The notes under the pieces were generated by a model. That model worked only from the letters and a program-made list of their open reading frames with translations, was not told the DNA's origin and made no database searches. A stretch of DNA of 60,719 nt from a virus. Shown one piece after another: positions 1 through 60,719 of the stretch. The stretch's first letter is position 1, and every line of letters begins with the position of its first letter. The DNA lies in IMG/VR virus record IMGVR_UViG_3300025949_000002, positions 1 through 60,719 of that record; one strand, written 5' to 3'. Made by a program: the position numbers and the translations under genes.

Positions 1-127
1 AGACAGTGACTAATTCCCCTCCTGTCGCTGTCCTGCATACATCTGTACCGGCACACACCGTAGCAGATCTGTCCCAAACTGACGCTTTACAAATCCTGCC
101 TTACTGAAAGCAAGCTTAGTCACAGAC
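1..127. repeat. Left copy of 127-bp direct terminal repeat
   Basis: These bases are identical to the last 127 bases of the window. A single exact repeat of 127 bp at both contig ends is what a de Bruijn assembler with k=127 leaves when a circular or circularly permuted genome closes, so the likely meaning is a complete circular map of about 60,592 bp. A true short terminal redundancy is possible but less likely. The repeat holds no convincing gene. Confidence 0.95.
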
Positions 128-490
128 TAATAGATTAACTTGATACGCGTGTGTGCGTGCGCGTCTTTAATAGGATCGCGCGCGCCTGATTGGTACAAAG
201 TGTAATTGACTGCCATATTAACAATCAGTAAATTGCATTCTGTTTAATCTTATGGATTGCACACAGAAAATAAAGTTATCAAAACGATAGACAACCGGCC
301 CCCGACCTGCTATACTGTCCAGCAGGGGAGACGTAGGCAAATGTCCACTGCCTTGAGGTGACAAAACATAACACGTCCTGGATGGTAACGATGGGAGTAC
401 AACTTTCGTTTATGATATATCGCCCCCCCCCGCTGAACATACAAAGTAGCCCGGTACCAACGCAGAATCCCCGGACCCGCGAGGCCATAG
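128..490. other. Intergenic region before the regulatory genes
   Basis: No convincing gene is seen; open frames here have poor composition. The first half is AT-rich with alternating GT/GC tracts, and a weak promoter-like TTGACT followed 17 bases later by TAAATT lies near 208-236. A small hairpin (CCTGCT / AGCAGG) lies near 306-326 and a run of ten C near 423-432. Joined across the contig ends, this makes a non-coding gap of about 670 bp, a reasonable place for an attachment or packaging site, but no such motif is recognised. Confidence 0.5.
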
Positions 491-1171
491 CTACCGCTTT
501 GGGTCGGTGGAATCGTCGGGCGGTGGGGAGAGCAGGGGCGCGTCTGGGCGGTGACGGAGGGAGCGGAGGTACGCCTGGATTTCCGACATGAGGTAGAGGT
601 TTGGGCGACCCTTTCTGGCAGGGGTGAGACCCGTGGTGCGCCGGATGTTGGACGGATGGCATTTCAGCACCGTAGCGGCCTGCTGTGTGGTCAGGAGTTC
701 GTCTCGGGAGGTGAGTCGCAGTAGTTCCACCATCTCGCGGAGAAGCGTGATGCCCTCGGGGGTGTCGGGCAGGAACTGAGCCTCGATGTGAGTCCCCTGC
801 GCTAATGTGTCCGGTTCGGTGTTCGGAAACCGGACAGGTAGTGATTGGTCGTCTCTGAACAGCACATCGAACGTCCCGGCCAGGGTCAGCGGCTTGACCG
901 TCCCGGCCTCATGGAGTAAATGCAGGCGATGAAAAATATTGATGTTTTCTTCGGGGTAGGTGGGCGGGTCGCCCTCCGCACCGAGCAGACGGCGGTTCTC
1001 CGGGATCTGAAGGTAACGGATCAGGGCGCTGCGGTTCATCCCCGTGGCCCTCACGATGTCCATCATGGTCAGCCGGTTCAAGAGGTGGCCCCCCTGACGG
1101 CTGTTTGGTTTTCGGAAACCGGACTTTCTGTGTGGCGTACTGTCCGTGTACGCTGGTTGGGGTTGTTCCAT
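491..1171 (-). CDS. Two-HTH DNA-binding protein, MerR/excisionase-like
   Basis: Predicted 226-residue regulator. Residues about 35-75 (MMDIVRATGMNRSALIRYL) look like a MerR-type winged helix, and about 160-210 (LLTTQQAATVLKCHPSNIRR) like an excisionase/MerR-like HTH, so the protein has two DNA-binding modules joined by a linker. It lies downstream of, and on the same strand as, the XRE repressor gene. The start at 1171 is the only ATG giving the full length and has no strong SD, so it is uncertain. Role in the lysogeny switch or replication control is inferred from position only. Confidence 0.6.
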   Translation of the reverse strand: MEQPQPAYTDSTPHRKSGFRKPNSRQGGHLLNRLTMMDIVRATGMNRSALIRYLQIPENRRLLGAEGDPPTYPEENINIFHRLHLLHEAGTVKPLTLAGTFDVLFRDDQSLPVRFPNTEPDTLAQGTHIEAQFLPDTPEGITLLREMVELLRLTSRDELLTTQQAATVLKCHPSNIRRTTGLTPARKGRPNLYLMSEIQAYLRSLRHRPDAPLLSPPPDDSTDPKR

Positions 1172-1249
1172 CTGCTAATGGGACCGGGACTCATATTCCA
1201 TCATGGATTGAGATTGATCGTCTTTCTATTCCGGGTTCTCCGGTGGTGT

Positions 1250-1597
1250 TCAGGCGGGGGCGAACCCGACCCGTACTGCTTCGGCGGTACGCATCATAAC
1301 CGTACGGTATCGGTCCTGATCGGCAGGATCGACCTGTGCGACCTGATAGTCCAGGAACTCTGCCAACTGCTGATTGGGCGTCCTGGCCTTGCTGAGACCC
1401 GACAGGGACAGCACGCTATCCGGCGAGATCCCGAACGCCTCCGCAACCTTGTCAATGGTCCTGACCCGTGGGTCTTCGACCTGACTGGTTTCCATATTGT
1501 TCCACTGCTGGACCGTCATCGTGCCACGCTTGGCGCATTCGGTTTGCGTCCAGTTATGGGTTTCCCTATATTCCTTAACCCATTGTCCGAAATGCAT
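1250..1597 (-). CDS. XRE-family (CI-like) transcriptional repressor
   Basis: 115-residue protein with an N-terminal Cro/CI-type HTH (residues about 2-55: FGQWVKEYRETHNWTQ, then TVQQWNNMET, then the DKVAEAFGISPDSVLSL third-helix region). A longer start exists at 1609, but GGAGG lies inside that extension five bases before the ATG at 1597, so 1597 is preferred. Divergent from the Cro-like gene at 1808, with operator-like repeats between them: the classical repressor position. No LexA/CI cleavage domain follows, so induction would need another mechanism. Confidence 0.75.
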   Translation of the reverse strand: MHFGQWVKEYRETHNWTQTECAKRGTMTVQQWNNMETSQVEDPRVRTIDKVAEAFGISPDSVLSLSGLSKARTPNQQLAEFLDYQVAQVDPADQDRYRTVMMRTAEAVRVGFAPA

Positions 1598-1640
1598 ATC
1601 TGCCTCCATAAACTGACTGTTGAGAGGATACTACAGAAGA

Positions 1641-1660
1641 GTTTCAACAAATCGTTTATA
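1641..1660. promoter_or_regulatory. Operator-like repeat O1
   Basis: GTTTCAACAAATCGTTTATA, exactly repeated at 2108-2127 and partly at 1780-1799. It contains an imperfect dyad (AAC N5 GTT). This copy lies about 45 bases upstream of the XRE repressor start and has no matching -35 box for rightward transcription, so it probably works as a binding site for one of the two switch regulators, perhaps autoregulatory. Inferred from repetition and placement. Confidence 0.6.
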
Positions 1661-1706
1661 TTATGTGCGTTTATGGCCTTCCGTGTCAAGAAATGGGGGT
1701 GTGTAA

Positions 1707-1722
1707 TAGATAACACTATCTA
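1707..1722. promoter_or_regulatory. Perfect 16-bp dyad in the divergent switch region
   Basis: TAGATA ACAC TATCTA is a perfect inverted repeat midway between the divergent HTH genes. It is unrelated to the GTTTCAACA repeats, so a second regulator may use it. Function inferred. Confidence 0.45.
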
Positions 1723-1772
1723 ATGATATAGAGATATGGCGACACCCGGTACAGGATTTTTTCAACTGAGTA

Positions 1773-1801
1773 TTGACAAGTTTCAACAGATTGATTATAC
1801 T
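1773..1801 (+). promoter_or_regulatory. Rightward sigma70 promoter of the Cro-like gene, with operator O2
   Basis: TTGACA (1773-1778), 17-base spacer, TATACT (1796-1801). The spacer holds the second operator-like copy (GTTTCAACAGATTGATTATA, 1780-1799), so a bound repressor would occlude polymerase. Transcription should begin about 1808, exactly on an ATG, which would make the message leaderless or nearly so, as for lambda cI from PRM. Confidence 0.75.
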
Positions 1802-1807
1802 AGGAGT

Positions 1808-2071
1808 ATGGAAAAGACGATGACGACCATTACGCGCAAAAGGAAGTTTCAGACCCTTCGGCCTCGCGAGTTACCCAACCGGGTACGGGAATACAGGATC
1901 AAAAAAGGCGTTTCGTTACGCGAATGCGGTCTGTACGTCGGCGTGACCGCACAGGCCATTTTCCAGGCGGAAACGAAGGACCGGGGGCTCATCACCGACA
2001 AGTGGCTCCTGCTCGCCTCGTTCCTGGAGTGCGAACTGTCGATCCTGAAGTCAAAGCCCCATCCCCCCTAG
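1808..2071 (+). CDS. Cro-like HTH regulator
   Basis: 87-residue protein with an XRE-like HTH at about residues 20-80: PNRVREYRIKKGVSLRECG, then the turn VGVTAQAIFQAETKD. The first 20 residues are basic. Two starts are possible: ATG 1808, which coincides with the predicted transcription start, and ATG 1820, which lies 13 bases after AGGAG. It is the first rightward gene of the switch, opposite the XRE repressor, so a Cro-like role is likely. HTH class is clear; biological role is inferred. Confidence 0.65.
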   Translation: MEKTMTTITRKRKFQTLRPRELPNRVREYRIKKGVSLRECGLYVGVTAQAIFQAETKDRGLITDKWLLLASFLECELSILKSKPHPP

Positions 2072-2100
2072 TTTTATTTTCCCGGAATATCAATATACTA

Positions 2101-2129
2101 TTGACAAGTTTCAACAAATCGTTTATAAT
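2101..2129 (+). promoter_or_regulatory. Consensus sigma70 promoter with operator O3
   Basis: TTGACA (2101-2106), 17-base spacer, TATAAT (2124-2129): a perfect consensus. The third operator-like copy (2108-2127) fills the spacer and overlaps the -10 box. It should drive the early rightward genes from 2163 and be blocked by the repressor that reads O1 and O2. Confidence 0.85.
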
Positions 2130-2162
2130 AGGGTATCACTTCGAAACCGCAGGAGATACCCG

Positions 2163-2582
2163 ATGCAGACGACCCAGACCAAAACCCTATTCCGGCAGAA
2201 CTACCGCGTACGGCTCATCGTGGGCCTGTCCGACACCGTGGAGGTTCGGAACGCAGACGGCAAGATCTACCGGGTGCAGCCGATGAAGAATCAATGCTCC
2301 TGCCCCGCTACCCGCGTCTGCAAGCACCTGCGGGAACTGCCGGTCCTGATGGACGAGCAGCGTGCCCTATGGGCGGAGTTGGCCGCACGGGAGACGGATG
2401 AGGTTCTGGGGGAGAGACTGAACTCCTTGGCCTGGAACCTCCGGGCGGTGGCTGATCGGTTCTGGGGTGCGGGTGAGATGTCGATTGATCGTCGGTATGA
2501 GGGTGGGGCGGCGGTGACGGTTCGGCCCGAGCGTGGGACCGCGGCGGCGGCGATGGCGACGGAGAGAAGGTTGGCAGCATGA
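2163..2582 (+). CDS. SWIM-type zinc finger protein
   Basis: 139 residues. Residues about 38-60 carry the SWIM pattern CxCxnCxH (KNQCSCPATRVCKHL), a zinc-binding fold found in DNA- and protein-binding contexts. The rest is unassigned, with an alanine/arginine-rich tail. First gene after the strongest early promoter, with AGGAG before the ATG, and coupled to the next gene by ATGA overlap. Early expression is inferred from the promoter; the target is unknown. Confidence 0.7.
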   Translation: MQTTQTKTLFRQNYRVRLIVGLSDTVEVRNADGKIYRVQPMKNQCSCPATRVCKHLRELPVLMDEQRALWAELAARETDEVLGERLNSLAWNLRAVADRFWGAGEMSIDRRYEGGAAVTVRPERGTAAAAMATERRLAA

Positions 2583-2812
2583 GCGATACCACGACGGTGC
2601 GTTTCCCGGCCCGGAGTGAGGTGTGGTTTGCGCCGAAGTCGGTTGCGAGTCACTACACCGCCCAGGTGCGGGCACAGAAGGCAGGCAAGTCATATTACGT
2701 GATGCAGGATGCGCCGGAAAATCCCGTGTTGCATTCCGTCACTGGTCGAGTCACCTGCACCGTTGCGGACCTGATCGACGACAGGAGCGCCCCCAATGCC
2801 CTACAGTCCTAA
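2579..2812 (+). CDS. Hypothetical early protein
   Basis: 77 residues, not recognised. Starts by ATGA overlap with the SWIM gene. Mixed beta-type composition (VRFPARSEVWFAPKS; GKSYYVMQDA) without membrane segments or cysteines. Overlaps the next gene by 17 bases, so it lies within a coupled operon. Confidence 0.55.
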   Translation: MSDTTTVRFPARSEVWFAPKSVASHYTAQVRAQKAGKSYYVMQDAPENPVLHSVTGRVTCTVADLIDDRSAPNALQS

Positions 2813-3053
2813 GACCCAGGCACAACGCGACGGCGCGCGGGTGATGCACATCGCGCTAGAGAGTGTGGCGGCCCATTTCGCCCACCGGGGGAGTTGTTTG
2901 AGGTGCATATCGATTCTGCACTGCCAAGAGGGCGACCGCCTCTCCTCCCTCGCCCGTCACCACACGGGTCTGGCTCTGGAGACGGTCGGGAAGTTGGAAG
3001 CGGAAGGAAGAGCGAAGAAGAAAACGACCAAAGGAGACGATGCCCCATGCTGA
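2796..3053 (+). CDS. Hypothetical small protein, possible wHTH
   Basis: 85 residues, not recognised. The middle (LSSLARHHTGLALETVGKLE) resembles the helix-turn-helix of small winged-helix proteins, and two close cysteines (CLRC) precede it. Ends by overlapping the ATG at 3047. The HTH reading is only a pattern impression. Confidence 0.5.
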   Translation: MPYSPKTQAQRDGARVMHIALESVAAHFAHRGSCLRCISILHCQEGDRLSSLARHHTGLALETVGKLEAEGRAKKKTTKGDDAPC

Positions 3054-3178
3054 CGATTGAAACCAACACCGAAGAGATGGTGATCTCCGTGCCCGCCTGC
3101 ATGATCGATGCCCTGCCGGAACTGATCTCCCTCTGCCGAAAGTGGTATCTCGCGGAGCAGGACAAGATCCGGGCGTAG
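3047..3178 (+). CDS. Small protein ending at an in-frame amber codon
   Basis: 43 residues (starts MLTIETNTEEMVISVPACM), preceded by AAAGGAG. It stops at TAG 3176-3178, but the same frame stays open for 47 more codons, has protein-like composition, and ends with a TGA that overlaps the ATG of the next gene (ATGA at 3319-3322). That spacing is the rule in this operon, so the amber may interrupt one 90-residue gene. No function recognised. Confidence 0.5.
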   Translation: MLTIETNTEEMVISVPACMIDALPELISLCRKWYLAEQDKIRA

Positions 3179-3322
3179 CAGCGGCGGTGCGAATCCGGTT
3201 ACGACCGCGACGAGTTGCAGCGCGAATGGGATGAAATTGACGATGAGTGTTTCGCACTCCTGATGCAGGCGAGTTATCTCGGCGTGGCGGTGGAGCAGTG
3301 CCACGAAAGGAAAGCAGCATGA
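3179..3322 (+). other. Open extension after the TAG at 3176
   Basis: Forty-seven sense codons in frame with the upstream ORF (includes GYDRDELQREWDEIDDE and FALLMQASYLGVAVEQ), acidic and amphipathic like a real protein. There is no in-frame ATG or GTG near its start; the earliest alternative is TTG 3215 without an SD. The amber context is TAG CAG C, matching only the CAR half of the tobamovirus-type leaky motif (CARYYA). Readthrough, an amber mutation or a sequencing error are all possible. Confidence 0.4.
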
Positions 3323-3564
3323 GCGAGAAACTGGAGTGCCTCATTATCTCGGTTTGCCGCCTGCATCCTGACGGTACGTTCCTCCCTGGCGCGATCGTGG
3401 CGTGTCGGGAGATGGCGGCGTGCAGCCCTGAGAGGACTGAGGCGGTGCTGAAACGCTGCATTCAGCAGGGAATCACCGCCTCCGACATTTACGCCGCCTG
3501 GAATGACGACAACGACCGCAGGGTGACGGCAACCCTGAACCAACTGGAGGCTCGCACAGCATGA
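3319..3564 (+). CDS. Hypothetical early protein
   Basis: 81 residues (begins MSEKLECLIISVCRLHPDG), with predicted helices toward the C-terminus (TEAVLKRCIQQGITASDIY). ATGA-coupled at both ends: to the preceding open frame and to the cytosine methyltransferase. Not recognised. Confidence 0.55.
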   Translation: MSEKLECLIISVCRLHPDGTFLPGAIVACREMAACSPERTEAVLKRCIQQGITASDIYAAWNDDNDRRVTATLNQLEARTA

Positions 3565-4271
3565 GACGACCTCGGCTCCTAGACCTTTTTTGCCGCGCTG
3601 CGGGGGCAGGGATGGGCTATTACCGCGCAGGCTTTGACGTGACAGGCATCGACATAGAGGCGCAGCCTAATCATCCTGGAGTGGGTTTGTACGGCATGGA
3701 GGGGATGCAGTTTATCCAGGCAGACGCGCTGGAGTATCTGCGGGAGTGCGGACAGTGCTTTGATGCTATCCATGCCTCCCCGCCATGTCAGGGGTTTACA
3801 CAGGTGGCGGCGTTGGGTAAAGCCCGCAACGGTTCCTATCGAGAGCATCAGAACCTGATAGATCCTGTTCGGGAACTGCTTATCAAAATCGGGAAGCCCT
3901 ACATAATCGAGAACGTTCCGGGCGCACCGCTTCACAATCCCGCGATGCTTTGCGGTTCGATGTTTCCCGCGCTGCGCGTCTACCGCCACCGGCTATTTGA
4001 GACGAACTGGAACCTGGTCGCGCCGCCCCATGTTCCCCACCGGGACAAGACGCCTTCTGCGGGAAATGGTGTTTCGCCGAAGGGATATATCAGTGTTTGC
4101 GGTACTGGAGGTGTGCGTGGAATGGTCGAACCGGACATAACCCGATATTGGCAGATGGCAATGGGTATTGACTGGATGGGCAGGGATGACCTCGCGCAAG
4201 CGATCCCGCCCGCATACACTGAACTGATCGGAAAACAACTGATTGCGCTTCTGGAGGCCCGCACAGCATGA
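3561..4271 (+). CDS. DNA (cytosine-5) methyltransferase, short phage type
   Basis: Transfers methyl from S-adenosylmethionine to cytosine C5 in DNA. Motif I (LLDLFCRAAGAGMGYYRAGF) binds SAM, motif IV has the catalytic cysteine (ASPPCQGF, about residues 72-79), motif VI is ENVPGA (about 117), and the last motifs (IPPAYTELIGKQL) close the fold. At 236 residues it is shorter than typical 330-residue Dcm enzymes, so its target-recognition region is compact. A related enzyme is encoded at 59445-60089. Likely protects phage DNA from host restriction; sequence specificity unknown. Confidence 0.9.
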   Translation: MRRPRLLDLFCRAAGAGMGYYRAGFDVTGIDIEAQPNHPGVGLYGMEGMQFIQADALEYLRECGQCFDAIHASPPCQGFTQVAALGKARNGSYREHQNLIDPVRELLIKIGKPYIIENVPGAPLHNPAMLCGSMFPALRVYRHRLFETNWNLVAPPHVPHRDKTPSAGNGVSPKGYISVCGTGGVRGMVEPDITRYWQMAMGIDWMGRDDLAQAIPPAYTELIGKQLIALLEARTA

Positions 4272-4600
4272 GAACTCAAGACATCACTATCCATATCCCC
4301 TTCCGGTCCCTCCGTGGCGTCGTCGGCACTTGTACGGCCCGCCGCGCTGTGGAACGGGCGATTGAGAACAAGTTCGGCAAGGGATCGGAGGCGTGGCTGA
4401 GAGACAAAATCACGGTGTTCCCGAGCCTGCCCGCTACCTCTTCGCTCTCCTTCGAGATCCCGGAGGAAGTGCTGGACTGGCTGGAGTCCACCGATGAGCG
4501 GGACTGCACGTTCGTCCTGCGGGGTGTTCCGGGGTGGTTTCTCTCCTGTGGTGTCACTGCGCTGGCGGGTGCGGAAGTGGCGGGGAGGATCGCGGCATGA
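4268..4600 (+). CDS. Hypothetical protein after the methyltransferase
   Basis: 110 residues, not recognised. ATGA-coupled to the methyltransferase and to the next gene. Soluble alpha/beta composition with a conserved-looking middle (EIPEEVLDWLESTDERDCT) and a glycine-rich C-terminus. Association with the methyltransferase is by position only. Confidence 0.55.
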   Translation: MRTQDITIHIPFRSLRGVVGTCTARRAVERAIENKFGKGSEAWLRDKITVFPSLPATSSLSFEIPEEVLDWLESTDERDCTFVLRGVPGWFLSCGVTALAGAEVAGRIAA

Positions 4601-4818
4601 AGCGAAACCCCACACAGGCCGATCTCTGCGCGGATCTGGAGCGGCGGGTGTCTGTATCCGCCGTCAAGACGATCCGACGCTGTACGGCCCTCCTGATCGC
4701 GGAGGAGAGAGAGCGAGACGGGGAGACGACGCGCTACAACCCTGCAAAACTCCCGACGCGACCGCTTGACCTCGCGCAGTATGCTGACCAACTCTGGAGA
4801 GGAGAGCACACGCAATGA
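4597..4818 (+). CDS. Hypothetical small helical protein
   Basis: 73 residues beginning MKRNPTQADLCADLERRV; chosen start overlaps the previous stop (ATGA). Charged helices (LLIAEERERDGETTRY). Not recognised. Confidence 0.5.
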   Translation: MKRNPTQADLCADLERRVSVSAVKTIRRCTALLIAEERERDGETTRYNPAKLPTRPLDLAQYADQLWRGEHTQ

Positions 4819-5198
4819 AACTCGATCCCGAAAACGCCTGTTGCCCGCTCTGTGGCCGGACTGTCGAATGCGCCTGCAATCTTGGCGCGTATGAGGCCGC
4901 GCAGCAAGCACACGATGACAAGTGTGTGCAGACGATCCTCCGCGACGCGCTGCCCCGCACCCACGGCAGCGCCACGACGCCCGCCCACAAACTGCGCCGC
5001 TACCGCCCGGCCCGGACGCCCTGGCGTGGTGCTGGTGTCCACGCCTTGACGGAGGGCGTGGTGATGATCCTGGTGGGCATGGCGGCGGTAGGGTTGCTCG
5101 TTCTGTTTGTCAGGATAGCGGCGGCGGGCCTGGACGCCGACTACTCCCGGCAGCGTAGCATCACCGATGAGGCGATCAGGAGGAACGTCAGCCGATGA
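4815..5198 (+). CDS. Zinc-motif membrane protein
   Basis: 127 residues. N-terminal cysteines form a ribbon-like motif (CCPLCGRTVECAC, residues 9-21). A hydrophobic segment at about residues 82-103 (VVMILVGMAAVGLLVLFV) is a single transmembrane helix, followed by a charged tail. ATGA-coupled on both sides. Function unknown; probably anchors in the inner membrane. Confidence 0.55.
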   Translation: MKLDPENACCPLCGRTVECACNLGAYEAAQQAHDDKCVQTILRDALPRTHGSATTPAHKLRRYRPARTPWRGAGVHALTEGVVMILVGMAAVGLLVLFVRIAAAGLDADYSRQRSITDEAIRRNVSR

Positions 5199-5356
5199 GG
5201 GAACTGACGCAAGAGGAACTGATTGAGGCGCAACGGAGGTTTGATCGAATCACCGAGATCCGTAAAGCGATGGCAGATGAAATGAACAGGCATTTTCAAT
5301 CCATGACGGCACTTAACTTGCTCCTATGCAAAGTCACCGATAACCCGTCCATGTGA
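5195..5356 (+). CDS. Small hypothetical protein
   Basis: 53 residues, beginning MRELTQEELIEAQRRFDR; helical and charged. The start overlaps the previous stop (ATGA) and AGGAGG lies 14-19 bases upstream. Last gene of this coupled early chain before the RNA-like region. Not recognised. Confidence 0.55.
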   Translation: MRELTQEELIEAQRRFDRITEIRKAMADEMNRHFQSMTALNLLLCKVTDNPSM

Positions 5357-5361
5357 CGATC

Positions 5362-5427
5362 ACCAGAGGGGCAGACGGTTGGTCGCCGTCGCTTAAACGA
5401 AAGAACGTAAAATTAGCGCCCTCTGGT
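5362..5427. ncRNA. Candidate three-way-junction RNA element
   Basis: ACCAGAGGG (5362-5370) pairs exactly with CCCTCTGGT (5419-5427) and encloses two stems: GACGG/CCGTC (5374-5378/5386-5390, 7-base loop) and GCTTAA/TTAGC (5391-5396/5413-5417). The whole is a compact 66-base fold in a gap without genes. Known ribozyme cores (hammerhead, twister) are not present. Could be a leader element of the gene at 5542 or a small RNA. Confidence 0.4.
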
Positions 5428-5438
5428 TTACCTCCGCT

Positions 5439-5484
5439 GTCCGGTCGTGGTAATCAGCACACGCCGGAAACCGGCAGACCGGAC
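5439..5484. ncRNA. Second structured element, nested hairpins
   Basis: GTCCGGT (5439-5445) pairs with ACCGGAC (5478-5484) and encloses GCCGG AAA CCGGC (5463-5475). It follows the three-way junction and ends 57 bases before the ATG of the next gene, so it may belong to that gene's leader. Function unknown. Confidence 0.35.
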
Positions 5485-5541
5485 GGGGGAGGGAAGTTGT
5501 TCTGCTGCAAATTAAAATGTGCGACCACAAAGGAGAAAAAC

Positions 5542-5721
5542 ATGTTTGATTTTATCGACATGACCGAAGCAACAACGGGCTTTCCAATAGCAGTCAAGCC
5601 AATGGAAATCAAGATGCTGGTTGCTTCTTCGATAGGTACTCAGGTACATGCGGGCGGGTGTGCCTACTTCGTCAAGGAGAGCATCGAAGAGATCAAGGCT
5701 ATGTGCAAGAAGGGCCTGTAA
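5542..5721 (+). CDS. FlbD-like small protein
   Basis: 59 residues with AAAGGAG six bases before the ATG. The pattern of short beta strands ending in AYFVKESIEEIKAMC resembles the FlbD family, small proteins with a final VKES-VEEV motif that also turn up in phages. The function of phage copies is unknown. It stands alone between two non-coding, structured segments. Confidence 0.55.
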   Translation: MFDFIDMTEATTGFPIAVKPMEIKMLVASSIGTQVHAGGCAYFVKESIEEIKAMCKKGL

Positions 5722-5747
5722 TTTACTCCGCTTTCGTCTGCAATCCA

Positions 5748-5840
5748 GGCGGGATGGCAACGGGAATAGACACCGTAGGTTCAGGCACTGTATCCGCAAA
5801 AACAGTGCGACTTATCCAGAGTTGATCGGAACGAAGGTGC
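5748..5840 (+). pseudogene. Degenerate tRNA-Leu-like sequence
   Basis: From 5748 the order GGCGGGA, TGG, a D-loop-like run ending in ATAGACACC, then an anticodon-loop-like TTCAGGC (CAG anticodon, T33 and G37 in place) follows the layout of phage tRNA-Leu. A variable-arm-like segment comes next, but the T arm and the 3' acceptor strand cannot be found, and the anticodon stem has a mismatch and wobbles. Best read as a decayed tRNA gene; the right limit is approximate. Confidence 0.35.
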
Positions 5841-5951
5841 CTGCCGTGAATAGAGCGGTTCTGGGCCGGGACAGACGACGGGGAGGTTACTGACCGACTG
5901 TGAAAGCAGCGGATTGAAGCCCCTGCCAGCGAGGAGCACCCGGCACTACCA

Positions 5952-6008
5952 GCCCCTTAACTCAGAGGTAGAGACACGATGCGCGGAGTTCGATTCTCCG
6001 CAGGGGCC
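5952..6008 (+). tRNA. tRNA-like RNA without anticodon arm
   Basis: Acceptor GCCCCTT (5952-5958) pairs at six of seven positions with CAGGGGC (6001-6007). The D arm CTC AGAGGTA GAG has the canonical loop with GG, and the T arm CGGAG TTCGATT CTCCG is perfect. Only ten bases separate D arm and T arm, where a full tRNA has about 23, so the anticodon stem-loop is absent. It cannot decode; it could be a deletion relic or a tRNA mimic. Confidence 0.5.
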
Positions 6009-6115
6009 TTGCAGGGGAAGTCGGGGACAGTTGGATAGGTGGGAGGTGGTGTCGATGCCTCCGAATGGGCTTCACGCCCCGAAAATGCCAGAAGGTCCGA
6101 CGCACCCTGCATTGA

Positions 6116-6186
6116 TTTCTGTAGCATAAGCGCTAGTGCACCCGGCACGCATCGGGGGGAGTGAGGTTAGAGTCCTCACCGGAAAG
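6116..6186 (+). pseudogene. tRNA-like sequence with aberrant anticodon loop
   Basis: T arm TGAGG TTAGAGT CCTCA is regular, with A where C56 is expected. Acceptor TTTCTGT pairs with CCGGAAA with wobble and one mismatch. A weak D stem GCA/TGC lacks the GG pair, and CCCGG/CGGGG could close an anticodon arm but with a G-G mismatch and A instead of U33. Probably decayed or non-decoding. Confidence 0.35.
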
Positions 6187-6188
6187 GG

Positions 6189-6264
6189 ACGCTTGGAGCC
6201 TGCATGATTAGGGCACCCTCTCTGCAGGGAGGTAGGAGACCGGGTTTGATTCCCGGCAAGCGTA
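6189..6264 (+). tRNA. tRNA-like gene, possible anticodon TGC
   Basis: Acceptor ACGCTTG and CAAGCGT pair perfectly over seven bases, and the T arm is CCGGG TTTGATT CCCGG. D stem GCC/GGC encloses an 11-base loop lacking the usual GG. The anticodon arm CCCTC TCTGCAG GGAGG has one mismatch and C instead of U33; if used, the anticodon would be UGC (Ala). Closest to a working tRNA in the array, but its core tertiary contacts are abnormal. No CCA is encoded. Confidence 0.5.
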
Positions 6265-6458
6265 TTGGGGCAGGGGTCCATCCCGGCCCACATCACAACA
6301 GGAAGCGTCTCTCGATCGGCGGGAGACAGGAGGGTAGGTAAGGCCATGTAGCGCAGCAAAGCAGACAATGACATCCCGTGCAGATGGGCCGGTGATCTCC
6401 CGGCCCGGATTGAAGCGTAGAGCCCACGACCGAATTACCGAGAGGGGGAGTTTCCCCA

Positions 6459-6947
6459 ATGTTAGCCATCAGTATCAAGATCCCTGGATTGAGGAGAATC
6501 GCCGCCGCCCTGGAGCGGATTGCAGACCACCTCACAACATCCCGCCGGGGTATCACAGGAGGAAATATCGTGTACATCGTAACCGACGACCAGCAGCCCG
6601 TAGGGTTCAGCATTTCCGGCGTCACCGCCACCGACGCGCACGGCCATCCGGTGGACAGTGCAAAACTCAAGTACGTTTTCAGTTCCTCAGACGAGACGAT
6701 CGCGACCGTCTCCCAGGACGACGCCGATCCCACGAAGGGAACCCTTACCTTTGCGGGAGAGGAAGGACTCGTTACCGTCAACGTGACGGTCGAGGACAGC
6801 AAAGACGGGGATATTCTGGGCTCTCTGGCGGCAAACTTCACCGTGACCGCTGGCGATCCTGCGGCAATTTCGGGCGGCTCCATCACCTTCGACGGACTCA
6901 CCGAAGCCCCGGACGCGACGCCCGATCCGAACGCGCCGCCCGCCTGA
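6459..6947 (+). CDS. Ig-like (BIG2-type) domain protein
   Basis: 162 residues. An N-terminal amphipathic helix (IPGLRRIAAALERIADHL) is followed by a beta-rich domain with the sense of bacterial Ig-like folds: KYVFSSSDETIATVSQ, then GTLTFAGEEGLVTVNVTVED. The tail is Pro/Asp-rich. In phages such domains usually decorate virions or bind surfaces; its position in the early half is unusual. No signal peptide. Fold is moderately sure, role unknown. Confidence 0.55.
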   Translation: MLAISIKIPGLRRIAAALERIADHLTTSRRGITGGNIVYIVTDDQQPVGFSISGVTATDAHGHPVDSAKLKYVFSSSDETIATVSQDDADPTKGTLTFAGEEGLVTVNVTVEDSKDGDILGSLAANFTVTAGDPAAISGGSITFDGLTEAPDATPDPNAPPA

Positions 6948-7144
6948 CGGGACGGGTGACACCACGGGATGCCAGGGAGGGAGGAGTTATGCACCCTCCT
7001 GGCCCCTGCGGGGAGGGGGAGCGGTTGTCAACCTGGGGCGAACAACTAAGCACCAGAAACACCCCGCCCCTTCCCCGGAGGGAAATAAGACACCCCTCCT
7101 GTGTAAGACTATCTCCTTACTGGGGTTGAGACATTGCCCCGCCG

Positions 7145-7185
7145 CCCCGGCAGTGGTTGCGAATTATCCGCCGCCGGGGATTTTC
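7145..7185 (+). terminator. Possible intrinsic terminator
   Basis: CCCCGGC (7145-7151) pairs with GCCGGGG (7173-7179), followed by ATTTTCT. The loop is long (21 bases) and the T run short, so it may be weak. It lies between the Ig-like gene and the DUF1064-like gene. Confidence 0.35.
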
Positions 7186-7208
7186 TACAGATTTTGGAGC
7201 GCAGGACA

Positions 7209-7676
7209 ATGGACTGCCCGAAATGCGGCAAACCGATGCGGACAGGGCACGACGGAGCAACGCCCGCATTTGCTTGCCTTCCCTGTGGGGTGTTGTGCCC
7301 GAAAGAGGGGGCGGCTGTGCAGACGATCGCGCATCCCGCCAAGCGGGACAAGTACAACCGCGCACCCAAAGAGGAGCGGATCTGGACCGACGGCGACACT
7401 TCTATCTGTTTCGACTCCAAGGGGGAGCGGCGGCGGTGGGAGGAATTGCTGATCCTCTGGCGGGCAGGGCAGATTACGGACCTTCGGAGACAGGTGGAGT
7501 ATGTGCTCGTGAACGACCCGCCGTACTTTCGTCTTTGCTATGTTGCCGACTTCGTTTATGTCGAGAACGGCAAAACGATCGTGGAAGATTTCAAAGGTTT
7601 TCGCAGTCGGGAATACCTCCAGAAACGCCGCCTGATGCGCGAAAGACACGGCATCACCATACGGGAAACGCACTAA
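7209..7676 (+). CDS. DUF1064-type nuclease-like protein with zinc ribbon
   Basis: 155 residues. A zinc-ribbon-like start (CPKCGKPMRT... CLPCGVLC) precedes the DUF1064 core: FDSKGERRRWEELLILWRAG, a strand ending YVADFVYVENGKTIVEDFKG, and FRSREYLQKRRLM. The D...E-x-K-like arrangement (VADF, VEDFKG) fits a restriction-endonuclease-like fold. Phage members are often near replication genes, as here. The ATG at 7209 is chosen because it begins the ribbon; upstream in-frame codons have poor composition. Activity is inferred. Confidence 0.75.
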   Translation: MDCPKCGKPMRTGHDGATPAFACLPCGVLCPKEGAAVQTIAHPAKRDKYNRAPKEERIWTDGDTSICFDSKGERRRWEELLILWRAGQITDLRRQVEYVLVNDPPYFRLCYVADFVYVENGKTIVEDFKGFRSREYLQKRRLMRERHGITIRETH

Positions 7677-7753
7677 CGCTCCCCCGCCCGGTGTTGGGTG
7701 GAGATCCGGGAGGTAGGCGCGGGGGAGTCGTAGCGTCACCGTTCCTCTTCTGC

Positions 7754-7828
7754 GCAACGCAACTTTTTACCGATAGTGCGACGCCACGGCCCGCACTGGA
7801 GCGCAACGCTCCACGATTGACGCAACGC
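7754..7828. repeat. Three direct GCAACGC repeats
   Basis: GCAACGC occurs at 7754-7760, 7803-7809 and 7822-7828, each preceded by C or GC, within the 190-base gap before the SSB-like gene. A 9-bp inverted repeat (CTCCCCCGC ... GCGGGGGAG) lies just upstream near 7680-7729. May be an operator for the replication genes or an accessory origin site. Confidence 0.4.
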
Positions 7829-7865
7829 GATACGCGACACAACACGAAAGGATTGACGAATCACT

Positions 7866-8435
7866 ATGGCAATGGCAGCAAAAATGCAGGACAGTTTACA
7901 CCCTGCGGGACGGACATACCTTCACCTCGACTGTGTGGAGACCGCGACAGTAAAATCCAACTTCCCCACCAATCCCGACGGGACCGCAGATGTGTTCTAC
8001 TGGCAGTTCTCCTCTTTCCTGAAGGACGAAGGGGGCGTGGCCCTCCGAATGCGGAAGATGACGGATGTCAAGATCACCCCCAATAACCAGACGATGAAGT
8101 TCTGGAAGTTCCTCGCGCCCGGCACCACTTACGAGACCTGCTCGGGCGACACCGCCGATCTGGAGGGGAAGTGGTACGAGGCGGAAATTGTCCACAACAC
8201 AAAAGGGGACAAAACCTACGCTGACATCGCCTTTATCAAGCCCTACGTGAAGGCAAAAGCCGCCACCCCACCCGCAGAGCCGGGGGACGACGGTGGAGCG
8301 TCTGGTGTGCCTGCCCCTGCCGTTGCGCCCCGTCCCCTCGCGACTACTCGCCCGCAAGCCCCGGCAACGGTGGCGGCGCCATCCCCCGCCCCTGATGGTC
8401 CCGATGAGGCCGAAGATCCCTTCGCGGATCAGTAA
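7866..8435 (+). CDS. Probable single-stranded DNA-binding protein
   Basis: 189 residues. The N-terminal 130 residues are beta-rich with aromatic residues (DVFYWQFSSF; NNQTMKFWKF) as in OB-fold proteins. They are followed by a Pro/Ala linker and an acidic C-terminal tip with the DPF pattern (DEAEDPFADQ), like the partner-binding tail of SSB proteins. It lies directly upstream of the primase-helicase. The OB fold is inferred, not shown. Confidence 0.55.
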   Translation: MAMAAKMQDSLHPAGRTYLHLDCVETATVKSNFPTNPDGTADVFYWQFSSFLKDEGGVALRMRKMTDVKITPNNQTMKFWKFLAPGTTYETCSGDTADLEGKWYEAEIVHNTKGDKTYADIAFIKPYVKAKAATPPAEPGDDGGASGVPAPAVAPRPLATTRPQAPATVAAPSPAPDGPDEAEDPFADQ

Positions 8436-8516
8436 CGGGAAGGGACGCTTACCCACCACACCAACGGTTCCGCCTGGATTTCCAGGCGGAACACTCTCCA
8501 TCTCGGAAAGCATCTG

Positions 8517-10934
8517 ATGATCGACATTCCTGACGGCATTGATCCCATCGACGCTACAGAACCGCAAAAGCCCAGTCCGTGCCACACGGCGGCACTCCTC
8601 CTGCTGCGCTCGGGCATCTCTGTGCTTCCCATACGCCCGAACAGCAAGGCCCCCGCCCTCTCCTCATGGACCCCGCTCCAAACCGCGAGGGCGACGGAGG
8701 AAGATGTACGCCACTGGTGGGGTGGCGGGACAGTTGGATTGGCCGTCATTGGTGGGACCGTCTCGGGATACCTGTTGGTTCTGGACTTCGACCGGGCAGG
8801 GTTGTTGGCCGACTTTCGGAGTGCTTGTCAGGATAATGATGTTCCGTGGCCCACTGGTGCCGCGATCGTCGAAACCCCTTCTGGCGGAAACCACGTCTAC
8901 CTCCGCTGCGACTCTCCTGTTCCGGGGAATCTGAAGATTGCTAGAGATGCGGAAGGGAAAACCATCCTCGAAACACGCGGTGAGGGGGGGTACGCACTCA
9001 CCTTCCCGACTCCTGGATACTGCCGGGTGGAGGGGAGGCTGGACCGGCTCCCGGTCGTGACGGCGGAGCATCTGGGGGCGTTGCTGGCAATCGGGGGATT
9101 GCTCAATGAATACACCCCGCCCGCCGTGGAGTGTGACGGCCCAGACGCCCGCACTGCCGCCCCACGTCCCGAGGGCTCTTCCCTCTCGCCCGGAGAGGAT
9201 TATGACCAGCGTGGCGACTGGGCAGAAGTTCTGATCCGCCACGGGTGGAGGAGGTTGCATCGTCGCGGAGAGGCTACGTCGTGGACCCGGCCTGGAAAAG
9301 CAGAGCACGAGTGCAGCGCGACATCAGGACACCGGGGGGCCAATGGTCTCTACGTCTTCTCCACCAACGCCGCCCCCTTTGCCCACGATCGGATCTACCG
9401 CCCCTTCGGGATCTATGCCCTCTTGGAACATAACGGAGACTTCCGGGAGGCCGCGCGGGAGTTAGGGAAGTTAGGGTATGGCGATCAGGGACCGGTGCAG
9501 TCCAAGCGGTTGCGGAGCAGTAGTAGCAAACGGAGCGCTACCAAAAGGCCATCTGGTATTGAAACGGACTCCTCCACCGCTCCTGATGGCGAACCCGACG
9601 CCACCGCGGAACCCGATGGAGACATGCAGTCGTTTGAACTGGCGACCATTTGGGCGAAGGAGAACGAAGGACGGTTCCTGTGGGTGGAGGGAGATCAATG
9701 GTGGACGTACCGGGAGAATCACTGGCGATATAGCTCGGTCGCGACGGTGAAAAAGTCGGTTCAGCAATTTTTGGAACGCACGGGCAAGATCACCCCAACC
9801 CGCGTGCGAGACATGATGTTTATGGTAGACAGCATGTTGGGGCCGGTGGAGATTGCGGAGTTCGATTCTCACCCGACGTGGATCGGTCTTGCCAACGGTG
9901 TATATGACCTCGAATCAGGAGAACTCCTGCCTCACGATCCTCTGCACAAAATCACCCAGATTGTGCCCTATGAATTTAACCGTGAGGCTGTCTGCCCGAA
10001 ATGGCTTGAATGCCTCTCGCAGTGGATGCTGAAACAGGACGGTACGACGTCACAGGAATGGATCGATGTCCTCCAAGAGTGGTTCGGGTATTGCCTTATC
10101 AATGACGTGACGGCACAGGTTTCAATGCTATGGATCGGAGAGGGCGCGAACGGCAAAGGGGCCGCGACGAGGGTCTTAGAAAACCTTGTGGGACGGGAGA
10201 ACACGATCCCTATCCCGATAGAGCAACTGTGCCAGGAATACACCAGGGCGCAGATATTCGGTAAGCGGGTGGGGTTTGTGAATGAGCCAGATCCGCGGTC
10301 CATGAAGTTAGGCGGAACATGGTTCAAAGCCATCGTGGGAGGAGACTCCATCGCGGCCCGTCGTCCGAACGAAAAGCCCTTTTCCTTTATTCCCATGTGC
10401 CGCATCACGATCAGCACAAACGAAATGCTGACCACCAAGGATCTCTCAAACGGCTATTGGCGTCGCGTCTTCCCGATCGAGTGGCGGTACAACGTCCCGC
10501 CTGACCTGCGGGATTCGGACCTCGACCAGAAGCTTCTCCTGGAGATGCCGGGAATCTTCAATTGGGCACTAGAGGGGTTACGCCGCTACAGGGCGCGGCG
10601 GAAATTCGTGATGCCCGAGGAGAGCAGGGCAATCCTGGAGGGATACCGTACATCTCAAGATTCCTTCGGGCGGTTTATGAAAGAGGAGTGTGATTTCTCG
10701 GACCCCTTCGCCATCACGACATCTCGCGAACTATACCGCCAATACCGTTCCTGGTGCGAAGAATACGGGATCAAACCCGACACCGAGACCGCCGTGGGGC
10801 TAAGGCTGACCAAGCGGGGGTGCAAGAACGTGCGGCCCTACGTGGATTCGAAACGCACCCGATCCTGGGAGGGCGTAGCGTTACAGGCCCCCGCAGAGGA
10901 GGACCAAGAGGCGTTTCCGGGCGGGACAGGTTAG
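8517..10934 (+). CDS. Primase-polymerase / SF3 helicase replication protein
   Basis: 805 residues. The N-terminal region has a prim-pol-like active site (LLVLDFDRAGLLADF, then VETPSGGNHVYLRC) for primer synthesis. The C-terminal half is a D5/P4-type SF3 helicase with Walker A GEGANGKGAATRV at about residue 540, an acidic NEP segment after it, and the sensor region (RITISTNEML). A Ser/Lys-rich linker joins the halves. Such fusions start and unwind theta-type replication. It is followed at once by a repeat region that looks like an origin, and one repeat lies inside its last codons. Confidence 0.9.
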   Translation: MIDIPDGIDPIDATEPQKPSPCHTAALLLLRSGISVLPIRPNSKAPALSSWTPLQTARATEEDVRHWWGGGTVGLAVIGGTVSGYLLVLDFDRAGLLADFRSACQDNDVPWPTGAAIVETPSGGNHVYLRCDSPVPGNLKIARDAEGKTILETRGEGGYALTFPTPGYCRVEGRLDRLPVVTAEHLGALLAIGGLLNEYTPPAVECDGPDARTAAPRPEGSSLSPGEDYDQRGDWAEVLIRHGWRRLHRRGEATSWTRPGKAEHECSATSGHRGANGLYVFSTNAAPFAHDRIYRPFGIYALLEHNGDFREAARELGKLGYGDQGPVQSKRLRSSSSKRSATKRPSGIETDSSTAPDGEPDATAEPDGDMQSFELATIWAKENEGRFLWVEGDQWWTYRENHWRYSSVATVKKSVQQFLERTGKITPTRVRDMMFMVDSMLGPVEIAEFDSHPTWIGLANGVYDLESGELLPHDPLHKITQIVPYEFNREAVCPKWLECLSQWMLKQDGTTSQEWIDVLQEWFGYCLINDVTAQVSMLWIGEGANGKGAATRVLENLVGRENTIPIPIEQLCQEYTRAQIFGKRVGFVNEPDPRSMKLGGTWFKAIVGGDSIAARRPNEKPFSFIPMCRITISTNEMLTTKDLSNGYWRRVFPIEWRYNVPPDLRDSDLDQKLLLEMPGIFNWALEGLRRYRARRKFVMPEESRAILEGYRTSQDSFGRFMKEECDFSDPFAITTSRELYRQYRSWCEEYGIKPDTETAVGLRLTKRGCKNVRPYVDSKRTRSWEGVALQAPAEEDQEAFPGGTG

Positions 10935-11260
10935 GTTCGTAACGTGGGACAGGTTGTGAAAAGTCCTGCTGTCCCACCTGTCCCACCTGTCCCAAAACGG
11001 TATTCCCTATGGGACAGGTTTAGAAATATGGGACAGGTTCAGAATCCTAACCCGTCCCATAAATCCGTCTACTGTTTTGAGATCGAAAAGAGGTAGACAA
11101 AAACCACTGATGGGACAGGTAGGACAGGTAGGACAGGTTTCTCCTAGGGAGAAGATAAAGGAATGCAGCAGAAAAGTGCTTTTCTGCTCTTCAAATACAC
11201 CCAAAATACACGTTTTATTTTGTTTTAGCTCCTTAGAGCTAAAACGCGTCCTACCTGTCC
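10924..11260. other. Candidate replication origin with ten GGACAGGT repeats
   Basis: GGACAGGT occurs in direct orientation at 10924, 10947, 11012, 11031, 11113, 11122 and 11131, and inverted at 10976, 10985 and 11253. Two trios are spaced nine bases apart. The block also holds a perfect palindrome-like hairpin GCAGAAAAG TG CTTTTCTGC (11168-11187) and TTTTAGCTC CTTA GAGCTAAAA (11223-11244) flanking an AT-rich stretch fit for unwinding. Placement just after the primase-helicase fits an iteron origin. It could instead be an operator array. Confidence 0.65.
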
Positions 11261-11302
11261 CATAGGGGCAGATCGACCCAAAAATCAACAGGAGAAGAAC
11301 TG

Positions 11303-11533
11303 ATGACGAAAATCTATGCAGTTTTGGTTTACCGTGAAGATCCGACCCGTGCGGAGTTTGACGCGGTGTTTTCTACAAAGGAAAAAGCACACCAGTATAT
11401 CCTGCTGGTGGAGAGTTCCGAGACGCCCCGGTGGGAAGTTCAGGAATGGAATGTCGATGACATCTCCTGTACTCCCTTCCGTCATCTGAACGGCGGACAG
11501 TTGCCGCCCCTGAGACCGGCAGAGCACTTCTGA
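11303..11533 (+). CDS. Hypothetical small protein
   Basis: 76 residues with a ferredoxin-like feel (KIYAVLVYREDPTRAEFDAV; STKEKAHQYILLVE). First gene after the repeat origin, with AGGAGAAG before the ATG. Ends overlapping the next ATG by one base. Not recognised. Confidence 0.55.
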   Translation: MTKIYAVLVYREDPTRAEFDAVFSTKEKAHQYILLVESSETPRWEVQEWNVDDISCTPFRHLNGGQLPPLRPAEHF

Positions 11534-11850
11534 TGGCAGTAGCGCAGAAAAAGGACACCACTCCACGACCCCCGCCCCGCCGATGGGATGGGGTGGCAAC
11601 GGGGGTGGAAATCGCGGAGGGTGAGGCGTGGGTGGCGTTTAGTGCTGATCCGCAAAACCCCACGCTCCATGAGGCCCACGCCATAGCGTTCAATGCCCTG
11701 ATGAAGGCCCAGAACGGAACCATCGGGTGTTGGCGCTGCCGCTCCTGTGGGGTGCTGGTGGTGGGGCGGCGAAGGGGTCAACCCTGTTCCAATCCGAAGT
11801 GTGGACAGGTTCTGATCGGTTGGGACGAAGACAGCAGGAGGGGCGCGTGA
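11533..11850 (+). CDS. Zinc ribbon protein
   Basis: 105 residues. The C-terminal half has four cysteines in a ribbon (CWRCRSCGVLVVG ... CSNPKCGQVL). The N-terminus is basic and proline-rich. GTGA-coupled to the adenine methyltransferase. Function unknown; likely nucleic-acid binding. Confidence 0.55.
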   Translation: MAVAQKKDTTPRPPPRRWDGVATGVEIAEGEAWVAFSADPQNPTLHEAHAIAFNALMKAQNGTIGCWRCRSCGVLVVGRRRGQPCSNPKCGQVLIGWDEDSRRGA

Positions 11851-12494
11851 GCAAATTCGGCGTTATTCTGGCAGATCCGGCATGGGACTATGAAGTCTGG
11901 GCGGACAGTGGCAAGCACAAAAGCCCGGTCAATCACTATGACGTTCACAGCCTCGCCACTATGGAAGCGTTGCCTGTTGAGACGATAGCGGCAAAGGACT
12001 GTGTGCTCTTTATGTGGTGTACTTGGCCGATGATGGAGCAGGGTCTTTCGCTTATGAAAGCGTGGGGATTTTCTTTCAAGACTGGCCTTCCGTGGTTGAA
12101 GGTGAGCCGCGATATGCTTCCCCGGATAGGGACCGGCTACCATACCCGCGTCTGTTCTGAATATTTGATCATCGGTCTTAAAGGTTCTCCACGCGCCCCC
12201 GAACCGTGGGAGCGTCTGCCCGGTATCATCCTGGCCCGACAGGGACCGCACAGCGCAAAACCTGACGATCAATACACGTTTGCGGAGTTGTACGATGGTC
12301 CATACATCGTACTCTTCGCCCGTCGGTATCGACCAGGATGGCTCAGTTTGGGCAATGAGTTGGACGGGCTGGATCTGTCCGAATCTATTCGCCGCGTGGC
12401 AGAGGACCAGAGCGTTCCGGTTGTACTCAAACCGCAACTCCTGCTTGACTGCTTCATGCCAGAACGGAATCTCTTCGCGGAAGAAGCGGCCTAA
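11847..12494 (+). CDS. MT-A70-type N6-adenine DNA methyltransferase
   Basis: 215 residues. The GTG start overlaps the previous stop (GTGA). Motif IV reads ADPAWDYEVW, so the usual DPPW is DPAW, a tolerated variant in this family. CVLFMWCTWPMMEQGLSLMKAWGF and VCSEYLIIGLKG are the following family blocks, and GWLSLGNELDG carries the GNE SAM-site signature. Phage MT-A70 enzymes methylate adenine in phage DNA. With the two cytosine methyltransferases it suggests broad anti-restriction. Confidence 0.88.
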   Translation: MSKFGVILADPAWDYEVWADSGKHKSPVNHYDVHSLATMEALPVETIAAKDCVLFMWCTWPMMEQGLSLMKAWGFSFKTGLPWLKVSRDMLPRIGTGYHTRVCSEYLIIGLKGSPRAPEPWERLPGIILARQGPHSAKPDDQYTFAELYDGPYIVLFARRYRPGWLSLGNELDGLDLSESIRRVAEDQSVPVVLKPQLLLDCFMPERNLFAEEAA

Positions 12495-12496
12495 CG

Positions 12497-13162
12497 ATGC
12501 AAACCTCACTTGATTTCGACAACAGCGAATCAGTACCGCAAGCGGAGGAACAACCCACCATGTCAACCAACCGTGTGAACCCGGAGCGGGGAACAGCCCA
12601 TGTGAGTGCTCTTCCCAAAGGGGAGAATGGGCGTGCGCTGTGTCGAAAGTGCAACAAGGAGGTGCCGCCCGGTCGCGTTACCTTCTGTGGAGAGAAGTGT
12701 ATCCATGAGCACAAATTACGCTCCGACGTGAGTTACCTACGCTCCCAAGTCTTCCTCCGGGACCGGGGCGTCTGCAAGGAATGCGGGCAAGACACAGAAG
12801 TATGGAGGAGGTCTGCCATGAAACTCCGCCCTCGTCCTCGCATCCTGTACCTTCAGTCCCTCGGGATACCCCCGCACCGCACGACCTTCTGGGATGCCGA
12901 CCATATCCTGCCGGTGGCGCTCGGGGGAGGGGAGTGCGGGCTGGAGGGCTTTCAGACGTTATGCTATGGCTGTCATGCCCGCAAAACTGCCGCGATGGCG
13001 AAGACGATCCGGGACGCCCGGAGTGCCGACGCCAAAGCCACAAAACCGAAGCGTGGACCCTCCGCTGCACAACGGGAGGCCCAGAGGGCGTTCGATGAGC
13101 GGCAGAGACGGTTAGGACACCGCGCGGGAGACGACAACGCTCCGGGAGGCTCCCCGTGTTGA
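12497..13162 (+). CDS. HNH endonuclease
   Basis: 221 residues. A treble-clef zinc site (CRKCNKEVPPGRVTFCGEKC) precedes the HNH core: DADHILPVALGGGECGLEGF, then LCYGCHARKT. The C-terminus is basic. A second start, ATG 12560, has GGAGG 11 bases upstream, so the first 21 residues may not be made. In phages this class acts in packaging, replication or homing; next to the methyltransferase it might form a modification-linked nuclease, which is only inference. Confidence 0.8.
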   Translation: MQTSLDFDNSESVPQAEEQPTMSTNRVNPERGTAHVSALPKGENGRALCRKCNKEVPPGRVTFCGEKCIHEHKLRSDVSYLRSQVFLRDRGVCKECGQDTEVWRRSAMKLRPRPRILYLQSLGIPPHRTTFWDADHILPVALGGGECGLEGFQTLCYGCHARKTAAMAKTIRDARSADAKATKPKRGPSAAQREAQRAFDERQRRLGHRAGDDNAPGGSPC

Positions 13163-13614
13163 AATACGACAGGGCGTACGTTGACAGCGAAATCCAGACG
13201 GGGTTGAATCTTCTGGAGTTTTATGAGGGAAGGGGCGTTGTGTTCTCGCTGACGCGGGATGCGGTGAGGTGGATCGTCTTTGACGGGCCGGAGATCAGCC
13301 CCGCGCAGGAGGAGTGGTTGGTGGAGCACCGGAGTCAGCTTCTCCTGGCTCTCCGCTACCGCGCGAAGCGTTGCGGACGCTGCGGCGCACCACGGGACTA
13401 CCCGGAGGCCACATGGTGCGCCTCATGTGTCGCCTCCGAGGGGGCGCGGCACTACGACCGCCACCGCCTGACGGTTACGCAACAGCGGAGAAGTGACAAA
13501 GCGGGCAGTGGTGCTGACGATCCCAAGAGGGCAGAACTGAGGATTGTCGCTGGTGGAGTCAGCATGCCGTCGGAGCTGTTCGATGACGACCCACCGCAGG
13601 ACAACGCGGCATGA
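13156..13614 (+). CDS. TubC-like N-terminal domain plus zinc ribbon protein
   Basis: 152 residues from a GTG start. Residues about 10-60 (LLEFYEGRGVVFSLTRDAVR, then PEISPAQEEWLVEHRSQLLL) match the pattern of TubC docking-type domains, which end with a helix of the ELL-ALL kind. A zinc ribbon follows (CGRCGAPRDYPEATWCASC). Such small fusions occur in phage and mobile-element replication regions. Overlaps the HNH gene and is ATGA-coupled to the next gene. Partner unknown. Confidence 0.5.
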   Translation: MLKYDRAYVDSEIQTGLNLLEFYEGRGVVFSLTRDAVRWIVFDGPEISPAQEEWLVEHRSQLLLALRYRAKRCGRCGAPRDYPEATWCASCVASEGARHYDRHRLTVTQQRRSDKAGSGADDPKRAELRIVAGGVSMPSELFDDDPPQDNAA

Positions 13615-13823
13615 AATACCGACACTTCAAGAAGAGCAGGAAGAACGTCACGGACCCGCTCCTTCTCTGCCGGATTTCTACCAGGAGGCTGTCTGCGGTG
13701 TGGCGTGTCCATCGTCGGCATCTGGAGAGCCGTTGGGGAGGGACGTACCTCTGGCGATGGAGAGCCGGTCAGCATCATAGCCGGTGGTTCGCGATTCCAC
13801 CGAAGGAAGGGGAGGCGGGATGA
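13611..13823 (+). CDS. Small very basic protein
   Basis: 70 residues, rich in Arg, His and Trp (SAVWRVHRRHLESRWGG). ATGA-coupled at both ends. The charge suggests nucleic-acid binding; not recognised. Confidence 0.45.
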   Translation: MKYRHFKKSRKNVTDPLLLCRISTRRLSAVWRVHRRHLESRWGGTYLWRWRAGQHHSRWFAIPPKEGEAG

Positions 13824-14011
13824 ACGCACTGGAACAGGCGATGGCGGAAGTGAGGCGGCTGACCCTTCGGAAGAATGATCTCGGGCGGAGGGTTGTGTCG
13901 GCATGGGAGACTTTCAGGTATCTCGAAGAACAACATAAGGAAGCCTGCTCTCAACTGGCAGAGGCCGCGCAGGAGGTCGTGAGGCTGGAGAACGAGGAGA
14001 CGGGATGCTGA
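13820..14011 (+). CDS. Small coiled-coil protein
   Basis: 63 residues, almost entirely one coiled coil (ALEQAMAEVRRLTLRKNDL; EEQHKEACSQLAEAAQEVVR). Start chosen at the ATGA overlap. Function unknown. Confidence 0.5.
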   Translation: MNALEQAMAEVRRLTLRKNDLGRRVVSAWETFRYLEEQHKEACSQLAEAAQEVVRLENEETGC

Positions 14012-14229
14012 CATGGACACGATTCACCGAGGGGTTGCCGCCCGCAGGGTCTGAACTGGTTCTCCGCACGACCGCGCCGTTCTCAACCACCCTGGCCTAT
14101 CGGGAGGGCGGGACGATCTACGACCAGAGCGGGAACTCGATTTGCGATGTGGGGGAGGCCGCACGGGATTTGGCGTCCTGGTGGTGGGCGGTGCTGGAGA
14201 GTGAGCAGAAAGGAAGGGAAACAAGATGA
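14005..14229 (+). CDS. Small phage protein, paralogue of the 15326 gene
   Basis: 74 residues. It shares length and layout with the gene at 15326: a start of LTWTRFTEGLPP type, a PLL/VL-type strand, an IYD..G..ICD segment and a final ARDLASWWWAVLE. The DLA-WxWAVL ending is the best signature. Phage proteins ending in a WxWA motif are common small unknowns. Coupled to its neighbours. Confidence 0.55.
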   Translation: MLTWTRFTEGLPPAGSELVLRTTAPFSTTLAYREGGTIYDQSGNSICDVGEAARDLASWWWAVLESEQKGRETR

Positions 14230-14435
14230 AAATGCGGATCTACAAGAAGCGCAAGAGCCGATTTGAGAAACTGTCTGCGCTTCAGGCAAAGCGAGACAAA
14301 GATGTCTATTATGATGACATCGACGATGTCTACTATCCTGATGGGGCATTCTGGCACGCTCTGAGGCTCTACAGAGAGGCAAACACATGGCACTACAACA
14401 AGTTCCGGCGCAACCCGACATGCCCGCCGCTGTAG
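14226..14435 (+). CDS. Small basic/aromatic protein
   Basis: 69 residues starting MKMRIYKKRKSRFEKL, with a tyrosine/aspartate-rich middle (DVYYDDIDDVYYPDG). ATGA-coupled to the previous gene; its end overlaps the next gene by 49 bases. Not recognised. Confidence 0.5.
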   Translation: MKMRIYKKRKSRFEKLSALQAKRDKDVYYDDIDDVYYPDGAFWHALRLYREANTWHYNKFRRNPTCPPL

Positions 14436-14743
14436 CGGTTCCGCTTTCCCTGCTTAACCAAATCGAGAACGCTCTCGAATTCCACGTCATTGCAGGTGAT
14501 GATGCGATGTGGGGACTGTTGGAAGAGTCGCTGGAGGCGTTGCGGCGATGGCGAGAGGGCAAGCGTCGCATGAGACCCCTCCAGTGCGTCCGCTGCTTCC
14601 GCGCCTTCCTGACCCGGCCCTTCTGGGCATGGCGTACCGTGTGGGTCAGGAGAGGGCGCGAGATGGTGGACAGCGGGGAAGGGGAGTATGTGTGGCTCCT
14701 GCGGGCCGTGTGTGAGGAGTGTGGGGGCGTGGAGAACCGATGA
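14387..14743 (+). CDS. Zinc-motif hypothetical protein
   Basis: 118 residues. A helical N-terminal half is followed by CVRCFRAF and, 41 residues on, CEECGG, spaced like a split zinc ribbon. ATGA-coupled to the next gene. Function unknown. Confidence 0.5.
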   Translation: MALQQVPAQPDMPAAVAVPLSLLNQIENALEFHVIAGDDAMWGLLEESLEALRRWREGKRRMRPLQCVRCFRAFLTRPFWAWRTVWVRRGREMVDSGEGEYVWLLRAVCEECGGVENR

Positions 14744-14997
14744 GCACAAGCGAAACCGTTACGGGATTGGCGAAAGAGCACGCTCGGGCAATCTGTTACC
14801 GCTGTGGTTGCCGGGACCACGTATGGCCTCCTGACAATCAACATCGAGTATGGACGCACGGGACGGACATGCACGGCACGGTGACGGTCGGGCCGGAAAT
14901 ATGCGACGCTCACGAGATTCACAAACTGATGGCAAAGTGCTTCGGTGATTACTACAATCCGAATGAGGACTGCGGGGGAAAGGAGAGTGAGGCGTGA
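14740..14997 (+). CDS. Small Cys/His-rich protein
   Basis: 85 residues with CYRCGCRDH near the N-terminus and a later C/H cluster (CDAHEIHKLMAKC), suggesting metal binding. Starts at an ATGA overlap and ends in a GTGA overlap. Not recognised. Confidence 0.5.
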   Translation: MSTSETVTGLAKEHARAICYRCGCRDHVWPPDNQHRVWTHGTDMHGTVTVGPEICDAHEIHKLMAKCFGDYYNPNEDCGGKESEA

Positions 14998-15329
14998 AGA
15001 CAAGCAGGATTAAATGTTTTAAGTGCCGGCACTGGTGCGGCGCAACAGTAACGGAGGCGACGCCTGCAATTCGGGCGCAGTCTCCTCATGCGGATTTATG
15101 CGAGGAATGTTTACAGGTGCGACAGTGCCTACTTGATACTGAGAGGTTGCGCCTTCTGCGCGGCGATGAGGCCCATATCCTGATCGACAGGTGGGTGCTG
15201 GTCCTGGACGCTTTCCTGCCTCTGCCAGATGGCTGCCATAGTGCGGAAAAGGTACAGACGTGGGATGCGTTTGCACTGCTGCTCGGCTTGCTTCAGGCAA
15301 AGCAGGAGCAGAAGAGGATCTCGGCATGA
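14994..15329 (+). CDS. Small zinc-motif protein
   Basis: 111 residues from GTG. CFKCRHWC and CEECLQ suggest a zinc site in the first 40 residues; the rest is helical and leucine-rich (AFALLLGLLQAKQEQ). ATGA-coupled to the paralogue at 15326. Unknown role. Confidence 0.5.
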   Translation: MKTSRIKCFKCRHWCGATVTEATPAIRAQSPHADLCEECLQVRQCLLDTERLRLLRGDEAHILIDRWVLVLDAFLPLPDGCHSAEKVQTWDAFALLLGLLQAKQEQKRISA

Positions 15330-15550
15330 CACTCCGCTGGCATCCCTTCACCCCCACCACCCTCCCGCCGATTGGCCCAGACCTCCTGCTTTGCACCGCC
15401 AATCCCCTGTCGAGCGGGGTATACCGCAGGGTGGGGAATGCGTTGTACGACGCCGGGGGGTATGAGGTTTGCGACCTCCGGGCGGCGGAGAGGGATCTGG
15501 CGGGGTGGCGGTGGGCGGTGTTGGGGCATGGGAAGGAAGCGGAGGAGTAG
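15326..15550 (+). CDS. Small phage protein, paralogue of the 14005 gene
   Basis: 74 residues, the same length as the protein at 14005 and with the same signature: WHPFTPTTLPPIGPDLLL, then ALYDAGGYEVCD, then ERDLAGWRWAVLG. The start is the ATGA overlap. Two diverged copies 1.3 kb apart indicate an old duplication within the small-gene block. Function unknown. Confidence 0.55.
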   Translation: MTLRWHPFTPTTLPPIGPDLLLCTANPLSSGVYRRVGNALYDAGGYEVCDLRAAERDLAGWRWAVLGHGKEAEE

Positions 15551-15552
15551 CT

Positions 15553-15819
15553 ATGGACGAGCAAGTGCAAAAGGTGGTGGAGTTCTTCAATGGGCTGAGC
15601 GGCCCGTTCCGTTCGTATCCGAATCCGATGAGATCAGACGGGGTATTCATCGGGCAAGAGCGTCAGATCCAGCCTTACCCCAATGTGCGCGGTCTGGATG
15701 GGCATCTCTACCCGGCAACACCGCAGGGCGCAAAGACTTATCCCATGCAGTTGCCGCATGATGTTGCCGAAAAGGTCTTGGAGGCTTTGGAAGCAAAGGG
15801 AAAGGAGCGCACCCCATGA
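15553..15819 (+). CDS. Hypothetical small protein
   Basis: 88 residues beginning MDEQVQKVVEFFNGL, rich in Pro and Tyr in the middle (QPYPNVRGLDGHLYPA), with a C-terminal helix. ATGA-coupled to the next gene. Not recognised. Confidence 0.5.
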   Translation: MDEQVQKVVEFFNGLSGPFRSYPNPMRSDGVFIGQERQIQPYPNVRGLDGHLYPATPQGAKTYPMQLPHDVAEKVLEALEAKGKERTP

Positions 15820-15998
15820 GCACCACACCCAACCGGGCATTGACGCCGGGGGAGCGGGCGGAAAAGTTGGCGAGAAGCTTTACGGATGATGTGAAGCAGA
15901 TAGAGCAGGCGGCGGCAGTTATTGATCTGCGAAGCGCACGCTCCGACGCCTCCCCTCCACCCGTAGTGTCCGAAACGAGCGTGGAGCACAACCCGTAG
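15816..15998 (+). CDS. Hypothetical small protein
   Basis: 60 residues; helical N-terminal half (LTPGERAEKLARSFTDDVKQ) and disordered tail. Translation coupled to the preceding gene. Not recognised. Confidence 0.45.
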   Translation: MSTTPNRALTPGERAEKLARSFTDDVKQIEQAAAVIDLRSARSDASPPPVVSETSVEHNP

Positions 15999-16017
15999 GG
16001 TACAATACTACATCACG

Positions 16018-16296
16018 ATGGTGGCAAATGGGGCAGGGGGAGGAGCGGTGGGAGCAGAAACTTTGTGGGAATCCCTGACATCAGAGCAACGGGATCTTGT
16101 TGCGCTGTTCCTGTACCTCGAAGACGCCACGGGGACCGGCACGACCGCCGGAGCATTGCGGCAAATCAATGCAGGGTGGAATGCTGATTGGATTGAGGCG
16201 GAGAAGCGGGAAGAGATCCTGGACTTTCTATCCAGGCGGGGCGACGGCTACAGAGTTACCGAATCGGAGCGGCAATCAACAGAGCAACGCACCTAA
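16018..16296 (+). CDS. Hypothetical small helical protein
   Basis: 92 residues; a helical core (SEQRDLVALFLYLEDATG) and an acidic middle. The first ATG gives a Gly/Ala-rich start; a GTG at 16048 is an alternative. No family recognised. Confidence 0.45.
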   Translation: MVANGAGGGAVGAETLWESLTSEQRDLVALFLYLEDATGTGTTAGALRQINAGWNADWIEAEKREEILDFLSRRGDGYRVTESERQSTEQRT

Positions 16297-16331
16297 CCGG
16301 GCGCGACACAGAAGGGGCAGGGAGAACGACC

Positions 16332-16730
16332 GTGAGCAACCAACTATCCGAGGGGCAGGTGATCGACATCGCGTACAGCGTCCTGCCGCCTCGTGACGCA
16401 GACATCTTCGTGTGGCATCACTGGGGCCGATCGATCCACGGCCAACCCCGTTCCCCCAAGTGGACGTTCGGGGAGTTGGCACGGCACTTCCGTCTCTCCT
16501 TTCGGGACGTCACGCGGAGCCTCCGGGAGTCCGGGAAGGTTATGTTTGAGGCCGTGCAGACCGTGCAGCAGACCATGCTGGAGATCGTCGTAACGGAGGG
16601 CCTACAGGACTCCGCGGTCCCGATGAACTTCACCGTTACCCTCCAGATGGGCAGTACAGCTCTGCCCCGCGTGGACATCACGGCAAAGCGGGTGTTGACG
16701 CGGATTCACCGGGGAGAGAGTGCGGCATGA
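16332..16730 (+). CDS. HTH protein, sigma-region-4-like
   Basis: 132 residues from GTG. Residues about 38-65 (WTFGELARHFRLSFRDVTRS) form a clear helix-turn-helix like that of sigma region 4 or small phage activators; the C-terminal half is beta-rich. It is the penultimate gene before the late region, a position where phages often put a late activator. That role is inferred from place and fold only. Confidence 0.5.
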   Translation: MSNQLSEGQVIDIAYSVLPPRDADIFVWHHWGRSIHGQPRSPKWTFGELARHFRLSFRDVTRSLRESGKVMFEAVQTVQQTMLEIVVTEGLQDSAVPMNFTVTLQMGSTALPRVDITAKRVLTRIHRGESAA

Positions 16731-16903
16731 GTTTCTACGTGGCGTGCGGCAGATTCGGCGGATTTTATGCACTCAAAGGACCGACAGGATTTCGCCTCTG
16801 TCTGGGGTGGGTGACGTTCTGTTTCTGTCCCTACGATCTTGACCTAGAGTTGTCTGAACACTTCGAGCACAACCGAACGAAAAATAATTCTCGCCCCACT
16901 TGA
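16727..16903 (+). CDS. Small aromatic hypothetical protein
   Basis: 58 residues beginning MSFYVACGRFGGFYALKG, with FCFCPYDLD in the middle. ATGA-coupled to the HTH gene. Its stop codon overlaps the -35 box of the following promoter. Not recognised. Confidence 0.5.
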   Translation: MSFYVACGRFGGFYALKGPTGFRLCLGWVTFCFCPYDLDLELSEHFEHNRTKNNSRPT

Positions 16904-16930
16904 CAAAACGTGCGAAACCTGTGTTATAAT
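16900..16930 (+). promoter_or_regulatory. Sigma70 promoter of the pre-terminase RNA
   Basis: TTGACA (16900-16905), a 19-base spacer and TATAAT (16925-16930) with an extended -10 TGT just before it. Both boxes are consensus; the TG extension compensates for the long spacer. Transcription should start near 16937. Confidence 0.8.
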
Positions 16931-16936
16931 CTGATT

Positions 16937-17190
16937 GGTAGTGCAAAACAGTGCTAGGACTGTCTGTGAATGCAGGCAGGTGCTACCGACAATTTCGCCC
17001 GTCTACCAAACCCGCCCGCAAGGACTCACCTCCTGCGGGCGAGTGACGTTTGGCCTTTGCGGTGGTGGGCTCTCTGAGAGACATCAGAGTAAACCTCCAC
17101 TCCAACTTTCCAACCCTGTGGCTAGCCTCCTACCTCGCCACGCCCCGAGCCTGCGGGTATCTCGCCATCCCGCAGGCTCTCCTCCTTTTT
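16937..17190 (+). ncRNA. Free-standing structured RNA upstream of terminase
   Basis: About 255 bases between a strong promoter and a strong terminator, with no coding potential. Helices seen: CCAAAC/GTTTGG (17006-17011/17048-17053) continued by CGCCCGCA/TGCGGGCG (17013-17020/17034-17041); GTGGTGG/CCTCCAC (17062-17068/17094-17100) enclosing a CTCT/AGAG hairpin; GTGGC/GCCAC (17118-17122/17137-17141); then the terminator stem. The 5' TTGGTAG can pair with CTACCAA (17003-17009), or GGTAG with CTACC (16983-16987), in conflict with the first helix. No known RNA family recognised. Confidence 0.7.
17147..17190 (+). terminator. Strong intrinsic terminator
   Basis: GAGCCTGCGGG pairs perfectly with CCCGCAGGCTC (11 bp, 11-base loop) and is followed by TCCTCCTTTTT. 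It ends the structured RNA 28 bases before the terminase small subunit gene. Confidence 0.85.
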
Positions 17191-17217
17191 GGAGCGTTAT
17201 GAGATTGAATCCGCACA

Positions 17218-17655
17218 ATGCGCACACCTAAAAAGACATTATCATGGCAAGAGAAATTTATAACCTCGCTTGCTAAGTGTGGCAACGTATCTGTTGCGGT
17301 CAAGACTGCCCGTATTGGCCGTCGGACTGCTTATGAGCATCGTGCTTCCGACAAAGTGTTTGCTGCCGCATGGGAAGAGGCTCTTGAGTGTGCAGGCGAT
17401 CTGCTCGAAGAAGAGGCACGCCGACGCGCACAAGACGGAGTGCTGAAACCCGTTTGGCACAAAGGCGAAGAGGTCGGTAAGGTTCGGGAGTACAGCGACA
17501 CGCTGCTTATCTTTCTGCTCAAAGGTGCAAAGCCGGACAAATACAAGGAACGCAGGGTTATCGAAGGTGATCCTGACAAACCCGTCACAATTAAGATCCT
17601 TCGCGGTGTGTCCATGAATGACCTGAATGGCAAATTATCAGATAGCGGAACTTAG
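17218..17655 (+). CDS. terS: Terminase small subunit
   Basis: 145 residues. The N-terminal region (SWQEKFITSLAKCGNVSVAV, then ARIGRRTAYEHRASD) is the HTH of TerS proteins that recognise phage DNA and start packaging. A coiled central region (EEEARRRAQDG) and the typical KPDKYKERR segment follow. Overlaps the large subunit gene by 29 bases. Family assignment is good although size and details vary widely in this group. Confidence 0.85.
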   Translation: MRTPKKTLSWQEKFITSLAKCGNVSVAVKTARIGRRTAYEHRASDKVFAAAWEEALECAGDLLEEEARRRAQDGVLKPVWHKGEEVGKVREYSDTLLIFLLKGAKPDKYKERRVIEGDPDKPVTIKILRGVSMNDLNGKLSDSGT

Positions 17656-18943
17656 GGAAGAGGAAACAGAGGGTTTCTGTCCTCGTGGTGCTGTGAAGGA
17701 ACTGTGGCAAACCCAGGACTTTGAAACGATCGTCGGGGGGCCTGCCGAGACAGGGAAGACATTTGGTTGCTGCCACTACATAGACGCGTTGCTGTGGCAC
17801 TTCGCAGGCGCGCAGGGGGTCATGGCCCGCAAAACCTATACCGCCCTCGTCGGCAGTGCTATCAAGACCTACCTGCGGGTGATCGGTCCCGATACCGACA
17901 TCAAAGCGTACGGCGGTGAGAAGCCGGAATGGTTCGACTACCCCAACGGTTCGCGGTTGTGGGTGATCGGCCTGGACAATCCTGGAAAAGCCCTTTCGTC
18001 CGAGCGCGATTTCTTCTATGTCAATCAGGCAGAGGAACTGACGCTTGAGGACTGGGAGACCCTAACGACGCGCTGTACCGGACGCGGGGCGGTTATGCCC
18101 TATACGCGGATGTTTGGAGACGCCAATCCTGGCCCACCTTCCCACTGGATTAAACACCGGGAGGGATTGAAACTTCTCGAATCCCGGCATCAGGATAACC
18201 CCACGCTGTTCGACGAGCAGGGGAACATCACCACGCAGGGGAAGCGGACCCTCGCCATTCTGGACCGACTGACTGGCGCGCGCCTGCAACGTCTCCGGTA
18301 TGGCAAATGGGTGCAGGCAGAGGGCGCGGTCTACGAGACGTATGACCTCGCGGTTCACCGGATCAAGCGGTTCGATATTCCGGCCTCTTGGCGGCGAATT
18401 CGCGTCATCGACTTCGGGTACACAAACCCATTCGTCTGCCAATGGTGGGCCATCGACCCCGACGGCAGGATGTACCTCTATCGGGAACTGTACCAGACGG
18501 GGCGGCTCGTCCGCGACATGGCGGCAGAGATCCTGCGGTTGACGGGCGATGAACGGATTGAATGCACCATCGCGGACCACGACGCGGAAGACCGGGCGAC
18601 CCTCCACGATGCGGGCATAATCACGAAGCCTGCGTTCAAATCGGTGTCTGTCGGGATTGAGGCAGTTCAGCAGCGCCTGAAGGTTGCGGGCGATGGGAAG
18701 CCCCGACTCGTCATCATGGAGAACGCGCTAGTCGCTCCTGATGAGGAATTGCTTCAGAAGCGCAAGCCGACATGTACCGAACAGGAGTTTGAGGTCTACG
18801 TGTGGGAGAAAGACAAAGACGGCAAGCCTGTAAAGGAAGCGCCGGTGAAACTTTTCGATCACGGCATGGACGGAATGCGGTACGGAGTCTGCTATGTGGA
18901 TGGCCTTGGTGGCCCTACCATAACCGAAGTGAGGTACGCATGA
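17627..18943 (+). CDS. terL: Terminase large subunit
   Basis: 438 residues. N-terminal ATPase with Walker A GGPAETGKT (about residues 37-45), the acidic Walker B-like VNQAEEL (about 130), and the coupling region after it. C-terminal RNaseH-like nuclease begins at VIDFGYTNPFVCQW and continues through CTIADHDAEDRA. The ATPase drives DNA into the prohead and the nuclease cuts concatemers. Short for the family but both domains are complete. Confidence 0.93.
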   Translation: MANYQIAELREEETEGFCPRGAVKELWQTQDFETIVGGPAETGKTFGCCHYIDALLWHFAGAQGVMARKTYTALVGSAIKTYLRVIGPDTDIKAYGGEKPEWFDYPNGSRLWVIGLDNPGKALSSERDFFYVNQAEELTLEDWETLTTRCTGRGAVMPYTRMFGDANPGPPSHWIKHREGLKLLESRHQDNPTLFDEQGNITTQGKRTLAILDRLTGARLQRLRYGKWVQAEGAVYETYDLAVHRIKRFDIPASWRRIRVIDFGYTNPFVCQWWAIDPDGRMYLYRELYQTGRLVRDMAAEILRLTGDERIECTIADHDAEDRATLHDAGIITKPAFKSVSVGIEAVQQRLKVAGDGKPRLVIMENALVAPDEELLQKRKPTCTEQEFEVYVWEKDKDGKPVKEAPVKLFDHGMDGMRYGVCYVDGLGGPTITEVRYA

Positions 18944-19137
18944 CACAACTCGCCTTCGGTATCTTTCTCTGCATGGTCGCCTTCGCGGGGGGACTGTTTT
19001 TTATCCTGATGGTGGTCGGACTGTTCTGGATTCTCCGTCTGAATATTATTGGCCGTGTGATGGAATCAAAGACTGCCTCTCCGGTCGCGACCGAATCACC
19101 TGTTGCCCCTGTGGTGTCTATCCTGCCTTTGTCCTAA
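18940..19137 (+). CDS. Small membrane protein
   Basis: 65 residues. A long hydrophobic stretch (FGIFLCMVAFAGGLFFILMV and on to about residue 36) forms one or two membrane helices, followed by a Ser/Pro tail. ATGA-coupled to terL. Holin-like by shape, but its place between terminase and portal does not support or exclude that. Confidence 0.55.
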   Translation: MTQLAFGIFLCMVAFAGGLFFILMVVGLFWILRLNIIGRVMESKTASPVATESPVAPVVSILPLS

Positions 19138-19143
19138 CCAACT

Positions 19144-21228
19144 ATGCCGAACCTCATCAAAAGACTACTGGACGGTGCGGCGGCAGGACACGCGAAGAGT
19201 TTCCCATTCGGCGGAGGCGCTGGCAGTGCTGGCGGCGGTGGGGCGTACGACCTGAGCGCCATCCGTCGGGACCGTCTGTATATGCAGAGCAATCCCGGCA
19301 GCGCCCGAAACTGGCAGAACGTCGTGGGAGAACGGCATCTGTGCAGCGTCGTGGGCGTCTGCCTCAACTGGTACATCGGCACCATCCAGTCAGCTCCCTC
19401 CTACGTGGCACAGAAGAATGGCAAGACCGCAGACGATAAGGTCGCGATTGACCGGCACCCGATGGAGATGTTGATTCGTCGGCCTAACGATTTCTACTCC
19501 GGTTCGCTCCTGTGGGCCGGGACGCTACTGGACTACCGGACACGCGGCAACGCCTACTGGTTTAAGGTTCGGAGCGGGTACGGAAAGGTGGTCAACCTCT
19601 GGTGGATACCGGCCATGCTGGTAGAGCCGGTATGGCGCAACGAACCGGGCGCTCCATTTATCGACGGTTACAAGTACAAGGTTCCGGGTCGGGAAGACAA
19701 GATTATCCCGACCGAGGACGTGATCCATTTCAAACACGGCCTGCACCCTGGCACGATGGGCAGGATGGGCCTTGATCCCCTGGCGCCTGTCCTGCGGTCC
19801 ATCGGGGCCGTCAACGCGGCGGAGAACTTCGAGGCGTCTCTGCTGATGAATAACGCGACGCCGTCGCTCCTGATAACACCGGACCCCTCCCTCTTCCGGG
19901 GCGAGACTGCGGTGGTGGATCGTGCGGCACTGACGGCCATGACCAACCCCGCGACGGTCAAGGCGGCGATCATCGACAAGACGAGTGGCGATAACGTGGG
20001 TAAGCCGCTGGTGTGGGATGTGCCGTTTATCATTCAGAAGTTAGGATTCAGCCCGGAGGAGTTGGCGCTCGATAAGTTGCAGGCAGTCCCGATAGATGTC
20101 GTGTGTGCCGCGATGAGCCTGGACCCGATGGTGGTGGGCCTGCCGTCCGAACGACAGACATTCAGCAATTTCAAAGAAGCCGTACAGTCCGCATGGGAAA
20201 ACAGTGTGATGCCGATGCACGCCTCATTCGGTGAGACGCTGGACGTGCAGTTGCTGCCGGACTTCGACGCCAAGGACAACCAATCTACCGAGTGGGATTA
20301 CTCCGGTGTTCCCGCGCTTCAGGAAGACAAGAACGCCCTTTGGACGACCGCACTGGAAGCCTGGAAGGGCAACGGCATCGACAGGTCCACATACAAGAAG
20401 ATGATCGGCCAGACGCCCAAGCCTGAAGACGAGGGCCTGTACTATGCCGACATCGCGCCTGCCGGTTCGGGCGGGTTCGATCAGGGCGCGGTGGGGCCGG
20501 ATGGGAAGCCACTCCCGCCCGTGTCCGCAGATTCGCCTGGAAAGCCGTCTGGTGCTCGTCCTGCCACGAAGTCCAGTGATGGCGGGAATTGGGTGACGCT
20601 TGCGAACGGCGTACACATTGACCTCGACAATCCGCCCGCGGGTTTTACGGGGTCGCATATGGTTCCCGCGAAGGAGATACCTGACAAGCAGACCCGGAGC
20701 GAGATCGCGAAGGCATCGGCCTATACGGTCGGGGCAGACATCCAGCGATACGCGGAGGAGACGAACGAACCAATCCTCGCGAAAGCGGTCGGCGGCGTGT
20801 CCCTCCGAGACAATGAACCTGTGGACGTGATGGTTGTCAAAGGAGGAATTGTCGAGCATGGTGTCGAAATGAAGACTATGGTCAACAACAAATCCGGGCA
20901 AATTTCCATGAAGAAGGAAGCCATCGCCCGGAAAGCCGCGTGGATGGCAGAGCACAAGGCGCCTTTGCATACGGTAGTATTCGACGACCAGAAAGTATTC
21001 AATGCCGACGGGCCGGGTAAGCACGACGAATCTAAGCGCACCATCTACTACCGGCGCGGATTCGGGGCTTTTTCGGTTTCCGCGATGCATGTGGTTCCTG
21101 ATTTGGCGTCGTTGTCGGAGTTAATGAGTATGGAGGACAAAGACCTGCCAAAAGCAGCCCAACCTCCAAAGACATACGTTCCGCCACCGCCACGGGAGAG
21201 TAAATCATGGGCGTCTACCTACAGATAG
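19144..21228 (+). CDS. Portal protein fused to a nuclease-like C-terminal domain
   Basis: 694 residues. About 1-450 is an HK97-type portal (VCLNWYIGTIQSAPSYVAQK; LLDYRTRGNAYWFKV; DVIHFKHGLHPGTMGR), the ring through which DNA enters. After a Gly/Pro linker (about 445-490), residues about 515-665 form an added domain with DVMVV, GVEMKTMVNNKSGQISMKK and HTVVFDDQKVF. The E-x-K and preceding Asp look like a PD-(D/E)XK active site, and the block resembles toxin/nuclease domains appended to MuF-type head proteins. Portal is sure; nuclease is inferred. Confidence 0.88.
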   Translation: MPNLIKRLLDGAAAGHAKSFPFGGGAGSAGGGGAYDLSAIRRDRLYMQSNPGSARNWQNVVGERHLCSVVGVCLNWYIGTIQSAPSYVAQKNGKTADDKVAIDRHPMEMLIRRPNDFYSGSLLWAGTLLDYRTRGNAYWFKVRSGYGKVVNLWWIPAMLVEPVWRNEPGAPFIDGYKYKVPGREDKIIPTEDVIHFKHGLHPGTMGRMGLDPLAPVLRSIGAVNAAENFEASLLMNNATPSLLITPDPSLFRGETAVVDRAALTAMTNPATVKAAIIDKTSGDNVGKPLVWDVPFIIQKLGFSPEELALDKLQAVPIDVVCAAMSLDPMVVGLPSERQTFSNFKEAVQSAWENSVMPMHASFGETLDVQLLPDFDAKDNQSTEWDYSGVPALQEDKNALWTTALEAWKGNGIDRSTYKKMIGQTPKPEDEGLYYADIAPAGSGGFDQGAVGPDGKPLPPVSADSPGKPSGARPATKSSDGGNWVTLANGVHIDLDNPPAGFTGSHMVPAKEIPDKQTRSEIAKASAYTVGADIQRYAEETNEPILAKAVGGVSLRDNEPVDVMVVKGGIVEHGVEMKTMVNNKSGQISMKKEAIARKAAWMAEHKAPLHTVVFDDQKVFNADGPGKHDESKRTIYYRRGFGAFSVSAMHVVPDLASLSELMSMEDKDLPKAAQPPKTYVPPPPRESKSWASTYR

Positions 21229-21512
21229 GGTCTGACAAAGACAACCCCGCCGACCTCGCCAGCACGACCGGGTGGGGAGACGTGGGCCGATACGCCAACA
21301 GCCTACCGCCAAAGACTGCCGACACGTTGGTGCATCTATGGCATCACGGATACGAGGTGGATCTGTCGGACCTTCAGAAAGAAGTGCGCGCGGCGATGAA
21401 GTCTCACTCGCCGAAACCTGATGTCGAGTCCACACTTACGAACCTGCTCACGCTCCTGAAGGGCGCGGGCGATGCGTCGTACATCCTTGTTACGAACGGC
21501 ATGACCGACTGA
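21207..21512 (+). CDS. Small protein overlapping the portal-nuclease gene
   Basis: 101 residues starting within the last 22 bases of the portal gene. Predicted helical and acidic (LQKEVRAAMKSHS; LTNLLTLLKGAGDAS). Its overlap with the end of a toxin-like domain makes an immunity or accessory partner possible, but the sequence shows no known immunity family. A tRNA-like element and terminator follow. Confidence 0.5.
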   Translation: MGVYLQIGSDKDNPADLASTTGWGDVGRYANSLPPKTADTLVHLWHHGYEVDLSDLQKEVRAAMKSHSPKPDVESTLTNLLTLLKGAGDASYILVTNGMTD

Positions 21513-21529
21513 CATTTAATTCAAGTTTT

Positions 21530-21636
21530 GGCATGGTGAACACCAGATGGAAAGGTGTGATACCGCATAGACGAGACGGGTGAGTGCGGATACTCTATAC
21601 CTGTGTCGCCGAGGGTTCGACTCCCTTGCCATGCCA
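21530..21636 (+). tRNA. tRNA-like element with enlarged anticodon region
   Basis: Acceptor GGCATGG and CCATGCC pair perfectly. The D arm CACC AGATGGAAA GGTG has the canonical A14, G18 and G19 pattern. The T arm GAGGG TTCGACT CCCTT is regular. Between them, CCGCA/TGCGG closes a 17-base loop instead of 7 (21568-21584) and a 21-base unpaired variable region follows. No CCA encoded. Lies alone between head genes, directly before a terminator. Decoding ability is doubtful. Confidence 0.5.
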
Positions 21637-21645
21637 AAAACCTAT

Positions 21646-21676
21646 AGCCGCTACCTTTTTTGGGTAGCGGCTTTTT
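21646..21676 (+). terminator. Intrinsic terminator
   Basis: AGCCGCTACC pairs perfectly with GGTAGCGGCT (10 bp, 7-base T-rich loop) and is followed by TTTT. It would end the terminase-portal transcript after the tRNA-like element, or attenuate transcription into the protease and capsid genes. Confidence 0.85.
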
Positions 21677-21704
21677 CGTGCCTACTTTCCACAGGGGAGA
21701 ATCC

Positions 21705-22850
21705 ATGCCCGAAACGCTCATACAATTTGGAGGCGCTGTGAAGGCGTTAGGCGATGGCCGTTTCGAGGCACCGCTTGTTACCTTCGGAACAGCAAAGAAG
21801 CATGACCTCGCCAAAGACTTCTTTACCGCTCAGACCGACTACTGGACAGACTTTCCTACGGTTCGGCCTATGATTTATAACCACGGGCTTGACAAGGAGA
21901 TGAAAAGCAAGCGCATCGGGGTTAATGGGTCTTGTGAACTCGAACTACGGGATGCCGCCGTCTGGATGACGGGGCAACTGAAAATCGCAGACGACTACCA
22001 GAAAGCTATATATACCCTAATCGAAGAGGAAAAAATCGGGACAAGTTCGGGTAGCGCCAGTCACCTTGTGGAGCGGAAGTCTGTCGATGGCGCTTACGAG
22101 ATTCTTTCATGGCCCATTGTAGAGGCCAGTTTGACTCCTGAACCTTGCGAATTTCGCAACCGGGTTGTTCCCATCAAGAGTTGGGGGGACCATCTCAAGA
22201 GTCTCACGACGCCCGATGCCACGAAAGGCGCGATCCTCCCCGGTTCCGAAGAGCAGATGTTGCTGACGGCTCTCCAGTCCCTCAACTCCCTGTTCTTGCG
22301 CTATGTCATGCAGTGCGTCGGTGGTGCCGATTGGCGCGATGACCTCTACGGGTGGAGCGAGTATGCGGGTATTTCGGACGCTGACGACGACGGGGAGCCG
22401 ATTGACGAAGCCATGCTCCGTTCGGCGTTCGATGAGTACCGGGACACCGCGCTTCGGGCTGTTGCGGCCATGCAATCCATGCCGGAAGTCAAGAGCGCGC
22501 AGACGTTGCTGAACCTCTTCCGAGAGCCCGCGACTGATGATGTCCTGACGGCTCTGAAGAAAATGACTATCTCCAATTTCCTCGCCACGATGGGGTCCGT
22601 CGTTGGGGAGAGTGAGCGCCGGGTGACGTGGTACGACACCGAGCGCAGTGTGAAAAGCGGGCGGATGCACAGTGCCTCCACTCTGCAAACTCTCAAGGAC
22701 GTGCGGAAGGGTCTGGTTGACCACGCGGAAACGCTTGGGGCCATGATCGACCGACAGTCCAACCACAGCGGCAAAAGCCTGGACACGACGGCCTCTGAGT
22801 ACGCACGGTTCCTCCTCATGGAAGCGCGACTCATGGGTGTCAACGCGTAG
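21705..22850 (+). CDS. HK97-type prohead maturation protease
   Basis: 381 residues; GGGGAG seven bases before the ATG fixes the start. The first 150 residues fit family U35/S78: YNHG with the catalytic His (H60), GTSSGSASH with the nucleophile Ser region (112-120), and EASLTPEPCE. It cleaves scaffold and capsid N-termini during head maturation. The C-terminal 200 residues are helical and may serve as a fused scaffold. Directly upstream of the capsid gene as usual. Confidence 0.88.
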   Translation: MPETLIQFGGAVKALGDGRFEAPLVTFGTAKKHDLAKDFFTAQTDYWTDFPTVRPMIYNHGLDKEMKSKRIGVNGSCELELRDAAVWMTGQLKIADDYQKAIYTLIEEEKIGTSSGSASHLVERKSVDGAYEILSWPIVEASLTPEPCEFRNRVVPIKSWGDHLKSLTTPDATKGAILPGSEEQMLLTALQSLNSLFLRYVMQCVGGADWRDDLYGWSEYAGISDADDDGEPIDEAMLRSAFDEYRDTALRAVAAMQSMPEVKSAQTLLNLFREPATDDVLTALKKMTISNFLATMGSVVGESERRVTWYDTERSVKSGRMHSASTLQTLKDVRKGLVDHAETLGAMIDRQSNHSGKSLDTTASEYARFLLMEARLMGVNA

Positions 22851-22879
22851 GGCTATCTCACCACAAAGGAAATACGAAT

Positions 22880-24169
22880 ATGCCTTCTTTGAAGGAATTG
22901 AATGACACTCTGGAAGTGAAGCGAGGTGAACTCGCGGGCCTGTTTGAGAAAGCGAAAACCGGACAGGTAGACCCGGAGACCAACAGTCCGGTCTTCGACC
23001 TCCAGAAAGCCGGGATCGCACCGGACGAGATCAAAAAGCGGACGACCGAACTAGGTGAACTGGGTGAGGCGCTGCGGGCCGCGCAGGAGATCGACGAAGC
23101 CTACAAGGCCAATCAGGCCGCGATCCGGCAGCAGGCACAGCCGAACCGGAAGTTCGATTTCGCAGGTGGCGATCCGACGGAAGATCAGAAGCGGGCAGCG
23201 CAGTCGATGAAGAGCGTCGGGCAGTTGATCGCAGAGGACCAGACCTATAAAAGGGTGTTGGACAGCGGGACCAAAACCCCGTTCAACATGAAGATCGATC
23301 GCTCCATGAAATCGGCGGTTGCCCAGGCTGCGGAGATGAAGACCATCACGGAGTCCACGGGCTACGCGCCTTACCCGACCCTTCAGCCGTACATCATCTA
23401 CACTCCGCTGCGTCGGTTGGTGGTTGCGGACCTGATCCCGCAGGACGACACCGACCAGGCCGTCATCACCTATATGGAGGAGACCACGTTCACCAACAAC
23501 GCGGCGGCGGTCTCTGAAGGGGCCGCGAAACCGGCGTCTGATCTGGGCCTCACGCGCCGGACCCTCAACCCCACCAAGATCGCCACGATCTTCAAGGTGA
23601 CAGATGAGCAGTTGCGGGACGTGCGGCAGTTCCGGTCCTACATCGACAATCGGGGCACCTACATGGTGCAGTTCGAGGAAGAGCGGGAGCTGCTGAGTGG
23701 TTCCGGGACGCCACCCGAAATGACGGGATTCCTGAACAAGTCGGGGATCAATACCCAGGCCATGAGCACCGACGACATTTTCACCGCCCACTACAAGATC
23801 CTAACCAAGATCCGGTCTGTTGGCTACGCGGACCCGTCGGGCTACGTGTTCAATCCGAACGACTGGCAGATTGCCAGGACGGCCAAGGCCACCACCGGGC
23901 AGTTTATCCTCGGCCCGCCCGATCAGGCTGGTCCCGATACCCTCTGGGGCCTTCCGGTGGTGCAGACGGTCGCGATGACGGCGGGAACCTCCCTGAGTGG
24001 TGACTTCCGCATGTACAGCCACATCGACCGCCTCTGGGGACTGACGGTGGAGGTCGGGTACGATGGGTCGGACTTCAGCCTGAACCTCTCGACCGTCCGC
24101 ATCGAAGAGCGGCTGTTCCTGGAAATCTACCGCGCACTGGCGTTCGGGACTGTCACGGGCATCTCCTAA
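22880..24169 (+). CDS. Major capsid protein, HK97 fold
   Basis: 429 residues. A helical N-terminal delta-like region (about 1-110, KELNDTLEVKRGELAGLFEK) is probably removed by the protease. The shell domain follows (YPTLQPYIIYTPLRRLVVAD; GSGTPPEMTGFLNKSGINT; YVFNPNDWQIARTAKATTG) and the last strand region ERLFLEIYRALAFG is typical of the Phage_capsid family. Forms the icosahedral shell. Confidence 0.93.
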   Translation: MPSLKELNDTLEVKRGELAGLFEKAKTGQVDPETNSPVFDLQKAGIAPDEIKKRTTELGELGEALRAAQEIDEAYKANQAAIRQQAQPNRKFDFAGGDPTEDQKRAAQSMKSVGQLIAEDQTYKRVLDSGTKTPFNMKIDRSMKSAVAQAAEMKTITESTGYAPYPTLQPYIIYTPLRRLVVADLIPQDDTDQAVITYMEETTFTNNAAAVSEGAAKPASDLGLTRRTLNPTKIATIFKVTDEQLRDVRQFRSYIDNRGTYMVQFEEERELLSGSGTPPEMTGFLNKSGINTQAMSTDDIFTAHYKILTKIRSVGYADPSGYVFNPNDWQIARTAKATTGQFILGPPDQAGPDTLWGLPVVQTVAMTAGTSLSGDFRMYSHIDRLWGLTVEVGYDGSDFSLNLSTVRIEERLFLEIYRALAFGTVTGIS

Positions 24170-24239
24170 GGAGCGCATCGTTCGTCGTTTCTGCCGCGTT
24201 GTTTTCTTCGCGGCAGTTTACAGCAAAGGAGATCACACC

Positions 24240-24776
24240 ATGCCCGCAGGAGCAGTAATTCCAGGCAACAACACTATACCGGGGGCGTTGGCCCACTACC
24301 GCAATGCAGGAGCGCCCACCAACGGTACCACCGCCGTGCAGACGCTCACCATCGGCGGCACCCCTACCGGCGGAACATTCAAACTCGCCCACGAAGGGTT
24401 TACGACGGGTGCGATCACTTGGAGCGCCACCAACGCCACGCTGGTAGCCAACATCGACGTGGCACTCGAAGCCCTGCCGTCCATCGGGACGGGCGGCGTC
24501 GTAACGGCGGTCGGAACCATGACGGCGGGAATCGGCACCATCACCCTGACGTTCAGCGGCGGGAACCGTGCGCTGTCTCCGGTGACGCTCATCACGGTTG
24601 CGAGCAACTCCATGACCGGCACGTCTCCGACAGCCGCCGTCGCGACCACCACTCCCGGAGTGGCCCCGACGGCACGCGGCGCGGCGGCAGGGGCGTTGCT
24701 GATCGACACGACCAACAAGACCCTCTACCAGAACACCGGCACCGCAGCGGCTCCGACCTGGACACAGAACAGTTAA
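24240..24776 (+). CDS. Probable capsid decoration protein
   Basis: 178 residues, almost all beta strand and Thr/Ala/Gly rich. It carries the phage structural pattern TIGGTPTGGTFKL ... TTGAITWSATNATLVANIDVALEALPSIG, known from virion proteins with small Ig-like or decoration folds. Next to the capsid gene, which suggests head decoration. Exact role inferred. Confidence 0.6.
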   Translation: MPAGAVIPGNNTIPGALAHYRNAGAPTNGTTAVQTLTIGGTPTGGTFKLAHEGFTTGAITWSATNATLVANIDVALEALPSIGTGGVVTAVGTMTAGIGTITLTFSGGNRALSPVTLITVASNSMTGTSPTAAVATTTPGVAPTARGAAAGALLIDTTNKTLYQNTGTAAAPTWTQNS

Positions 24777-24792
24777 AGGGGAGAGAATCGCC

Positions 24793-25164
24793 ATGCCATT
24801 GACAAAAGATCAGATCGTGGAGCGGTGCCACCTCACTACGGAAGACCCGGTGAAGTTCGATCGTGTGCTGAACATGACCGCAGACGGCGAAGTCGTGGAG
24901 GCATCGGACCCACGGGGAGAGTATCGGCTGGTCGGAGAGGGCGGGAGCCTTCCGGCGCTGCTCGTCAAAGAGTTGGGTCTGCTTCCCACCCTGAAGGCGC
25001 ATCAGAACCAGAAGGATGCGGAAGAGGATGCGGAGGCCGAGGCCGAACGGTTGAAAGCCGAACAGGATGCCGAAGCAGCGGCGGCTAAGCAAGCGGAAGC
25101 AGCCAATGCGGCGGCTTTGCGGGCCAACACTGAGGCGATGAAGGCAACCAAGCCGAACAAGTAG
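24793..25164 (+). CDS. Head-region protein with Ala/Glu coiled coil
   Basis: 123 residues; an N-terminal compact region (LTKDQIVERCHLTTEDPVKF) and a C-terminal highly charged coiled coil (EDAEAEAERLKAEQDAEA). Possible minor head or scaffold-like component. Followed by a gap with a GAGCCG/CGGCTC hairpin near 25190-25226. Not recognised. Confidence 0.5.
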   Translation: MPLTKDQIVERCHLTTEDPVKFDRVLNMTADGEVVEASDPRGEYRLVGEGGSLPALLVKELGLLPTLKAHQNQKDAEEDAEAEAERLKAEQDAEAAAAKQAEAANAAALRANTEAMKATKPNK

Positions 25165-25357
25165 CACAACCTGACCAGCGTAGAACAGAGGAGCCGGGCG
25201 GGGGTGGCAACGCTTCCCCTCGGCTCTTCGATTGTGCGTTGTGCGGAAACAACACCACTTGAGCAGGGATAGGGACGTTCGACGGAACGCACCCGAACGG
25301 CGGCTCCTCACCGCTTCCCTGCTCTACCGAGGATGCCTCTGAGGAGGGGCAGAAGCT

Positions 25358-25798
25358 ATGAACACGCAGCAAATTGTCGCAGTGATTTCTCTTCTGGTCA
25401 CGGTTGCCAGCCTAACAGTTCTCGGGTATCTCCTTAAATCACTCCGAGAGCAAATCAACACATGGAAAGAGGAATACTCTGCACTGCACAGGAAGCACAA
25501 CGAACTCTACGGTCAGTTTGAGCAGTTCAAAAAGGTCTCCAATGAGGTCAAACTCCACTGGATTGAATGTGAGGAAACCCTAAAGGCGAACGGTCTTTCT
25601 CGCGTGCCTGTCTCCGAAGACGGAAGACTGACTGTCGAATTAGGCGAAGGCGAACTTCAAGTCGTTTTGGATTATCGTGTCTGCAAGTTGGCGAATGACG
25701 CGTACGATGATGAGATTTTACACGGCACCGGGGGTGCGGGCGGATGGTCTGACGAGCCGCCTATTAGAGTTTCATCGGCACAGGAGGGCAACTCCTGA
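25358..25798 (+). CDS. Membrane-anchored coiled-coil protein
   Basis: 146 residues. Residues about 5-27 (QIVAVISLLVTVASLTVLGY) are a transmembrane helix, followed by a coiled coil (LREQINTWKEEYSALHRKHN) and a soluble acidic region. It overlaps the next gene by one base. Unexpected between capsid and connector genes; function unknown. Confidence 0.5.
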   Translation: MNTQQIVAVISLLVTVASLTVLGYLLKSLREQINTWKEEYSALHRKHNELYGQFEQFKKVSNEVKLHWIECEETLKANGLSRVPVSEDGRLTVELGEGELQVVLDYRVCKLANDAYDDEILHGTGGAGGWSDEPPIRVSSAQEGNS

Positions 25799-26046
25799 TG
25801 ACCAAAATAGCAGACTTCACGCCTAAACCCGACCTCGAAAAGATGCTGAGAGATGTACAGTTCGAGGAGAAGCAACTGCCGGATCTCAAAGAAGCAGCGG
25901 AGGCGGCGGCGCGGGAATACTCAAGAGCACAGACGGACTGCGCGAACAAATGGAACGCTTTCCACAAGGCACTGATGGCCCATGAAGGCGCGATAAAGCA
26001 GAGCGATTTCTTCCCGAAGAAGCAATATCCCGTAGAGACCGATTAA
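25798..26046 (+). CDS. Small coiled-coil protein
   Basis: 82 residues, mainly one charged helix (LEKMLRDVQFEEKQLPDLKE). Coupled to the preceding gene. Not recognised. Confidence 0.5.
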   Translation: MTKIADFTPKPDLEKMLRDVQFEEKQLPDLKEAAEAAAREYSRAQTDCANKWNAFHKALMAHEGAIKQSDFFPKKQYPVETD

Positions 26047-26049
26047 CCC

Positions 26050-26790
26050 ATGTCCTTCAACTACACCCCTACAGCCCAATATCCCGGCGCGGACGCCCTG
26101 GCGGTCTTCCTGACGGCGGCGAACATCTTCACGATGCCCATCACGCCCGAAGACCTGCTGTTTGATCTCGCGGGGGCAGCGGCGTCGGCTATGACGGAGT
26201 TTGAGCGGATCTCGAATTGGAGGCCATTCCTGGCGAGTAGCGAGGATGTCACGAAGCGGTTCAGCCACTCTGCGTTGCGGCGCTACACAGAAGGAGACGA
26301 TCTGCCCGCCTATGGGTGGGATTTCGGGTTTGGGGGCGGCTACGGTGGGTGCTATTGGGAACTGCCTTTCAATCGCGGGTTGGTATCGGCTACATCGGTG
26401 GTGATTGGCACGACGACCTATGACCTCACGTCCGCAACCCCGCAGGCATTTCTCGCCCCTGTAAACGCTGCCGAAGAGGGCAAGCCGTACGAGAGTATCG
26501 TGTTCACCTCCTATCCAGGGAACGCCACCGGGCCGAACCAAATCGCGATTACAGGTCTGTGGGGGTATTGTGCGGTCCTGCCTGCCGATGTCTGGACTGC
26601 CGTGCTGGGCTATCAGGCCCGGAAAGTTTGCCCTGCATTGTCGATCAAACTTCGGGGGAACATGGCGTCGTGGACATCTGCGGATGTTTCAGAAAAGTAT
26701 ATTGAAAAGCCTTTTCAAGACGCAATGGATCAATGGCGAGATGATTTCAACGCAACGGCGATAGGGTACCGCAGGACTGGAATTTACTGA
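26050..26790 (+). CDS. Probable head-tail adaptor protein
   Basis: 246 residues. Position after the capsid block and an N-terminal helical region (PGADALAVFLTAANIFTMPI; FDLAGAAASAMTEFERISN) with a beta insertion (ATSVVIGTTTYDLT; KPYESIVFTSYP) and a closing helix fit the gp6/Ad1-type adaptor that docks under the portal. Larger than most. Assigned mainly by order. Confidence 0.5.
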   Translation: MSFNYTPTAQYPGADALAVFLTAANIFTMPITPEDLLFDLAGAAASAMTEFERISNWRPFLASSEDVTKRFSHSALRRYTEGDDLPAYGWDFGFGGGYGGCYWELPFNRGLVSATSVVIGTTTYDLTSATPQAFLAPVNAAEEGKPYESIVFTSYPGNATGPNQIAITGLWGYCAVLPADVWTAVLGYQARKVCPALSIKLRGNMASWTSADVSEKYIEKPFQDAMDQWRDDFNATAIGYRRTGIY

Positions 26791-26792
26791 CG

Positions 26793-27020
26793 ATGGCCCT
26801 CCACGAACTTACAATCATGTACCACTGCATTAACTGCGGAGAGGTCATGCAGATCCCGACCAGTTGTGTGCGGTGTGGCGGCGTCCAGTTCTGTCCGATT
26901 GGTCAGGCACCGATAGCGGTACAAGCCAATACCGACGCCTGCCAACGTCACACTGATGCACTGCGTTTCTTCCGCCCCTTCGCGCCCGAAGAACTACCAG
27001 CACCTGACAGCCTGCTTTGA
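26793..27020 (+). CDS. Zinc ribbon small protein
   Basis: 75 residues with two knuckles, CINCGEVMQIPTSCVRCGG, followed by FCPIGQ. It sits between connector genes and slightly upstream of the next start. Function unknown. Confidence 0.55.
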   Translation: MALHELTIMYHCINCGEVMQIPTSCVRCGGVQFCPIGQAPIAVQANTDACQRHTDALRFFRPFAPEELPAPDSLL

Positions 27021-27039
27021 AAGAGATTGGCAACGTCAC

Positions 27040-27468
27040 ATGACCCTTACGCCTCGACAAACAGCGGCCTATCAGGATCTGTTCGACTTCTACAGTGTCG
27101 GGCGAGAGATCGACCCGGTGACGAAGCGTCTGGGGGAGGAGACGGTCACACTTCGCTACAGCGGCGTCCGGTGTCAGTATGTCTACACGCCCAATATCAA
27201 TGAGCCGACGGCGGCGGGTGGTCTGAATCCTCCGACGCATGACAGCACCGACACGATTAAGTACGAGCAGTCCATGAGTGACGTACGGGCCGGGTGGTTT
27301 GTGGTCTGCCGTTCGCTCTCCAACGGTGGGCACGCTCCGGCGTGGGGAAACTGCTACCGCATTGCGGGCGACCCGAAGCCGAACCCTACACGGGGCAACA
27401 GGACGGCCAACGAGATCAGCGCCACCGTGCAATCCATCGACAAGCGACCGACGGGAATACCTGAATGA
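27040..27468 (+). CDS. Probable head closure (stopper) protein
   Basis: 142 residues. Starts MTLTPRQTAAYQDLFDFYSV; the upstream in-frame stretch overlaps the zinc ribbon gene and has poor composition, so ATG 27040 is chosen. Beta-rich body (TLRYSGVRCQYVYTPN; GWFVVCRSLSNGG) and size fit the stopper that seals the connector. Assigned by size and gene order. ATGA-coupled to the next gene. Confidence 0.45.
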   Translation: MTLTPRQTAAYQDLFDFYSVGREIDPVTKRLGEETVTLRYSGVRCQYVYTPNINEPTAAGGLNPPTHDSTDTIKYEQSMSDVRAGWFVVCRSLSNGGHAPAWGNCYRIAGDPKPNPTRGNRTANEISATVQSIDKRPTGIPE

Positions 27469-27911
27469 GCACTTACCTTCCAGATGTGTCGGCCAGTGTG
27501 GCGGCGGGCATCCTGGCCGCAATCCCGGAGATTGAGTTTACGGTCGAGCTAGAGCAGGTGGAGGTCATCAACTTCGCGGACCTGGCGGAGACCATGCCCT
27601 ACGCGGTCTACCGGTTCAGTCGAGCCACACGGAGCGAGAACAGCCCCACGGGATGCCGATATTACAATGCAGACCTTGAAGTGACTTTCGTAGTCGATGC
27701 CAACAACAATCCTGACGCCACCCGGCCCTTTCTGGAGCGGTTCCGAGACTACGTAGACGCCAACGGGTTCACGGACGCGCAGGTGCTGGCGATCCCGACG
27801 CTGGACCAATCCGAGACCGCGGGGGCGAACAGTATGTTTATCCAGAAGGGGTACTCACAGCGGGGCGGGACGGTGATTGCCCGCCTACTCTTTGGGGATG
27901 GGCCGAGGTGA
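27465..27911 (+). CDS. Probable tail terminator/completion protein
   Basis: 148 residues; alpha/beta with VEVINFADLAETMPYAVYRF and DLEVTFVVDANNN, ending in a strand IARLLFG. The position before the tail tube gene and the size fit a tail terminator. GTGA-coupled to the next gene. Not proven by motif. Confidence 0.45.
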   Translation: MSTYLPDVSASVAAGILAAIPEIEFTVELEQVEVINFADLAETMPYAVYRFSRATRSENSPTGCRYYNADLEVTFVVDANNNPDATRPFLERFRDYVDANGFTDAQVLAIPTLDQSETAGANSMFIQKGYSQRGGTVIARLLFGDGPR

Positions 27912-28315
27912 CGCCCGGAGAGTTGGCAGATAGGCTGGATAGCGCCGCCAATCGCCTCCCTATCGAGATGCAGAGGGCGCAGGAACAGATCGGGGCAGAG
28001 GGTGTCCTGATTGCTCACAAGTGGAGTTCCGGGGGACGCACGCTCCCTCAACTCGCGGCAGACGACCACCCCTACGCAACCCGCCACGGACACTACACAG
28101 GTTCCGCTCTGATAAATCGTCAGAGCGGATCTTTCTTTTCGGACTGGTACTACGATGGCGGGGCACATGCGCTGCGAAACCCGCACGGCAGCAGCCTCCA
28201 ATACGGGACGCGCACAATGTCTGCCCGCGATGTCCTGGGCGCGATACGGGACGAACTGCGGCTCATCGCACGGCGGCATGTCAAGGCAGCACTGAAGAGG
28301 AGCCTTAGAGGATGA
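27908..28315 (+). CDS. HK97 gp10-like neck protein candidate
   Basis: 135 residues from GTG. N-terminal helix (ELADRLDSAANRLPIEMQRA), a central W/Y-rich stretch (FFSDWYYDGGAHALRNPHG) and a C-terminal basic helix (LRLIARRHVKAALKRSL) resemble gp10-type neck/tail-completion proteins. Gene order supports this. ATGA-coupled. Confidence 0.45.
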   Translation: MTPGELADRLDSAANRLPIEMQRAQEQIGAEGVLIAHKWSSGGRTLPQLAADDHPYATRHGHYTGSALINRQSGSFFSDWYYDGGAHALRNPHGSSLQYGTRTMSARDVLGAIRDELRLIARRHVKAALKRSLRG

Positions 28316-28473
28316 AGATAGAAGAGAAACGAGAGATCCGGCAAGGAGCGCGGGGCGTTTGGTCCCAGACGAAAGTATCCGAGATCAAAGACGGCGATCC
28401 GATCCCGACAGGTGGGAAACCAGTTGCGGACGACACCCCAATCCATGACTGGGCAGATGAGGAGGCTTCCTGA
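28312..28473 (+). CDS. Small charged protein before the tail tube gene
   Basis: 53 residues beginning MKIEEKREIRQGARGVWSQ, acidic at the end (IHDWADEEAS). ATGA overlap with the previous gene and TGATG overlap with the next. Not recognised. Confidence 0.55.
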   Translation: MKIEEKREIRQGARGVWSQTKVSEIKDGDPIPTGGKPVADDTPIHDWADEEAS

Positions 28474-28934
28474 TGGCAACAGTACCCAATATCGCGATGG
28501 GCAAGGACGTTACGGCGGGAACGCTGGTCGGGATGACAAAAGGCGCGACCGGGCTCCTGACGGCAAGCGGCTCCCCTGTGTCTATCCTGGCGTGGTACGA
28601 GAACATCAACCCCTCTCGGAAACGTGGTATGGCGCAACCGAGCCCGACATTCTCTCCCTATGACAACAACGTTCCAACCAGCAGCGGAACCGACTTTGAC
28701 ATCACGGGATACGTGATGGAGAACGACGTGGCCGGAACACCTACCAATGTCGTGTCGGATCTGTTTGACGCTTTTGATTATGTCAAACTAGTCTATACCC
28801 GTGCGGGGAGAGTTATCACCTACATTGGCACCCCGTCGGGTTACAAGGAAATCCAGAGAGAGAAGAACGAAATCAAATTCGAGTTCAACCTCTTGATGGT
28901 CGATATTGGCGGACCCAACCCCGCTTACTCGTAA
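28473..28934 (+). CDS. Major tail tube protein
   Basis: 153 residues, beta-rich (KDVTAGTLVGMTKGATGLLT; RVITYIGTPSGYKEIQRE; KFEFNLLMVDIGG). Its place directly before the chaperone pair and tape measure identifies it as the tail tube subunit. Small for the class but acceptable for siphoviruses. Confidence 0.65.
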   Translation: MATVPNIAMGKDVTAGTLVGMTKGATGLLTASGSPVSILAWYENINPSRKRGMAQPSPTFSPYDNNVPTSSGTDFDITGYVMENDVAGTPTNVVSDLFDAFDYVKLVYTRAGRVITYIGTPSGYKEIQREKNEIKFEFNLLMVDIGGPNPAYS

Positions 28935-28946
28935 GGAGAAGGCCAC

Positions 28947-29429
28947 TTGGCAAAAACAAACGTATGGGAGCGGAGGCCGCAGGAGCGAACACCGCAGACC
29001 CGCACATTCCAGGACATCGACGAGACCACGGGGGAGCCAAAAGACGACCCCTTTACCCTCACGCTGTGGCGTCTGGAAGAGGCGGAGGAAACGCGTGCTT
29101 TTGAGATCGCGGCAGAGTTGACGGTTCAGTTTGTCGGAGATCCGAAGAAGAAACAGAAACCCACCCACGAGTTCCCACCCATCGGGGGGAAGATTTACAA
29201 GATCACCTCCACGATGTGTCTCACCGCCGCCATGATGGAGATGATGCAGCCTCCGTCGGTCGCGGCAGAGGATCGGTATACCGCCGATGAGTTCCTGGCC
29301 CTCCGCGCCCCCCTTTCCGAGCAGTGCAGGCGTGAGATTCAGGAATGGATGGATAGTCTGCGAGGTGTGAAAAAAAAGCCGGAACCCCCGAAGAGTCCCG
29401 GTACGAATGGTTCCTCCGAAGATCCCTAG
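28947..29429 (+). CDS. Tail assembly chaperone, G-like
   Basis: 160 residues from a TTG start with TAAGGAG before it. An alpha/beta N-terminal half and helical C-terminal half. Near its end is the slippery heptamer A AAA AAG (29372-29378), where a -1 shift gives a longer GT-type product. Chaperones of this kind coat the tape measure during tail assembly and are not in the virion. Confidence 0.75.
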   Translation: MAKTNVWERRPQERTPQTRTFQDIDETTGEPKDDPFTLTLWRLEEAEETRAFEIAAELTVQFVGDPKKKQKPTHEFPPIGGKIYKITSTMCLTAAMMEMMQPPSVAAEDRYTADEFLALRAPLSEQCRREIQEWMDSLRGVKKKPEPPKSPGTNGSSEDP

Positions 29430-29635
29430 AGCACACGGGGCAGCACCCGGAGATCCCGGCCCTCACGGTGTCCCTGCTGTGGTCAATCAATGAACAGATG
29501 GCGGGCCGGGAAGGGTTGGAGATAGAGCGGCCAACCCTGGCTTGGTTGGATGACCTCCTGTGGCTGGATGAGCGGGAAGCGGATCGGGAGCGGCGGCGGA
29601 ACAACGTACTGGCCAAGGACGACGACGATGGATGA
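29372..29635 (+). CDS. -1 frameshift extension of the tail chaperone (T domain)
   Basis: After slipping on A AAA AAG the ribosome would read from 29378 and add 85 residues (GTPEESRYEWFLRRSLEH; TVSLLWSINEQMAG; LAWLDDLLWLDEREADRE), giving a fusion of about 229 residues that stops inside the tape measure start. The extension has no start codon of its own and strongly protein-like composition. The heptamer is the same as that of E. coli dnaX. This is the G/GT arrangement conserved in long-tailed phages. Confidence 0.75.
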   Translation, partial: KKAGTPEESRYEWFLRRSLEHTGQHPEIPALTVSLLWSINEQMAGREGLEIERPTLAWLDDLLWLDEREADRERRRNNVLAKDDDDG

Positions 29636-30962
29636 TGAGCCGATTGGGCTTGACGTAGGAATACAGGGGGCCTATGAGGCCGCGCAGCGTATGCGGGAGA
29701 TGGCCCAGAGTGTCAGGACCATACAGGCACCGCTCAATACCGCCGCTGAAGCCACACAGCGTATGACCCGCAACCTCCAATCTGCCCTCGGTCCCGCGCA
29801 GAGGCTACAGCGTGCCTTGACGGAACTCCGGGCGGCAGCGGGGAGCGGAAACCCATCCGCGATGTTTGACGCGCAGTATCGTGTCTTGCAGGCACAGAAG
29901 TCTTACCAGAGGGCACAGAACGCCCTCAACCCGCAGCGGCCCTCCCTGCCGTCGCAGATCATGGATGTTTTCCGCTCCTCCCGGTTCGGCATGGGCGGCG
30001 GTGGTGTGTCCCTGATGCCCCTGGTGGGGAAGGTGATGGACCTTTTGGGACCAGCGGTCACGGGAGCGGTCGCGGGCTTCACGGCGGTCATGCAGGCGGC
30101 GCAATCCGCAGCGGAGAGCCTGACAAATTTTAAAGACGCGATGGTCACGAGCGGGGGGAGTGCGGGGGAAGTTGGTCGTCTGAACGCGCTTGGCGGTGCG
30201 GCAGGGATTGCCGACATGTCTGGAATGTCCCGACAGTTTGCGGAGAAGATAGCGACCGACGGAGCGGCGGCGGCGTTTGCTCGAACCGCTGGTATCTATG
30301 ACCACAATGGCGCATACAGCGAAATGGACAAGGCAACCAATTTACAAAAGGCACTAGACCACCTTGTAAATCTACCCCATACGCAACAGGGCGATATGGA
30401 GGCCGCTCGGTTTGCCCGTGTCGAGGGTCTGGAAGCAGCGTTGAAATTGCGCGACATCTCCAGGGAAACCTACGAGAACCTGAAACGCGCAGGGGAAGTC
30501 AATGCCGCTGCACATGGAGTCAAAGAGACACGGGATGCCGCGGAGTTCAATGCTCAACTTTCGATGATGAAAACCAATTTCGACACGCTGAACACGGACA
30601 TCGGAAGCATGTTCCTTCCTTCTTTCAGTGGCGTCATAGGTCTGTTCAATGACTTCGCAAAGCCCCTGCATGATGCTTACATTGGGCTTAAGCCTATCAT
30701 TGACCTGACGCAAAGGCTGTCCGGTTTGGGCCTGCTTGGTTCTCTCCATGATGGAATCCAGGCTACCCGCAGAGCTATGGAAGACAAGTCTGGGGCCGAG
30801 AAAGAGCATACGGAAGCCATGAAAGAACATGCCAGAGCCCTTCGTTCGGGTATTTCAGGGGGAGGCGAACGCGCCAGAGGAGCAGTACCCGCTGCATGGG
30901 GAGGATCAAATGCGCCCAACTGGAAAGGTCAAGCCAGAATGTTGGGCGCATTTAACTTCTGA
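29628..30962 (+). CDS. Tape measure protein
   Basis: 444 residues from ATG 29628 (MDDEPIGLDVGIQGAYEAAQ). Long helical stretches (RMREMAQSVRTIQAPLNTAA) surround a hydrophobic segment at about 130-165 (LMPLVGKVMDLLGPAVTGAV, AGFTAVMQAAQSA). Follows the chaperone pair as expected; its length sets tail length, so at about 0.15 nm per residue the tail would be short (near 65-70 nm). Ends one base before the convergent HNH gene. Confidence 0.75.
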   Translation: MDDEPIGLDVGIQGAYEAAQRMREMAQSVRTIQAPLNTAAEATQRMTRNLQSALGPAQRLQRALTELRAAAGSGNPSAMFDAQYRVLQAQKSYQRAQNALNPQRPSLPSQIMDVFRSSRFGMGGGGVSLMPLVGKVMDLLGPAVTGAVAGFTAVMQAAQSAAESLTNFKDAMVTSGGSAGEVGRLNALGGAAGIADMSGMSRQFAEKIATDGAAAAFARTAGIYDHNGAYSEMDKATNLQKALDHLVNLPHTQQGDMEAARFARVEGLEAALKLRDISRETYENLKRAGEVNAAAHGVKETRDAAEFNAQLSMMKTNFDTLNTDIGSMFLPSFSGVIGLFNDFAKPLHDAYIGLKPIIDLTQRLSGLGLLGSLHDGIQATRRAMEDKSGAEKEHTEAMKEHARALRSGISGGGERARGAVPAAWGGSNAPNWKGQARMLGAFNF

Positions 30963-31904
30963 TTATTTGCGATAGTCAGAAGTTCCTACACCCTTTCTGC
31001 AGTTACACAACTTGCATAAGGGCTGAATATTATCTATAGTGTTCAGCCCTCCTTTCGAGAGAGGCATCACATGGTCAACGGTAAGGGGTTTGACCTGCCC
31101 GCAACAGAGACATTTGAACTCATACTTTTGACATAGATCCTGCCACTCTTGAAGTGTATAAGAGCCTGCGTTACGAATAAGTGCTCTTCTTTGATGCCAC
31201 CGAACATTAGCCCTTGCGTTATGACGACGACGATACTGAGCGTCGTTTTGCATTTTTTGTGAATGCCATATGCGCCCCCGTTTTAATCTGTGTTGCTTTT
31301 TCTCGTAAGGCATCAGTCGTCGCCTGCGGTTTATGGTATCTCGATGTTTCTGATAATATCCTTTGTAGCGATAGGCGTTTTTGCTGTACCACTCCCTTGC
31401 TAGTTGGCGCTGACGAGTACGCCAGCCGATTTCATCAGTCTGTTTATGCCGTAGTATACATTGCTGTGTTGTGTGTGCCGAACATTGCTTACATTCTGCC
31501 CTATATCCATTTTTGAACCAACGATGCCTAAAAAACTCGGCACACGGCTTTGTTACATGACATTTAGAGCATGTTTTCAAGGCAGGAACTTCGCGGGTTT
31601 CTTGAAGCCATCTCTTGCGCATGACATCTTTTTGTTTTGCTTCACATGATTTACAGTAGGGGCTAAGTCCGTCTAGGGAAATCTGCCGACGAAAAAAATC
31701 TGAACGTGGCTTATTCTCCTTACATGTGAAGCATCTTTTAACAGCCACTGTCGGCTCTGATGTTTTTCGGCGGGCGTCTTTGATCTTGCGGCAGGGCTTA
31801 CACCGAGACAGATACCCTGTTGCAAACTTTGTAGATTTATGGAACTCGGAAACGGGCTTAACCTGTCCGCAGTCAATACATTTCTGTTCAGTGATGGTTT
31901 TCAT
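30963..31904 (-). CDS. HNH homing endonuclease with zinc finger array
   Basis: 313 residues on the strand opposite to the late genes. Three N-terminal Cys4 units (CIDCGQVKPVSEFHKS; CFTCKENKPRSDFFRR; CSKCHVTKPCAEFFRH), a basic helical linker, and a C-terminal HNH (CLCCGQVKPLTVDHVMPLSK, then NIQPLCKLCNCRKG). Such free-standing enzymes spread themselves between phages. The local sequence is visibly more AT-rich than its neighbours, and the gene sits flush against the tape measure stop: signs of later insertion. Confidence 0.85.
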   Translation of the reverse strand: MKTITEQKCIDCGQVKPVSEFHKSTKFATGYLSRCKPCRKIKDARRKTSEPTVAVKRCFTCKENKPRSDFFRRQISLDGLSPYCKSCEAKQKDVMRKRWLQETREVPALKTCSKCHVTKPCAEFFRHRWFKNGYRAECKQCSAHTTQQCILRHKQTDEIGWRTRQRQLAREWYSKNAYRYKGYYQKHRDTINRRRRLMPYEKKQHRLKRGRIWHSQKMQNDAQYRRRHNARANVRWHQRRALIRNAGSYTLQEWQDLCQKYEFKCLCCGQVKPLTVDHVMPLSKGGLNTIDNIQPLCKLCNCRKGVGTSDYRK

Positions 31905-31906
31905 TT

Positions 31907-32326
31907 TTAACGAACCTTTCTTGAAATGAGAATATCCGCCACATCGGTAACGATCATGGCGATAAGTTCGTGGAAGTCCCTGTAGTCGTAGGAGGCATAA
32001 CGGGAATAGTGCACATGCTCGAACCGCTCACTGCACATGCAAACCCGGTGCGTGAGTTCGTGGAGGATCGTAAGCGTTTTCTGCTTGCCACGACGAGAAC
32101 GGGAAACTTCGATCCTGCCGGTTAGGAATTCACCGTAATAGCATCGGCCTCCAACATTCTGCGGAAGGTAGCAGTAGATCGGAAGGGCGTTGCCGTGGCG
32201 TTCGCACAGGTACAGGGAACGCTCAAGAGTTATTTTGGTTGGTCGAATTCCGAAGTCAATCAGGACTTCCAGCGCAATCTCGGCGGCATCTTCTAACATC
32301 TGGGGAGTAATGGCACTATAGTTCAT
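31907..32326 (-). CDS. ImmA/IrrE-like metallopeptidase
   Basis: 139 residues. HELTH (His89, Glu90, His93) is the zinc-protease motif in the sequence TLTILHELTHRVC. ATG 32326 is preferred; a longer frame to 32365 lacks an SD. ImmA-type peptidases cleave phage or element repressors to switch on excision or transfer. It is divergent from an excisionase-like HTH gene and has its own strong, repeat-covered promoter, forming a compact control pair inside the tail genes. Confidence 0.65.
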   Translation of the reverse strand: MNYSAITPQMLEDAAEIALEVLIDFGIRPTKITLERSLYLCERHGNALPIYCYLPQNVGGRCYYGEFLTGRIEVSRSRRGKQKTLTILHELTHRVCMCSERFEHVHYSRYASYDYRDFHELIAMIVTDVADILISRKVR

Positions 32327-32367
32327 GGGGTTTACCCTTCGGTATCTGTTTTGTGAACAACACACTT

Positions 32368-32397
32368 ATTATAACATGGTATGTGTGTACTTGTCAA
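32368..32397 (-). promoter_or_regulatory. Leftward promoter of the ImmA-like gene
   Basis: On the minus strand: TTGACA (32397-32392), 18-base spacer, TATAAT (32373-32368) with an extended -10 TGT. The repeat AAGTGTGTTG occurs over the -35 and again just downstream of the -10, a likely operator pair. A third related GTGTTGTC overlaps the opposing promoter. Confidence 0.8.
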
Positions 32398-32420
32398 CAC
32401 ACTTTCAGTAAATTATTGTG

Positions 32421-32449
32421 TTGTCTGAAAAACTGTTTTCGGGTATAAT
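32421..32449 (+). promoter_or_regulatory. Rightward promoter of the excisionase-like gene
   Basis: TTGTCT (32421-32426), 17-base spacer, TATAAT (32444-32449). The start of transcription should fall about 32456, on or near an ATG. It shares the GTGTTGT repeats with the divergent leftward promoter, so one regulator could control both. Confidence 0.7.
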
Positions 32450-32470
32450 GGAGGCATGGAGGAAGACGAA

Positions 32471-32656
32471 ATGCTAACAGTAACCGAAGCAGCGGAACGT
32501 GCTGGCGTTTCGGAGCAGGCTATCCGAAACGCTATCTACCGAGGGCGGTTGACCGTCACGGAGCGGTACGGACGCAAACTCATACGGCGATCGGAGTTTG
32601 ACGAGTACAGGCGAAACACGAAGATGGGTAGACCAAAAGGCACTACAAAACCTTAA
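32471..32656 (+). CDS. Excisionase/MerR-like HTH protein
   Basis: 61 residues from ATG 32471, eight bases after GGAGG; an earlier ATG 32456 coincides with the predicted transcription start. The fold signature LTVTEAAERAGVSEQAIRNA, then YRGRLTVTERYGRKLIRRSE is the excisionase-type winged helix with a basic C-terminal tail (KMGRPKGTTKP). Probably the DNA-binding partner of the divergent ImmA-like protein. Confidence 0.75.
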   Translation: MLTVTEAAERAGVSEQAIRNAIYRGRLTVTERYGRKLIRRSEFDEYRRNTKMGRPKGTTKP

Positions 32657-32675
32657 ACAAGGAAATAGACAAGGG

Positions 32676-32713
32676 AAGAACACCCCGCGCAAATAATTGC
32701 GCGGGGTGTTCTT
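32676..32713. terminator. Bidirectional terminator, 17-bp stem
   Basis: A perfect 17-bp inverted repeat (AAGAACACCCCGCGCAA and its complement) with the loop ATAA. It separates the HTH gene from the convergent membrane protein gene, whose stop codon lies inside the stem. GC core with A/T flanks on both sides fits termination in both directions. Confidence 0.85.
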
Positions 32714-33197
32714 ATTCGGTGGCGATCCTCTGAACCTTCTGGGTTTCGCTATTAAAGGTCACGGTAACTGTACCGTCCTTGCACCGATAGTCCCAGAAAA
32801 AGAGTTTGGTTCCTTCTGCGGTTGAACTAGATGTGTGGTCAGGCTCACCGAATTTCGCCTGGAATGAAACAGGATAAGCACCCACATACAGGCGCATCGT
32901 TTCTGCAAGAGCCTGCGTTTCCGGCCCTCCTTTCGGACGCAGGCTCGATACTGCCAACCATATGCCGAAACACAGGAGCGCAACGGCGAAGAGGCATCCT
33001 GCCCCGATGCCGAGCGCGAACGGATAGCTTTTCGGAGGCGGACCCACAATAGGTTGAGGTGACACAGGTGCCGCAAAGACCTGCGTTGGCTGAGGTGGCG
33101 CGGTCGTGCGGTAAGGTCTGCCACACCGGGCGCACCCGATGGCGTTTATCTGTGCGGGTTGTTGGCAGTTCGGACAAATCTTGTAGGGTTGGGTCAC
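32712..33197 (-). CDS. Zinc ribbon membrane protein
   Basis: 161 residues from GTG with GGAGG five bases upstream. N-terminal zinc ribbon (CPNCQQPAQINAIGCARCGR), Pro/Gln linker, transmembrane helix at about 58-80 (ALGIGAGCLFAVALLCFGIW) and an exported C-terminal domain (LFFWDYRCKDGTVTVTFNSE). The layout is that of bacterial membrane proteins rather than virion parts, so it may alter the host surface, for example in superinfection exclusion. Inferred. Confidence 0.6.
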   Translation of the reverse strand: MTQPYKICPNCQQPAQINAIGCARCGRPYRTTAPPQPTQVFAAPVSPQPIVGPPPKSYPFALGIGAGCLFAVALLCFGIWLAVSSLRPKGGPETQALAETMRLYVGAYPVSFQAKFGEPDHTSSSTAEGTKLFFWDYRCKDGTVTVTFNSETQKVQRIATE

Positions 33198-33266
33198 GGG
33201 AGCCTCCTTGCGCGTAGTAGCGTGCTGTTTCGTTACTACTGCCCCAATGTCCTTTAAGGAAAACTG

Positions 33267-35948
33267 ATGGAAGATTCGGACGTTACGCCACACCGGAGGA
33301 CACACGTGAGGTTTGACCTCGCGGAGACCGTGACTTCCGAACCCCCGCAGGCCCACAGCCGGGCTGGGAACGAGATGGCGCGGGCAGGGTTCGGGGCCAA
33401 CAACAGTTCCAACGTGTACCGCATGGGGACCGGGGCGATCTCGCTCACCCCTTTCCAGAAGACCCTAACGCAGCAGACGGAACAGACCGACTCTGCCCTC
33501 ACGATGGTAGCATTAGCCGATTTTGACACCATTCCGGGCTACACCGAGCGTCCGCACTACCGGGCACCGTCGGGACTGGTGGGGATCACCCTGGCACCCG
33601 CAACGGCTTCCTCGGGCCTCCTGATGGCGGAGAAGACCGTACCGGCAGCACAGAGTGGCGGATTTGACCAGAGCCTCACCGCAGACATTGCCGCGATGCC
33701 GCAGCCGCAGTACAACACCGTCCTGACCACGATCGACCGGCACGCGGTCAGCAAAGTAACGTTCGACGACAATCAGGCCCATACGTTCCGGTTCCGAACT
33801 CCTTTCGGACATCAGTACACGGCGTCCACTACCTGTTTTCAGTTCGGCGGGCCGGTCAACGCCAACGGGAACGGTCAGTACAATATCGAGGTTTGCGGAC
33901 AGTACATCTACCTCTGGGAGTACACGGCGGCAAAGGGTACTTTCCCGTGGGTGGTGGTGGATCACTGGCAGTATGTGAGTGTCGCGAACCCTGGTGAGTG
34001 GGTCACGATCCACGTCAGGCCCTACCGGACACCGCGCGGCAATATGGGGATTGAGTTTGAGGTCGGGACGCAGGCGACGGTCAGTAACGCAGGGAACTCC
34101 CAACTCAACATGCAGGTCCGGGCGGCCCCGCAGGGCATTACGACTCACCTGTTTAAAGTCAACACCCGACCAGACGCGCCCTCCGCTCCCCCGGTGGGAA
34201 CACCTCCCCGACAGAAGGTCACGGGTTCCGGCCCTGTCAGGATCGACATGGCGCGGGAGTTGCGCGTTCCGTGGCAGGTGAGTGTGTGGCGATATTTCAG
34301 CAGCGGTTTCTTTGAGGATTTCCCGTTTTCGATGCCGTGGTATGTGACGACGCGGGAGATCCTGCGTCTGTACTGGACTGCCGACGTTCCGGGCAATTCG
34401 ACAATTACGATGCGGTTCATGGACTACACGAGCCGTGCCGAACTCACCCCCACGGGCGTCTCCGGTGCAGGTTACAAGGAGTATCAGGTCAATCCGGGGC
34501 AGGGCCGGTACTACCTCCGGTGCGAGATGACCAGTACGACAGACCAGAAGTTGTCTCCTGTCCTGCACGACTATTCTCTCCAGAGGGACTCCCACTATAT
34601 CACCAACGATCCGGGGGAGTTTGAGGCCGATGCCGATTCCGCCCAGGGGGTGCGGATCAGCGGCCCGGAGGCAGACCCTTCGCACGAAAGCGCGTCGTTG
34701 GTCCTATGTGATATGCCCGCAGATTTGACCATCTTCAACAAGCGGGCAGTTGTCCGTACCAGGATCGAAACCGAGTACGATCCCGACGACACGGATTTAC
34801 GTTCTGTCATTTTCGATGGCTATCTCCAGGAAGCGCAGGGGGACCAGCAGGGGACGGACGCAAATCAGGGCGGCGGCGGTGGGGCAGAACGCTTCTGGCC
34901 TTCCCCAGAGTGGAAGAACTACCACTGCTCGTTCGCGGGCATGTGGGTACGGCTTCACAAGACCCTGACGATGTTCCGTCTGGATCTCCAGAAACCGGAC
35001 CCCAACGGACCTGTTGATGCGAACGGCGAGCATACTGCACCCTTCAAAGTCACGGACATCTGCCGCGCTCTGCTCGGTTATGCCGGTTTCACCCCTGGGC
35101 AGATCGATGTACCCGATTCTCCCATTCGGTTCTATCCAGGCGGGGCGGAGAACGGGCAGACGTTGATGATAGACCCGCTGTCCAATGTGGCGGAGGCGGT
35201 GCTGAGGTTTGCGAAAGAGTACCTGGGGTGGTTCCTCATCTGGGACGGCAACGCGGGGACCGAGGGTGGCATGTGGAGGCTACGGCCCCCGGTGCCGGTG
35301 CAGGGGCCGTACAACAATCTCGCAACCTTCACCCTTGATCTCCCGGACCCCGGCAAACTCACCACGGCCTCAGAGAGCTATAACGGCGATACGGGCGGCA
35401 AAGCGTGGGTAGGGGAGAATCCCACGATCTATATCGAAAAGGGCACCATGAAGCCCTTCGTAAAGCCCCCCGAGGGGAACGCGGTGTGCGTGACGGCGAC
35501 AGGGCAGTACTTGCCGGAAAACGGTCAATTCGCGCTATCCAACTGGATCTGCAATCCCAAGAGCTACAACTGTTTTGTGGATACGTTGGGCAACACGATC
35601 GAGACGGCAGACCCGGAAGACCCGGATTATCTGCCCTTTTTCTGTCCCATCATCATCGTGTCGCTCGGCGTTGGGGACCAGCATACGGTGGACGTGATTT
35701 GCAGGCGGGTATATGACGTTTCCTGCCACGGGATAAGGATTCTCCCCTTTGAGGCACCGCTGGCCCTCATCACGGACCCGGACGACACCCACCAGACCAA
35801 CCCCCGGCCACTCCGGTTCTATGATCCAGTGCTGGTGGTGCGGAATGGTGAAGAGTCGCAGTGGTTGGTTCGGAACTGTAACCCAACCTACGTTAAGGAC
35901 AGCATTCAGTATGCCTACTATGAGTTGGAGGCACCGAGGACCGACTGA
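33267..35948 (+). CDS. Tail tip / baseplate protein
   Basis: 893 residues, large and mostly beta (WVVVDHWQYVSVANPGEWVT; AAPQGITTHLFKVNTRPDAP; LRLYWTADVPGNSTITMRF), first long gene after the tape measure. Order and size fit the distal tail/tip attachment or central baseplate protein. No peptidase motif was identified. The start is near a GGAAAA-type SD. Confidence 0.55.
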   Translation: MEDSDVTPHRRTHVRFDLAETVTSEPPQAHSRAGNEMARAGFGANNSSNVYRMGTGAISLTPFQKTLTQQTEQTDSALTMVALADFDTIPGYTERPHYRAPSGLVGITLAPATASSGLLMAEKTVPAAQSGGFDQSLTADIAAMPQPQYNTVLTTIDRHAVSKVTFDDNQAHTFRFRTPFGHQYTASTTCFQFGGPVNANGNGQYNIEVCGQYIYLWEYTAAKGTFPWVVVDHWQYVSVANPGEWVTIHVRPYRTPRGNMGIEFEVGTQATVSNAGNSQLNMQVRAAPQGITTHLFKVNTRPDAPSAPPVGTPPRQKVTGSGPVRIDMARELRVPWQVSVWRYFSSGFFEDFPFSMPWYVTTREILRLYWTADVPGNSTITMRFMDYTSRAELTPTGVSGAGYKEYQVNPGQGRYYLRCEMTSTTDQKLSPVLHDYSLQRDSHYITNDPGEFEADADSAQGVRISGPEADPSHESASLVLCDMPADLTIFNKRAVVRTRIETEYDPDDTDLRSVIFDGYLQEAQGDQQGTDANQGGGGGAERFWPSPEWKNYHCSFAGMWVRLHKTLTMFRLDLQKPDPNGPVDANGEHTAPFKVTDICRALLGYAGFTPGQIDVPDSPIRFYPGGAENGQTLMIDPLSNVAEAVLRFAKEYLGWFLIWDGNAGTEGGMWRLRPPVPVQGPYNNLATFTLDLPDPGKLTTASESYNGDTGGKAWVGENPTIYIEKGTMKPFVKPPEGNAVCVTATGQYLPENGQFALSNWICNPKSYNCFVDTLGNTIETADPEDPDYLPFFCPIIIVSLGVGDQHTVDVICRRVYDVSCHGIRILPFEAPLALITDPDDTHQTNPRPLRFYDPVLVVRNGEESQWLVRNCNPTYVKDSIQYAYYELEAPRTD

Positions 35949-35965
35949 GGGAGAGGCAACGAACC

Positions 35966-36232
35966 GTGGCAGAAGCAGTTGAGTTTAACCGCAAGGCCCA
36001 GGCCAACAACGCGGCGCGGCAGGTAGGGTTGAGGATTGGTCAACCAAATACCACAGTGGGAGACATGGCGCTGCTCGGTGCAGGGAATCAGTCCGAGATA
36101 TTTAGCCTGCCGTCCGATCCTTCTGAGTGGATGCCGATGCAGGACCTTGACCCCGCGAGTCCCACGTTCGGAATGCTTCGCTTTATCGTTGATGTTGACC
36201 AGCCGGGGAACCCGAATCGCTGGTATCCCTAA
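35966..36232 (+). CDS. Small tail-region protein
   Basis: 88 residues from GTG (AEAVEFNRKAQANNAARQVG), with GGGAGAGG upstream. Neutral, Gly/Pro containing, without membrane segments. Between two large tail genes. Not recognised. Confidence 0.5.
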   Translation: MAEAVEFNRKAQANNAARQVGLRIGQPNTTVGDMALLGAGNQSEIFSLPSDPSEWMPMQDLDPASPTFGMLRFIVDVDQPGNPNRWYP

Positions 36233-36241
36233 AGGCAACCT

Positions 36242-39160
36242 ATGTCCTACCACCACCGAACGCAAGCCTACGACTTTACCGGCACGATGGACGGACGGGT
36301 CGGGATGACGCCCAACATCGGTGGCGGCGGGTACTTCCTGGGAGATCATTCGGAGTTCCGGCTGGACGTCGGGGGAGTGGTGAGGTTTGAAATCTCGTTC
36401 GGCTCCGTCGTGGCGGGCGGGGCCGGCTGGCGTATCCCGATGACGCTTGACCTCTCCTGGCTCAGTGGCTTTATCGGCAGTCCTCCGACGGATACGGACA
36501 CCGTGTACGTGATCGATGTCGCGGCGGGACCAGCGGAACAGAACCTGACCGGGACCTATACGGTTGACTTTGGGAATTGTTGGGAGTTGGTCGATGTGTC
36601 GGACGGGGTGGCGGGCAGTCCGTCCCTGACCGATGAGTTCAACCACGACCGGGCGTTGAGGCTTGTGGTGAGGATCAAGGCGGGGAGCGTCATCACCGCG
36701 ACCTGTGATTATGGCGGCGCGCACGTCAGCAAGACCGCAACCGTCACAACCGATTTTGACGTTCCGGCCAACGTCGTGACCACCGCCTCCGCGTTGGGCT
36801 TCTTCGGCGGGTCCGACATGGTGATTACAAACCACATCGGGGGCATCGGGGAGACGACGGGCGGCGGGACGTTCAGCGATACGCACCACAGCGCCGTCTG
36901 GGGACCAACATGCGAGATCCACGCGGACGACGGATATGTTGGGCGGATCATCTACACGCTTTCGGGACTTGTGCAGTACAACTGGTTCTGTCAGGTCCGG
37001 GCGCTGTCTGCCACGTACCCCGGCCCTGACCTCATTGCGCGGGTCACGATCGGACAGGACGCGTTCGGCTCTCCGGTGACGCAGGACGTGACCCTGACAG
37101 GCGGGGCCAGCAGTCTCTTTATTGAGCAGAAATCCTTCATCGTATCGGTAGAGTTTGAGGGCGCGTCCGTCCATTTCGAGGATGTGGTAACGCTCTGGCC
37201 CGTGTCGGCTCACCTCACGTCCGCATCCCTGACGGCGGCGGGGGAAGATCCTGACCTATCGCTCCGAAACCTCTGGATGCGGGGGTGGTTGTGGGGAGCG
37301 GCGTCGCTCGATCAAGTGGCGTCACTGGACGCGATCTCCGGCAGTTGGAGCGCCACGGGGAGCGGTGGGAGCATCACGGTCCCCGCCGCGTCCTTCGACT
37401 CCCGCCTCCTCGGCTCTTCCTGGAGTGGGGCGGATCTATCGGGTTTTGGATTTGCGAACGTCTTCCTGACGGGTGACGCGTCCTCTCTGCCGGCGCGGAT
37501 TAACCTCGGGGCGAAGTATTGGGACGTCGTGGTGGGGACGACGGGCCACGCGGTGCTCGACCTCTGTAGCCCCGGATCGGCCCATGCGGCGTACGACACG
37601 CAAGATACGATCTATCCCCTGGTGGGCGGGAGTCCTTACACCGCGACCGACGGGTGGTCAACAGGTGTTCACAACGCTCCATCGGTAGTAATAGATGGGC
37701 TTGCGTCAGGCCATACCTATACCCTAACGAAGATTACGCTGGTGAGGGTGGATCATGCGAAAGCGACATTCCTGGACCCATTTAAGTCCTGGAATCTGGT
37801 CGTCTCCAACACGGTCGGGAGCGTCACCAGCACCACCTACTACCGTTCGTGGTTGACCGGCGACACCGACGGCTCTCCGTCCCTGGAAGAGACGGACGCC
37901 GTGTGGATCAATACCTCGGGATCGTCGAGTGGTGATACGGTCTCGCCTGCATCAATCCTTGCGGCGGTGGGGAGTATCAACGGAAGCGGCGGCGCGTACC
38001 CGACACGCGGATGGAGCGCATCGGACTTGCAGGCAACGGACGGAACCCTGAACCTGCGATCGGGATTGCTTAACAGTGACCGGGAAGCGGTCCTGCTCTA
38101 CGCGGGCGGTCTGTGGTACGACGGGAGCGCATGGCAGAGTGGGATTGACCTGGCGGTCCCGCTAAGTTCGATTAAAGCCCAATACCTGTTCAATTCGATC
38201 GTTGCTTACTCTGGGGCCGGTGACGTCTGGGGATGGAGCGGTGGCGCGTTCGGCGGGCCGGTTGAATTGAAATGCGGGATCATTCTGCGCGGTCAGGCTT
38301 GGGGTCTGGTGTTCGATACTCCGGGCGGGGCGCGGGTGGGGTCGCAGTCAGTGACGGCGGTGGACAGCGCCTCCCACATCGCGCGGGGAAGCGGGACGAC
38401 CGATGCCTACGGGGAGTTCCACACCGGGACGCCCTGGATTCTGGGCGCAACGTCGGCCAACATCGCGGCAGGGTCGCTCACGTCGTACACAAACCTATTC
38501 GGGACACGGCAGATGCGGCGGTTCGGCTTTCAAGTCCCACCGCCGTTCTCCAACCCTTACAACGCTACCCACCCGGCCTGGGGCTATCTGCTCCGAAGCG
38601 CCATCGGGAGCGGGAATGCATTTGTTTGGAGATCCAATCACGGCGCACCCTTCGGCGGATGGGACGCGGGGCCTGTGCAGGTCACGACAGGCGGGCAGGA
38701 TAGCGACCCGAGGCTTCGGTATGATGCGGATACGGGGCGGCTGTTCTGTTGCTTCGCGCGCTCCTCGGGCGGCAGTTCGGACGTTTATGAAGCGTTTTCG
38801 GACGATGACGGCGACACATGGGGGGCTGAGTATTTGGCGATCACTGGCGGAACACATCCGACGTATGGTGTCGGTCTGGAGCGGGGAGTCATCACCGCTT
38901 GTTACGTCGGGCCGATCTGGGGTCCGGGGGTCCTGACCGCGATCTACCAGGGACCGGGAGAACTTGCGCCCGGATCGCCCTATAACCTGAAGGACGATAC
39001 GGGGACTGACATCCCGGTACAGGACGATACGTTCTCAATCGTGATGCCGCCCAATCAGTCTGCTCTGTGGCTCCTGACCGTGACCGTGGACGGCGACTCT
39101 GCCCCTTCCGAGTGGTACAGTGCCGAACCGAGCGGCGCAAGTTGGACAAGGATACCGTAA
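36242..39160 (+). CDS. Large tail protein with sialidase-like Asp-box region
   Basis: 972 residues. Beta-rich throughout (TLTGTYTVDF-like strands; LDLSWLSGFIGSPPTDTDT). Toward the C-terminus SDDDGDTWGAEY fits the Asp-box S-x-D-x-G-x-T-W, preceded by a second propeller-like blade (DSDPRLRYDADTGRLFCCFA). Asp-boxes occur in sialidase-type beta propellers, so a glycan-binding or receptor-binding role is plausible. Enzyme activity cannot be inferred. Confidence 0.55.
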   Translation: MSYHHRTQAYDFTGTMDGRVGMTPNIGGGGYFLGDHSEFRLDVGGVVRFEISFGSVVAGGAGWRIPMTLDLSWLSGFIGSPPTDTDTVYVIDVAAGPAEQNLTGTYTVDFGNCWELVDVSDGVAGSPSLTDEFNHDRALRLVVRIKAGSVITATCDYGGAHVSKTATVTTDFDVPANVVTTASALGFFGGSDMVITNHIGGIGETTGGGTFSDTHHSAVWGPTCEIHADDGYVGRIIYTLSGLVQYNWFCQVRALSATYPGPDLIARVTIGQDAFGSPVTQDVTLTGGASSLFIEQKSFIVSVEFEGASVHFEDVVTLWPVSAHLTSASLTAAGEDPDLSLRNLWMRGWLWGAASLDQVASLDAISGSWSATGSGGSITVPAASFDSRLLGSSWSGADLSGFGFANVFLTGDASSLPARINLGAKYWDVVVGTTGHAVLDLCSPGSAHAAYDTQDTIYPLVGGSPYTATDGWSTGVHNAPSVVIDGLASGHTYTLTKITLVRVDHAKATFLDPFKSWNLVVSNTVGSVTSTTYYRSWLTGDTDGSPSLEETDAVWINTSGSSSGDTVSPASILAAVGSINGSGGAYPTRGWSASDLQATDGTLNLRSGLLNSDREAVLLYAGGLWYDGSAWQSGIDLAVPLSSIKAQYLFNSIVAYSGAGDVWGWSGGAFGGPVELKCGIILRGQAWGLVFDTPGGARVGSQSVTAVDSASHIARGSGTTDAYGEFHTGTPWILGATSANIAAGSLTSYTNLFGTRQMRRFGFQVPPPFSNPYNATHPAWGYLLRSAIGSGNAFVWRSNHGAPFGGWDAGPVQVTTGGQDSDPRLRYDADTGRLFCCFARSSGGSSDVYEAFSDDDGDTWGAEYLAITGGTHPTYGVGLERGVITACYVGPIWGPGVLTAIYQGPGELAPGSPYNLKDDTGTDIPVQDDTFSIVMPPNQSALWLLTVTVDGDSAPSEWYSAEPSGASWTRIP

Positions 39161-39163
39161 CGA

Positions 39164-40981
39164 ATGACCATGACCACCAGCCTCAACGCATCCGTGTGTC
39201 CCGCCGTCCAATCCACGCGGGGCAGTTTCCTCCGGATGGTAGACAGCAGCGCGGACCCCGGCAATGCCCCGGTAGCCCAGAACTGCACGACCGATATAGC
39301 CAATTTCCGGTTCAACACCCTTCGGCCAAACGCCCTGTACCTCGACCTCCTGGCAGGTTCAGGCGGCGCAAACATCTGCTGCGTCCTGCCCGGAAGTGCC
39401 GCGACCGGAACAGAGTTGCAGTTGGTCGCACCGGGTTCCGGCCTAACCCTCACGGTCCTGAAGGGATACGGCAATGCAGGCGGGTTTGTGGCGGTGGATG
39501 CCGATACGACAAAGGCCATTTCGGACGTCAACGGTCGGCACTGGGTATGGCTTAGGCAAGACAAGTCAATCTACGAGAGCACCAGCACCACCGCCCCCGC
39601 GGGTACCAATCTGCTGCTCGGATCGTGCGTTGTGGCGGCTCACAACATCACGTCGGTCGATCGGTCTGGAGTCTGTTACCTAACCGGCACGGGCATCGTT
39701 CGGTACTCCGCAGACCCGGGGGTCCCGACCGACACGCCGCCCTCAACGCTCCAGTTCAGGCAGCAGACGGCCTACGGTCAGTTCGATTGGACTGGCACTG
39801 CTTATGTCCAGGTAGGGGTTCCGGTCGTGACCGCCGACCCTACGAGCGTTCAAAACGGGATGGAGTGGTACAGGAGCGATCTTTCGACCCTCTACGTCTA
39901 TAGTGGCGGTTCTGCCCACCCGATCGGCGGCGGGCCTCCTACGGGCACCGCGGGCGGAGACCTCACGGGAACGTATCCTAACCCTACGTTGGGCACTTCG
40001 GGTGTGACGGCGGCAACATACGGCGACGCTACTCATGTGGCACAGATTGCGGTGGATGCAAAAGGGCGCATCACCTCTGCCTCATCGGTCACGATCACCG
40101 GCGCGGCCCCGACCGGCAGTGCAGGCGGGGATCTGACGGGCACCTACCCGAATCCGGTGCTCGGCACCAGCGGGGTCACCGCCGCAACCTACGGGGATGC
40201 GTCCCATGTTGGACAGGTGGCGTTTGACGCCAAGGGTAGGGCCACCAGTGCGTCCAGTGTCGCGATCGCGATTGCCAACACGGCAGTCAGTGGTCTCGGT
40301 ACCGCCTCTGTGCAGAACGTGGCGTTCTTCCTCCAGGCGGCGAACAACCTTTCGGATGTGGCGTCGGCATCGACGGCCCGGACAAACCTGGGATTGGGCA
40401 GCGCGGCAACACAGGCCAGCACGGCATTTGCCGCCGCCTCCCACACCCACGCGGCCACGGACATCGTGAGCGGGACAGTAGCAACGGCCCGCCTCGGGAG
40501 CGGGACCGCCAGTAGCTCCACGTTCCTCCGGGGCGACAACACATGGGCCACACCGGCGGGCGGCTCCGCGGTCCCGGTCAATGTCCTGTCGATCCTACCG
40601 GGGTCTGGCGGCGCTTATTCCTGGGCCGTCCCGTCGGCCCTGACGGAGTTCAAAGGCAGTTCGGCCCTGATCTACCGGGCGCAGCATGACCTGACCAACG
40701 CCACGCAGGCGCGGGTGGTGCTGGTGGTAGATCCGGGGGTGATTACGCCCGGCTCTGTGCCCACCCTGGCGGCGCAGTACAGTACCAACAACGGCGGCTC
40801 CTGGAGTTACCTCGATGGCTCGACCGGACCCTCCCTGACATGGGCGACGGGCAGAACGTCCTCCTCCTGGATCACCCTCACGGGCGCGGCGCAGGCCGAT
40901 GTCCTCCTGCGGGTGGTGGCGTCGGGTGGTGATGGCAGTACATCCGTGAGTTTCGGTGCGGTTTACGTGCAGGTCAAGTAA
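39164..40981 (+). CDS. Tail fibre protein
   Basis: 605 residues. The middle carries two tandem copies of a fibre repeat ([20 protein letters not shown] ... [14 protein letters not shown]), then [35 protein letters not shown] and [13 protein letters not shown], all hallmark segments of phage tail fibres. The C-terminal 130 residues form a beta-rich tip, likely receptor binding. Start ATG 39164 overlaps none; four bases after the previous stop. Confidence 0.85.
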
Positions 40982-40992
40982 GGGAGGGCGCG

Positions 40993-41469
40993 ATGGACAA
41001 TATTGATCCTAAAGAACTTCGGGCAGTGATCGACAAGTACCCGGAAAAGTTCGCAGATATGAAAAAACTCGGGTCGGATCAAGGCGTTGCAGACATATTG
41101 AATGCCCTGACAGACACCCTCATCAATAAGGGCGTCGTGACATCCGAGGATTTTTTCTTTGACTTCGGTTTCATGCTGACGAGGATCTCGTTCCTTGCAG
41201 ATGCAGAGGTGAAGGCGGCTTTTAAAGACGCTTTGGAGATCGCGAAAAACGCAGGGCGTGTGAACCTCGCGGCCCCGGAGATCGACGGCGATCTGACGGC
41301 CACTCCTCCGATCATCGGTTTCCGCCAACAGGCAGTAGCGGTCGGTCTGTGTACCGATGATAGGTGGAAGTCGGCGGCGTACCGGCCTGCGAGTCTGGTA
41401 GAAATCGAGATGGCTGCAGGCGTGGTCGTGAGTTCCAGCGATGTCGCGGCAGCGCACGGAGAGGAATAG
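40993..41469 (+). CDS. Hypothetical tail-region protein
   Basis: 158 residues, largely helical (PKELRAVIDKYPEKFADMKK; FFFDFGFMLTRISFLADAEV) with a more beta-like end. Could be a fibre assembly factor or minor virion protein; not recognised. GGGAGGGCG precedes the ATG. Confidence 0.45.
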   Translation: MDNIDPKELRAVIDKYPEKFADMKKLGSDQGVADILNALTDTLINKGVVTSEDFFFDFGFMLTRISFLADAEVKAAFKDALEIAKNAGRVNLAAPEIDGDLTATPPIIGFRQQAVAVGLCTDDRWKSAAYRPASLVEIEMAAGVVVSSSDVAAAHGEE

Positions 41470-41474
41470 GATCG

Positions 41475-41921
41475 ATGTCAACCACTGAGAAGCTACTCAT
41501 CGTCGGGACCGAAACAACGGTCATCAGTGCGGCGGCGATCTCCAACAACCAGAACGCCATTTCGTCGACATTCAACAACACCATTGGATCAACCGGCGAC
41601 GGCTCCACGATGGTGAGGATTAAGATTTCGATCACGATGGGTGTCGGCGCGACGGCCAATACCGGACTGTCGCTCTACATCCTAAAAAGTTCTGACGCAG
41701 GATCAACCTTTGAGGACGGTGCGACCGGAACCGGCTATACCCCACTGAGGATGCCTGATCTGGTCTGTCCAGCGCCGGTCGATACCACGAACCGGACACT
41801 CTCATTTGACCGACTCCTGCCTGCGGGTCAGATGAAGTTTCTACCGCGCAACGAAGGCACCGGGCAATCCATGTCTTCCGTGACCATCACGGTCCTGCCG
41901 ATTACGCGCTCGTCCGTCTAA
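41475..41921 (+). CDS. Minor structural protein
   Basis: 148 residues starting MSTTEKLLIVGTETTVISAA; beta sandwich-like composition (MVRIKISITMGVGATANTGL; TITVLPITRSSV). Virion protein inferred from composition and from its place among fibre genes. Confidence 0.45.
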   Translation: MSTTEKLLIVGTETTVISAAAISNNQNAISSTFNNTIGSTGDGSTMVRIKISITMGVGATANTGLSLYILKSSDAGSTFEDGATGTGYTPLRMPDLVCPAPVDTTNRTLSFDRLLPAGQMKFLPRNEGTGQSMSSVTITVLPITRSSV

Positions 41922-41930
41922 GGAGGCGCG

Positions 41931-43391
41931 ATGCTCACGCACCTCGACAACTTGGGGCCGGTCAATCTGGCCGATCCGGTTCACCGGCAACATCCCCTGA
42001 ACCGGAACCGCTCCGCGTGGTGGCTGACTCTCCCACAACTTGCGGGAGGGGTCAAGTTTTACGACCTCATGGGTCTGAACCACGGGGCCTTAACCTCCAT
42101 GACAAGCGGCGCGACTGCCGGATGGAGGAGCACGACCCGTCCTGGCGGGTACGGGGCGCTGCTGTTTGATAGCATCGTCAGTTCGTCGGTCAACATGACT
42201 CCTTCGCCGTCGCTGTCCCCCACGGTGGCGATGTCGGTGTCGTTGTGGGTGAACCTGACGGCGGCGATTGGCAGCGGCTATACCCTGGTGGCGCATGATG
42301 ATGGGACAAACCGCTCCTTCGCCCTCCGCGCTACCGCGACAGGATTTCGCTTCTTCGTCGGCGCAGGTTCCGGTTCACTTTTCTCAACCACCGTCCCCAC
42401 GGTAGGGCAGTGGTATCACGTCGCGGCGACCTACGACGGGGCCGCCACCCGGATATATGTCAACGGCCAGATGGAGAATACGGCCTCGACCTCCGTGGCA
42501 ATCCCGACCGGCGCGGCCATATTCTCCATCGGGATTTCACAGGCATCGTCGTTTTTCCTGCCCCTCACGGGATACGCAGACGACGTGGGGTTCTGGACCC
42601 ACGCTATATCCACGCGGGAGGTGTGGGAACTCTACAACCTCTCCAGGACAGGCTACCCCGGCCTGCTGAACCGATGGCCGTCCCGGATGGTAGATGGCGC
42701 GTCCGGTGGTGGGACCGTCAGTGGAGCGGCGGCACTGGTAGGAGCCGGGTTGTTGAGCGCGTCCGGAACAGCCGTCGTCCTGGGGACCGGGCAGATCGTT
42801 GGGGTCGGAAGCCTCGACGCCGCCGCGACCGCAATCCTGAGCGGTACGGCTGCGGTCGTCGGGGTGGGGAGCCTCGGGGCATCTGGTGTTCCGATCGTGA
42901 GCGGTGCCGCGGCGCTGAATGGCGTCGGGTTGCTGTCCGGCTTGGGAACGCCGGTCGTAAACGGCGCGGCAAACCTGACCGGCATCGCGATCCTGACCCC
43001 CGCGGGGTTGGTGATTTCGCAGGCCACGGCAAACCTCCTGGGCGTGGCGTCGCTCAATGCATCGGCGTTTACGATCGTTCCCGCTCAGGGCGCAATGGTT
43101 GCAGTCGGCGTCCTGCTCCCCAATGGGACAGTGCAGGTCGTGGGGCAGGCGGCGGTCAGTGGTGTGGCGGCGTTGGGCGCGGCGGGCACGACAGTGGTTC
43201 TGGGGCAGGCGGGTCTGTCGGGCGTGGGTATCCTGGCGGCGCAGCCCGGTGCAGCGACGATCGCCGGTACTGCAACGCTCATCGGGGTCTCCCTCCTCGG
43301 CGCGCGCGGGCCGAGGCTCCCCATCATAGTCATCGGGGCGACGACCAGCGGTGACGAGTTGATAACGATCGGCCCAGGGGGGACGGCCTGA
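41931..43391 (+). CDS. LamG-domain protein with 20-22-residue repeats
   Basis: 486 residues. About 1-250 is a LamG/concanavalin-type jelly roll (MSVSLWVNLTAAIGSGYTLV; GQWYHVAATYDGAATRIYVN; GYADDVGFWTHAIS). About 262-465 has some ten imperfect repeats of the form GxAxLxGVGxLxAxGTxVV, likely a solenoid or stalk. N-terminus MLTHLDNLGPVNL matches the next gene. Probable glycan-binding virion decoration. Confidence 0.75.
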   Translation: MLTHLDNLGPVNLADPVHRQHPLNRNRSAWWLTLPQLAGGVKFYDLMGLNHGALTSMTSGATAGWRSTTRPGGYGALLFDSIVSSSVNMTPSPSLSPTVAMSVSLWVNLTAAIGSGYTLVAHDDGTNRSFALRATATGFRFFVGAGSGSLFSTTVPTVGQWYHVAATYDGAATRIYVNGQMENTASTSVAIPTGAAIFSIGISQASSFFLPLTGYADDVGFWTHAISTREVWELYNLSRTGYPGLLNRWPSRMVDGASGGGTVSGAAALVGAGLLSASGTAVVLGTGQIVGVGSLDAAATAILSGTAAVVGVGSLGASGVPIVSGAAALNGVGLLSGLGTPVVNGAANLTGIAILTPAGLVISQATANLLGVASLNASAFTIVPAQGAMVAVGVLLPNGTVQVVGQAAVSGVAALGAAGTTVVLGQAGLSGVGILAAQPGAATIAGTATLIGVSLLGARGPRLPIIVIGATTSGDELITIGPGGTA

Positions 43392-44311
43392 TGCTGACGC
43401 ATATCGATAATATATCCCCCGTCTACCTCCCCGACCCGGTCAACCGTCAGCATCCGCTGAATCAGGGTCGGATCGGGTGGTGGCTTGCCCTGCCGGAGAT
43501 TTCGGGCGGGCGGTTCTGGTATGACCTCATGGGGTTAAGCCACGGCGCGGTCGTGCAAGGGGCCAGCGGCGCGGGGTTCGGGTGGAAGCCTACGGCGCGT
43601 CCCGGTGGCTATGGAGACATTCGGTTCGATGGCGCGGGAGGTTCGATTGACTGCGGGGCGTCGGATCGGTTCAACTTCACGAGCCAGAACTTCTCACTGT
43701 CGTTTTGGCTTCTGGCGGAAACCCTGACAAACCAGCCGGTGGTCATCAACCGCGGGACGTTCCTCGTAGACGGTTGGTACATCTTCATCAACTCGTCAGG
43801 CCAGATCGAACTCCAGCTAGAGTCCTCTGGGGCGGACCATCATGCTATCAGCAACAATACCGTGGTCGCTGGTTCGTACGATCATTTTACGATCGTCAGG
43901 GCATCGACCACCGCGGTCAAGATTTACAAAAACGGGGTGTCGGTATTTGTCCTGGGGAATGTTAGCGACTGCGCGAACTCCACCGCGCCCCTGGTGTTCG
44001 GTCGCTACATCACCGGTTCGGCCAACAACCTGAGGGGTCGGATGGACGACATTTCGATATGGGGACGCGCGCTTTCCGCTACGGAGGCGATGGAACTCTA
44101 CAACCTGTCCCGCCGGGGCTATCCGGGCGTCCTCAACCGATGGCAGCAGCGGACCGTTGCTGATCCACTGGCTACCGTAGTTCCCGGCGCGGCATTCCTG
44201 CCGGGGACTTCCCTTTTGGCAATCCGTCGTTCGTCCCTTCCCCTCATCTACGTCACGTCCTCCGCCGACTCGGGGGACGATGGATTGAGTATTTCCAGCG
44301 TGGTCGCGTAA
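43391..44311 (+). CDS. LamG-domain protein, tandem paralogue
   Basis: 306 residues; start overlaps the previous stop by one base. Its first 55 residues align closely with the preceding protein (MLTHIDNISPVYLPDPVNRQ, WYDLMGLSHGA), followed by the same LamG fold (FSLSFWLLAETL; GRMDDISIWGRALSATEAM) and the shared ending ELYNLSRRGYPGVLNRW, but without the repeat stalk. Two jelly-roll variants in tandem suggest dual receptor or surface binding. Confidence 0.75.
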   Translation: MLTHIDNISPVYLPDPVNRQHPLNQGRIGWWLALPEISGGRFWYDLMGLSHGAVVQGASGAGFGWKPTARPGGYGDIRFDGAGGSIDCGASDRFNFTSQNFSLSFWLLAETLTNQPVVINRGTFLVDGWYIFINSSGQIELQLESSGADHHAISNNTVVAGSYDHFTIVRASTTAVKIYKNGVSVFVLGNVSDCANSTAPLVFGRYITGSANNLRGRMDDISIWGRALSATEAMELYNLSRRGYPGVLNRWQQRTVADPLATVVPGAAFLPGTSLLAIRRSSLPLIYVTSSADSGDDGLSISSVVA

Positions 44312-44327
44312 CGTTACGCGACCACGC
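44298..44327. terminator. 30-bp perfect palindrome, likely terminator
   Basis: GCGTGGTCGCGTAAC and its exact complement abut without a loop, overlapping the TAA of the LamG gene; TTCTATCATTT follows. A stem this GC-rich should halt transcription at least partly, or it may be a protein-binding dyad. Confidence 0.6.
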
Positions 44328-44353
44328 TTCTATCATTTGAAAGGTACATCACC

Positions 44354-44779
44354 ATGTCCACCGGCGCATCGAAATCACACTACCTCGAAGCGAAGATCCT
44401 TGACGCGATTTTCTCCACGACGGCGTTTTCTGTCACCAATACGTTCGTGGCCCTCTTCACCGCCCTCACGACCGCGCAGGGGGAAGCGGGGACGGGTGGA
44501 ACGGAGGTGACCGGAGGATCTTACGCACGGCAGCAGCTCACCGGCACGGGCGGGGTCGGCGGCTATACGAAGACGACCGGAACGACTGGCGATACGGCCT
44601 CCTTCAACGCCGTGAACTTCACCGGGATGCCTGCCGCGACGGTGGTGGGGGTCGCGATCTACGACGCGGTGACGGCAGGAAATCTCCTGTACTACATCAA
44701 TGGCCTCTCGCTGGTCGTCGCATCGGGCAATACCCTTCAGTTCGCGGCCACCACCGGACTGACGGTCCTGGAAGATTAA
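44354..44779 (+). CDS. Gp80-like virion protein
   Basis: 141 residues. The layout SKSHYLEAKILDAIFSTT ... FVALFTA, then GTEVTGGSYARQQLTGTG, then NAVNFTGMPAATVVGVAIYD and a final GNTLQFAATTGLTVLED is the conserved pattern of a small phage structural family annotated as tail fibre or Gp80. Function in the particle uncertain. Confidence 0.7.
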   Translation: MSTGASKSHYLEAKILDAIFSTTAFSVTNTFVALFTALTTAQGEAGTGGTEVTGGSYARQQLTGTGGVGGYTKTTGTTGDTASFNAVNFTGMPAATVVGVAIYDAVTAGNLLYYINGLSLVVASGNTLQFAATTGLTVLED

Positions 44780-44794
44780 GGGAGGCCGCTCACC

Positions 44795-45127
44795 ATGTCT
44801 GTAATCATGGCACCGGGGGAAAAGCGGGTTTTCTATACCACCGTTTCGGCCTCTCTGGGTACGCTCACGATCACGAACCCCACGTTCGATTTTCAAGCCT
44901 ACGACCGTACTCCGATCGCGACCGACGTTCCGGCCACGGGACAGGACGACCCCGCCGCATCGGTCCGGGCCTGGTACGACTTCGATACCGTGGCCCCTCC
45001 CGGTGGCGGTGCACCACTCCAGAAGGGCGGACTCTACTGGATAAACTGGCGTCTCCCCGTCAGCAACACTGCCGACGGCCTGGTCAGGATCGAGTGCCCG
45101 TCGGAACTCCTGATTATCAACGAGTAG
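44795..45127 (+). CDS. Small structural protein
   Basis: 110 residues, beta-rich (EKRVFYTTVSASLGTLTITN; GGLYWINWRLPVSNTADG). Commonly such genes accompany Gp80-like proteins. Ends TAG; the frame beyond runs on into the next Cys-rich ORF, which seems coincidental because an SD-less gap with palindromes lies between. Confidence 0.5.
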   Translation: MSVIMAPGEKRVFYTTVSASLGTLTITNPTFDFQAYDRTPIATDVPATGQDDPAASVRAWYDFDTVAPPGGGAPLQKGGLYWINWRLPVSNTADGLVRIECPSELLIINE

Positions 45128-45142
45128 GGGAGGGGAATGGGT

Positions 45143-45226
45143 GAAAATGTATGCAAATGCATACATTTTCGGAAAGTGTTTGCTACTTTTTGGGGAGGGT
45201 CCAATTTCTCCACGTGGAGAAATTGG
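45143..45226. repeat. Two perfect palindromes after the structural genes
   Basis: GAAAATGTATGC AAAT GCATACATTTTC (45143-45170, 12-bp arms) and a loopless 26-bp palindrome CCAATTTCTCCAC with its complement (45201-45226). Neither is followed by a good T run on the plus strand (the first by TTTTC then GG). They may form RNA hairpins that protect or end the late transcript, or be operators. Confidence 0.55.
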
Positions 45227-45259
45227 GGAATGGGCAGGTTTGGGAGGGAGGGTAACGCG

Positions 45260-45499
45260 ATGCCGGTTTGTTGCTGTGCGAATCCTGCGTGTCGGATTTA
45301 TGGGTGCGCGATAGCGAAACGAGAGATGGGATACCACTATCCGCCCGGACCTGCGGTGGCGAATCCGGGATTGCCTGCGATGCCACCAATCCCGACGGGC
45401 TGGCGTTGCCCTTCCTGCGGGGCGTGTCACAGCCCTCTGGTGATGACCTGCCCCTGCTCCATGCAGGCGCGGTCGGCGGTGAGTTGTGCGGGCGATTAG
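45260..45499 (+). CDS. Cys-rich zinc ribbon protein
   Basis: 79 residues starting MPVCCCANPACRIYGC; a second cluster is CPSCGACHSPLVMTCPC. At least eight cysteines could hold two zinc ions. ATG 45260 is chosen because upstream in-frame codons cross the palindromes. Unknown role; similar metal-binding tails are widespread in this phage. Confidence 0.55.
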   Translation: MPVCCCANPACRIYGCAIAKREMGYHYPPGPAVANPGLPAMPPIPTGWRCPSCGACHSPLVMTCPCSMQARSAVSCAGD

Positions 45500-45524
45500 A
45501 GGAGGAGAGAGCGACTAACGATGC

Positions 45525-45555
45525 GCGGCGGCAGGGAGTTCGTTCCTGCCGCCGC
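45525..45555. other. Strong hairpin before the membrane-protein gene
   Basis: GCGGCGGCAGG pairs with CCTGCCGCCGC (11 bp, 9-base loop); no T run follows, so it is more likely an RNA stability or leader element than a terminator. It lies within the 185-base gap before 45685. Confidence 0.5.
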
Positions 45556-45684
45556 TGTAGCGTTCCAGTGGTGGAGAGGGTGCGTCAACACCCGCCCCCA
45601 CCGTAGCAACCTGCTACAACAGGCTACCGAGGAGTAGAGTACCACGGTGGTGCTCCGTTTGTCTTCCCGGTAGAAGGAGGTGTT

Positions 45685-46095
45685 GTGAATTTCATACAGA
45701 GACTGTTTAGTACCTCACAGTTCATGCCGCGGAGGTTTTGCGGCAACTGGACTCCGGCATTGCTTGCGTTGCATCAATTTTCTGACCTCATTATCTGCGT
45801 CAGTTACATGATTATCCCGTTTCTGCTCTGGAGACTATACGCTCTATGGAAACAGCAACGTCTCGATACCTGCTGCGCGGGTCGGTATATCCCGCTCCTG
45901 TGTGGGCAAACGGCGGCCTTCATCTTCTGTTGCGGCATCACGCATCTGCATCAGGTGGTGGTGTTCTACTACCCGTTCTATCGATGGATAGGGGTCTGGA
46001 GCGCCCTAACGGCCTTAATCTCGGCCTCGGTGGTCGCGTCCCTGTCGATGGTTATGGGTCTCTGTATACGGCCTGCTGTGCCGCCTGGAAGCTAG
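45685..46095 (+). CDS. Stand-alone ethylene-receptor-like transmembrane domain
   Basis: 136 residues, GTG start with AAGGAGGTG just upstream. Three membrane helices (about 33-55, 69-96, 100-127). It follows the N-terminal ethylene/copper-binding domain of ETR1 and of bacterial sensor kinases: W-P-LL-LH then D34, Y41, I44, P45 with the exact ETR1 spacing (D25, Y32, I35, P36), and FIFCCGITH giving I80, C83, H87 for I62, C65, H69. No kinase follows. First gene before coiled-coil membrane proteins and the endolysin region, so a holin-like, sensing or host-interfering role is possible; ligand binding is unproven. Confidence 0.8.
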   Translation: MNFIQRLFSTSQFMPRRFCGNWTPALLALHQFSDLIICVSYMIIPFLLWRLYALWKQQRLDTCCAGRYIPLLCGQTAAFIFCCGITHLHQVVVFYYPFYRWIGVWSALTALISASVVASLSMVMGLCIRPAVPPGS

Positions 46096-46106
46096 GGAGG
46101 CGCGGG

Positions 46107-46787
46107 ATGAATACGACGCTCTGGGGGGCCGTGATTGCGGGTGCGTTTGTGGTATTCGGCGGGATCGTGACGGGCATCTTCTCCTTTATGGTAGGGAGGC
46201 GCACTGCGGCGGCGGCGGAACTGAACTCCAAAAAGGTTTCCGATACCACGATGGCCGTGACGATCATGGACGACCGCAAAGACATCACCCACACGTTTCA
46301 AACCCAACTCAATGCCGCGACAGAGAAGCTGGATTCGTTTCGGTCAGAACTGGACAAGGTGCGGGATCTGGTTCTGGACTACAAGGAGAAGTTGGGCCTC
46401 GCCAATGTGGAGATAAAGGATCTCCGCGCCTTGACGGAGCGGCAGGAGCGGCAGATACTACAACTCCAGGACTCCGAGCGGGCGCGGAAGCAGGAGTACG
46501 AGGTCATGATCTCCCGCCTGCAAGACGAGAACAAGGATCAGAAGGACGCCATGCAGGTACTGCGGACGGAGAACATCACCCTCCGGGGAGAGGTCGATAC
46601 GTTGCGGCAGCAGGTGCAGGGCAACTCCCGCGACATCCACGATATAGGGGCGATCGAGGTCAAGGCCGCGGCGGGCAAGGGTCTACCAGATGTCTCGACT
46701 TCCCTCCAAGGTATCTCACAGGAGCGGAGGGGCGCGGACGCGTTCTCAACACTCCACCAAAGCGCGGAACCGGAAGGTGAGAAGTAG
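46107..46787 (+). CDS. Membrane-anchored long coiled-coil protein
   Basis: 226 residues from ATG 46107. N-terminal membrane helix (LWGAVIAGAFVVFGGIVTGI) followed by about 130 residues of coiled coil (ERQERQILQLQDSERARKQE; LRTENITLRGEVDTLRQQVQ). The layout resembles a spanin or membrane-organising factor, but no lipobox or spanin partner is clear. Between the ethylene-like domain gene and another coiled-coil membrane gene, it may belong to the lysis cassette. Confidence 0.5.
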   Translation: MNTTLWGAVIAGAFVVFGGIVTGIFSFMVGRRTAAAAELNSKKVSDTTMAVTIMDDRKDITHTFQTQLNAATEKLDSFRSELDKVRDLVLDYKEKLGLANVEIKDLRALTERQERQILQLQDSERARKQEYEVMISRLQDENKDQKDAMQVLRTENITLRGEVDTLRQQVQGNSRDIHDIGAIEVKAAAGKGLPDVSTSLQGISQERRGADAFSTLHQSAEPEGEK

Positions 46788-46796
46788 CGGAACGCC

Positions 46797-47249
46797 ATGC
46801 CAGACGAAGCGCCGGAACACACCGCGGGCTGGACCCTCCAGACCCAACACATCTATACCCATCGGGTCATTGCGGACCTGGAGAAGCGGGTGGGGATCAG
46901 CATCGAATGCGTGGAGTCTCGGTTTGAGCAGCGGGTCGAAGACCTCAAGGTCCTGCACGCGGCCCAACTGAGCGCCGCCAACAAGGCCCTCGAAGCCGCC
47001 CGGCTGTCCAGCGATAAAGCGATCGACAAATCTGCGGTGGATATTGAGCGATGGCGGGAGGCGATGAACGACCGGGAGAAGAACTTCGCCACCAAATCGG
47101 ACGTGGAGGCGGTGGAGAAGCAGCTCTATGCGCTGTCCTCCCGGATGGACAAAACGGAGGGCAAGGGGTTGGGGGCCACGGGCCTGCTGAGTATCGCGGT
47201 CAGTGTGGCGGCGGTCCTGGGGGCGTTGATCGCGATATTTCGGAAATAG
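46797..47249 (+). CDS. Coiled-coil protein with C-terminal membrane helix
   Basis: 150 residues. Coiled coil (IDKSAVDIERWREAMNDREK; VEAVEKQLYALSSRMDKTEG) and a C-terminal hydrophobic helix (GLLSIAVSVAAVLGALIAIF) ending in RK. Tail-anchored proteins of this form next to endolysins are often called holin or holin-associated (XhlA-like). Reasonable but not certain. Confidence 0.55.
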   Translation: MPDEAPEHTAGWTLQTQHIYTHRVIADLEKRVGISIECVESRFEQRVEDLKVLHAAQLSAANKALEAARLSSDKAIDKSAVDIERWREAMNDREKNFATKSDVEAVEKQLYALSSRMDKTEGKGLGATGLLSIAVSVAAVLGALIAIFRK

Positions 47250-47261
47250 GGAAGCGTAGAG

Positions 47262-47528
47262 TCAGAAAGGGAGTTGCCTCCCGATTTCTTCGATCGTCGA
47301 AAAATCCTCTTCTTCGTCTCCACCCGTAAACCAACCCACAGGGAATTGGGTCGCAAGCACAAGCCGTTCTACCTGCGACCACGTAAGGTCAAGGCTATAA
47401 CCGCTCGGCTTTATCCATGCTGAAACCACACGCGGCTTTTCCCCGACGGCTTCCGCGAGTGCTTTTATCGTCAGCCCTCTTCGTGCTTTTGCTGACCAAA
47501 CACGGGCAGGATTAACATACATATTCAT
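47262..47528 (-). CDS. XRE-like HTH protein, opposite strand
   Basis: 88 residues. HTH at about 10-45 (ARRGLTIKALAEAVGEKPRV, then SAWIKPSG) and an ImmR/XRE-associated tail (ERLVLATQFPVGWFTGGDEE) typical of antitoxin or element repressors. It interrupts a row of rightward genes, so it probably has its own weak expression, or controls the flanking genes. No toxin recognised beside it. Confidence 0.65.
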   Translation of the reverse strand: MNMYVNPARVWSAKARRGLTIKALAEAVGEKPRVVSAWIKPSGYSLDLTWSQVERLVLATQFPVGWFTGGDEEEDFSTIEEIGRQLPF

Positions 47529-47552
47529 TTCCTTTCAGGAGAAGAACGAACC

Positions 47553-47972
47553 ATGAATCTCAACAACATTTTCGCCCTCATGGGGCTGATCGGGGCGGCG
47601 CAGAGCGTTGTGCAGTCCGTGCAGAAGTTGGTCACACTGCTGACCAAAGCCGGGAGTGACGTGGCGCTCAAAGGGGCATTGGCTGCAGCGCCCCATACGG
47701 CGGCGGCGGTTGCCGACATCTCGGCAAAACTGCGGGCGGTGCAGGAGAGTGCAGGACATGTCGGGAGTGACAAGAACCTGTTGTCGAAGGCATCGGAGGT
47801 GCAGAGGCTGATCGGACATGTCTCCTCCCTCCGCCAAGCCTTCACGACCGACACCCACGACCCTGCGGTTCTGTCAGAACTCTCTGCCTCCCCGGTATTG
47901 CAGGCGTGGATCGGGGAGGTGGTACAGGAGTGGGGGACTGTGCAGGGAGGGTTGGGGGCGTTCAGGTTATGA
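47553..47972 (+). CDS. Hypothetical late protein
   Basis: 139 residues, helical (IFALMGLIGAAQSVVQSVQK; ALKGALAAAPHTAAAVADIS), weakly amphipathic at the N-terminus. AGGAG precedes the ATG by about ten bases. Resembles small phage proteins next to holins; not recognised. Confidence 0.45.
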   Translation: MNLNNIFALMGLIGAAQSVVQSVQKLVTLLTKAGSDVALKGALAAAPHTAAAVADISAKLRAVQESAGHVGSDKNLLSKASEVQRLIGHVSSLRQAFTTDTHDPAVLSELSASPVLQAWIGEVVQEWGTVQGGLGAFRL

Positions 47973-48142
47973 GGCTCCAATACAAACGCGACGGTGACAA
48001 ATGGTGCTGCTTCGACGCCTCCACGTTCACCAACCTGCAAGAATCGCCCGCAGGGTTCGGGGACACGCAGGAGGAAGCGCGGCAGAACCTCCTGCTCAGT
48101 ATGGAGCAGCATAGACCCACGGATCAAGGAACGAGTGGGTAA
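47969..48142 (+). CDS. HicB-like small protein
   Basis: 57 residues (MRLQYKRDGDKWCCFDAS; PAGFGDTQEEARQNLLLSM). The strand-strand-helix plan ending in GDTQEEARQNLLL resembles HicB-type antitoxin N-domains. No HicA partner is seen. ATGA-coupled to the previous gene. Weak family assignment. Confidence 0.45.
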   Translation: MRLQYKRDGDKWCCFDASTFTNLQESPAGFGDTQEEARQNLLLSMEQHRPTDQGTSG

Positions 48143-48398
48143 AGCCCCGCTCCCATTGCATCCGACGATTGCCGCACTCACAGCGACGCGACTCTCCGTC
48201 CCATGTGCAGTTCGGTTCACATCCGGCGTCACCTGTCTCGACAGGGCATTCGGCCTTGAGGCGTTGGACTTCCAACTCATAAGCGAGATCGTTCGCCGCC
48301 TCAACCGCTTTATCGGGCGCGAAGTCCCGACCTGCCACTTTCCCATTTGCAGATAAATAGGCATTTGCGTGCGACTGCAAATCGTTCAAATCCTGCAA
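48096..48398 (-). CDS. Cys-rich hypothetical protein, opposite strand
   Basis: About 100 residues if the TTG at 48398 (with AAAGGA nine bases upstream) is used; an ATG at 48440 would add 14. Convincing composition: KAVEAANDLAYELEVQRLKA then CEPNCTWDGESRRCECGNRR, a likely zinc site. Its 3' end overlaps the rightward HicB-like gene. Not recognised. Confidence 0.5.
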   Translation of the reverse strand: MQDLNDLQSHANAYLSANGKVAGRDFAPDKAVEAANDLAYELEVQRLKAECPVETGDAGCEPNCTWDGESRRCECGNRRMQWERGFTHSFLDPWVYAAPY

Positions 48399-48542
48399 CT
48401 CACACCGTCCTTTCTGGAGGCCCTTTTGTCGTCCCCCCACCGAACCCGTCGTAACCTTTTAGCCCGCCTGTGCACCCTCCTGGCGGGCAGTGTGTTGCCA
48501 TTCCGAACCGCCACCGCGGCATCGCGACGCAGGAGACCCACC

Positions 48543-48818
48543 GTGACGAACCCGAATCTGGTTGACCGCCTGGAGAACTACTCCACGGACGACACGCCGT
48601 TCCTGTCCTCCTTCGATGCCGTCCACTACCTCAACCACTGCAGTGCGGTGACGACTGCCGCGGGAAGCGACTCCACCCTGGCGGCGGCTTTGGCGACTCT
48701 CTCCGATGCCTTCGCGGGGTTGAGGGCGGTGGGTTTCAGTGTGGCGACGTCACCTTCGTCCATCATCGCGGAGCCATATATCATCACGGGCGTGTCTTCC
48801 GAGACACCCTCCAACTGA
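48543..48818 (+). CDS. Hypothetical late protein
   Basis: 91 residues from GTG with AGGAG seven bases upstream (TNPNLVDRLENYSTDDTPFL). Ser/Thr/Ala-rich, helical then beta. The longer frame upstream has poor composition and was rejected. Not recognised. Confidence 0.5.
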   Translation: MTNPNLVDRLENYSTDDTPFLSSFDAVHYLNHCSAVTTAAGSDSTLAAALATLSDAFAGLRAVGFSVATSPSSIIAEPYIITGVSSETPSN

Positions 48819-48836
48819 CGGAGAGGAGCAGAACCG

Positions 48837-49202
48837 ATGAGCAGCAGCAACAGCAACTCTACCTCCACCTACCCTTCCCAGACCACCCACGCGGACAGGG
48901 TGGCGGGATGGATCGCTATCGGTCTATTTGTGGCCCTGATTGTGTCGATGTGCCTCTCCGGTTTCCTGTCCGGCGTGGATGCCGTAACGCGCTCCCAGAT
49001 CGTCGGGATCGGCCAGACCTGCGCCGGGGCACTCGCGGCCACACTGACTCTCCGCCGCTCCGCTCCGACACCCGATAGTTCGCAACAGGTCACGATCCCC
49101 GGCAGTGCGGACGGCAGTACCGCAGGGGTTACGCTCACGACCACTACGGGGACGGTTCAGCCTCCCGCTCCCCCTCCTGCGGGCGATCCGGGGGCAGGGT
49201 AG
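48837..49202 (+). CDS. Holin candidate
   Basis: 121 residues. Ser/Asn/Thr-rich N-terminus, a strong membrane helix at about 22-47 (AGWIAIGLFVALIVSMCLSG), a second weaker one at about 55-75 (IVGIGQTCAGALAATLTL) and a Pro/Thr tail. Size, helix count and place one gene block before the endolysin fit a class II holin. Not provable by sequence. Confidence 0.5.
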   Translation: MSSSNSNSTSTYPSQTTHADRVAGWIAIGLFVALIVSMCLSGFLSGVDAVTRSQIVGIGQTCAGALAATLTLRRSAPTPDSSQQVTIPGSADGSTAGVTLTTTTGTVQPPAPPPAGDPGAG

Positions 49203-49482
49203 GGAGGAGGTCGCGGATCTCGCTACGTATCCTCTGTACGGCTGAATAGGCGTCATCAGACATCACGACGTACGCCATTTTCAACTCTTTAGAGCAGATG
49301 TTGTCGCACCGCTCCCGCATCGCCTCCTCCCCTGCGGCCCGCCCCCGTGCTTCGGCGGCGAGGAGGGCAGTGGCGATCAGTTTTCGCAGATCGTCTTCTG
49401 GATCGTAGCCGACAGTACGCGATTTCGCGGAACTCTGCGCCCATGCGATTATGACGTCTTGCGCTTCTCTCTCGCTACTCAC
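49144..49482 (-). CDS. Hypothetical early protein
   Basis: 112 residues from GTG with AGGAGGTGGGAG upstream. Helical (AQDVIIAWAQSSAKSRTVGY; LIATALLAAEARGRAAGEEA) with EEAMRERC, a motif echoed in the neighbouring 49475 gene. Its 3' end overlaps the holin candidate on the other strand. Unknown role. Confidence 0.5.
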   Translation of the reverse strand: MSSEREAQDVIIAWAQSSAKSRTVGYDPEDDLRKLIATALLAAEARGRAAGEEAMRERCDNICSKELKMAYVVMSDDAYSAVQRIRSEIRDLLPTLPPDRPQEGEREAEPSP

Positions 49483-49705
49483 CTCCCACCTCCTGCGGCG
49501 TGAGGGGGAGGGTCGCGATCGCGAAGGAAATTTCTGCCGCCGTCTGCATCTGTGCATCATAAATGGCGCGCGTGGAACCGTTGACCGTTTTCGCCCGGTT
49601 GCGCTTATGGGCGTCGGTGGCCTTGCGTGCTACACTCCCGCACCTCTCCCGCATCTCCTCCGCGCCCCGGAGGGTGGCGCTCGAAGTCAGCAGTCTCGGC
49701 TTCAC
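49475..49705 (-). CDS. Hypothetical small protein
   Basis: 76 residues from a GTG that overlaps the preceding stop (GTGA). Helical, with EEMRERCGSVARKATDAHKR. Its end overlaps the GTG of the next gene. A different frame (AQLIISAIREAE) across its start is also protein-like, so this and the 36-residue gene before it may be a frameshifted single gene. Confidence 0.4.
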   Translation of the reverse strand: MKPRLLTSSATLRGAEEMRERCGSVARKATDAHKRNRAKTVNGSTRAIYDAQMQTAAEISFAIATLPLTPQEVGGE

Positions 49706-49812
49706 GGATAGCGGAGATAATCAGTTGGGCGAAACCAGGTTTTGTAGATCCGCACGGCCCGCTCCTCTGCCGTCGGTGCCGCGCCCTTCATCTCAACCGT
49801 TTCTGTGCTCAT
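49702..49812 (-). CDS. 36-residue leader gene or gene fragment
   Basis: MSTETVEMKGAAPTAEERAV start, typical of leftward genes in this phage, ending after WFRPTDYLRYP with a TGA that overlaps the next GTG. The ATG lies 13 bases from the divergent endolysin start. Either a tiny coupled gene or the front part of a broken gene (see the neighbouring entry). Confidence 0.4.
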   Translation of the reverse strand: MSTETVEMKGAAPTAEERAVRIYKTWFRPTDYLRYP

Positions 49813-49825
49813 AGGAGTCCTTTCT

Positions 49826-50359
49826 ATGCCTAACCTCGACTACATCTGGAAACCTGCCGTTGCCGGGGCGTTTACACCAGGTCGCTCCGGCCACTCCATA
49901 AAATCTATAATCCTGCACTCCTCCTGCGGGAGGAAAGCGGGTGACATCCTGACGCTGACCGGGCACGACCACACGCACCTCGTGTCCTCCCACTGGTACG
50001 TGGACAGGCCGGATGCAGACGGTAAAGTGGCGATCTACCACTTCGTCCAGAACAGCGACACTGCATACCATGCGGGCGTCGTCTGCGATCAGAAGTACTC
50101 CAACTCCAGCAGTATCGGAATCGAGCAGGGTCACATGGACGGTCAGGAGGATTGGCCCGACCCGCAGGTCCAAGCCACGGCCCGCCTCTGCGTCGCTCTG
50201 CTCCAACGCTACCCCGGACTGGAGATCGCGCACCACTCTGCCGTCGCGTGCCCCCCTGGGAGGAAGACCGATCCCGTCAACTTCCCCTCGGAGGTGTTCT
50301 GGGCGGAGTACCGGCGGGCCGAGGGGCAGCAATGGACGTTTAACGCGGTGGAGGAGTAG
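49826..50359 (+). CDS. Endolysin, N-acetylmuramoyl-L-alanine amidase
   Basis: 177 residues; AGGAG eight bases before the ATG. Amidase_2 (T7 lysozyme/PGRP) fold with zinc ligands and site residues in SIILHSSCG (His31), SSHWYVDRP, HFVQNSDTAYHAG, SSSIGIEQGHMDG and AHHSAVACPPGRKTDP. Cleaves the amide between muramic acid and peptide to lyse the cell. No signal peptide, so it needs a holin. It is an isolated rightward gene within leftward ones, overlapping the leftward 50340 gene by 20 bases. Confidence 0.9.
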   Translation: MPNLDYIWKPAVAGAFTPGRSGHSIKSIILHSSCGRKAGDILTLTGHDHTHLVSSHWYVDRPDADGKVAIYHFVQNSDTAYHAGVVCDQKYSNSSSIGIEQGHMDGQEDWPDPQVQATARLCVALLQRYPGLEIAHHSAVACPPGRKTDPVNFPSEVFWAEYRRAEGQQWTFNAVEE

Positions 50360-50579
50360 CGTCTCGCATCTGTTCAATCCACTCGCCTGTAACGATCCCG
50401 TCTCCGTGGAGAGTGAGGATGGCGATACTGTGGCATTCAGGGCATTGAACGTCCATCCGTTGTGTACTGAAGCGTCCAGGCGGAGCCTTCTGATTCATCT
50501 GCATAATGACGGCTCCGCATCGGTACTTAACCGGACCTTTGCATCTTGTCTTCCAATTACTGACAACTCCTTCTGCCAT
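50340..50579 (-). CDS. Small zinc-motif protein
   Basis: 79 residues starting MAEGVVSNWKTRCKGPVKYR; cysteines at CKGPVKYRCG and CPEC suit a ribbon. ATGA-coupled to the upstream leftward gene and convergent with the endolysin end. Unknown role. Confidence 0.55.
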   Translation of the reverse strand: MAEGVVSNWKTRCKGPVKYRCGAVIMQMNQKAPPGRFSTQRMDVQCPECHSIAILTLHGDGIVTGEWIEQMRDATPPPR

Positions 50580-51106
50580 TATCCTTCCTCCCCTTCCGCC
50601 ACCACGCTCCCCCAAGTGCTCGGCCACACCCCAAGCGTCCGCAGGACGGCCTCTGTCTGGATTGCAGGGGAGGCTGTATGTTTCCTCCTCCCGGCGTGGT
50701 GGATCTCCCCATATCGTGCCTGACCCACGATGTGCAGATACGTGTCCCATGTGGCGGGGTCTTCCCCCAGAAGCGGCCACAACCACCGCGCCACCAGGTT
50801 CCGGTCCCGGCAGAAATCGGGGAGCGTGAAGGTGGCGGAGAGGCGTCTCTGGTCGTGTTTGATATTTCCCCGGTCCCAGTCGGTGAACCGCGGCGCAGTG
50901 GCGTCAGAATCGCTCCACTCGGGCACGTAGTAGTTGGTAGGGTGGTATCCGAGCAGATCATCCTCCCCTGCCAAGAGTGCTGTCAGACGCTCTCCGCTTG
51001 GCTTGCTGACCCTACTCCTCCACCGCCACGCGAAGCAGGAGGTCAGGACCAGTGCGTTTACCTCGGTCGGTGACGGGCGCAGCATGGTAGGTGTTTCGGT
51101 CGTCAT
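50579..51106 (-). CDS. Hypothetical early protein
   Basis: 175 residues with many Trp (FAWRWRSRVSKPSGERL; NLVARWLWPLLGEDPATWDT). Soluble; no known motif. Overlaps both neighbours by ATGA or one base within the leftward operon. Confidence 0.55.
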   Translation of the reverse strand: MTTETPTMLRPSPTEVNALVLTSCFAWRWRSRVSKPSGERLTALLAGEDDLLGYHPTNYYVPEWSDSDATAPRFTDWDRGNIKHDQRRLSATFTLPDFCRDRNLVARWLWPLLGEDPATWDTYLHIVGQARYGEIHHAGRRKHTASPAIQTEAVLRTLGVWPSTWGSVVAEGEEG

Positions 51107-51384
51107 CAGTAGTCCTCCCGTGCGGCGGCGTCTGCATAGAGTTTCGCCTGCTGTTCGTGTTTCTCTGCAAGCGCTTTTAGTGTTCTTCGTATCAAGCCGA
51201 TGGCATTGACCCTTTGCGGGAAATAGACCTCATATTCTGTCTCTCGTGCGTATCGCCTGCCCTTAATCCAGACGCTTGATTCGCTCCATCGCTCTACCTG
51301 CACCTCGACAACCTTTGCGCTTAAGTGGCTCTGATAGTAAAATGCTTTGTACCATGTTTCGGTTTTGGGCGTTTCGGTGCTCAT
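51106..51384 (-). CDS. Hypothetical early protein
   Basis: 92 residues; a beta N-terminal part (KVVEVQVERWSESSVWIKGR) and a C-terminal helix (RTLKALAEKHEQQAKLYADA). Coupled to both neighbours. Not recognised. Confidence 0.55.
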   Translation of the reverse strand: MSTETPKTETWYKAFYYQSHLSAKVVEVQVERWSESSVWIKGRRYARETEYEVYFPQRVNAIGLIRRTLKALAEKHEQQAKLYADAAAREDY

Positions 51385-51803
51385 GGGGCAGCCTCCTCCC
51401 GCGCTTTAAGGCAATGCTCCAATGCCTTCCTGACGGGTATTGAAATAAGATCCTTTATGGTAGTTTTCCATGCGTTCTGCCTACGATCAGCAGCAGTGTC
51501 ACGACTGGAACGCTTTACGTTTAGCGACTCAATGTTGCTCTGAAGAGCATGCAATTCTGCTATCGCCTTCTCAATTTCACTGCGAGGAGGTGCCACCTCC
51601 TCGCCCGCCCCCACCAGGCACCCCGTGCGGGCGAAGTGGCAGAGGAGGGGGAGGAGTTCGGCGGCTTCTTGTTGCGTGAACGTCACATACTCCCCACCTT
51701 CTTCTACCACCAATTCCTGCCCGTGCTGTTTTACAACCAGACCGCCATCGACAAGGTACGCCGCCGGCTGTGTGCCGTGTGGTTCTACGTATCGCAGGCT
51801 CAT
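51381..51803 (-). CDS. Hypothetical early protein
   Basis: 140 residues; begins MSLRYVEPHGTQPAAYLVDG, middle YVTFTQQEAAELLPLLCHFA, C-terminal coiled coil. The Q-E-A-LL segment hints at a small phage regulatory fold but no family is named. ATGA-coupled. Confidence 0.55.
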   Translation of the reverse strand: MSLRYVEPHGTQPAAYLVDGGLVVKQHGQELVVEEGGEYVTFTQQEAAELLPLLCHFARTGCLVGAGEEVAPPRSEIEKAIAELHALQSNIESLNVKRSSRDTAADRRQNAWKTTIKDLISIPVRKALEHCLKAREEAAP

Positions 51804-52054
51804 CGCTGCTCTCCTTCCCCGTCCACCTCACACTCAAAACTCTCCTGATAGAACCGATCGAGAAACGCCTCCTCTTCCTTCCGCTCCATCTCCTCCTCCC
51901 ACGCCGCATCGGAGGCCCGCTGCCAATCGTCCAACCTCTCCTGCGCGAGATGCTGGATCAGGTCGTAGGAGGCGTCAGGATTCTCCCGCTCGATCATCAA
52001 CTCTACCTGATGCCGCTCTTGGATAGCGGCCAATCGTGTTGTATCACTGCTCAT
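51800..52054 (-). CDS. Small acidic helical protein
   Basis: 84 residues starting MSSDTTRLAAIQERHQVE; highly charged helices (WEEEMERKEEEAFLDRF). Start at the ATGA overlap with the upstream gene. Not recognised. Confidence 0.5.
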   Translation of the reverse strand: MSSDTTRLAAIQERHQVELMIERENPDASYDLIQHLAQERLDDWQRASDAAWEEEMERKEEEAFLDRFYQESFECEVDGEGEQR

Positions 52055-52347
52055 CTGCTCTCCTCCTCCCGCTGCTCCGCGACCCCGTAGGCCCACTGGC
52101 GGCCCCGCTTCGTTTCGTTCCGTGTCAGCACCCCATCTTCCCACAGGATCTTGAGGCGCATTGAGACTGCCTTTTTCCCTATGTCGTCCGCTTTGTCCAG
52201 TTGGTTGTACACCGCGTCCGCCGTATCGAACCCCTGCTGAACCAACTGGTAAACCCGGTACATCCCTGCCGATAGGTGGATCTTACCAGAGCCGCCGCAG
52301 ACCCGGCAGGGGATCGAGGGGCCGGTCGTGGCCTTAGTGGGAGACAT
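52051..52347 (-). CDS. Winged-helix protein with zinc knuckle
   Basis: 98 residues. A CRVCGGSGK knuckle like one DnaJ zinc unit, then a winged helix (GFDTADAVYNQLDKADDIGK, KAVSMRLKILWEDGVLTRNE). Possibly a small transcription or replication regulator. Its start overlaps the end of the upstream gene by 14 bases. Confidence 0.55.
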   Translation of the reverse strand: MSPTKATTGPSIPCRVCGGSGKIHLSAGMYRVYQLVQQGFDTADAVYNQLDKADDIGKKAVSMRLKILWEDGVLTRNETKRGRQWAYGVAEQREEESR

Positions 52348-52621
52348 CGGGTGCGTCCTCCTGTTTGCGGTGCTTCGTGACGGGTTGGATTTTATAATCT
52401 TCTTCCGTCCTGCCTTGATGGGGATGATGCTCCGATCGGAATTCTACGCTCCTCTTAATGGCGTCCCGGCAATCCTGCGGCTCTTCAAAAATCGTTGCCT
52501 CATCACCCCAAAGCAAAATACCATCGGCGTCAAATTCGGGATAAAAACATAACTTCATCCCGCCCTGCTGGAACCGATCCTGCAACGTAACGATGTAACC
52601 GATTATTTCCTCCGATGCCAC
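52334..52621 (-). CDS. Hypothetical early protein
   Basis: 95 residues (MASEEIIGYIVTLQDRFQQG; LLWGDEATIFEEPQDCRDAI), alpha/beta, acidic, with a His-rich tail. Second gene of the leftward operon from the promoter near 52,991. Not recognised. Confidence 0.55.
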   Translation of the reverse strand: MASEEIIGYIVTLQDRFQQGGMKLCFYPEFDADGILLWGDEATIFEEPQDCRDAIKRSVEFRSEHHPHQGRTEEDYKIQPVTKHRKQEDAPDVSH

Positions 52622-52623
52622 CG

Positions 52624-52965
52624 TTATTCTCCAATCCCGACAGTTCGCCGTGCTTCATCTTTTGATATACCGCCCATTTTGGCGCACGCCCATTCGATCG
52701 ACTCACTGGAGGCTGTTGCAGGCGAAAGGGCAAACTCCAGGGCGCGGACGATCTTCTTCACGGGAAGACTCTCCAGGTGCTCCACGGCAGCGTACACGAC
52801 GGCCCGATTGTTTCCCCTGACGAACTGCCCCCGGTGCTGCATCTTCGGGTTTACCTTCACCATCATGTCAAACGGAAAAACGACATGATACCAATTTCGC
52901 TTGTACTCCACTTTGACCGTCATGGTCGCCCCCGCAACCGTCACTTGCTGATTCGACAACTGCAC
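52624..52965 (-). CDS. Hypothetical early protein, first gene of a leftward operon
   Basis: 113 residues from GTG with GGAGG six bases upstream; the SD-start stretch is nearly identical to that of the gene at 60409. Basic beta-rich N-terminus (TMTVKVEYKRNWYHVVFPFD) and a helical end (SIEWACAKMGGISKDEARRT). An in-frame extension upstream passes through the promoter and was rejected. Function unknown. Confidence 0.55.
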   Translation of the reverse strand: MQLSNQQVTVAGATMTVKVEYKRNWYHVVFPFDMMVKVNPKMQHRGQFVRGNNRAVVYAAVEHLESLPVKKIVRALEFALSPATASSESIEWACAKMGGISKDEARRTVGIGE

Positions 52966-52990
52966 GCCGCACCTCCATTTCTCTACCGTT

Positions 52991-53019
52991 ATTGTACCCG
53001 ACAATCCTGGTAAAAGCAA
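52991..53019 (-). promoter_or_regulatory. Leftward promoter
   Basis: Minus strand TTGCTT (53019-53014), 17-base spacer, TACAAT (52996-52991). It lies 26 bases upstream of the GTG at 52965 and should drive the leftward small genes down to about 50,340 and perhaps 49,144. Confidence 0.6.
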
Positions 53020-53350
53020 TACTTTACTTCGTTGCGCCTGCCCGAACAAGAGGAAGCAGGGTGAAATTCCGCGCGTTTCCTTTGCGGTGGTGGAGGCACT
53101 GACCGATAATAACGGGTATGAGCACGAAAGAAGGTGTTCCGCCTGCACTCCTTGACACTACCTGCTGTTGCTGGCGTCGATGCCGCTATTGACAGGAGGA
53201 ACGTTGTCCCAACCGGCCAAACGTCTAAAATTAGTGTGTCAATAGCTGTCAGACCGGAGTGCTGACGCTCCGTCCCTCCCGCCCGACCCGAAACCATCCG
53301 AAAGGGGAGCGTAGGTTGACGGTGGCGCTGCGGGGCGTCACCCGTCCGGT
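53020..53350. other. Non-coding gap with a spaced inverted repeat
   Basis: No gene seen. GCTATTGACA (53185-53194) and its exact complement TGTCAATAGC (53237-53246) face each other across 42 bases, each containing a -35-like TTGACA in opposite directions. Short hairpins CGGAG/CTCCG and GACGG/CCGTC occur to the right, where transcription of the 53351 gene would end. Possibly an operator pair or a leftward transcript end. Confidence 0.45.
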
Positions 53351-53872
53351 TTACGCTGCCCCTGCTGCCCTCCTGCGTTCTCTCGACTTCCGGGCGGCAT
53401 TGCGTTGGTAGACCGGGCAGCGGGACATATGCGGCGGGCCTCCGCAGTCACAGGGTTTGACCGTCTGTCCCGCTACCCGGTGGGCCGTGGCGGTCCGGGC
53501 GTTGGCAGCGCGGGCCGCGTGGGTAGCGGGGGTCTGGATCTGGGCCAGGTCGCTCATGACGAGCGATCGCTGCAACAGCGATACGACGGTCCCGAGGTTA
53601 ATCAGTCCCATCGGGTAGGCGGCCTGCTCCCCCTCGTCCAGCACCTTGCAGGCTGTCCAGAGCGCAGAGGCGACTGAGCGCCCCTCGTCCCTGATCCCGG
53701 CTTGCCGAAACAGCCGGGAGATTGCGCGGTCCAGTTCTTTGTACTCGGGATACCGACCGGCATCCCGGATGTCCAGGAGACGCCACAGCATCCGGTGCGC
53801 ATCCTCCACCGCGCCTCCTTGCCATGCGGCGTCCGCATCCTGGAGGGTTCGGAACAGTTGTGTTTTGTCCAT
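53351..53872 (-). CDS. Hypothetical protein with C-terminal Cys/His motif
   Basis: 173 residues. Helical throughout (LFRTLQDADAAWQGGAVEDA; YKELDRAISRLFRQAG), ending in CDCGGPPHMSRCPVYQRN, a likely metal site, and an Arg-rich tail. Downstream gene of the 54605 transcript. Not recognised. Confidence 0.55.
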   Translation of the reverse strand: MDKTQLFRTLQDADAAWQGGAVEDAHRMLWRLLDIRDAGRYPEYKELDRAISRLFRQAGIRDEGRSVASALWTACKVLDEGEQAAYPMGLINLGTVVSLLQRSLVMSDLAQIQTPATHAARAANARTATAHRVAGQTVKPCDCGGPPHMSRCPVYQRNAARKSRERRRAAGAA

Positions 53873-53885
53873 CGGTCGTCCCTCC

Positions 53886-54605
53886 TTAGTGGGTATGCTC
53901 TGCTGTTTCGGTGGCGGTGCCGTCCGGGTTAGCCCATACGGTAATGTGGTCGAGGCTGCACTCCTGACGATCGCGCCACGATCCCCGGCAGTTGTCCATG
54001 TAGTGCCGGATCATCACGCGCTTGCCGGTAGTCGCCGCCTCTGCGAACGCCGCTGAATCGATCGTCACGACAGGTATCTGCACCACGTTTGCAACGGCGG
54101 CCGCTTCCTGGTAGTCCGCTGCTGCCATCCATGCCCACTCCCAGTTCCACCCCGTCCCGATGCCGCCGACCAGTTTCGGGGAGCGGATTTCCGTCCCGGC
54201 CTCGTCGGTGTAGATCGCGACCGAACCATCTGCCTCGGATCGGCTGAAACGCAGCAGGACGCATCCGGCGGGCATCTGGGCCAAAACCTCTCCCCGTTTG
54301 GTCTGCCGGGCCGCTTCGCGCTCTGCTCTGTCGGCTTCGGTCTTGATTGCCTTCGCCGTCTCCAGTGCTTCTGACATCGCTGCCGCCTCTGCGGTGAGCA
54401 ACCCGACCTTGCCGTCGAGCGTGTGGGTCTTGCCCGGTCCCAGCGCTTTCTCCCACGTTGTCCAGTTGGACTCCTGCCGCATATCGACCACCTTCCACGA
54501 TCGACAGACTTCCTTCCCTGCCAGGGTTGCGACGAACCGCAGGGCCGCGCCGTCCAGCGTGATGCAGAGCGTTCCTTTTGCAGTTTCGCGATTTACCAGT
54601 TCCAT
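53886..54605 (-). CDS. Hypothetical early protein
   Basis: 239 residues from ATG 54605, five bases after GGAGG; a longer frame to 54641 overlaps the promoter. Central coiled region (EALETAKAIKTEADRAEREA) and a second half with IRSPKLVGGIGTGWNWEWAW and RVMIRHYMDNCRGSWRDRQE. No family recognised. First gene behind a doubly operator-covered promoter. Confidence 0.55.
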   Translation of the reverse strand: MELVNRETAKGTLCITLDGAALRFVATLAGKEVCRSWKVVDMRQESNWTTWEKALGPGKTHTLDGKVGLLTAEAAAMSEALETAKAIKTEADRAEREAARQTKRGEVLAQMPAGCVLLRFSRSEADGSVAIYTDEAGTEIRSPKLVGGIGTGWNWEWAWMAAADYQEAAAVANVVQIPVVTIDSAAFAEAATTGKRVMIRHYMDNCRGSWRDRQECSLDHITVWANPDGTATETAEHTH

Positions 54606-54621
54606 CCGGACCTCCATCAAA

Positions 54622-54660
54622 GTGATACTGTATTGTATCACATAGCCGCTATGTTGTCAA
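54622..54660 (-). promoter_or_regulatory. Leftward sigma70 promoter covered by two perfect dyads
   Basis: Minus strand TTGACA (54660-54655), 17-base spacer, TACAAT (54637-54632). The spacer is a 15-bp palindrome ACATAGC C GCTATGT (54640-54654). GTGATAC N6 GTATCAC (54622-54641) covers the -10 box. Two different operators on one promoter suggest control by two repressors or two states of one. Confidence 0.8.
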
Positions 54661-54700
54661 GTTATTTCAGGGTATTTTGAGGTATCGCGCAAAATACTTT

Positions 54701-55888
54701 TCAGTCCCGAAAACCTCCCCGGATGGCCCGCCGCGCTGCCTGGAGGGAGGAGGCGGCGGGCGCATCGAGCGTTGGAGCGGGAGTGGTGGAGACAAGGCGT
54801 CGCGGGTGCGTTCTGTCCGCGATCCTGTACCCCAGATCCTTCGCCATTCCAGACGATCCGGGAGAGGCCGCGCTGCGCTCCACCGGCTCCACCCACTCGG
54901 GATTCACCCAGCAGGAGTAGAGGTATCCACCAGGGTAGGGGATGTCCGCACCGCGCGCGATCCTGGCGTGGTATGCCTTCAGGACCGCAACGGCCTTCCT
55001 GACGTCCTGTGTGACCATCAGCACTGCCTGCCGCTTCCCGACCCCCGCCCCTACCAGTTGGGTCAGGATTACAGACTGCTGGGGCGTGAGGGGCGTGGTT
55101 TCACTGGTGACCGCCGCGACAGGTGCGGACGGCGAAACGGACTGTTTTGGCGGTTCTGGGGCGATTCTAGGGGGTTTAGTGGCATCTACCGGGCTTTCCA
55201 GGGGTGGAATCTCCTGGTGACCGACTGAAGTGCGCGGAAGTGATGCGCAGGGGGTTCCGCCCTCCACCTCCCCACTTCCCAGAGCCTCACCCCACTCCCC
55301 CTCTGCCGCTTCGATCGACGCTACCAGGAGGGACGCGATCTGGGAGGGGTCGTCTTCCTGTTCGGTCTGCAACTCCGGCCCTGTTGCCTGCGAGTTGCAT
55401 AGATCCATGCAACGTCCCCGCAACTCCTCCCCGGAGGCTTTAGCCGAATCCACAACAACAGGAGGGGTTGCGGGCTCTGCCGATTTTCGGCGCGGCGGTT
55501 TGTTTGTCTTGGTAGAACCAAATGGGGAAGAATCATTAGTACGTTGAGTCCGTCCATTTTGGGAGACGTTGGGCGGATTTTTCCACGCCGTCATGGGGCA
55601 AATAAAAAGCCGGTCGGCATAGCCCGGAACCTCTTCGCGCCTCACCATCCCCTCTCGGATTAGGCGGGCGACGTGCTTGCGGACGGTGGAGAGGGAACAG
55701 GCACAATACTCCGCTATCCTGGAGAGGGACGCGAAACAGAATCCGTATCGGGCCGTGAGTCGGTAGATTGTGGAGAACGTTCGACGGAGCGTGCTGGACA
55801 CGAGCGCGAAGTCTATGGGTGGTACGATGGGGCAGGATACGTTCGTCTTGTTGACGTGTGACGCATCCTTATGGTAAGATGTGTTCAA
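54701..55888 (-). CDS. Winged-helix replication-initiator-like protein
   Basis: 395 residues. N-terminal wHTH (about 30-105: TFSTIYRLTARYGFCFASLS, AEYCACSLSTVRKHVARLIR), the kind seen in phage replisome organisers. A long Pro/Ser/Glu linker follows, then a C-terminal helical block (TPQQSVILTQLVGAGVGKRQ; GGYLYSCWVNPEW) like the DnaD-type end of such proteins. The TTG start parallels the GTG start of its paralogue, after the same GAAAG leader. Likely loads helicase or binds origin; inferred. Confidence 0.6.
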   Translation of the reverse strand: MNTSYHKDASHVNKTNVSCPIVPPIDFALVSSTLRRTFSTIYRLTARYGFCFASLSRIAEYCACSLSTVRKHVARLIREGMVRREEVPGYADRLFICPMTAWKNPPNVSQNGRTQRTNDSSPFGSTKTNKPPRRKSAEPATPPVVVDSAKASGEELRGRCMDLCNSQATGPELQTEQEDDPSQIASLLVASIEAAEGEWGEALGSGEVEGGTPCASLPRTSVGHQEIPPLESPVDATKPPRIAPEPPKQSVSPSAPVAAVTSETTPLTPQQSVILTQLVGAGVGKRQAVLMVTQDVRKAVAVLKAYHARIARGADIPYPGGYLYSCWVNPEWVEPVERSAASPGSSGMAKDLGYRIADRTHPRRLVSTTPAPTLDAPAASSLQAARRAIRGGFRD

Positions 55889-55970
55889 GTCTTTCTGCCT
55901 TTCGTGAGAAGGTAGTGGGTGAGAACGCGCCGAGGAGTAACCAGCTCCTGGCGCGTTCGCTTTTTAATTG
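55889..55970. repeat. Leader sequence duplicated upstream of the wHTH-HNH gene
   Basis: GTCTTTC-GCCTTTC-AGAAGGT and a following hairpin with GCGCG arms occur here and again at about 56585-56665. Here the hairpin is strong: GAACGCGCC (55923-55931) with GGCGCGTTC (55950-55958) extended by AGGAG/CTCCT, followed on the plus strand by GCTTTTT, so it would also stop rightward transcripts. The duplication accompanies the duplicated wHTH domain. Confidence 0.6.
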
Positions 55971-55990
55971 TTCGCTGACTCTACCGTGAT

Positions 55991-56584
55991 TCAGTCCCTG
56001 GAGTCAATAGGGAAATCAGGCCATTTGTCTTCCAGTTTGTCGTGGTGTTTCGCGTGACAGTGACGGCACAGCACCGTTAGGTCTTTCAGATCCTCATAAC
56101 CACGGCGCTCGTATGTCCTGTGATGCACCTGAAGTGTCTTGTCAGTGTTGCAGAGTTGGCATTTGTAGTCTGCCCCAGCCAAAGCCTGCACCCTCATTTC
56201 CTTCCAGTGATCCGTCTTTAGATACTCCTTATAGGGCATCGTGTGGAGAAGATCGGACATGGCGGCGCGTTGTATTTCGGACTCTGGAATGACTTTCCAC
56301 TGACTTACAGGACACACGAAAAGGTGATCGATGCCGCCAGGAATAGATACCTTATGGACGATACCGAGCGAAATTAACTGCTTAATGTGACGGCGGATAG
56401 TGGAGTTTTCTCGTTCGCGGGAACTGCTTATGTAGGCAAGAGAGGCGAAACAACTGCGATACCGATTCCTGGTAAGGGCTTCGATGATTCGGAATGTGGC
56501 ACGGAGGCGCGGCTGAATGAATAGAGCAGGGTCTATTGTTCGCGCGATTGACTCGTAACGAGAATTGGGGTATTGTTTGGACAC
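55991..56584 (-). CDS. wHTH-HNH endonuclease fusion
   Basis: 197 residues from GTG. Residues about 20-105 (ATFRIIEALTRNRYRSCFAS; STIRRHIKQLISLGIVHKVS; GGIDHLFVCPVSQWK) are clearly related to the N-terminus of the neighbouring 395-residue protein. From about 125 on there is an HNH domain: YKCQLCNTDKTLQVHHRTYE and LTVLCRHCHAKHHDK. It looks like a homing endonuclease that captured, or was fused to, a copy of the neighbour's DNA-binding domain together with its leader. Confidence 0.8.
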   Translation of the reverse strand: MSKQYPNSRYESIARTIDPALFIQPRLRATFRIIEALTRNRYRSCFASLAYISSSRERENSTIRRHIKQLISLGIVHKVSIPGGIDHLFVCPVSQWKVIPESEIQRAAMSDLLHTMPYKEYLKTDHWKEMRVQALAGADYKCQLCNTDKTLQVHHRTYERRGYEDLKDLTVLCRHCHAKHHDKLEDKWPDFPIDSRD

Positions 56585-56674
56585 GTCTTTCGCCTTTCAC
56601 TAGAAGGTGGTTGACCTAGAGCGCGTCAGGGATTCCCGTCCCCGGCGCGTTCGTCGTTTGGAATTGTCACTATC

Positions 56675-56704
56675 ATTATACCGCAAACGAGCAACAGAAG
56701 TCTA
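56675..56704 (-). promoter_or_regulatory. Leftward promoter upstream of the wHTH-HNH gene
   Basis: Minus strand TATAAT (56680-56675) with a weak -35 TAGACT (56704-56699) at 18 bases. Followed by the duplicated leader hairpin and the GTG at 56584. The gap to 56776 holds nothing else recognisable. Confidence 0.5.
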
Positions 56705-56776
56705 CCGTCTAGCGTTGGTCGCGCTGGGCGGTTTCGTTTTGTGTGTGGTTGTCTGGTTCAGAATAGCATGATTCTG

Positions 56777-57040
56777 CTAGGGAGTCAAGGGGGTTGCGCG
56801 AAACGCCACCACCATTTCTTTGTAGACTCGGAACTGTGCATCATACGTGCCTGCGTAGGAGCCTTGCGTGACCCTCACGTCCATGTAGTCCCTCCGCAGG
56901 GGATCTCCGCGCTCCCACAACTGTACCGCCTTCTCTGCGGCCTCAGGTGCGTCATACGCCAGCACTTCCGTTCCTTCGTCGTCTCCATCCGCTACTGAAT
57001 AGACAACCCAGTGGGTTCTTCTCGTCGCTTCACTGCTCAT
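56777..57040 (-). CDS. Hypothetical early protein
   Basis: 87 residues (MSSEATRRTHWVVYSVADGD; LAYDAPEAAEKAVQLWERGD; QFRVYKEMVVAFRA), strand-helix pattern like small phage proteins of the DUF-type. Overlaps by ATGA the better-composed frame of the upstream gene. Not recognised. Confidence 0.55.
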   Translation of the reverse strand: MSSEATRRTHWVVYSVADGDDEGTEVLAYDAPEAAEKAVQLWERGDPLRRDYMDVRVTQGSYAGTYDAQFRVYKEMVVAFRATPLTP

Positions 57041-57043
57041 CGT

Positions 57044-57307
57044 TCATTCCTCCCTCCGGGCGGTGCTGTCAAGGGGCGGTGGGAAGGGGTTATCTCTGCC
57101 ACGTAGTCGTCCAGCAGTTTCCGGCACACAGCGCAATACGCGTCCTCTGCCCGCATGGCCGGGGGCGTGATGGTTCGCCCGCAGCGGGAACTCCACCACC
57201 ATGTCCTGCCCGGAGTGCAGGCGGGTTGTGTAGCGCTGGTGTTCCCGGCCCTCACGGTTGAAGGTCTGAACCGTGGTGGTCCCCGGCTCTATGGTGTCGT
57301 TGCTCAT
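57044..57307 (-). CDS. Small protein with probable frameshift
   Basis: The frame from 57307 starts well (MSNDTIEPGTTTVQTFNREG ... DMVVEFPL) but turns Arg/Pro-rich. A different frame, open to 57037, becomes protein-like at the same place (AEDAYCAVCRKLLDDYVAEI) and ends exactly in an ATGA overlap with the next gene. The intact gene was therefore probably 57307-57037 with one frameshift near 57,155-57,170. Confidence 0.45.
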   Translation of the reverse strand: MSNDTIEPGTTTVQTFNREGREHQRYTTRLHSGQDMVVEFPLRANHHAPGHAGRGRVLRCVPETAGRLRGRDNPFPPPLDSTARREE

Positions 57308-57328
57308 GCTGCCCTCTCCCTTCCGCCC

Positions 57329-57565
57329 TCAGTAACCGTCGGTGTATCGATGCCCTTGCCTGCACTCCCAGACATCGAACGGAACACGCGCCCGGTAGTC
57401 TCCAAAGTCAAACTCCTCTGCCGACATCTCCACGCCCTGGTAGATCATCGGGGAGTCCATGACGCCTGCATTGCAGCACTCCAGGCACGGAATCGGCTTG
57501 CCTCCCGTCACCATGCCACGATAGGAGGCGAAACTCTGTTGCTCTGTTGTATCGCTACTTTCCAA
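57329..57565 (-). CDS. Small zinc-motif protein
   Basis: About 78 residues from TTG 57565, six bases after GGGGG; ATG 57604 is a longer option. CLECCNAGVMDS and WECRQGHRYTDGY form a treble-clef-like pair of knuckles. Within the leftward operon. Not recognised. Confidence 0.45.
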   Translation of the reverse strand: MESSDTTEQQSFASYRGMVTGGKPIPCLECCNAGVMDSPMIYQGVEMSAEEFDFGDYRARVPFDVWECRQGHRYTDGY

Positions 57566-57584
57566 AGCCAACCCCCTTCCGCTC

Positions 57585-58049
57585 TCATGCCGCGTTGCGC
57601 TCATGCGTTTCAATCTGCCACTCTTCAAGACTGATCCCTGTCGCGGCAATCAATTCGTCCATACCCAACGAGTGAGAGACCAAACGTTGAGTTGTTCCAG
57701 CGTCGTAAAGCGTTGCCTGAAAGCGGCACTTGAGCAAAGATTTGCAGATCCGTACCCTCTCTGCATGAGCCTCCTTTTCAGTGGCAAAGGTGCGCGTGAG
57801 GGTAAACGGAGGTTCTGCGTCTGCACCTTGTGCCCTTTCTGCCGCCTCTGCGATCGGCCTCACATCATCGGCCAAAATGTTGTTTGCCATGCTCTCGACA
57901 CTGCACCGGATCTCCACCACTCCGCGCAGCGCGAACGCCAGCGCATGTTCCCTGCATAGATCAACGTACCCCCATGTATAGGCCGTGCCGACCCGCAGAG
58001 ACACGACGTCCTCATCCTGCCCCAACTCCCCGCAGACCTCGCATTTCAT
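57585..58049 (-). CDS. Hypothetical protein with N-terminal zinc motif
   Basis: 154 residues from ATG 58049 with GGAGGAGAGGGAG upstream. CEVCGELG and, later, CREHA make a Cys/His site as in small phage proteins; the rest is alpha/beta (TFATEKEAHAERVRICKSLL; GMDELIAATGISLEEWQIE). Overlaps the upstream mini-gene by ATGA. Confidence 0.55.
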   Translation of the reverse strand: MKCEVCGELGQDEDVVSLRVGTAYTWGYVDLCREHALAFALRGVVEIRCSVESMANNILADDVRPIAEAAERAQGADAEPPFTLTRTFATEKEAHAERVRICKSLLKCRFQATLYDAGTTQRLVSHSLGMDELIAATGISLEEWQIETHERNAA

Positions 58050-58129
58050 CGCTCCCTCTCCTCCTCCCCACCCCTCCCCCGCTCCAGTTTCTCCCGCACG
58101 GCAGCGCGGATGAATTCTGCCGCCGTCAT
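58046..58129 (-). CDS. 27-residue RHH-tail mini-gene
   Basis: MTAAEFIRAAVREKLERGRG closely matches the end of the ribbon-helix-helix protein at 59217 (SEFIREAVREWVERGRGGES). ATGA overlaps on both sides show it is probably translated. It keeps only the last helix of the RHH fold, so it is either a remnant of a duplicated repressor or a small interfering peptide. Confidence 0.45.
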   Translation of the reverse strand: MTAAEFIRAAVREKLERGRGGEEERER

Positions 58130-58482
58130 GTCTCCTCACCTTCACGGAACAGGCTCGGTGTCTCCGGTTCCATCTTCACGACAGGGAAGCACGTCCTGCA
58201 CAGATTGCCGAGCGGAACCGTATCGTCGTCGAATTCAATGATCCTCACCGGGCCTTTGGAGGAGTAGACGCCGAACCGATGGTTGAATGCTGACTCGATC
58301 GGCAGACCGCAGACGGTGACGGTGCTGTCTGGCATCTTGCAATCAGGGTTGAAAACATGGTGCGGCGCGGGCCTCCACGTCCCGGCAGAGTGGACTTTCG
58401 ACAACGGCCCTTTCATTATGCCGTGTTCGTCGATTTGCCGCCACGCTACCGGCCTGTATGGTTTGATAAGTGTGCTACTCAT
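58126..58482 (-). CDS. Hypothetical early protein
   Basis: 118 residues (MSSTLIKPYRPVAWRQIDEH; HHVFNPDCKMPDSTVTVCGL; LCRTCFPVV). Three spaced cysteines plus His suggest a metal site. ATGA-coupled downstream; upstream, its ATG overlaps the TGA of an open frame that continues the 58643 gene past an amber codon. Confidence 0.55.
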   Translation of the reverse strand: MSSTLIKPYRPVAWRQIDEHGIMKGPLSKVHSAGTWRPAPHHVFNPDCKMPDSTVTVCGLPIESAFNHRFGVYSSKGPVRIIEFDDDTVPLGNLCRTCFPVVKMEPETPSLFREGEET

Positions 58483-58642
58483 GCTGCTATCTCCTCTGGC
58501 GTATCGAATTCATAGAGCGGTTCGGGGTTTTGGCTTTGGAGAGATAACCTTTGCAGTGGGAAAGATTCACACCCGAGAGCAAACACTGACAGATACCTTC
58601 CAAAGCCGTATTTCTCCCCAAGTCGTTCTTATGCCGCTTCCG
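58479..58642 (-). other. Open extension after the TAG of the 58643 gene
   Basis: In frame with the preceding gene, the sequence after TAG stays open for more than 50 codons (YGFGRYLSVFALGCESFPLQ; NPEPLYEFDTPEEIAA) and ends with a TGA overlapping the next ATG (ATGA), like ordinary gene pairs here. No ATG or GTG start is available; a TTG in GACTTGGGG lacks a good SD. Same configuration as at 3176-3322. Confidence 0.4.
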
Positions 58643-58912
58643 CTACAGAAGCCCCTGTGCGCGTCCTGCTGCCTCCAGGCGGTCAAGAACCTGTTGCTTC
58701 CGCTCTTCAGGTTCCAGCGTCCAGTTCTCCCGCATGTAGTTGATTATGCTGTCTGCATTGATAGCCCCGTAGTCTCCTGCGTCGGTCCTGATGAGCCACC
58801 CTCCCAAGCAGTCGCCCATTTCGAGGCTCGTTACAGATTCCCATTCGAGAGAGTGGATCTTGATGCCGAGATCCTTGGCGGCTTTCTCAATACGCTTGCG
58901 TGAATTGCTCAT
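58643..58912 (-). CDS. Hypothetical protein ending at an in-frame amber
   Basis: 89 residues (MSNSRKRIEKAAKDLGIKIH; GDYGAINADSIINYMRENWT; VLDRLEAAGRAQGLL). Alpha/beta, soluble. Its frame continues beyond TAG to the next gene, so a product of about 140 residues is possible by readthrough. ATGA-coupled to the upstream gene. Not recognised. Confidence 0.55.
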   Translation of the reverse strand: MSNSRKRIEKAAKDLGIKIHSLEWESVTSLEMGDCLGGWLIRTDAGDYGAINADSIINYMRENWTLEPEERKQQVLDRLEAAGRAQGLL

Positions 58913-59220
58913 GCTACTTTCTCCTGTTTAAGAGTGAGGTCAAACAAAAACTCTGAGAACATCACGGCACGTTGAACAAACATTGCCACGGCAGGAAACT
59001 GCACTGCTACCTCTTCGCATTGGTCACAAATCAGCCATTCCGTAACGACCACTTTGGGGGTTTCGCTTGGAGACGAGCAGTGCCAAGTCAACGCGCCACA
59101 AGTCCCACATGCTCGGTAGAAGACATCACTGTCAGGCCAACGTTGCATATCTTTTTGGATAGTCGGGAAGTCCATGACGACCCCACTATAAGCCTTCAAC
59201 TTCTGTTCGGAAGTCATCAT
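58909..59220 (-). CDS. Zinc-motif hypothetical protein
   Basis: 103 residues from ATG 59220, overlapping the RHH gene stop. CGTCGALTWHC and CDQCEE form a likely zinc ribbon; the C-terminal part is hydrophobic-helical (AMFVQRAVMFSEFLFDLTL) but too polar for a membrane anchor. Not recognised. Confidence 0.55.
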   Translation of the reverse strand: MMTSEQKLKAYSGVVMDFPTIQKDMQRWPDSDVFYRACGTCGALTWHCSSPSETPKVVVTEWLICDQCEEVAVQFPAVAMFVQRAVMFSEFLFDLTLKQEKVA

Positions 59221-59426
59221 CTGCTCTCCCCACCCCTCCCCCGCTCCACCCACTCCCGCACGGCCTCCCGGATGAACTCCGAGCGGTGGTGCGGGCCTGC
59301 CAGGGCGTCCACGGCGTCCCGGTCCCGCCGCTCCATCACAAGTCCGATCCTGACCGGATCTTGTATTTCGGTGGGACGCTTCGCCCCGTCGCGCTTACCG
59401 CCGCTACGGCCCTTTTTGCCACTCAA
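59217..59426 (-). CDS. Ribbon-helix-helix DNA-binding protein
   Basis: 69 residues from TTG with GGAGG ten bases upstream. Basic N-terminus (GKKGRSGGKRDGAKRP), a beta strand (VRIGLVMERRDRD) and two helices ending SEFIREAVREWVERG give a CopG/Arc-type RHH. A dimeric repressor is likely, perhaps of the methyltransferase operon it belongs to and of the 32-bp dyad upstream. Related to the 27-residue gene at 58046. Confidence 0.65.
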   Translation of the reverse strand: MSGKKGRSGGKRDGAKRPTEIQDPVRIGLVMERRDRDAVDALAGPHHRSEFIREAVREWVERGRGGESR

Positions 59427-59444
59427 ATAGATCGTGCCTCCTGT

Positions 59445-60089
59445 CTATAAATGCAGTAACAGTTGACGCCCCAAGAACTCCGTATAGGCAGGAGGAATCG
59501 CCTGTGTCAATTCCTCCTTTGTCATCCAGTCGATGCCCATTGCGGACGCCCAGGCGGCTTTCCTGCGGTGATCCGGCGGAACGAGGCCCGTGGAGTTATC
59601 GCCATGCCCGGAGGGGGTACAGTAGCCGTCTTTTCCGATGCGCTTCCCCTTGTGGGAATGGTGGGGAGGCTGCATCAGAAATACGTTGCTTTCAAACAAC
59701 CGATGCCGGAATACCTTTAGACCGAACATAAGCCCGCATAGCGTCACGGTATCGACCAGCGGAGCACCTATCACATTCTCCATAATCCACGGTTTACCCG
59801 ACGATACCAGCAGTTCCCGCGTCGGCTCAATCAAGTCCGGGTATTCGTTCTCGGCATGGATTGAATGAGTACAACTGAATTCCTGACAGGGAGGGGAGGC
59901 GTGGATGGCATCAAAACACCGTCCGCATTCTGCCAGATACTCTAGCGCGTCTGCCTGAACGAAGCGGAAAGGATAGTTTCTCTGTGGCTTTTTGTCCACC
60001 CCTACCACGTCAAAACCTGCCCGGTGATAGCCCATGCCCGCACCGCCAGCACAGCAAAACAAGTCAAGCAGAATTGGTTTTCGTGACAA
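59445..60089 (-). CDS. DNA (cytosine-5) methyltransferase, second copy
   Basis: 214 residues from TTG with GGAGG six bases upstream. Motif I LLDLFCCAGGAGMGYHRAGF, motif IV ASPPCQEF with the catalytic Cys, motif VI ENVIGA, and the end IPPAYTEFLGRQL. It resembles the 3561 enzyme over its whole length but differs in the central target region and lacks its NHPGVGLYG insertion, so the two may methylate different sites. First gene of an operator-covered leftward operon. Confidence 0.9.
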   Translation of the reverse strand: MSRKPILLDLFCCAGGAGMGYHRAGFDVVGVDKKPQRNYPFRFVQADALEYLAECGRCFDAIHASPPCQEFSCTHSIHAENEYPDLIEPTRELLVSSGKPWIMENVIGAPLVDTVTLCGLMFGLKVFRHRLFESNVFLMQPPHHSHKGKRIGKDGYCTPSGHGDNSTGLVPPDHRRKAAWASAMGIDWMTKEELTQAIPPAYTEFLGRQLLLHL

Positions 60090-60119
60090 TGGAATCCTCC
60101 CCTAAAACATTCAAACCCT

Positions 60120-60155
60120 CTATTTGATTATACACTAAAATAATCAAATAGTCAA
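60120..60155 (-). promoter_or_regulatory. Leftward promoter covered by a 32-bp dyad
   Basis: Minus strand TTGACT (60155-60150), 17-base spacer, TATAAT (60132-60127). CTATTTGATTAT (60120-60131) and its exact complement ATAATCAAATAG (60140-60151) flank eight bases and cover the whole promoter. This is the longest perfect operator-like dyad seen and should tightly control the second cytosine methyltransferase operon. Confidence 0.85.
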
Positions 60156-60156
60156 C

Positions 60157-60182
60157 AGAAAAAGGGGCCTGTTTCAGCCCCT
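60157..60182 (-). terminator. Intrinsic terminator, leftward
   Basis: On the minus strand AGGGGC, 8-base loop, GCCCCT, then TTTTTC. It separates the 60409 gene from the methyltransferase promoter. Confidence 0.75.
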
Positions 60183-60196
60183 GATTACCTACCGCT

Positions 60197-60409
60197 CTAT
60201 CGCGCCGCTGCCAGTTCCCGCGCTGGTCTCTCCACGCAGGACGAGCGACAAACGGGATCGCCATTCGAGACGCGGTACACCCACTCGGACGGCCCGACAT
60301 GCGCCCAGAACAGGAATCCCGACGCGTCGATCCTGCTCCACTTCTCGCACGTCATCGGGCCGGTGATGTAGAAGACCTCTCGGCGGTTCGGTATCAGGCT
60401 GTTTTCCAC
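60197..60409 (-). CDS. Small hypothetical protein
   Basis: 70 residues from GTG with GGAGG six bases upstream, the same start context as the 52965 gene (GGAGGTGCRGCGTG). Sequence ENSLIPNRREVFYITGPMTC, then SGFLFWAHVGPSEWVYRVSN suggests a small beta protein. A TATAAT lies about 19 bases before the GTG without a clear -35. Single-gene transcript ended by the terminator. Not recognised. Confidence 0.55.
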   Translation of the reverse strand: MENSLIPNRREVFYITGPMTCEKWSRIDASGFLFWAHVGPSEWVYRVSNGDPVCRSSCVERPARELAAAR

Positions 60410-60592
60410 GCTGCACCTCCTGTGGGCATTATACGCCGAAACTGCCCGTTTTTGCCCCCTAGCGTCCAAAACCTGAAGGGAAATGGGGTTGCGCCTCCAT
60501 CTGCGGAGGGTAGGGGTGTTTTTGGCTTTGGAGAGTGGTAGGTTTTGACCACAGGGCCAGCACCCCGCACCTCTGCTTCGCTACCTGCCCAT
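60410..60592. other. Intergenic region upstream of the 60409 gene
   Basis: Contains a minus-strand TATAAT (60433-60428) with no good -35. No convincing gene. It continues, through the terminal repeat, into the gap at 1-490. Confidence 0.4.
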
Positions 60593-60719
60593 AGACAGTG
60601 ACTAATTCCCCTCCTGTCGCTGTCCTGCATACATCTGTACCGGCACACACCGTAGCAGATCTGTCCCAAACTGACGCTTTACAAATCCTGCCTTACTGAA
60701 AGCAAGCTTAGTCACAGAC
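60593..60719. repeat. Right copy of 127-bp direct terminal repeat
   Basis: Identical to bases 1-127; see that entry. Joining the two copies gives a continuous circular map without interrupting any gene. Confidence 0.95.

Follow-up and report, generated by a model that had tools for sequence, protein, structure and literature searches.

A stand-alone ethylene-binding domain protein in the lysis region of a tailed phage

Ethylene receptors serve in signalling in plants and in some bacteria. Here we describe an ethylene-binding domain (EBD) that a tailed phage encodes as a gene of its own in its lysis region. The protein is homologous to the EBDs of these receptors, is predicted to adopt their three-helix fold and retains the metal ligands. 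Lone EBDs of this kind occur in further phages, with a recurrent type of neighbouring protein, and a split arrangement is found in bacteria as well. While the EBD is a familiar domain, we found no description of it as a lone gene in the lysis regions of phages. Our literature search retrieved no paper on EBDs in phages; most subscription papers lay outside its scope, and prior notice is possible.

The window, by which we mean the whole stretch of DNA analysed, is the 60,719-nt record IMGVR_UViG_3300025949_000002, which derives from a tailed phage. An exact direct terminal repeat of 127 nt (positions 1-127 and 60593-60719) fits a complete phage genome that was assembled as a circle. The record carries terminase-like, portal-like and HK97-type (major capsid-like) structural genes as well as an amidase endolysin, which together with the terminal repeat rule out a non-phage origin.

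The ethylene-binding domain gene and its product

The gene and the codons discussed below are the following.

45675 to 45680, + strand: ribosome-binding site AGGAGG, 4 nt ahead of the GTG start (read from the sequence)
45685 to 46095, + strand: stand-alone EBD protein, 136 aa, three membrane helices (PF25487, alignment, AlphaFold)
45739 to 45741, + strand: codon of Cys19, at the position of the Cys in the bacterial PHGxC motif; invariant in every EBD compared (alignments)
45784 to 45786, + strand: codon of Asp34, equivalent to ETR1 Asp25, a copper-site residue (alignment; role from PMC12643061)
45931 to 45945, + strand: codons of Cys83-Gly-Ile-Thr-His87, equivalent to ETR1 Cys65 to His69, the Cu(I) ligands (alignments)

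A Pfam search with the 136-residue open reading frame returned one family only, ETR1_N (PF25487), over residues 26-124 (E=6.1e-16; 58.9 bits against a curated cut-off of 27). Could the frame nevertheless be spurious? An equally long stop-free run has a chance of about 4% per frame and is unremarkable on length alone. We regard the frame as real because of its homology, and the ETR1_N match (E=6e-16) rules out a chance open reading frame. No kinase or cyclase domain was detected in this frame or in the next genes, so the EBD is not fused to an output. The G+C content of the gene is 0.538, compared with 0.59-0.66 in its neighbours, which is consistent with later acquisition. A role as a defence gene was also considered and rejected, the EBD being without a PADLOC match.

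The window protein was aligned with nine plasmid-borne bacterial EBDs. One of these, L007, belongs to a 529-codon open reading frame of Azospirillum brasilense Sp7 and is most likely AzoEtr1. The EBD of AzoEtr1, a 525-aa protein of the same A. brasilense strain, binds ethylene (PMC11819568). The alignment contains fifteen invariant columns, among them D34, Y41, I44, P45, I80, C83 and H87 in addition to C19, W22 and others. All seven ethylene-binding residues of ETR1 (D25, Y32, I35, P36, I62, C65 and H69) are present in the window protein. These seven were reportedly identified by Wang et al. in 2006 as needed for ethylene binding by ETR1. Support for I35, P36, I62, C65, H69 and Asp25 comes from PMC6586836 and PMC12643061: Cys65 and His69 are the Cu(I) ligands of ETR1 (PMC6586836, PMC12643061), and Asp25 has a role in its copper site (PMC12643061).

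With the EBDs of ETR1, AzoEtr1 and SynEtr1 the window protein shares the three-helix fold, the seven residues, the N-terminal Cys and a conserved Ser in helix 3. Unlike these receptors it lacks GAF, PAS, kinase and receiver domains, ends about 10 residues past helix 3 and is encoded in a phage lysis region. Its loop between helices 1 and 2 is longer, by about nine residues relative to the bacterial EBDs, and the position of ETR1 Lys91 is taken by Ser106 in the alignment. Lys91 is frequent in cellular EBDs, is neither strict nor defining, and lies outside the seven binding residues.

AlphaFold, supplied with a 66-row alignment, predicts helices at residues 24-57, 69-93 and 99-127 (pLDDT 92, pTM 0.77); without the alignment the model was poor (pLDDT 56) and was set aside. 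Foldseek found no solved structure resembling the window EBD, and no solved EBD emerged for comparison. The best viral model in that search, A0A8E4UZR7 (289 aa, E=0.008, probability 1.00), has the length of gp065 of the cultured phage Molly (see below); this identity rests on length only and the accession is unconfirmed. The phage EBDs, with 118-136 aa, represent a minimal natural form for structural work on a domain without a relative in a fold search of the PDB.

A preliminary description of this DNA had proposed a phage-encoded, stand-alone ethylene-binding-like membrane domain, a proposal borne out by Pfam, the alignments, the AlphaFold model and the gene context. It had read the seven motif residues and their spacing within each motif correctly, and the gene does stand at the head of a membrane/lysis block, followed by the genes at 46107, 46797 and 48837 and the amidase gene at 49826. 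The description would have been refuted by a structure prediction lacking the three-helix fold; AlphaFold predicts three helices, a result that does not cover the geometry of the metal site.

Ethylene-binding domains in other phages and in bacteria

Is this phage alone in carrying an isolated EBD? Used as a single query, the window protein retrieved no close relative from IMG/VR or from bacterial genomes, and tblastn against cultured phages gave no match with it or with the EBDs of loci L236, L018, L228 and L023. The EBD of L231, a fuller copy of L212, in contrast led by tblastn to the Maribacter phages Molly and Colly. In IMG/VR, a scan guided by a profile yielded 12 EBD loci, to which a second scan added two. 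We also scanned IMG/VR DNA with the pattern PHGxC-x14-D-x6-Y-x2-IP only, which makes no mention of Cys83 or His87; it returned ten contigs, every one of them with an EBD. In total, 16 stand-alone EBDs are found in phage or phage-like records, from IMG/VR, one cultured phage and the window itself (window, Molly, L016, L018, L020, L021, L022, L023, L024, L126, L211, L212, L214, L216, L217 and L218). In the IMG/VR loci, stand-alone denotes roughly 115-220 aa. The phage context is clear in twelve of the 16, moderate in L016 and L023, and weaker in L021, which adjoins replication genes, and in L022, where the phage signal is sparse; both of the latter were retained. Left outside the count were L019, with bacterial-looking neighbours, L017 and L128/L229, in which the EBD is fused to longer proteins, and L213/L232, where a frameshifted EBD lies beside GGDEF/EAL-like pieces. 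All 19 members of one of our EBD alignments (A5) match ETR1_N at E<=0.001.

Complete EBD kinases were also observed on viral contigs. L013 (9998-11437), and likewise L014 and L015, are contigs of 49-61 kb with a complete EBD-PAS-HisKA-HATPase kinase among phage-like genes. L251 (924-2395) and L250, which are 245 kb and 80 kb long, encode EBD-HisKA-HATPase kinases of the same PRRxCGxW subtype as the window, each with an adjacent response regulator. One review raises the possibility that histidine kinase genes are exchanged by giant DNA viruses of algae (PMC7700396).

Among cultured phages, Molly_1 encodes the EBD in gp065 (YP_010357114.1), a protein of 289 aa annotated as hypothetical and without a kinase. 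The gene overlaps by 4 nt with gp064, which encodes a membrane helix followed by a coiled coil, and ends 3 nt ahead of the endolysin gene gp066. Molly gp065 thus resembles the window protein in lacking a kinase and in adjoining both a helix plus coiled-coil protein and an endolysin, here in a cultured tailed phage. It differs by an identity of only 23%, by Asn in place of Asp25, by Ser in place of Pro36, and by about 160 additional C-terminal residues. The paper describing Molly gives an amidase as the sole lysis gene, and unnamed membrane-helix proteins lie nearby (PMC8776804). Since a cultured lytic phage carries an EBD, the question of its function is open to bench work now.

The other phage EBDs are only 22-38% identical to the window protein. 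In 13 stand-alone phage proteins, the sole invariant columns are Cys19, Tyr41, Phe79, Cys83, Gly84, His87 and Ser113. This count is biased because part of the set was found with a pattern requiring FIxxCGx(T/G)H; among eight proteins free of that bias (window, Molly, L211, L212, L214, L216, L217 and L218), Cys83 and His87 are kept in all eight. Other positions are less constrained: Asp25 is kept in nine of the 13 and replaced by Asn or Gly in four, Pro36 is kept in ten, and Lys or Arg occupies the Lys91 position in 5/13 phage EBDs versus 47/50 cellular ones. Our reading of these alignments is that copper binding is under selection, with a relaxation of the coupling typical of kinase-linked receptors. 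As Lys91 is mostly lost and Asp25 is lost in four of 13, ethylene sensing of the ETR1 type may not be intact.

Where did the phage genes come from? In a tree of 79 EBDs (130 columns), with many unresolved forks and some long branches, the window falls inside a clade of 29 (support 100/99), otherwise composed of cellular kinases of the 'PRxxCGxW' type and one phage-borne fused kinase. The rows nearest the window are a bacterium and Abditibacterium. Other phage EBDs are placed elsewhere in the tree, which requires a minimum of six label changes, and the AU test speaks against uniting all of them in one clade (p=0.038). With moderate confidence, the tree suggests that phages captured EBDs several separate times.

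In cells the EBD is generally part of a larger protein. All 64 cellular loci inspected from our genome scan, selected for similarity to the window, have the EBD within a longer open reading frame. In drawn samples, EBDs occur in 20 of 289 Alphaproteobacteria and 18 of 297 Bacteroidota; those of Bacteroidota all lie in frames of at least 390 aa, whereas four intact EBDs of Alphaproteobacteria lie in frames of fewer than 200 aa. In three alphaproteobacterial loci, L247 (6693-9156), L248 (6891-9028) and L249 (7332-9175), a histidine kinase gene lies directly behind the short EBD gene on that strand, with a gap of at most 38 nt or an overlap; the kinase has its own membrane helix and, in L249, a CHASE3 domain. 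The neighbour of the short EBD in the fourth locus, L246, is a kinase fragment, perhaps from a broken gene. Like the window, the split pairs have the EBD in its own gene of 135-140 aa ahead of a membrane-helix protein. The difference lies in that neighbour, which is a histidine kinase in the pairs and a helix plus coiled coil without an enzyme domain in the phage. These pairs show EBDs as subunits of their own next to a partner in the membrane, a phage-like layout plus an enzyme.

These comparisons qualify several statements of the preliminary description. Its view that the domain is joined to output domains in cells is right and at the same time incomplete, as some bacteria encode the EBD separately with the kinase gene next to it. 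It had suggested a search for the same gene in related phages: homologues occur in many other phages, so the gene is not unique to this one, but none was found in 40 records, often fragmentary, that share a related terminase. Loss of the Cys/His/Asp set from phage homologues would have counted against it; Cys and His are kept in every stand-alone phage EBD found, while Asp is lost in four of 13 and in Molly.

The lysis region and the possible role of the domain

Tail-side genes lie upstream of the EBD gene, and the following genes lie downstream on the same strand.

46107 to 46787, + strand: putative partner of the EBD protein, 226 aa, N-terminal membrane helix then a long coiled coil; open reading frame with weak PHROG matches only, of unknown function
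46797 to 47249, + strand: protein of 150 aa, coiled coil and C-terminal membrane helix; no notable family match
48837 to 49202, + strand: protein of 121 aa, one or two membrane helices; weak PHROG matches only, no Pfam match
49826 to 50359, + strand: endolysin, N-acetylmuramoyl-L-alanine amidase; PF01510 (E=2.8e-18) and PHROG endolysin families

The amidase gene is 3.7 kb downstream of the EBD gene, and the EBD protein meets the holin criterion of a small membrane protein near an endolysin. From its size and place, the 48837 product is inferred to be a candidate separate holin. An Arg-Arg pair after the helix of the 46107 product suggests an N-out/C-in orientation with a cytoplasmic coiled coil.

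Most of the 16 phage EBD genes are likewise placed between tail genes and the endolysin. Pfam confirms a GH108 endolysin in L236, where it overlaps the EBD gene, and in L018, three genes downstream of the EBD, as well as a phage lysozyme upstream of the EBD in L234; matches to NlpC/P60 near the EBD in L023 and to M15 in L024 were both below the cut-off. In 11 of the 16 loci the EBD gene adjoins one for a small protein that has a single membrane helix at one end, the rest being charged and helical (coiled coil). From the density of such genes per locus 1.49 would be expected, and 11 or more were reached in none of 20,000 simulations. The count relies on a crude sequence filter, and the simulation takes account of the density in each locus, not of a preference of such genes for the late module. 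EBD and neighbour genes overlap by a few nucleotides in L016, L228, L231 and Molly. By the positive-inside rule, several neighbour proteins are inferred to be N-out/C-in with a cytoplasmic coiled coil. No homology among the coiled-coil partners could be demonstrated by PHROGs.

What might a lone EBD do at this place? The reading we prefer, tentatively and with slightly less than even confidence, is that the window protein is a lone, copper-holding EBD derived from a bacterial receptor kinase of the PRxxCGxW type, that the neighbouring 46107 product serves as its output, and that the pair tunes late membrane or lysis events. The three EBD helices would lie in the inner membrane of the host, with the N-terminus outside and the C-terminus inside; the protein, most likely dimeric, would hold Cu(I) through Cys83 and His87 together with Asp34. 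It would pack against the membrane helix of its neighbour, with 46107 replacing the fused kinase as output. Binding of a ligand, ethylene or another small pi-ligand, or a change in copper occupancy could then shift the packing of the pair and with it the state of the neighbour's coiled coil, which would act on a late membrane event, most likely the firing time of holin and endolysin. Copper binding by the window protein, its dimerisation, its pairing with 46107, lysis control and the identity of the ligand are all inferences. There are no functional data for such a sensor subunit; coiled-coil helix proteins are frequent among phage late genes, and the end of the late operon also collects accessory genes.

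That lysis can respond to the environment is known from phage T4, where the antiholin RI brings about lysis inhibition (PMC11413866, PMC8385771). The proposed likeness is functional only, a membrane-associated protein that senses a condition and sets the time of lysis. No sequence relation is known, and RI senses superinfection from the periplasm, whereas the window protein is inferred to have an intramembrane Cu(I) site. The lone EBD in a like place of unrelated phages raises the possibility that phages use it in timing the burst of the host. A more far-reaching version, in which unrelated phages repeatedly captured an EBD plus a membrane coiled-coil partner as a gas- or copper-gated lysis switch, we consider possible and on balance doubtful. 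If true, it would be an environmental, ligand-gated lysis switch without a described counterpart. The recurrence, the retention of copper ligands and the repeated neighbour give a concrete, testable case for a metal or gas sensor that puts lysis under environmental control.

The main rival, which we judge unlikely, is that the EBD fold was recruited as a holin or antiholin that makes or regulates the membrane lesion, with copper as a structural element or as the trigger. Class I holins of the lambda S type are likewise small three-helix proteins of the inner membrane encoded near the endolysin, and the size and N-out/C-in layout of the EBD fit that class; in Molly and L236 the EBD gene adjoins the endolysin gene with 3-4 nt spacing or an overlap, and the amidase alone is given as the Molly lysis gene (PMC8776804). 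However, the most conserved residues are those of the Cys/His/Tyr metal site, for which a holin has no need. Neither PHROG nor NCBIfam holin families match the EBD protein, for which Pfam gives ETR1_N alone, and other small helix proteins are present as holin candidates at several loci, among them 48837 here, L024 9756, L234 6844 and L228 10913. The roughly 160 extra soluble residues of the Molly protein do not fit a holin either. Alternatively, a lone sensor subunit could pair with EBD receptor kinases of the host and jam them in a dominant-negative manner, which would change how the host behaves while infected. Receptor EBDs function as dimers (PMC6586836), the nearest relatives of the window protein are bacterial receptor kinases, and the several captures suggested by the tree possibly involved different hosts. 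This proposal seems improbable to us: a late, lysis-side location is poor for a modulator of host signalling, the coupling Lys is among the most variable residues, and with EBDs in only about 6-7% of the sampled Alphaproteobacteria and Bacteroidota most hosts would lack a target.

Strict conservation of Cys, His and Tyr alongside a relaxed Lys91 and a partly relaxed Asp25 would also suit a protein that merely handles copper, scavenging or buffering membrane Cu(I) in late infection or protecting against copper or superinfecting phages without any signalling. We give this little credence, as one atom per monomer makes a poor buffer, no nearby copper gene was recognised and the coiled-coil neighbour is left unexplained. 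Could the gene, finally, be a mere passenger at the end of the late operon, a moron or the relic of a captured kinase without function in the phage cycle? Its low G+C (0.538 against 0.59-0.66), its low codon-usage score and the absence of an EBD from all 40 records with a related terminase would be in keeping with this. An intact open reading frame with a strong ribosome-binding site, metal-site residues that stay fixed in all relatives despite 22-38% identity, and the presence of the gene in the same slot of unrelated phages speak against it, and we hold it to be very improbable.

Other features of the phage genome

Immediately upstream of the EBD gene, at 45256-45499, lies a small Cys-rich frame, CCCANPACRIYGC...CPSCGACH, possibly encoding a zinc-binding protein. 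Further upstream, the genes at 41931-43391 and 43391-44311 encode tandem related tail-side proteins, both beginning MLTH(L/I)DN...QHPLN, with middle parts that appear LamG-like by eye. Two similar genes, putatively for DNA cytosine methyltransferase-like proteins, lie near the two ends of the phage, one on each strand (3612-4271, + strand; 59445-60035, - strand). Boxes resembling TTGACA and TATAAT are present in a 43-nt repeat that occurs three times (1623-1665, 1762-1804 and 2090-2132); the copies surround small HTH-like genes and are perhaps repeated promoter/operators.
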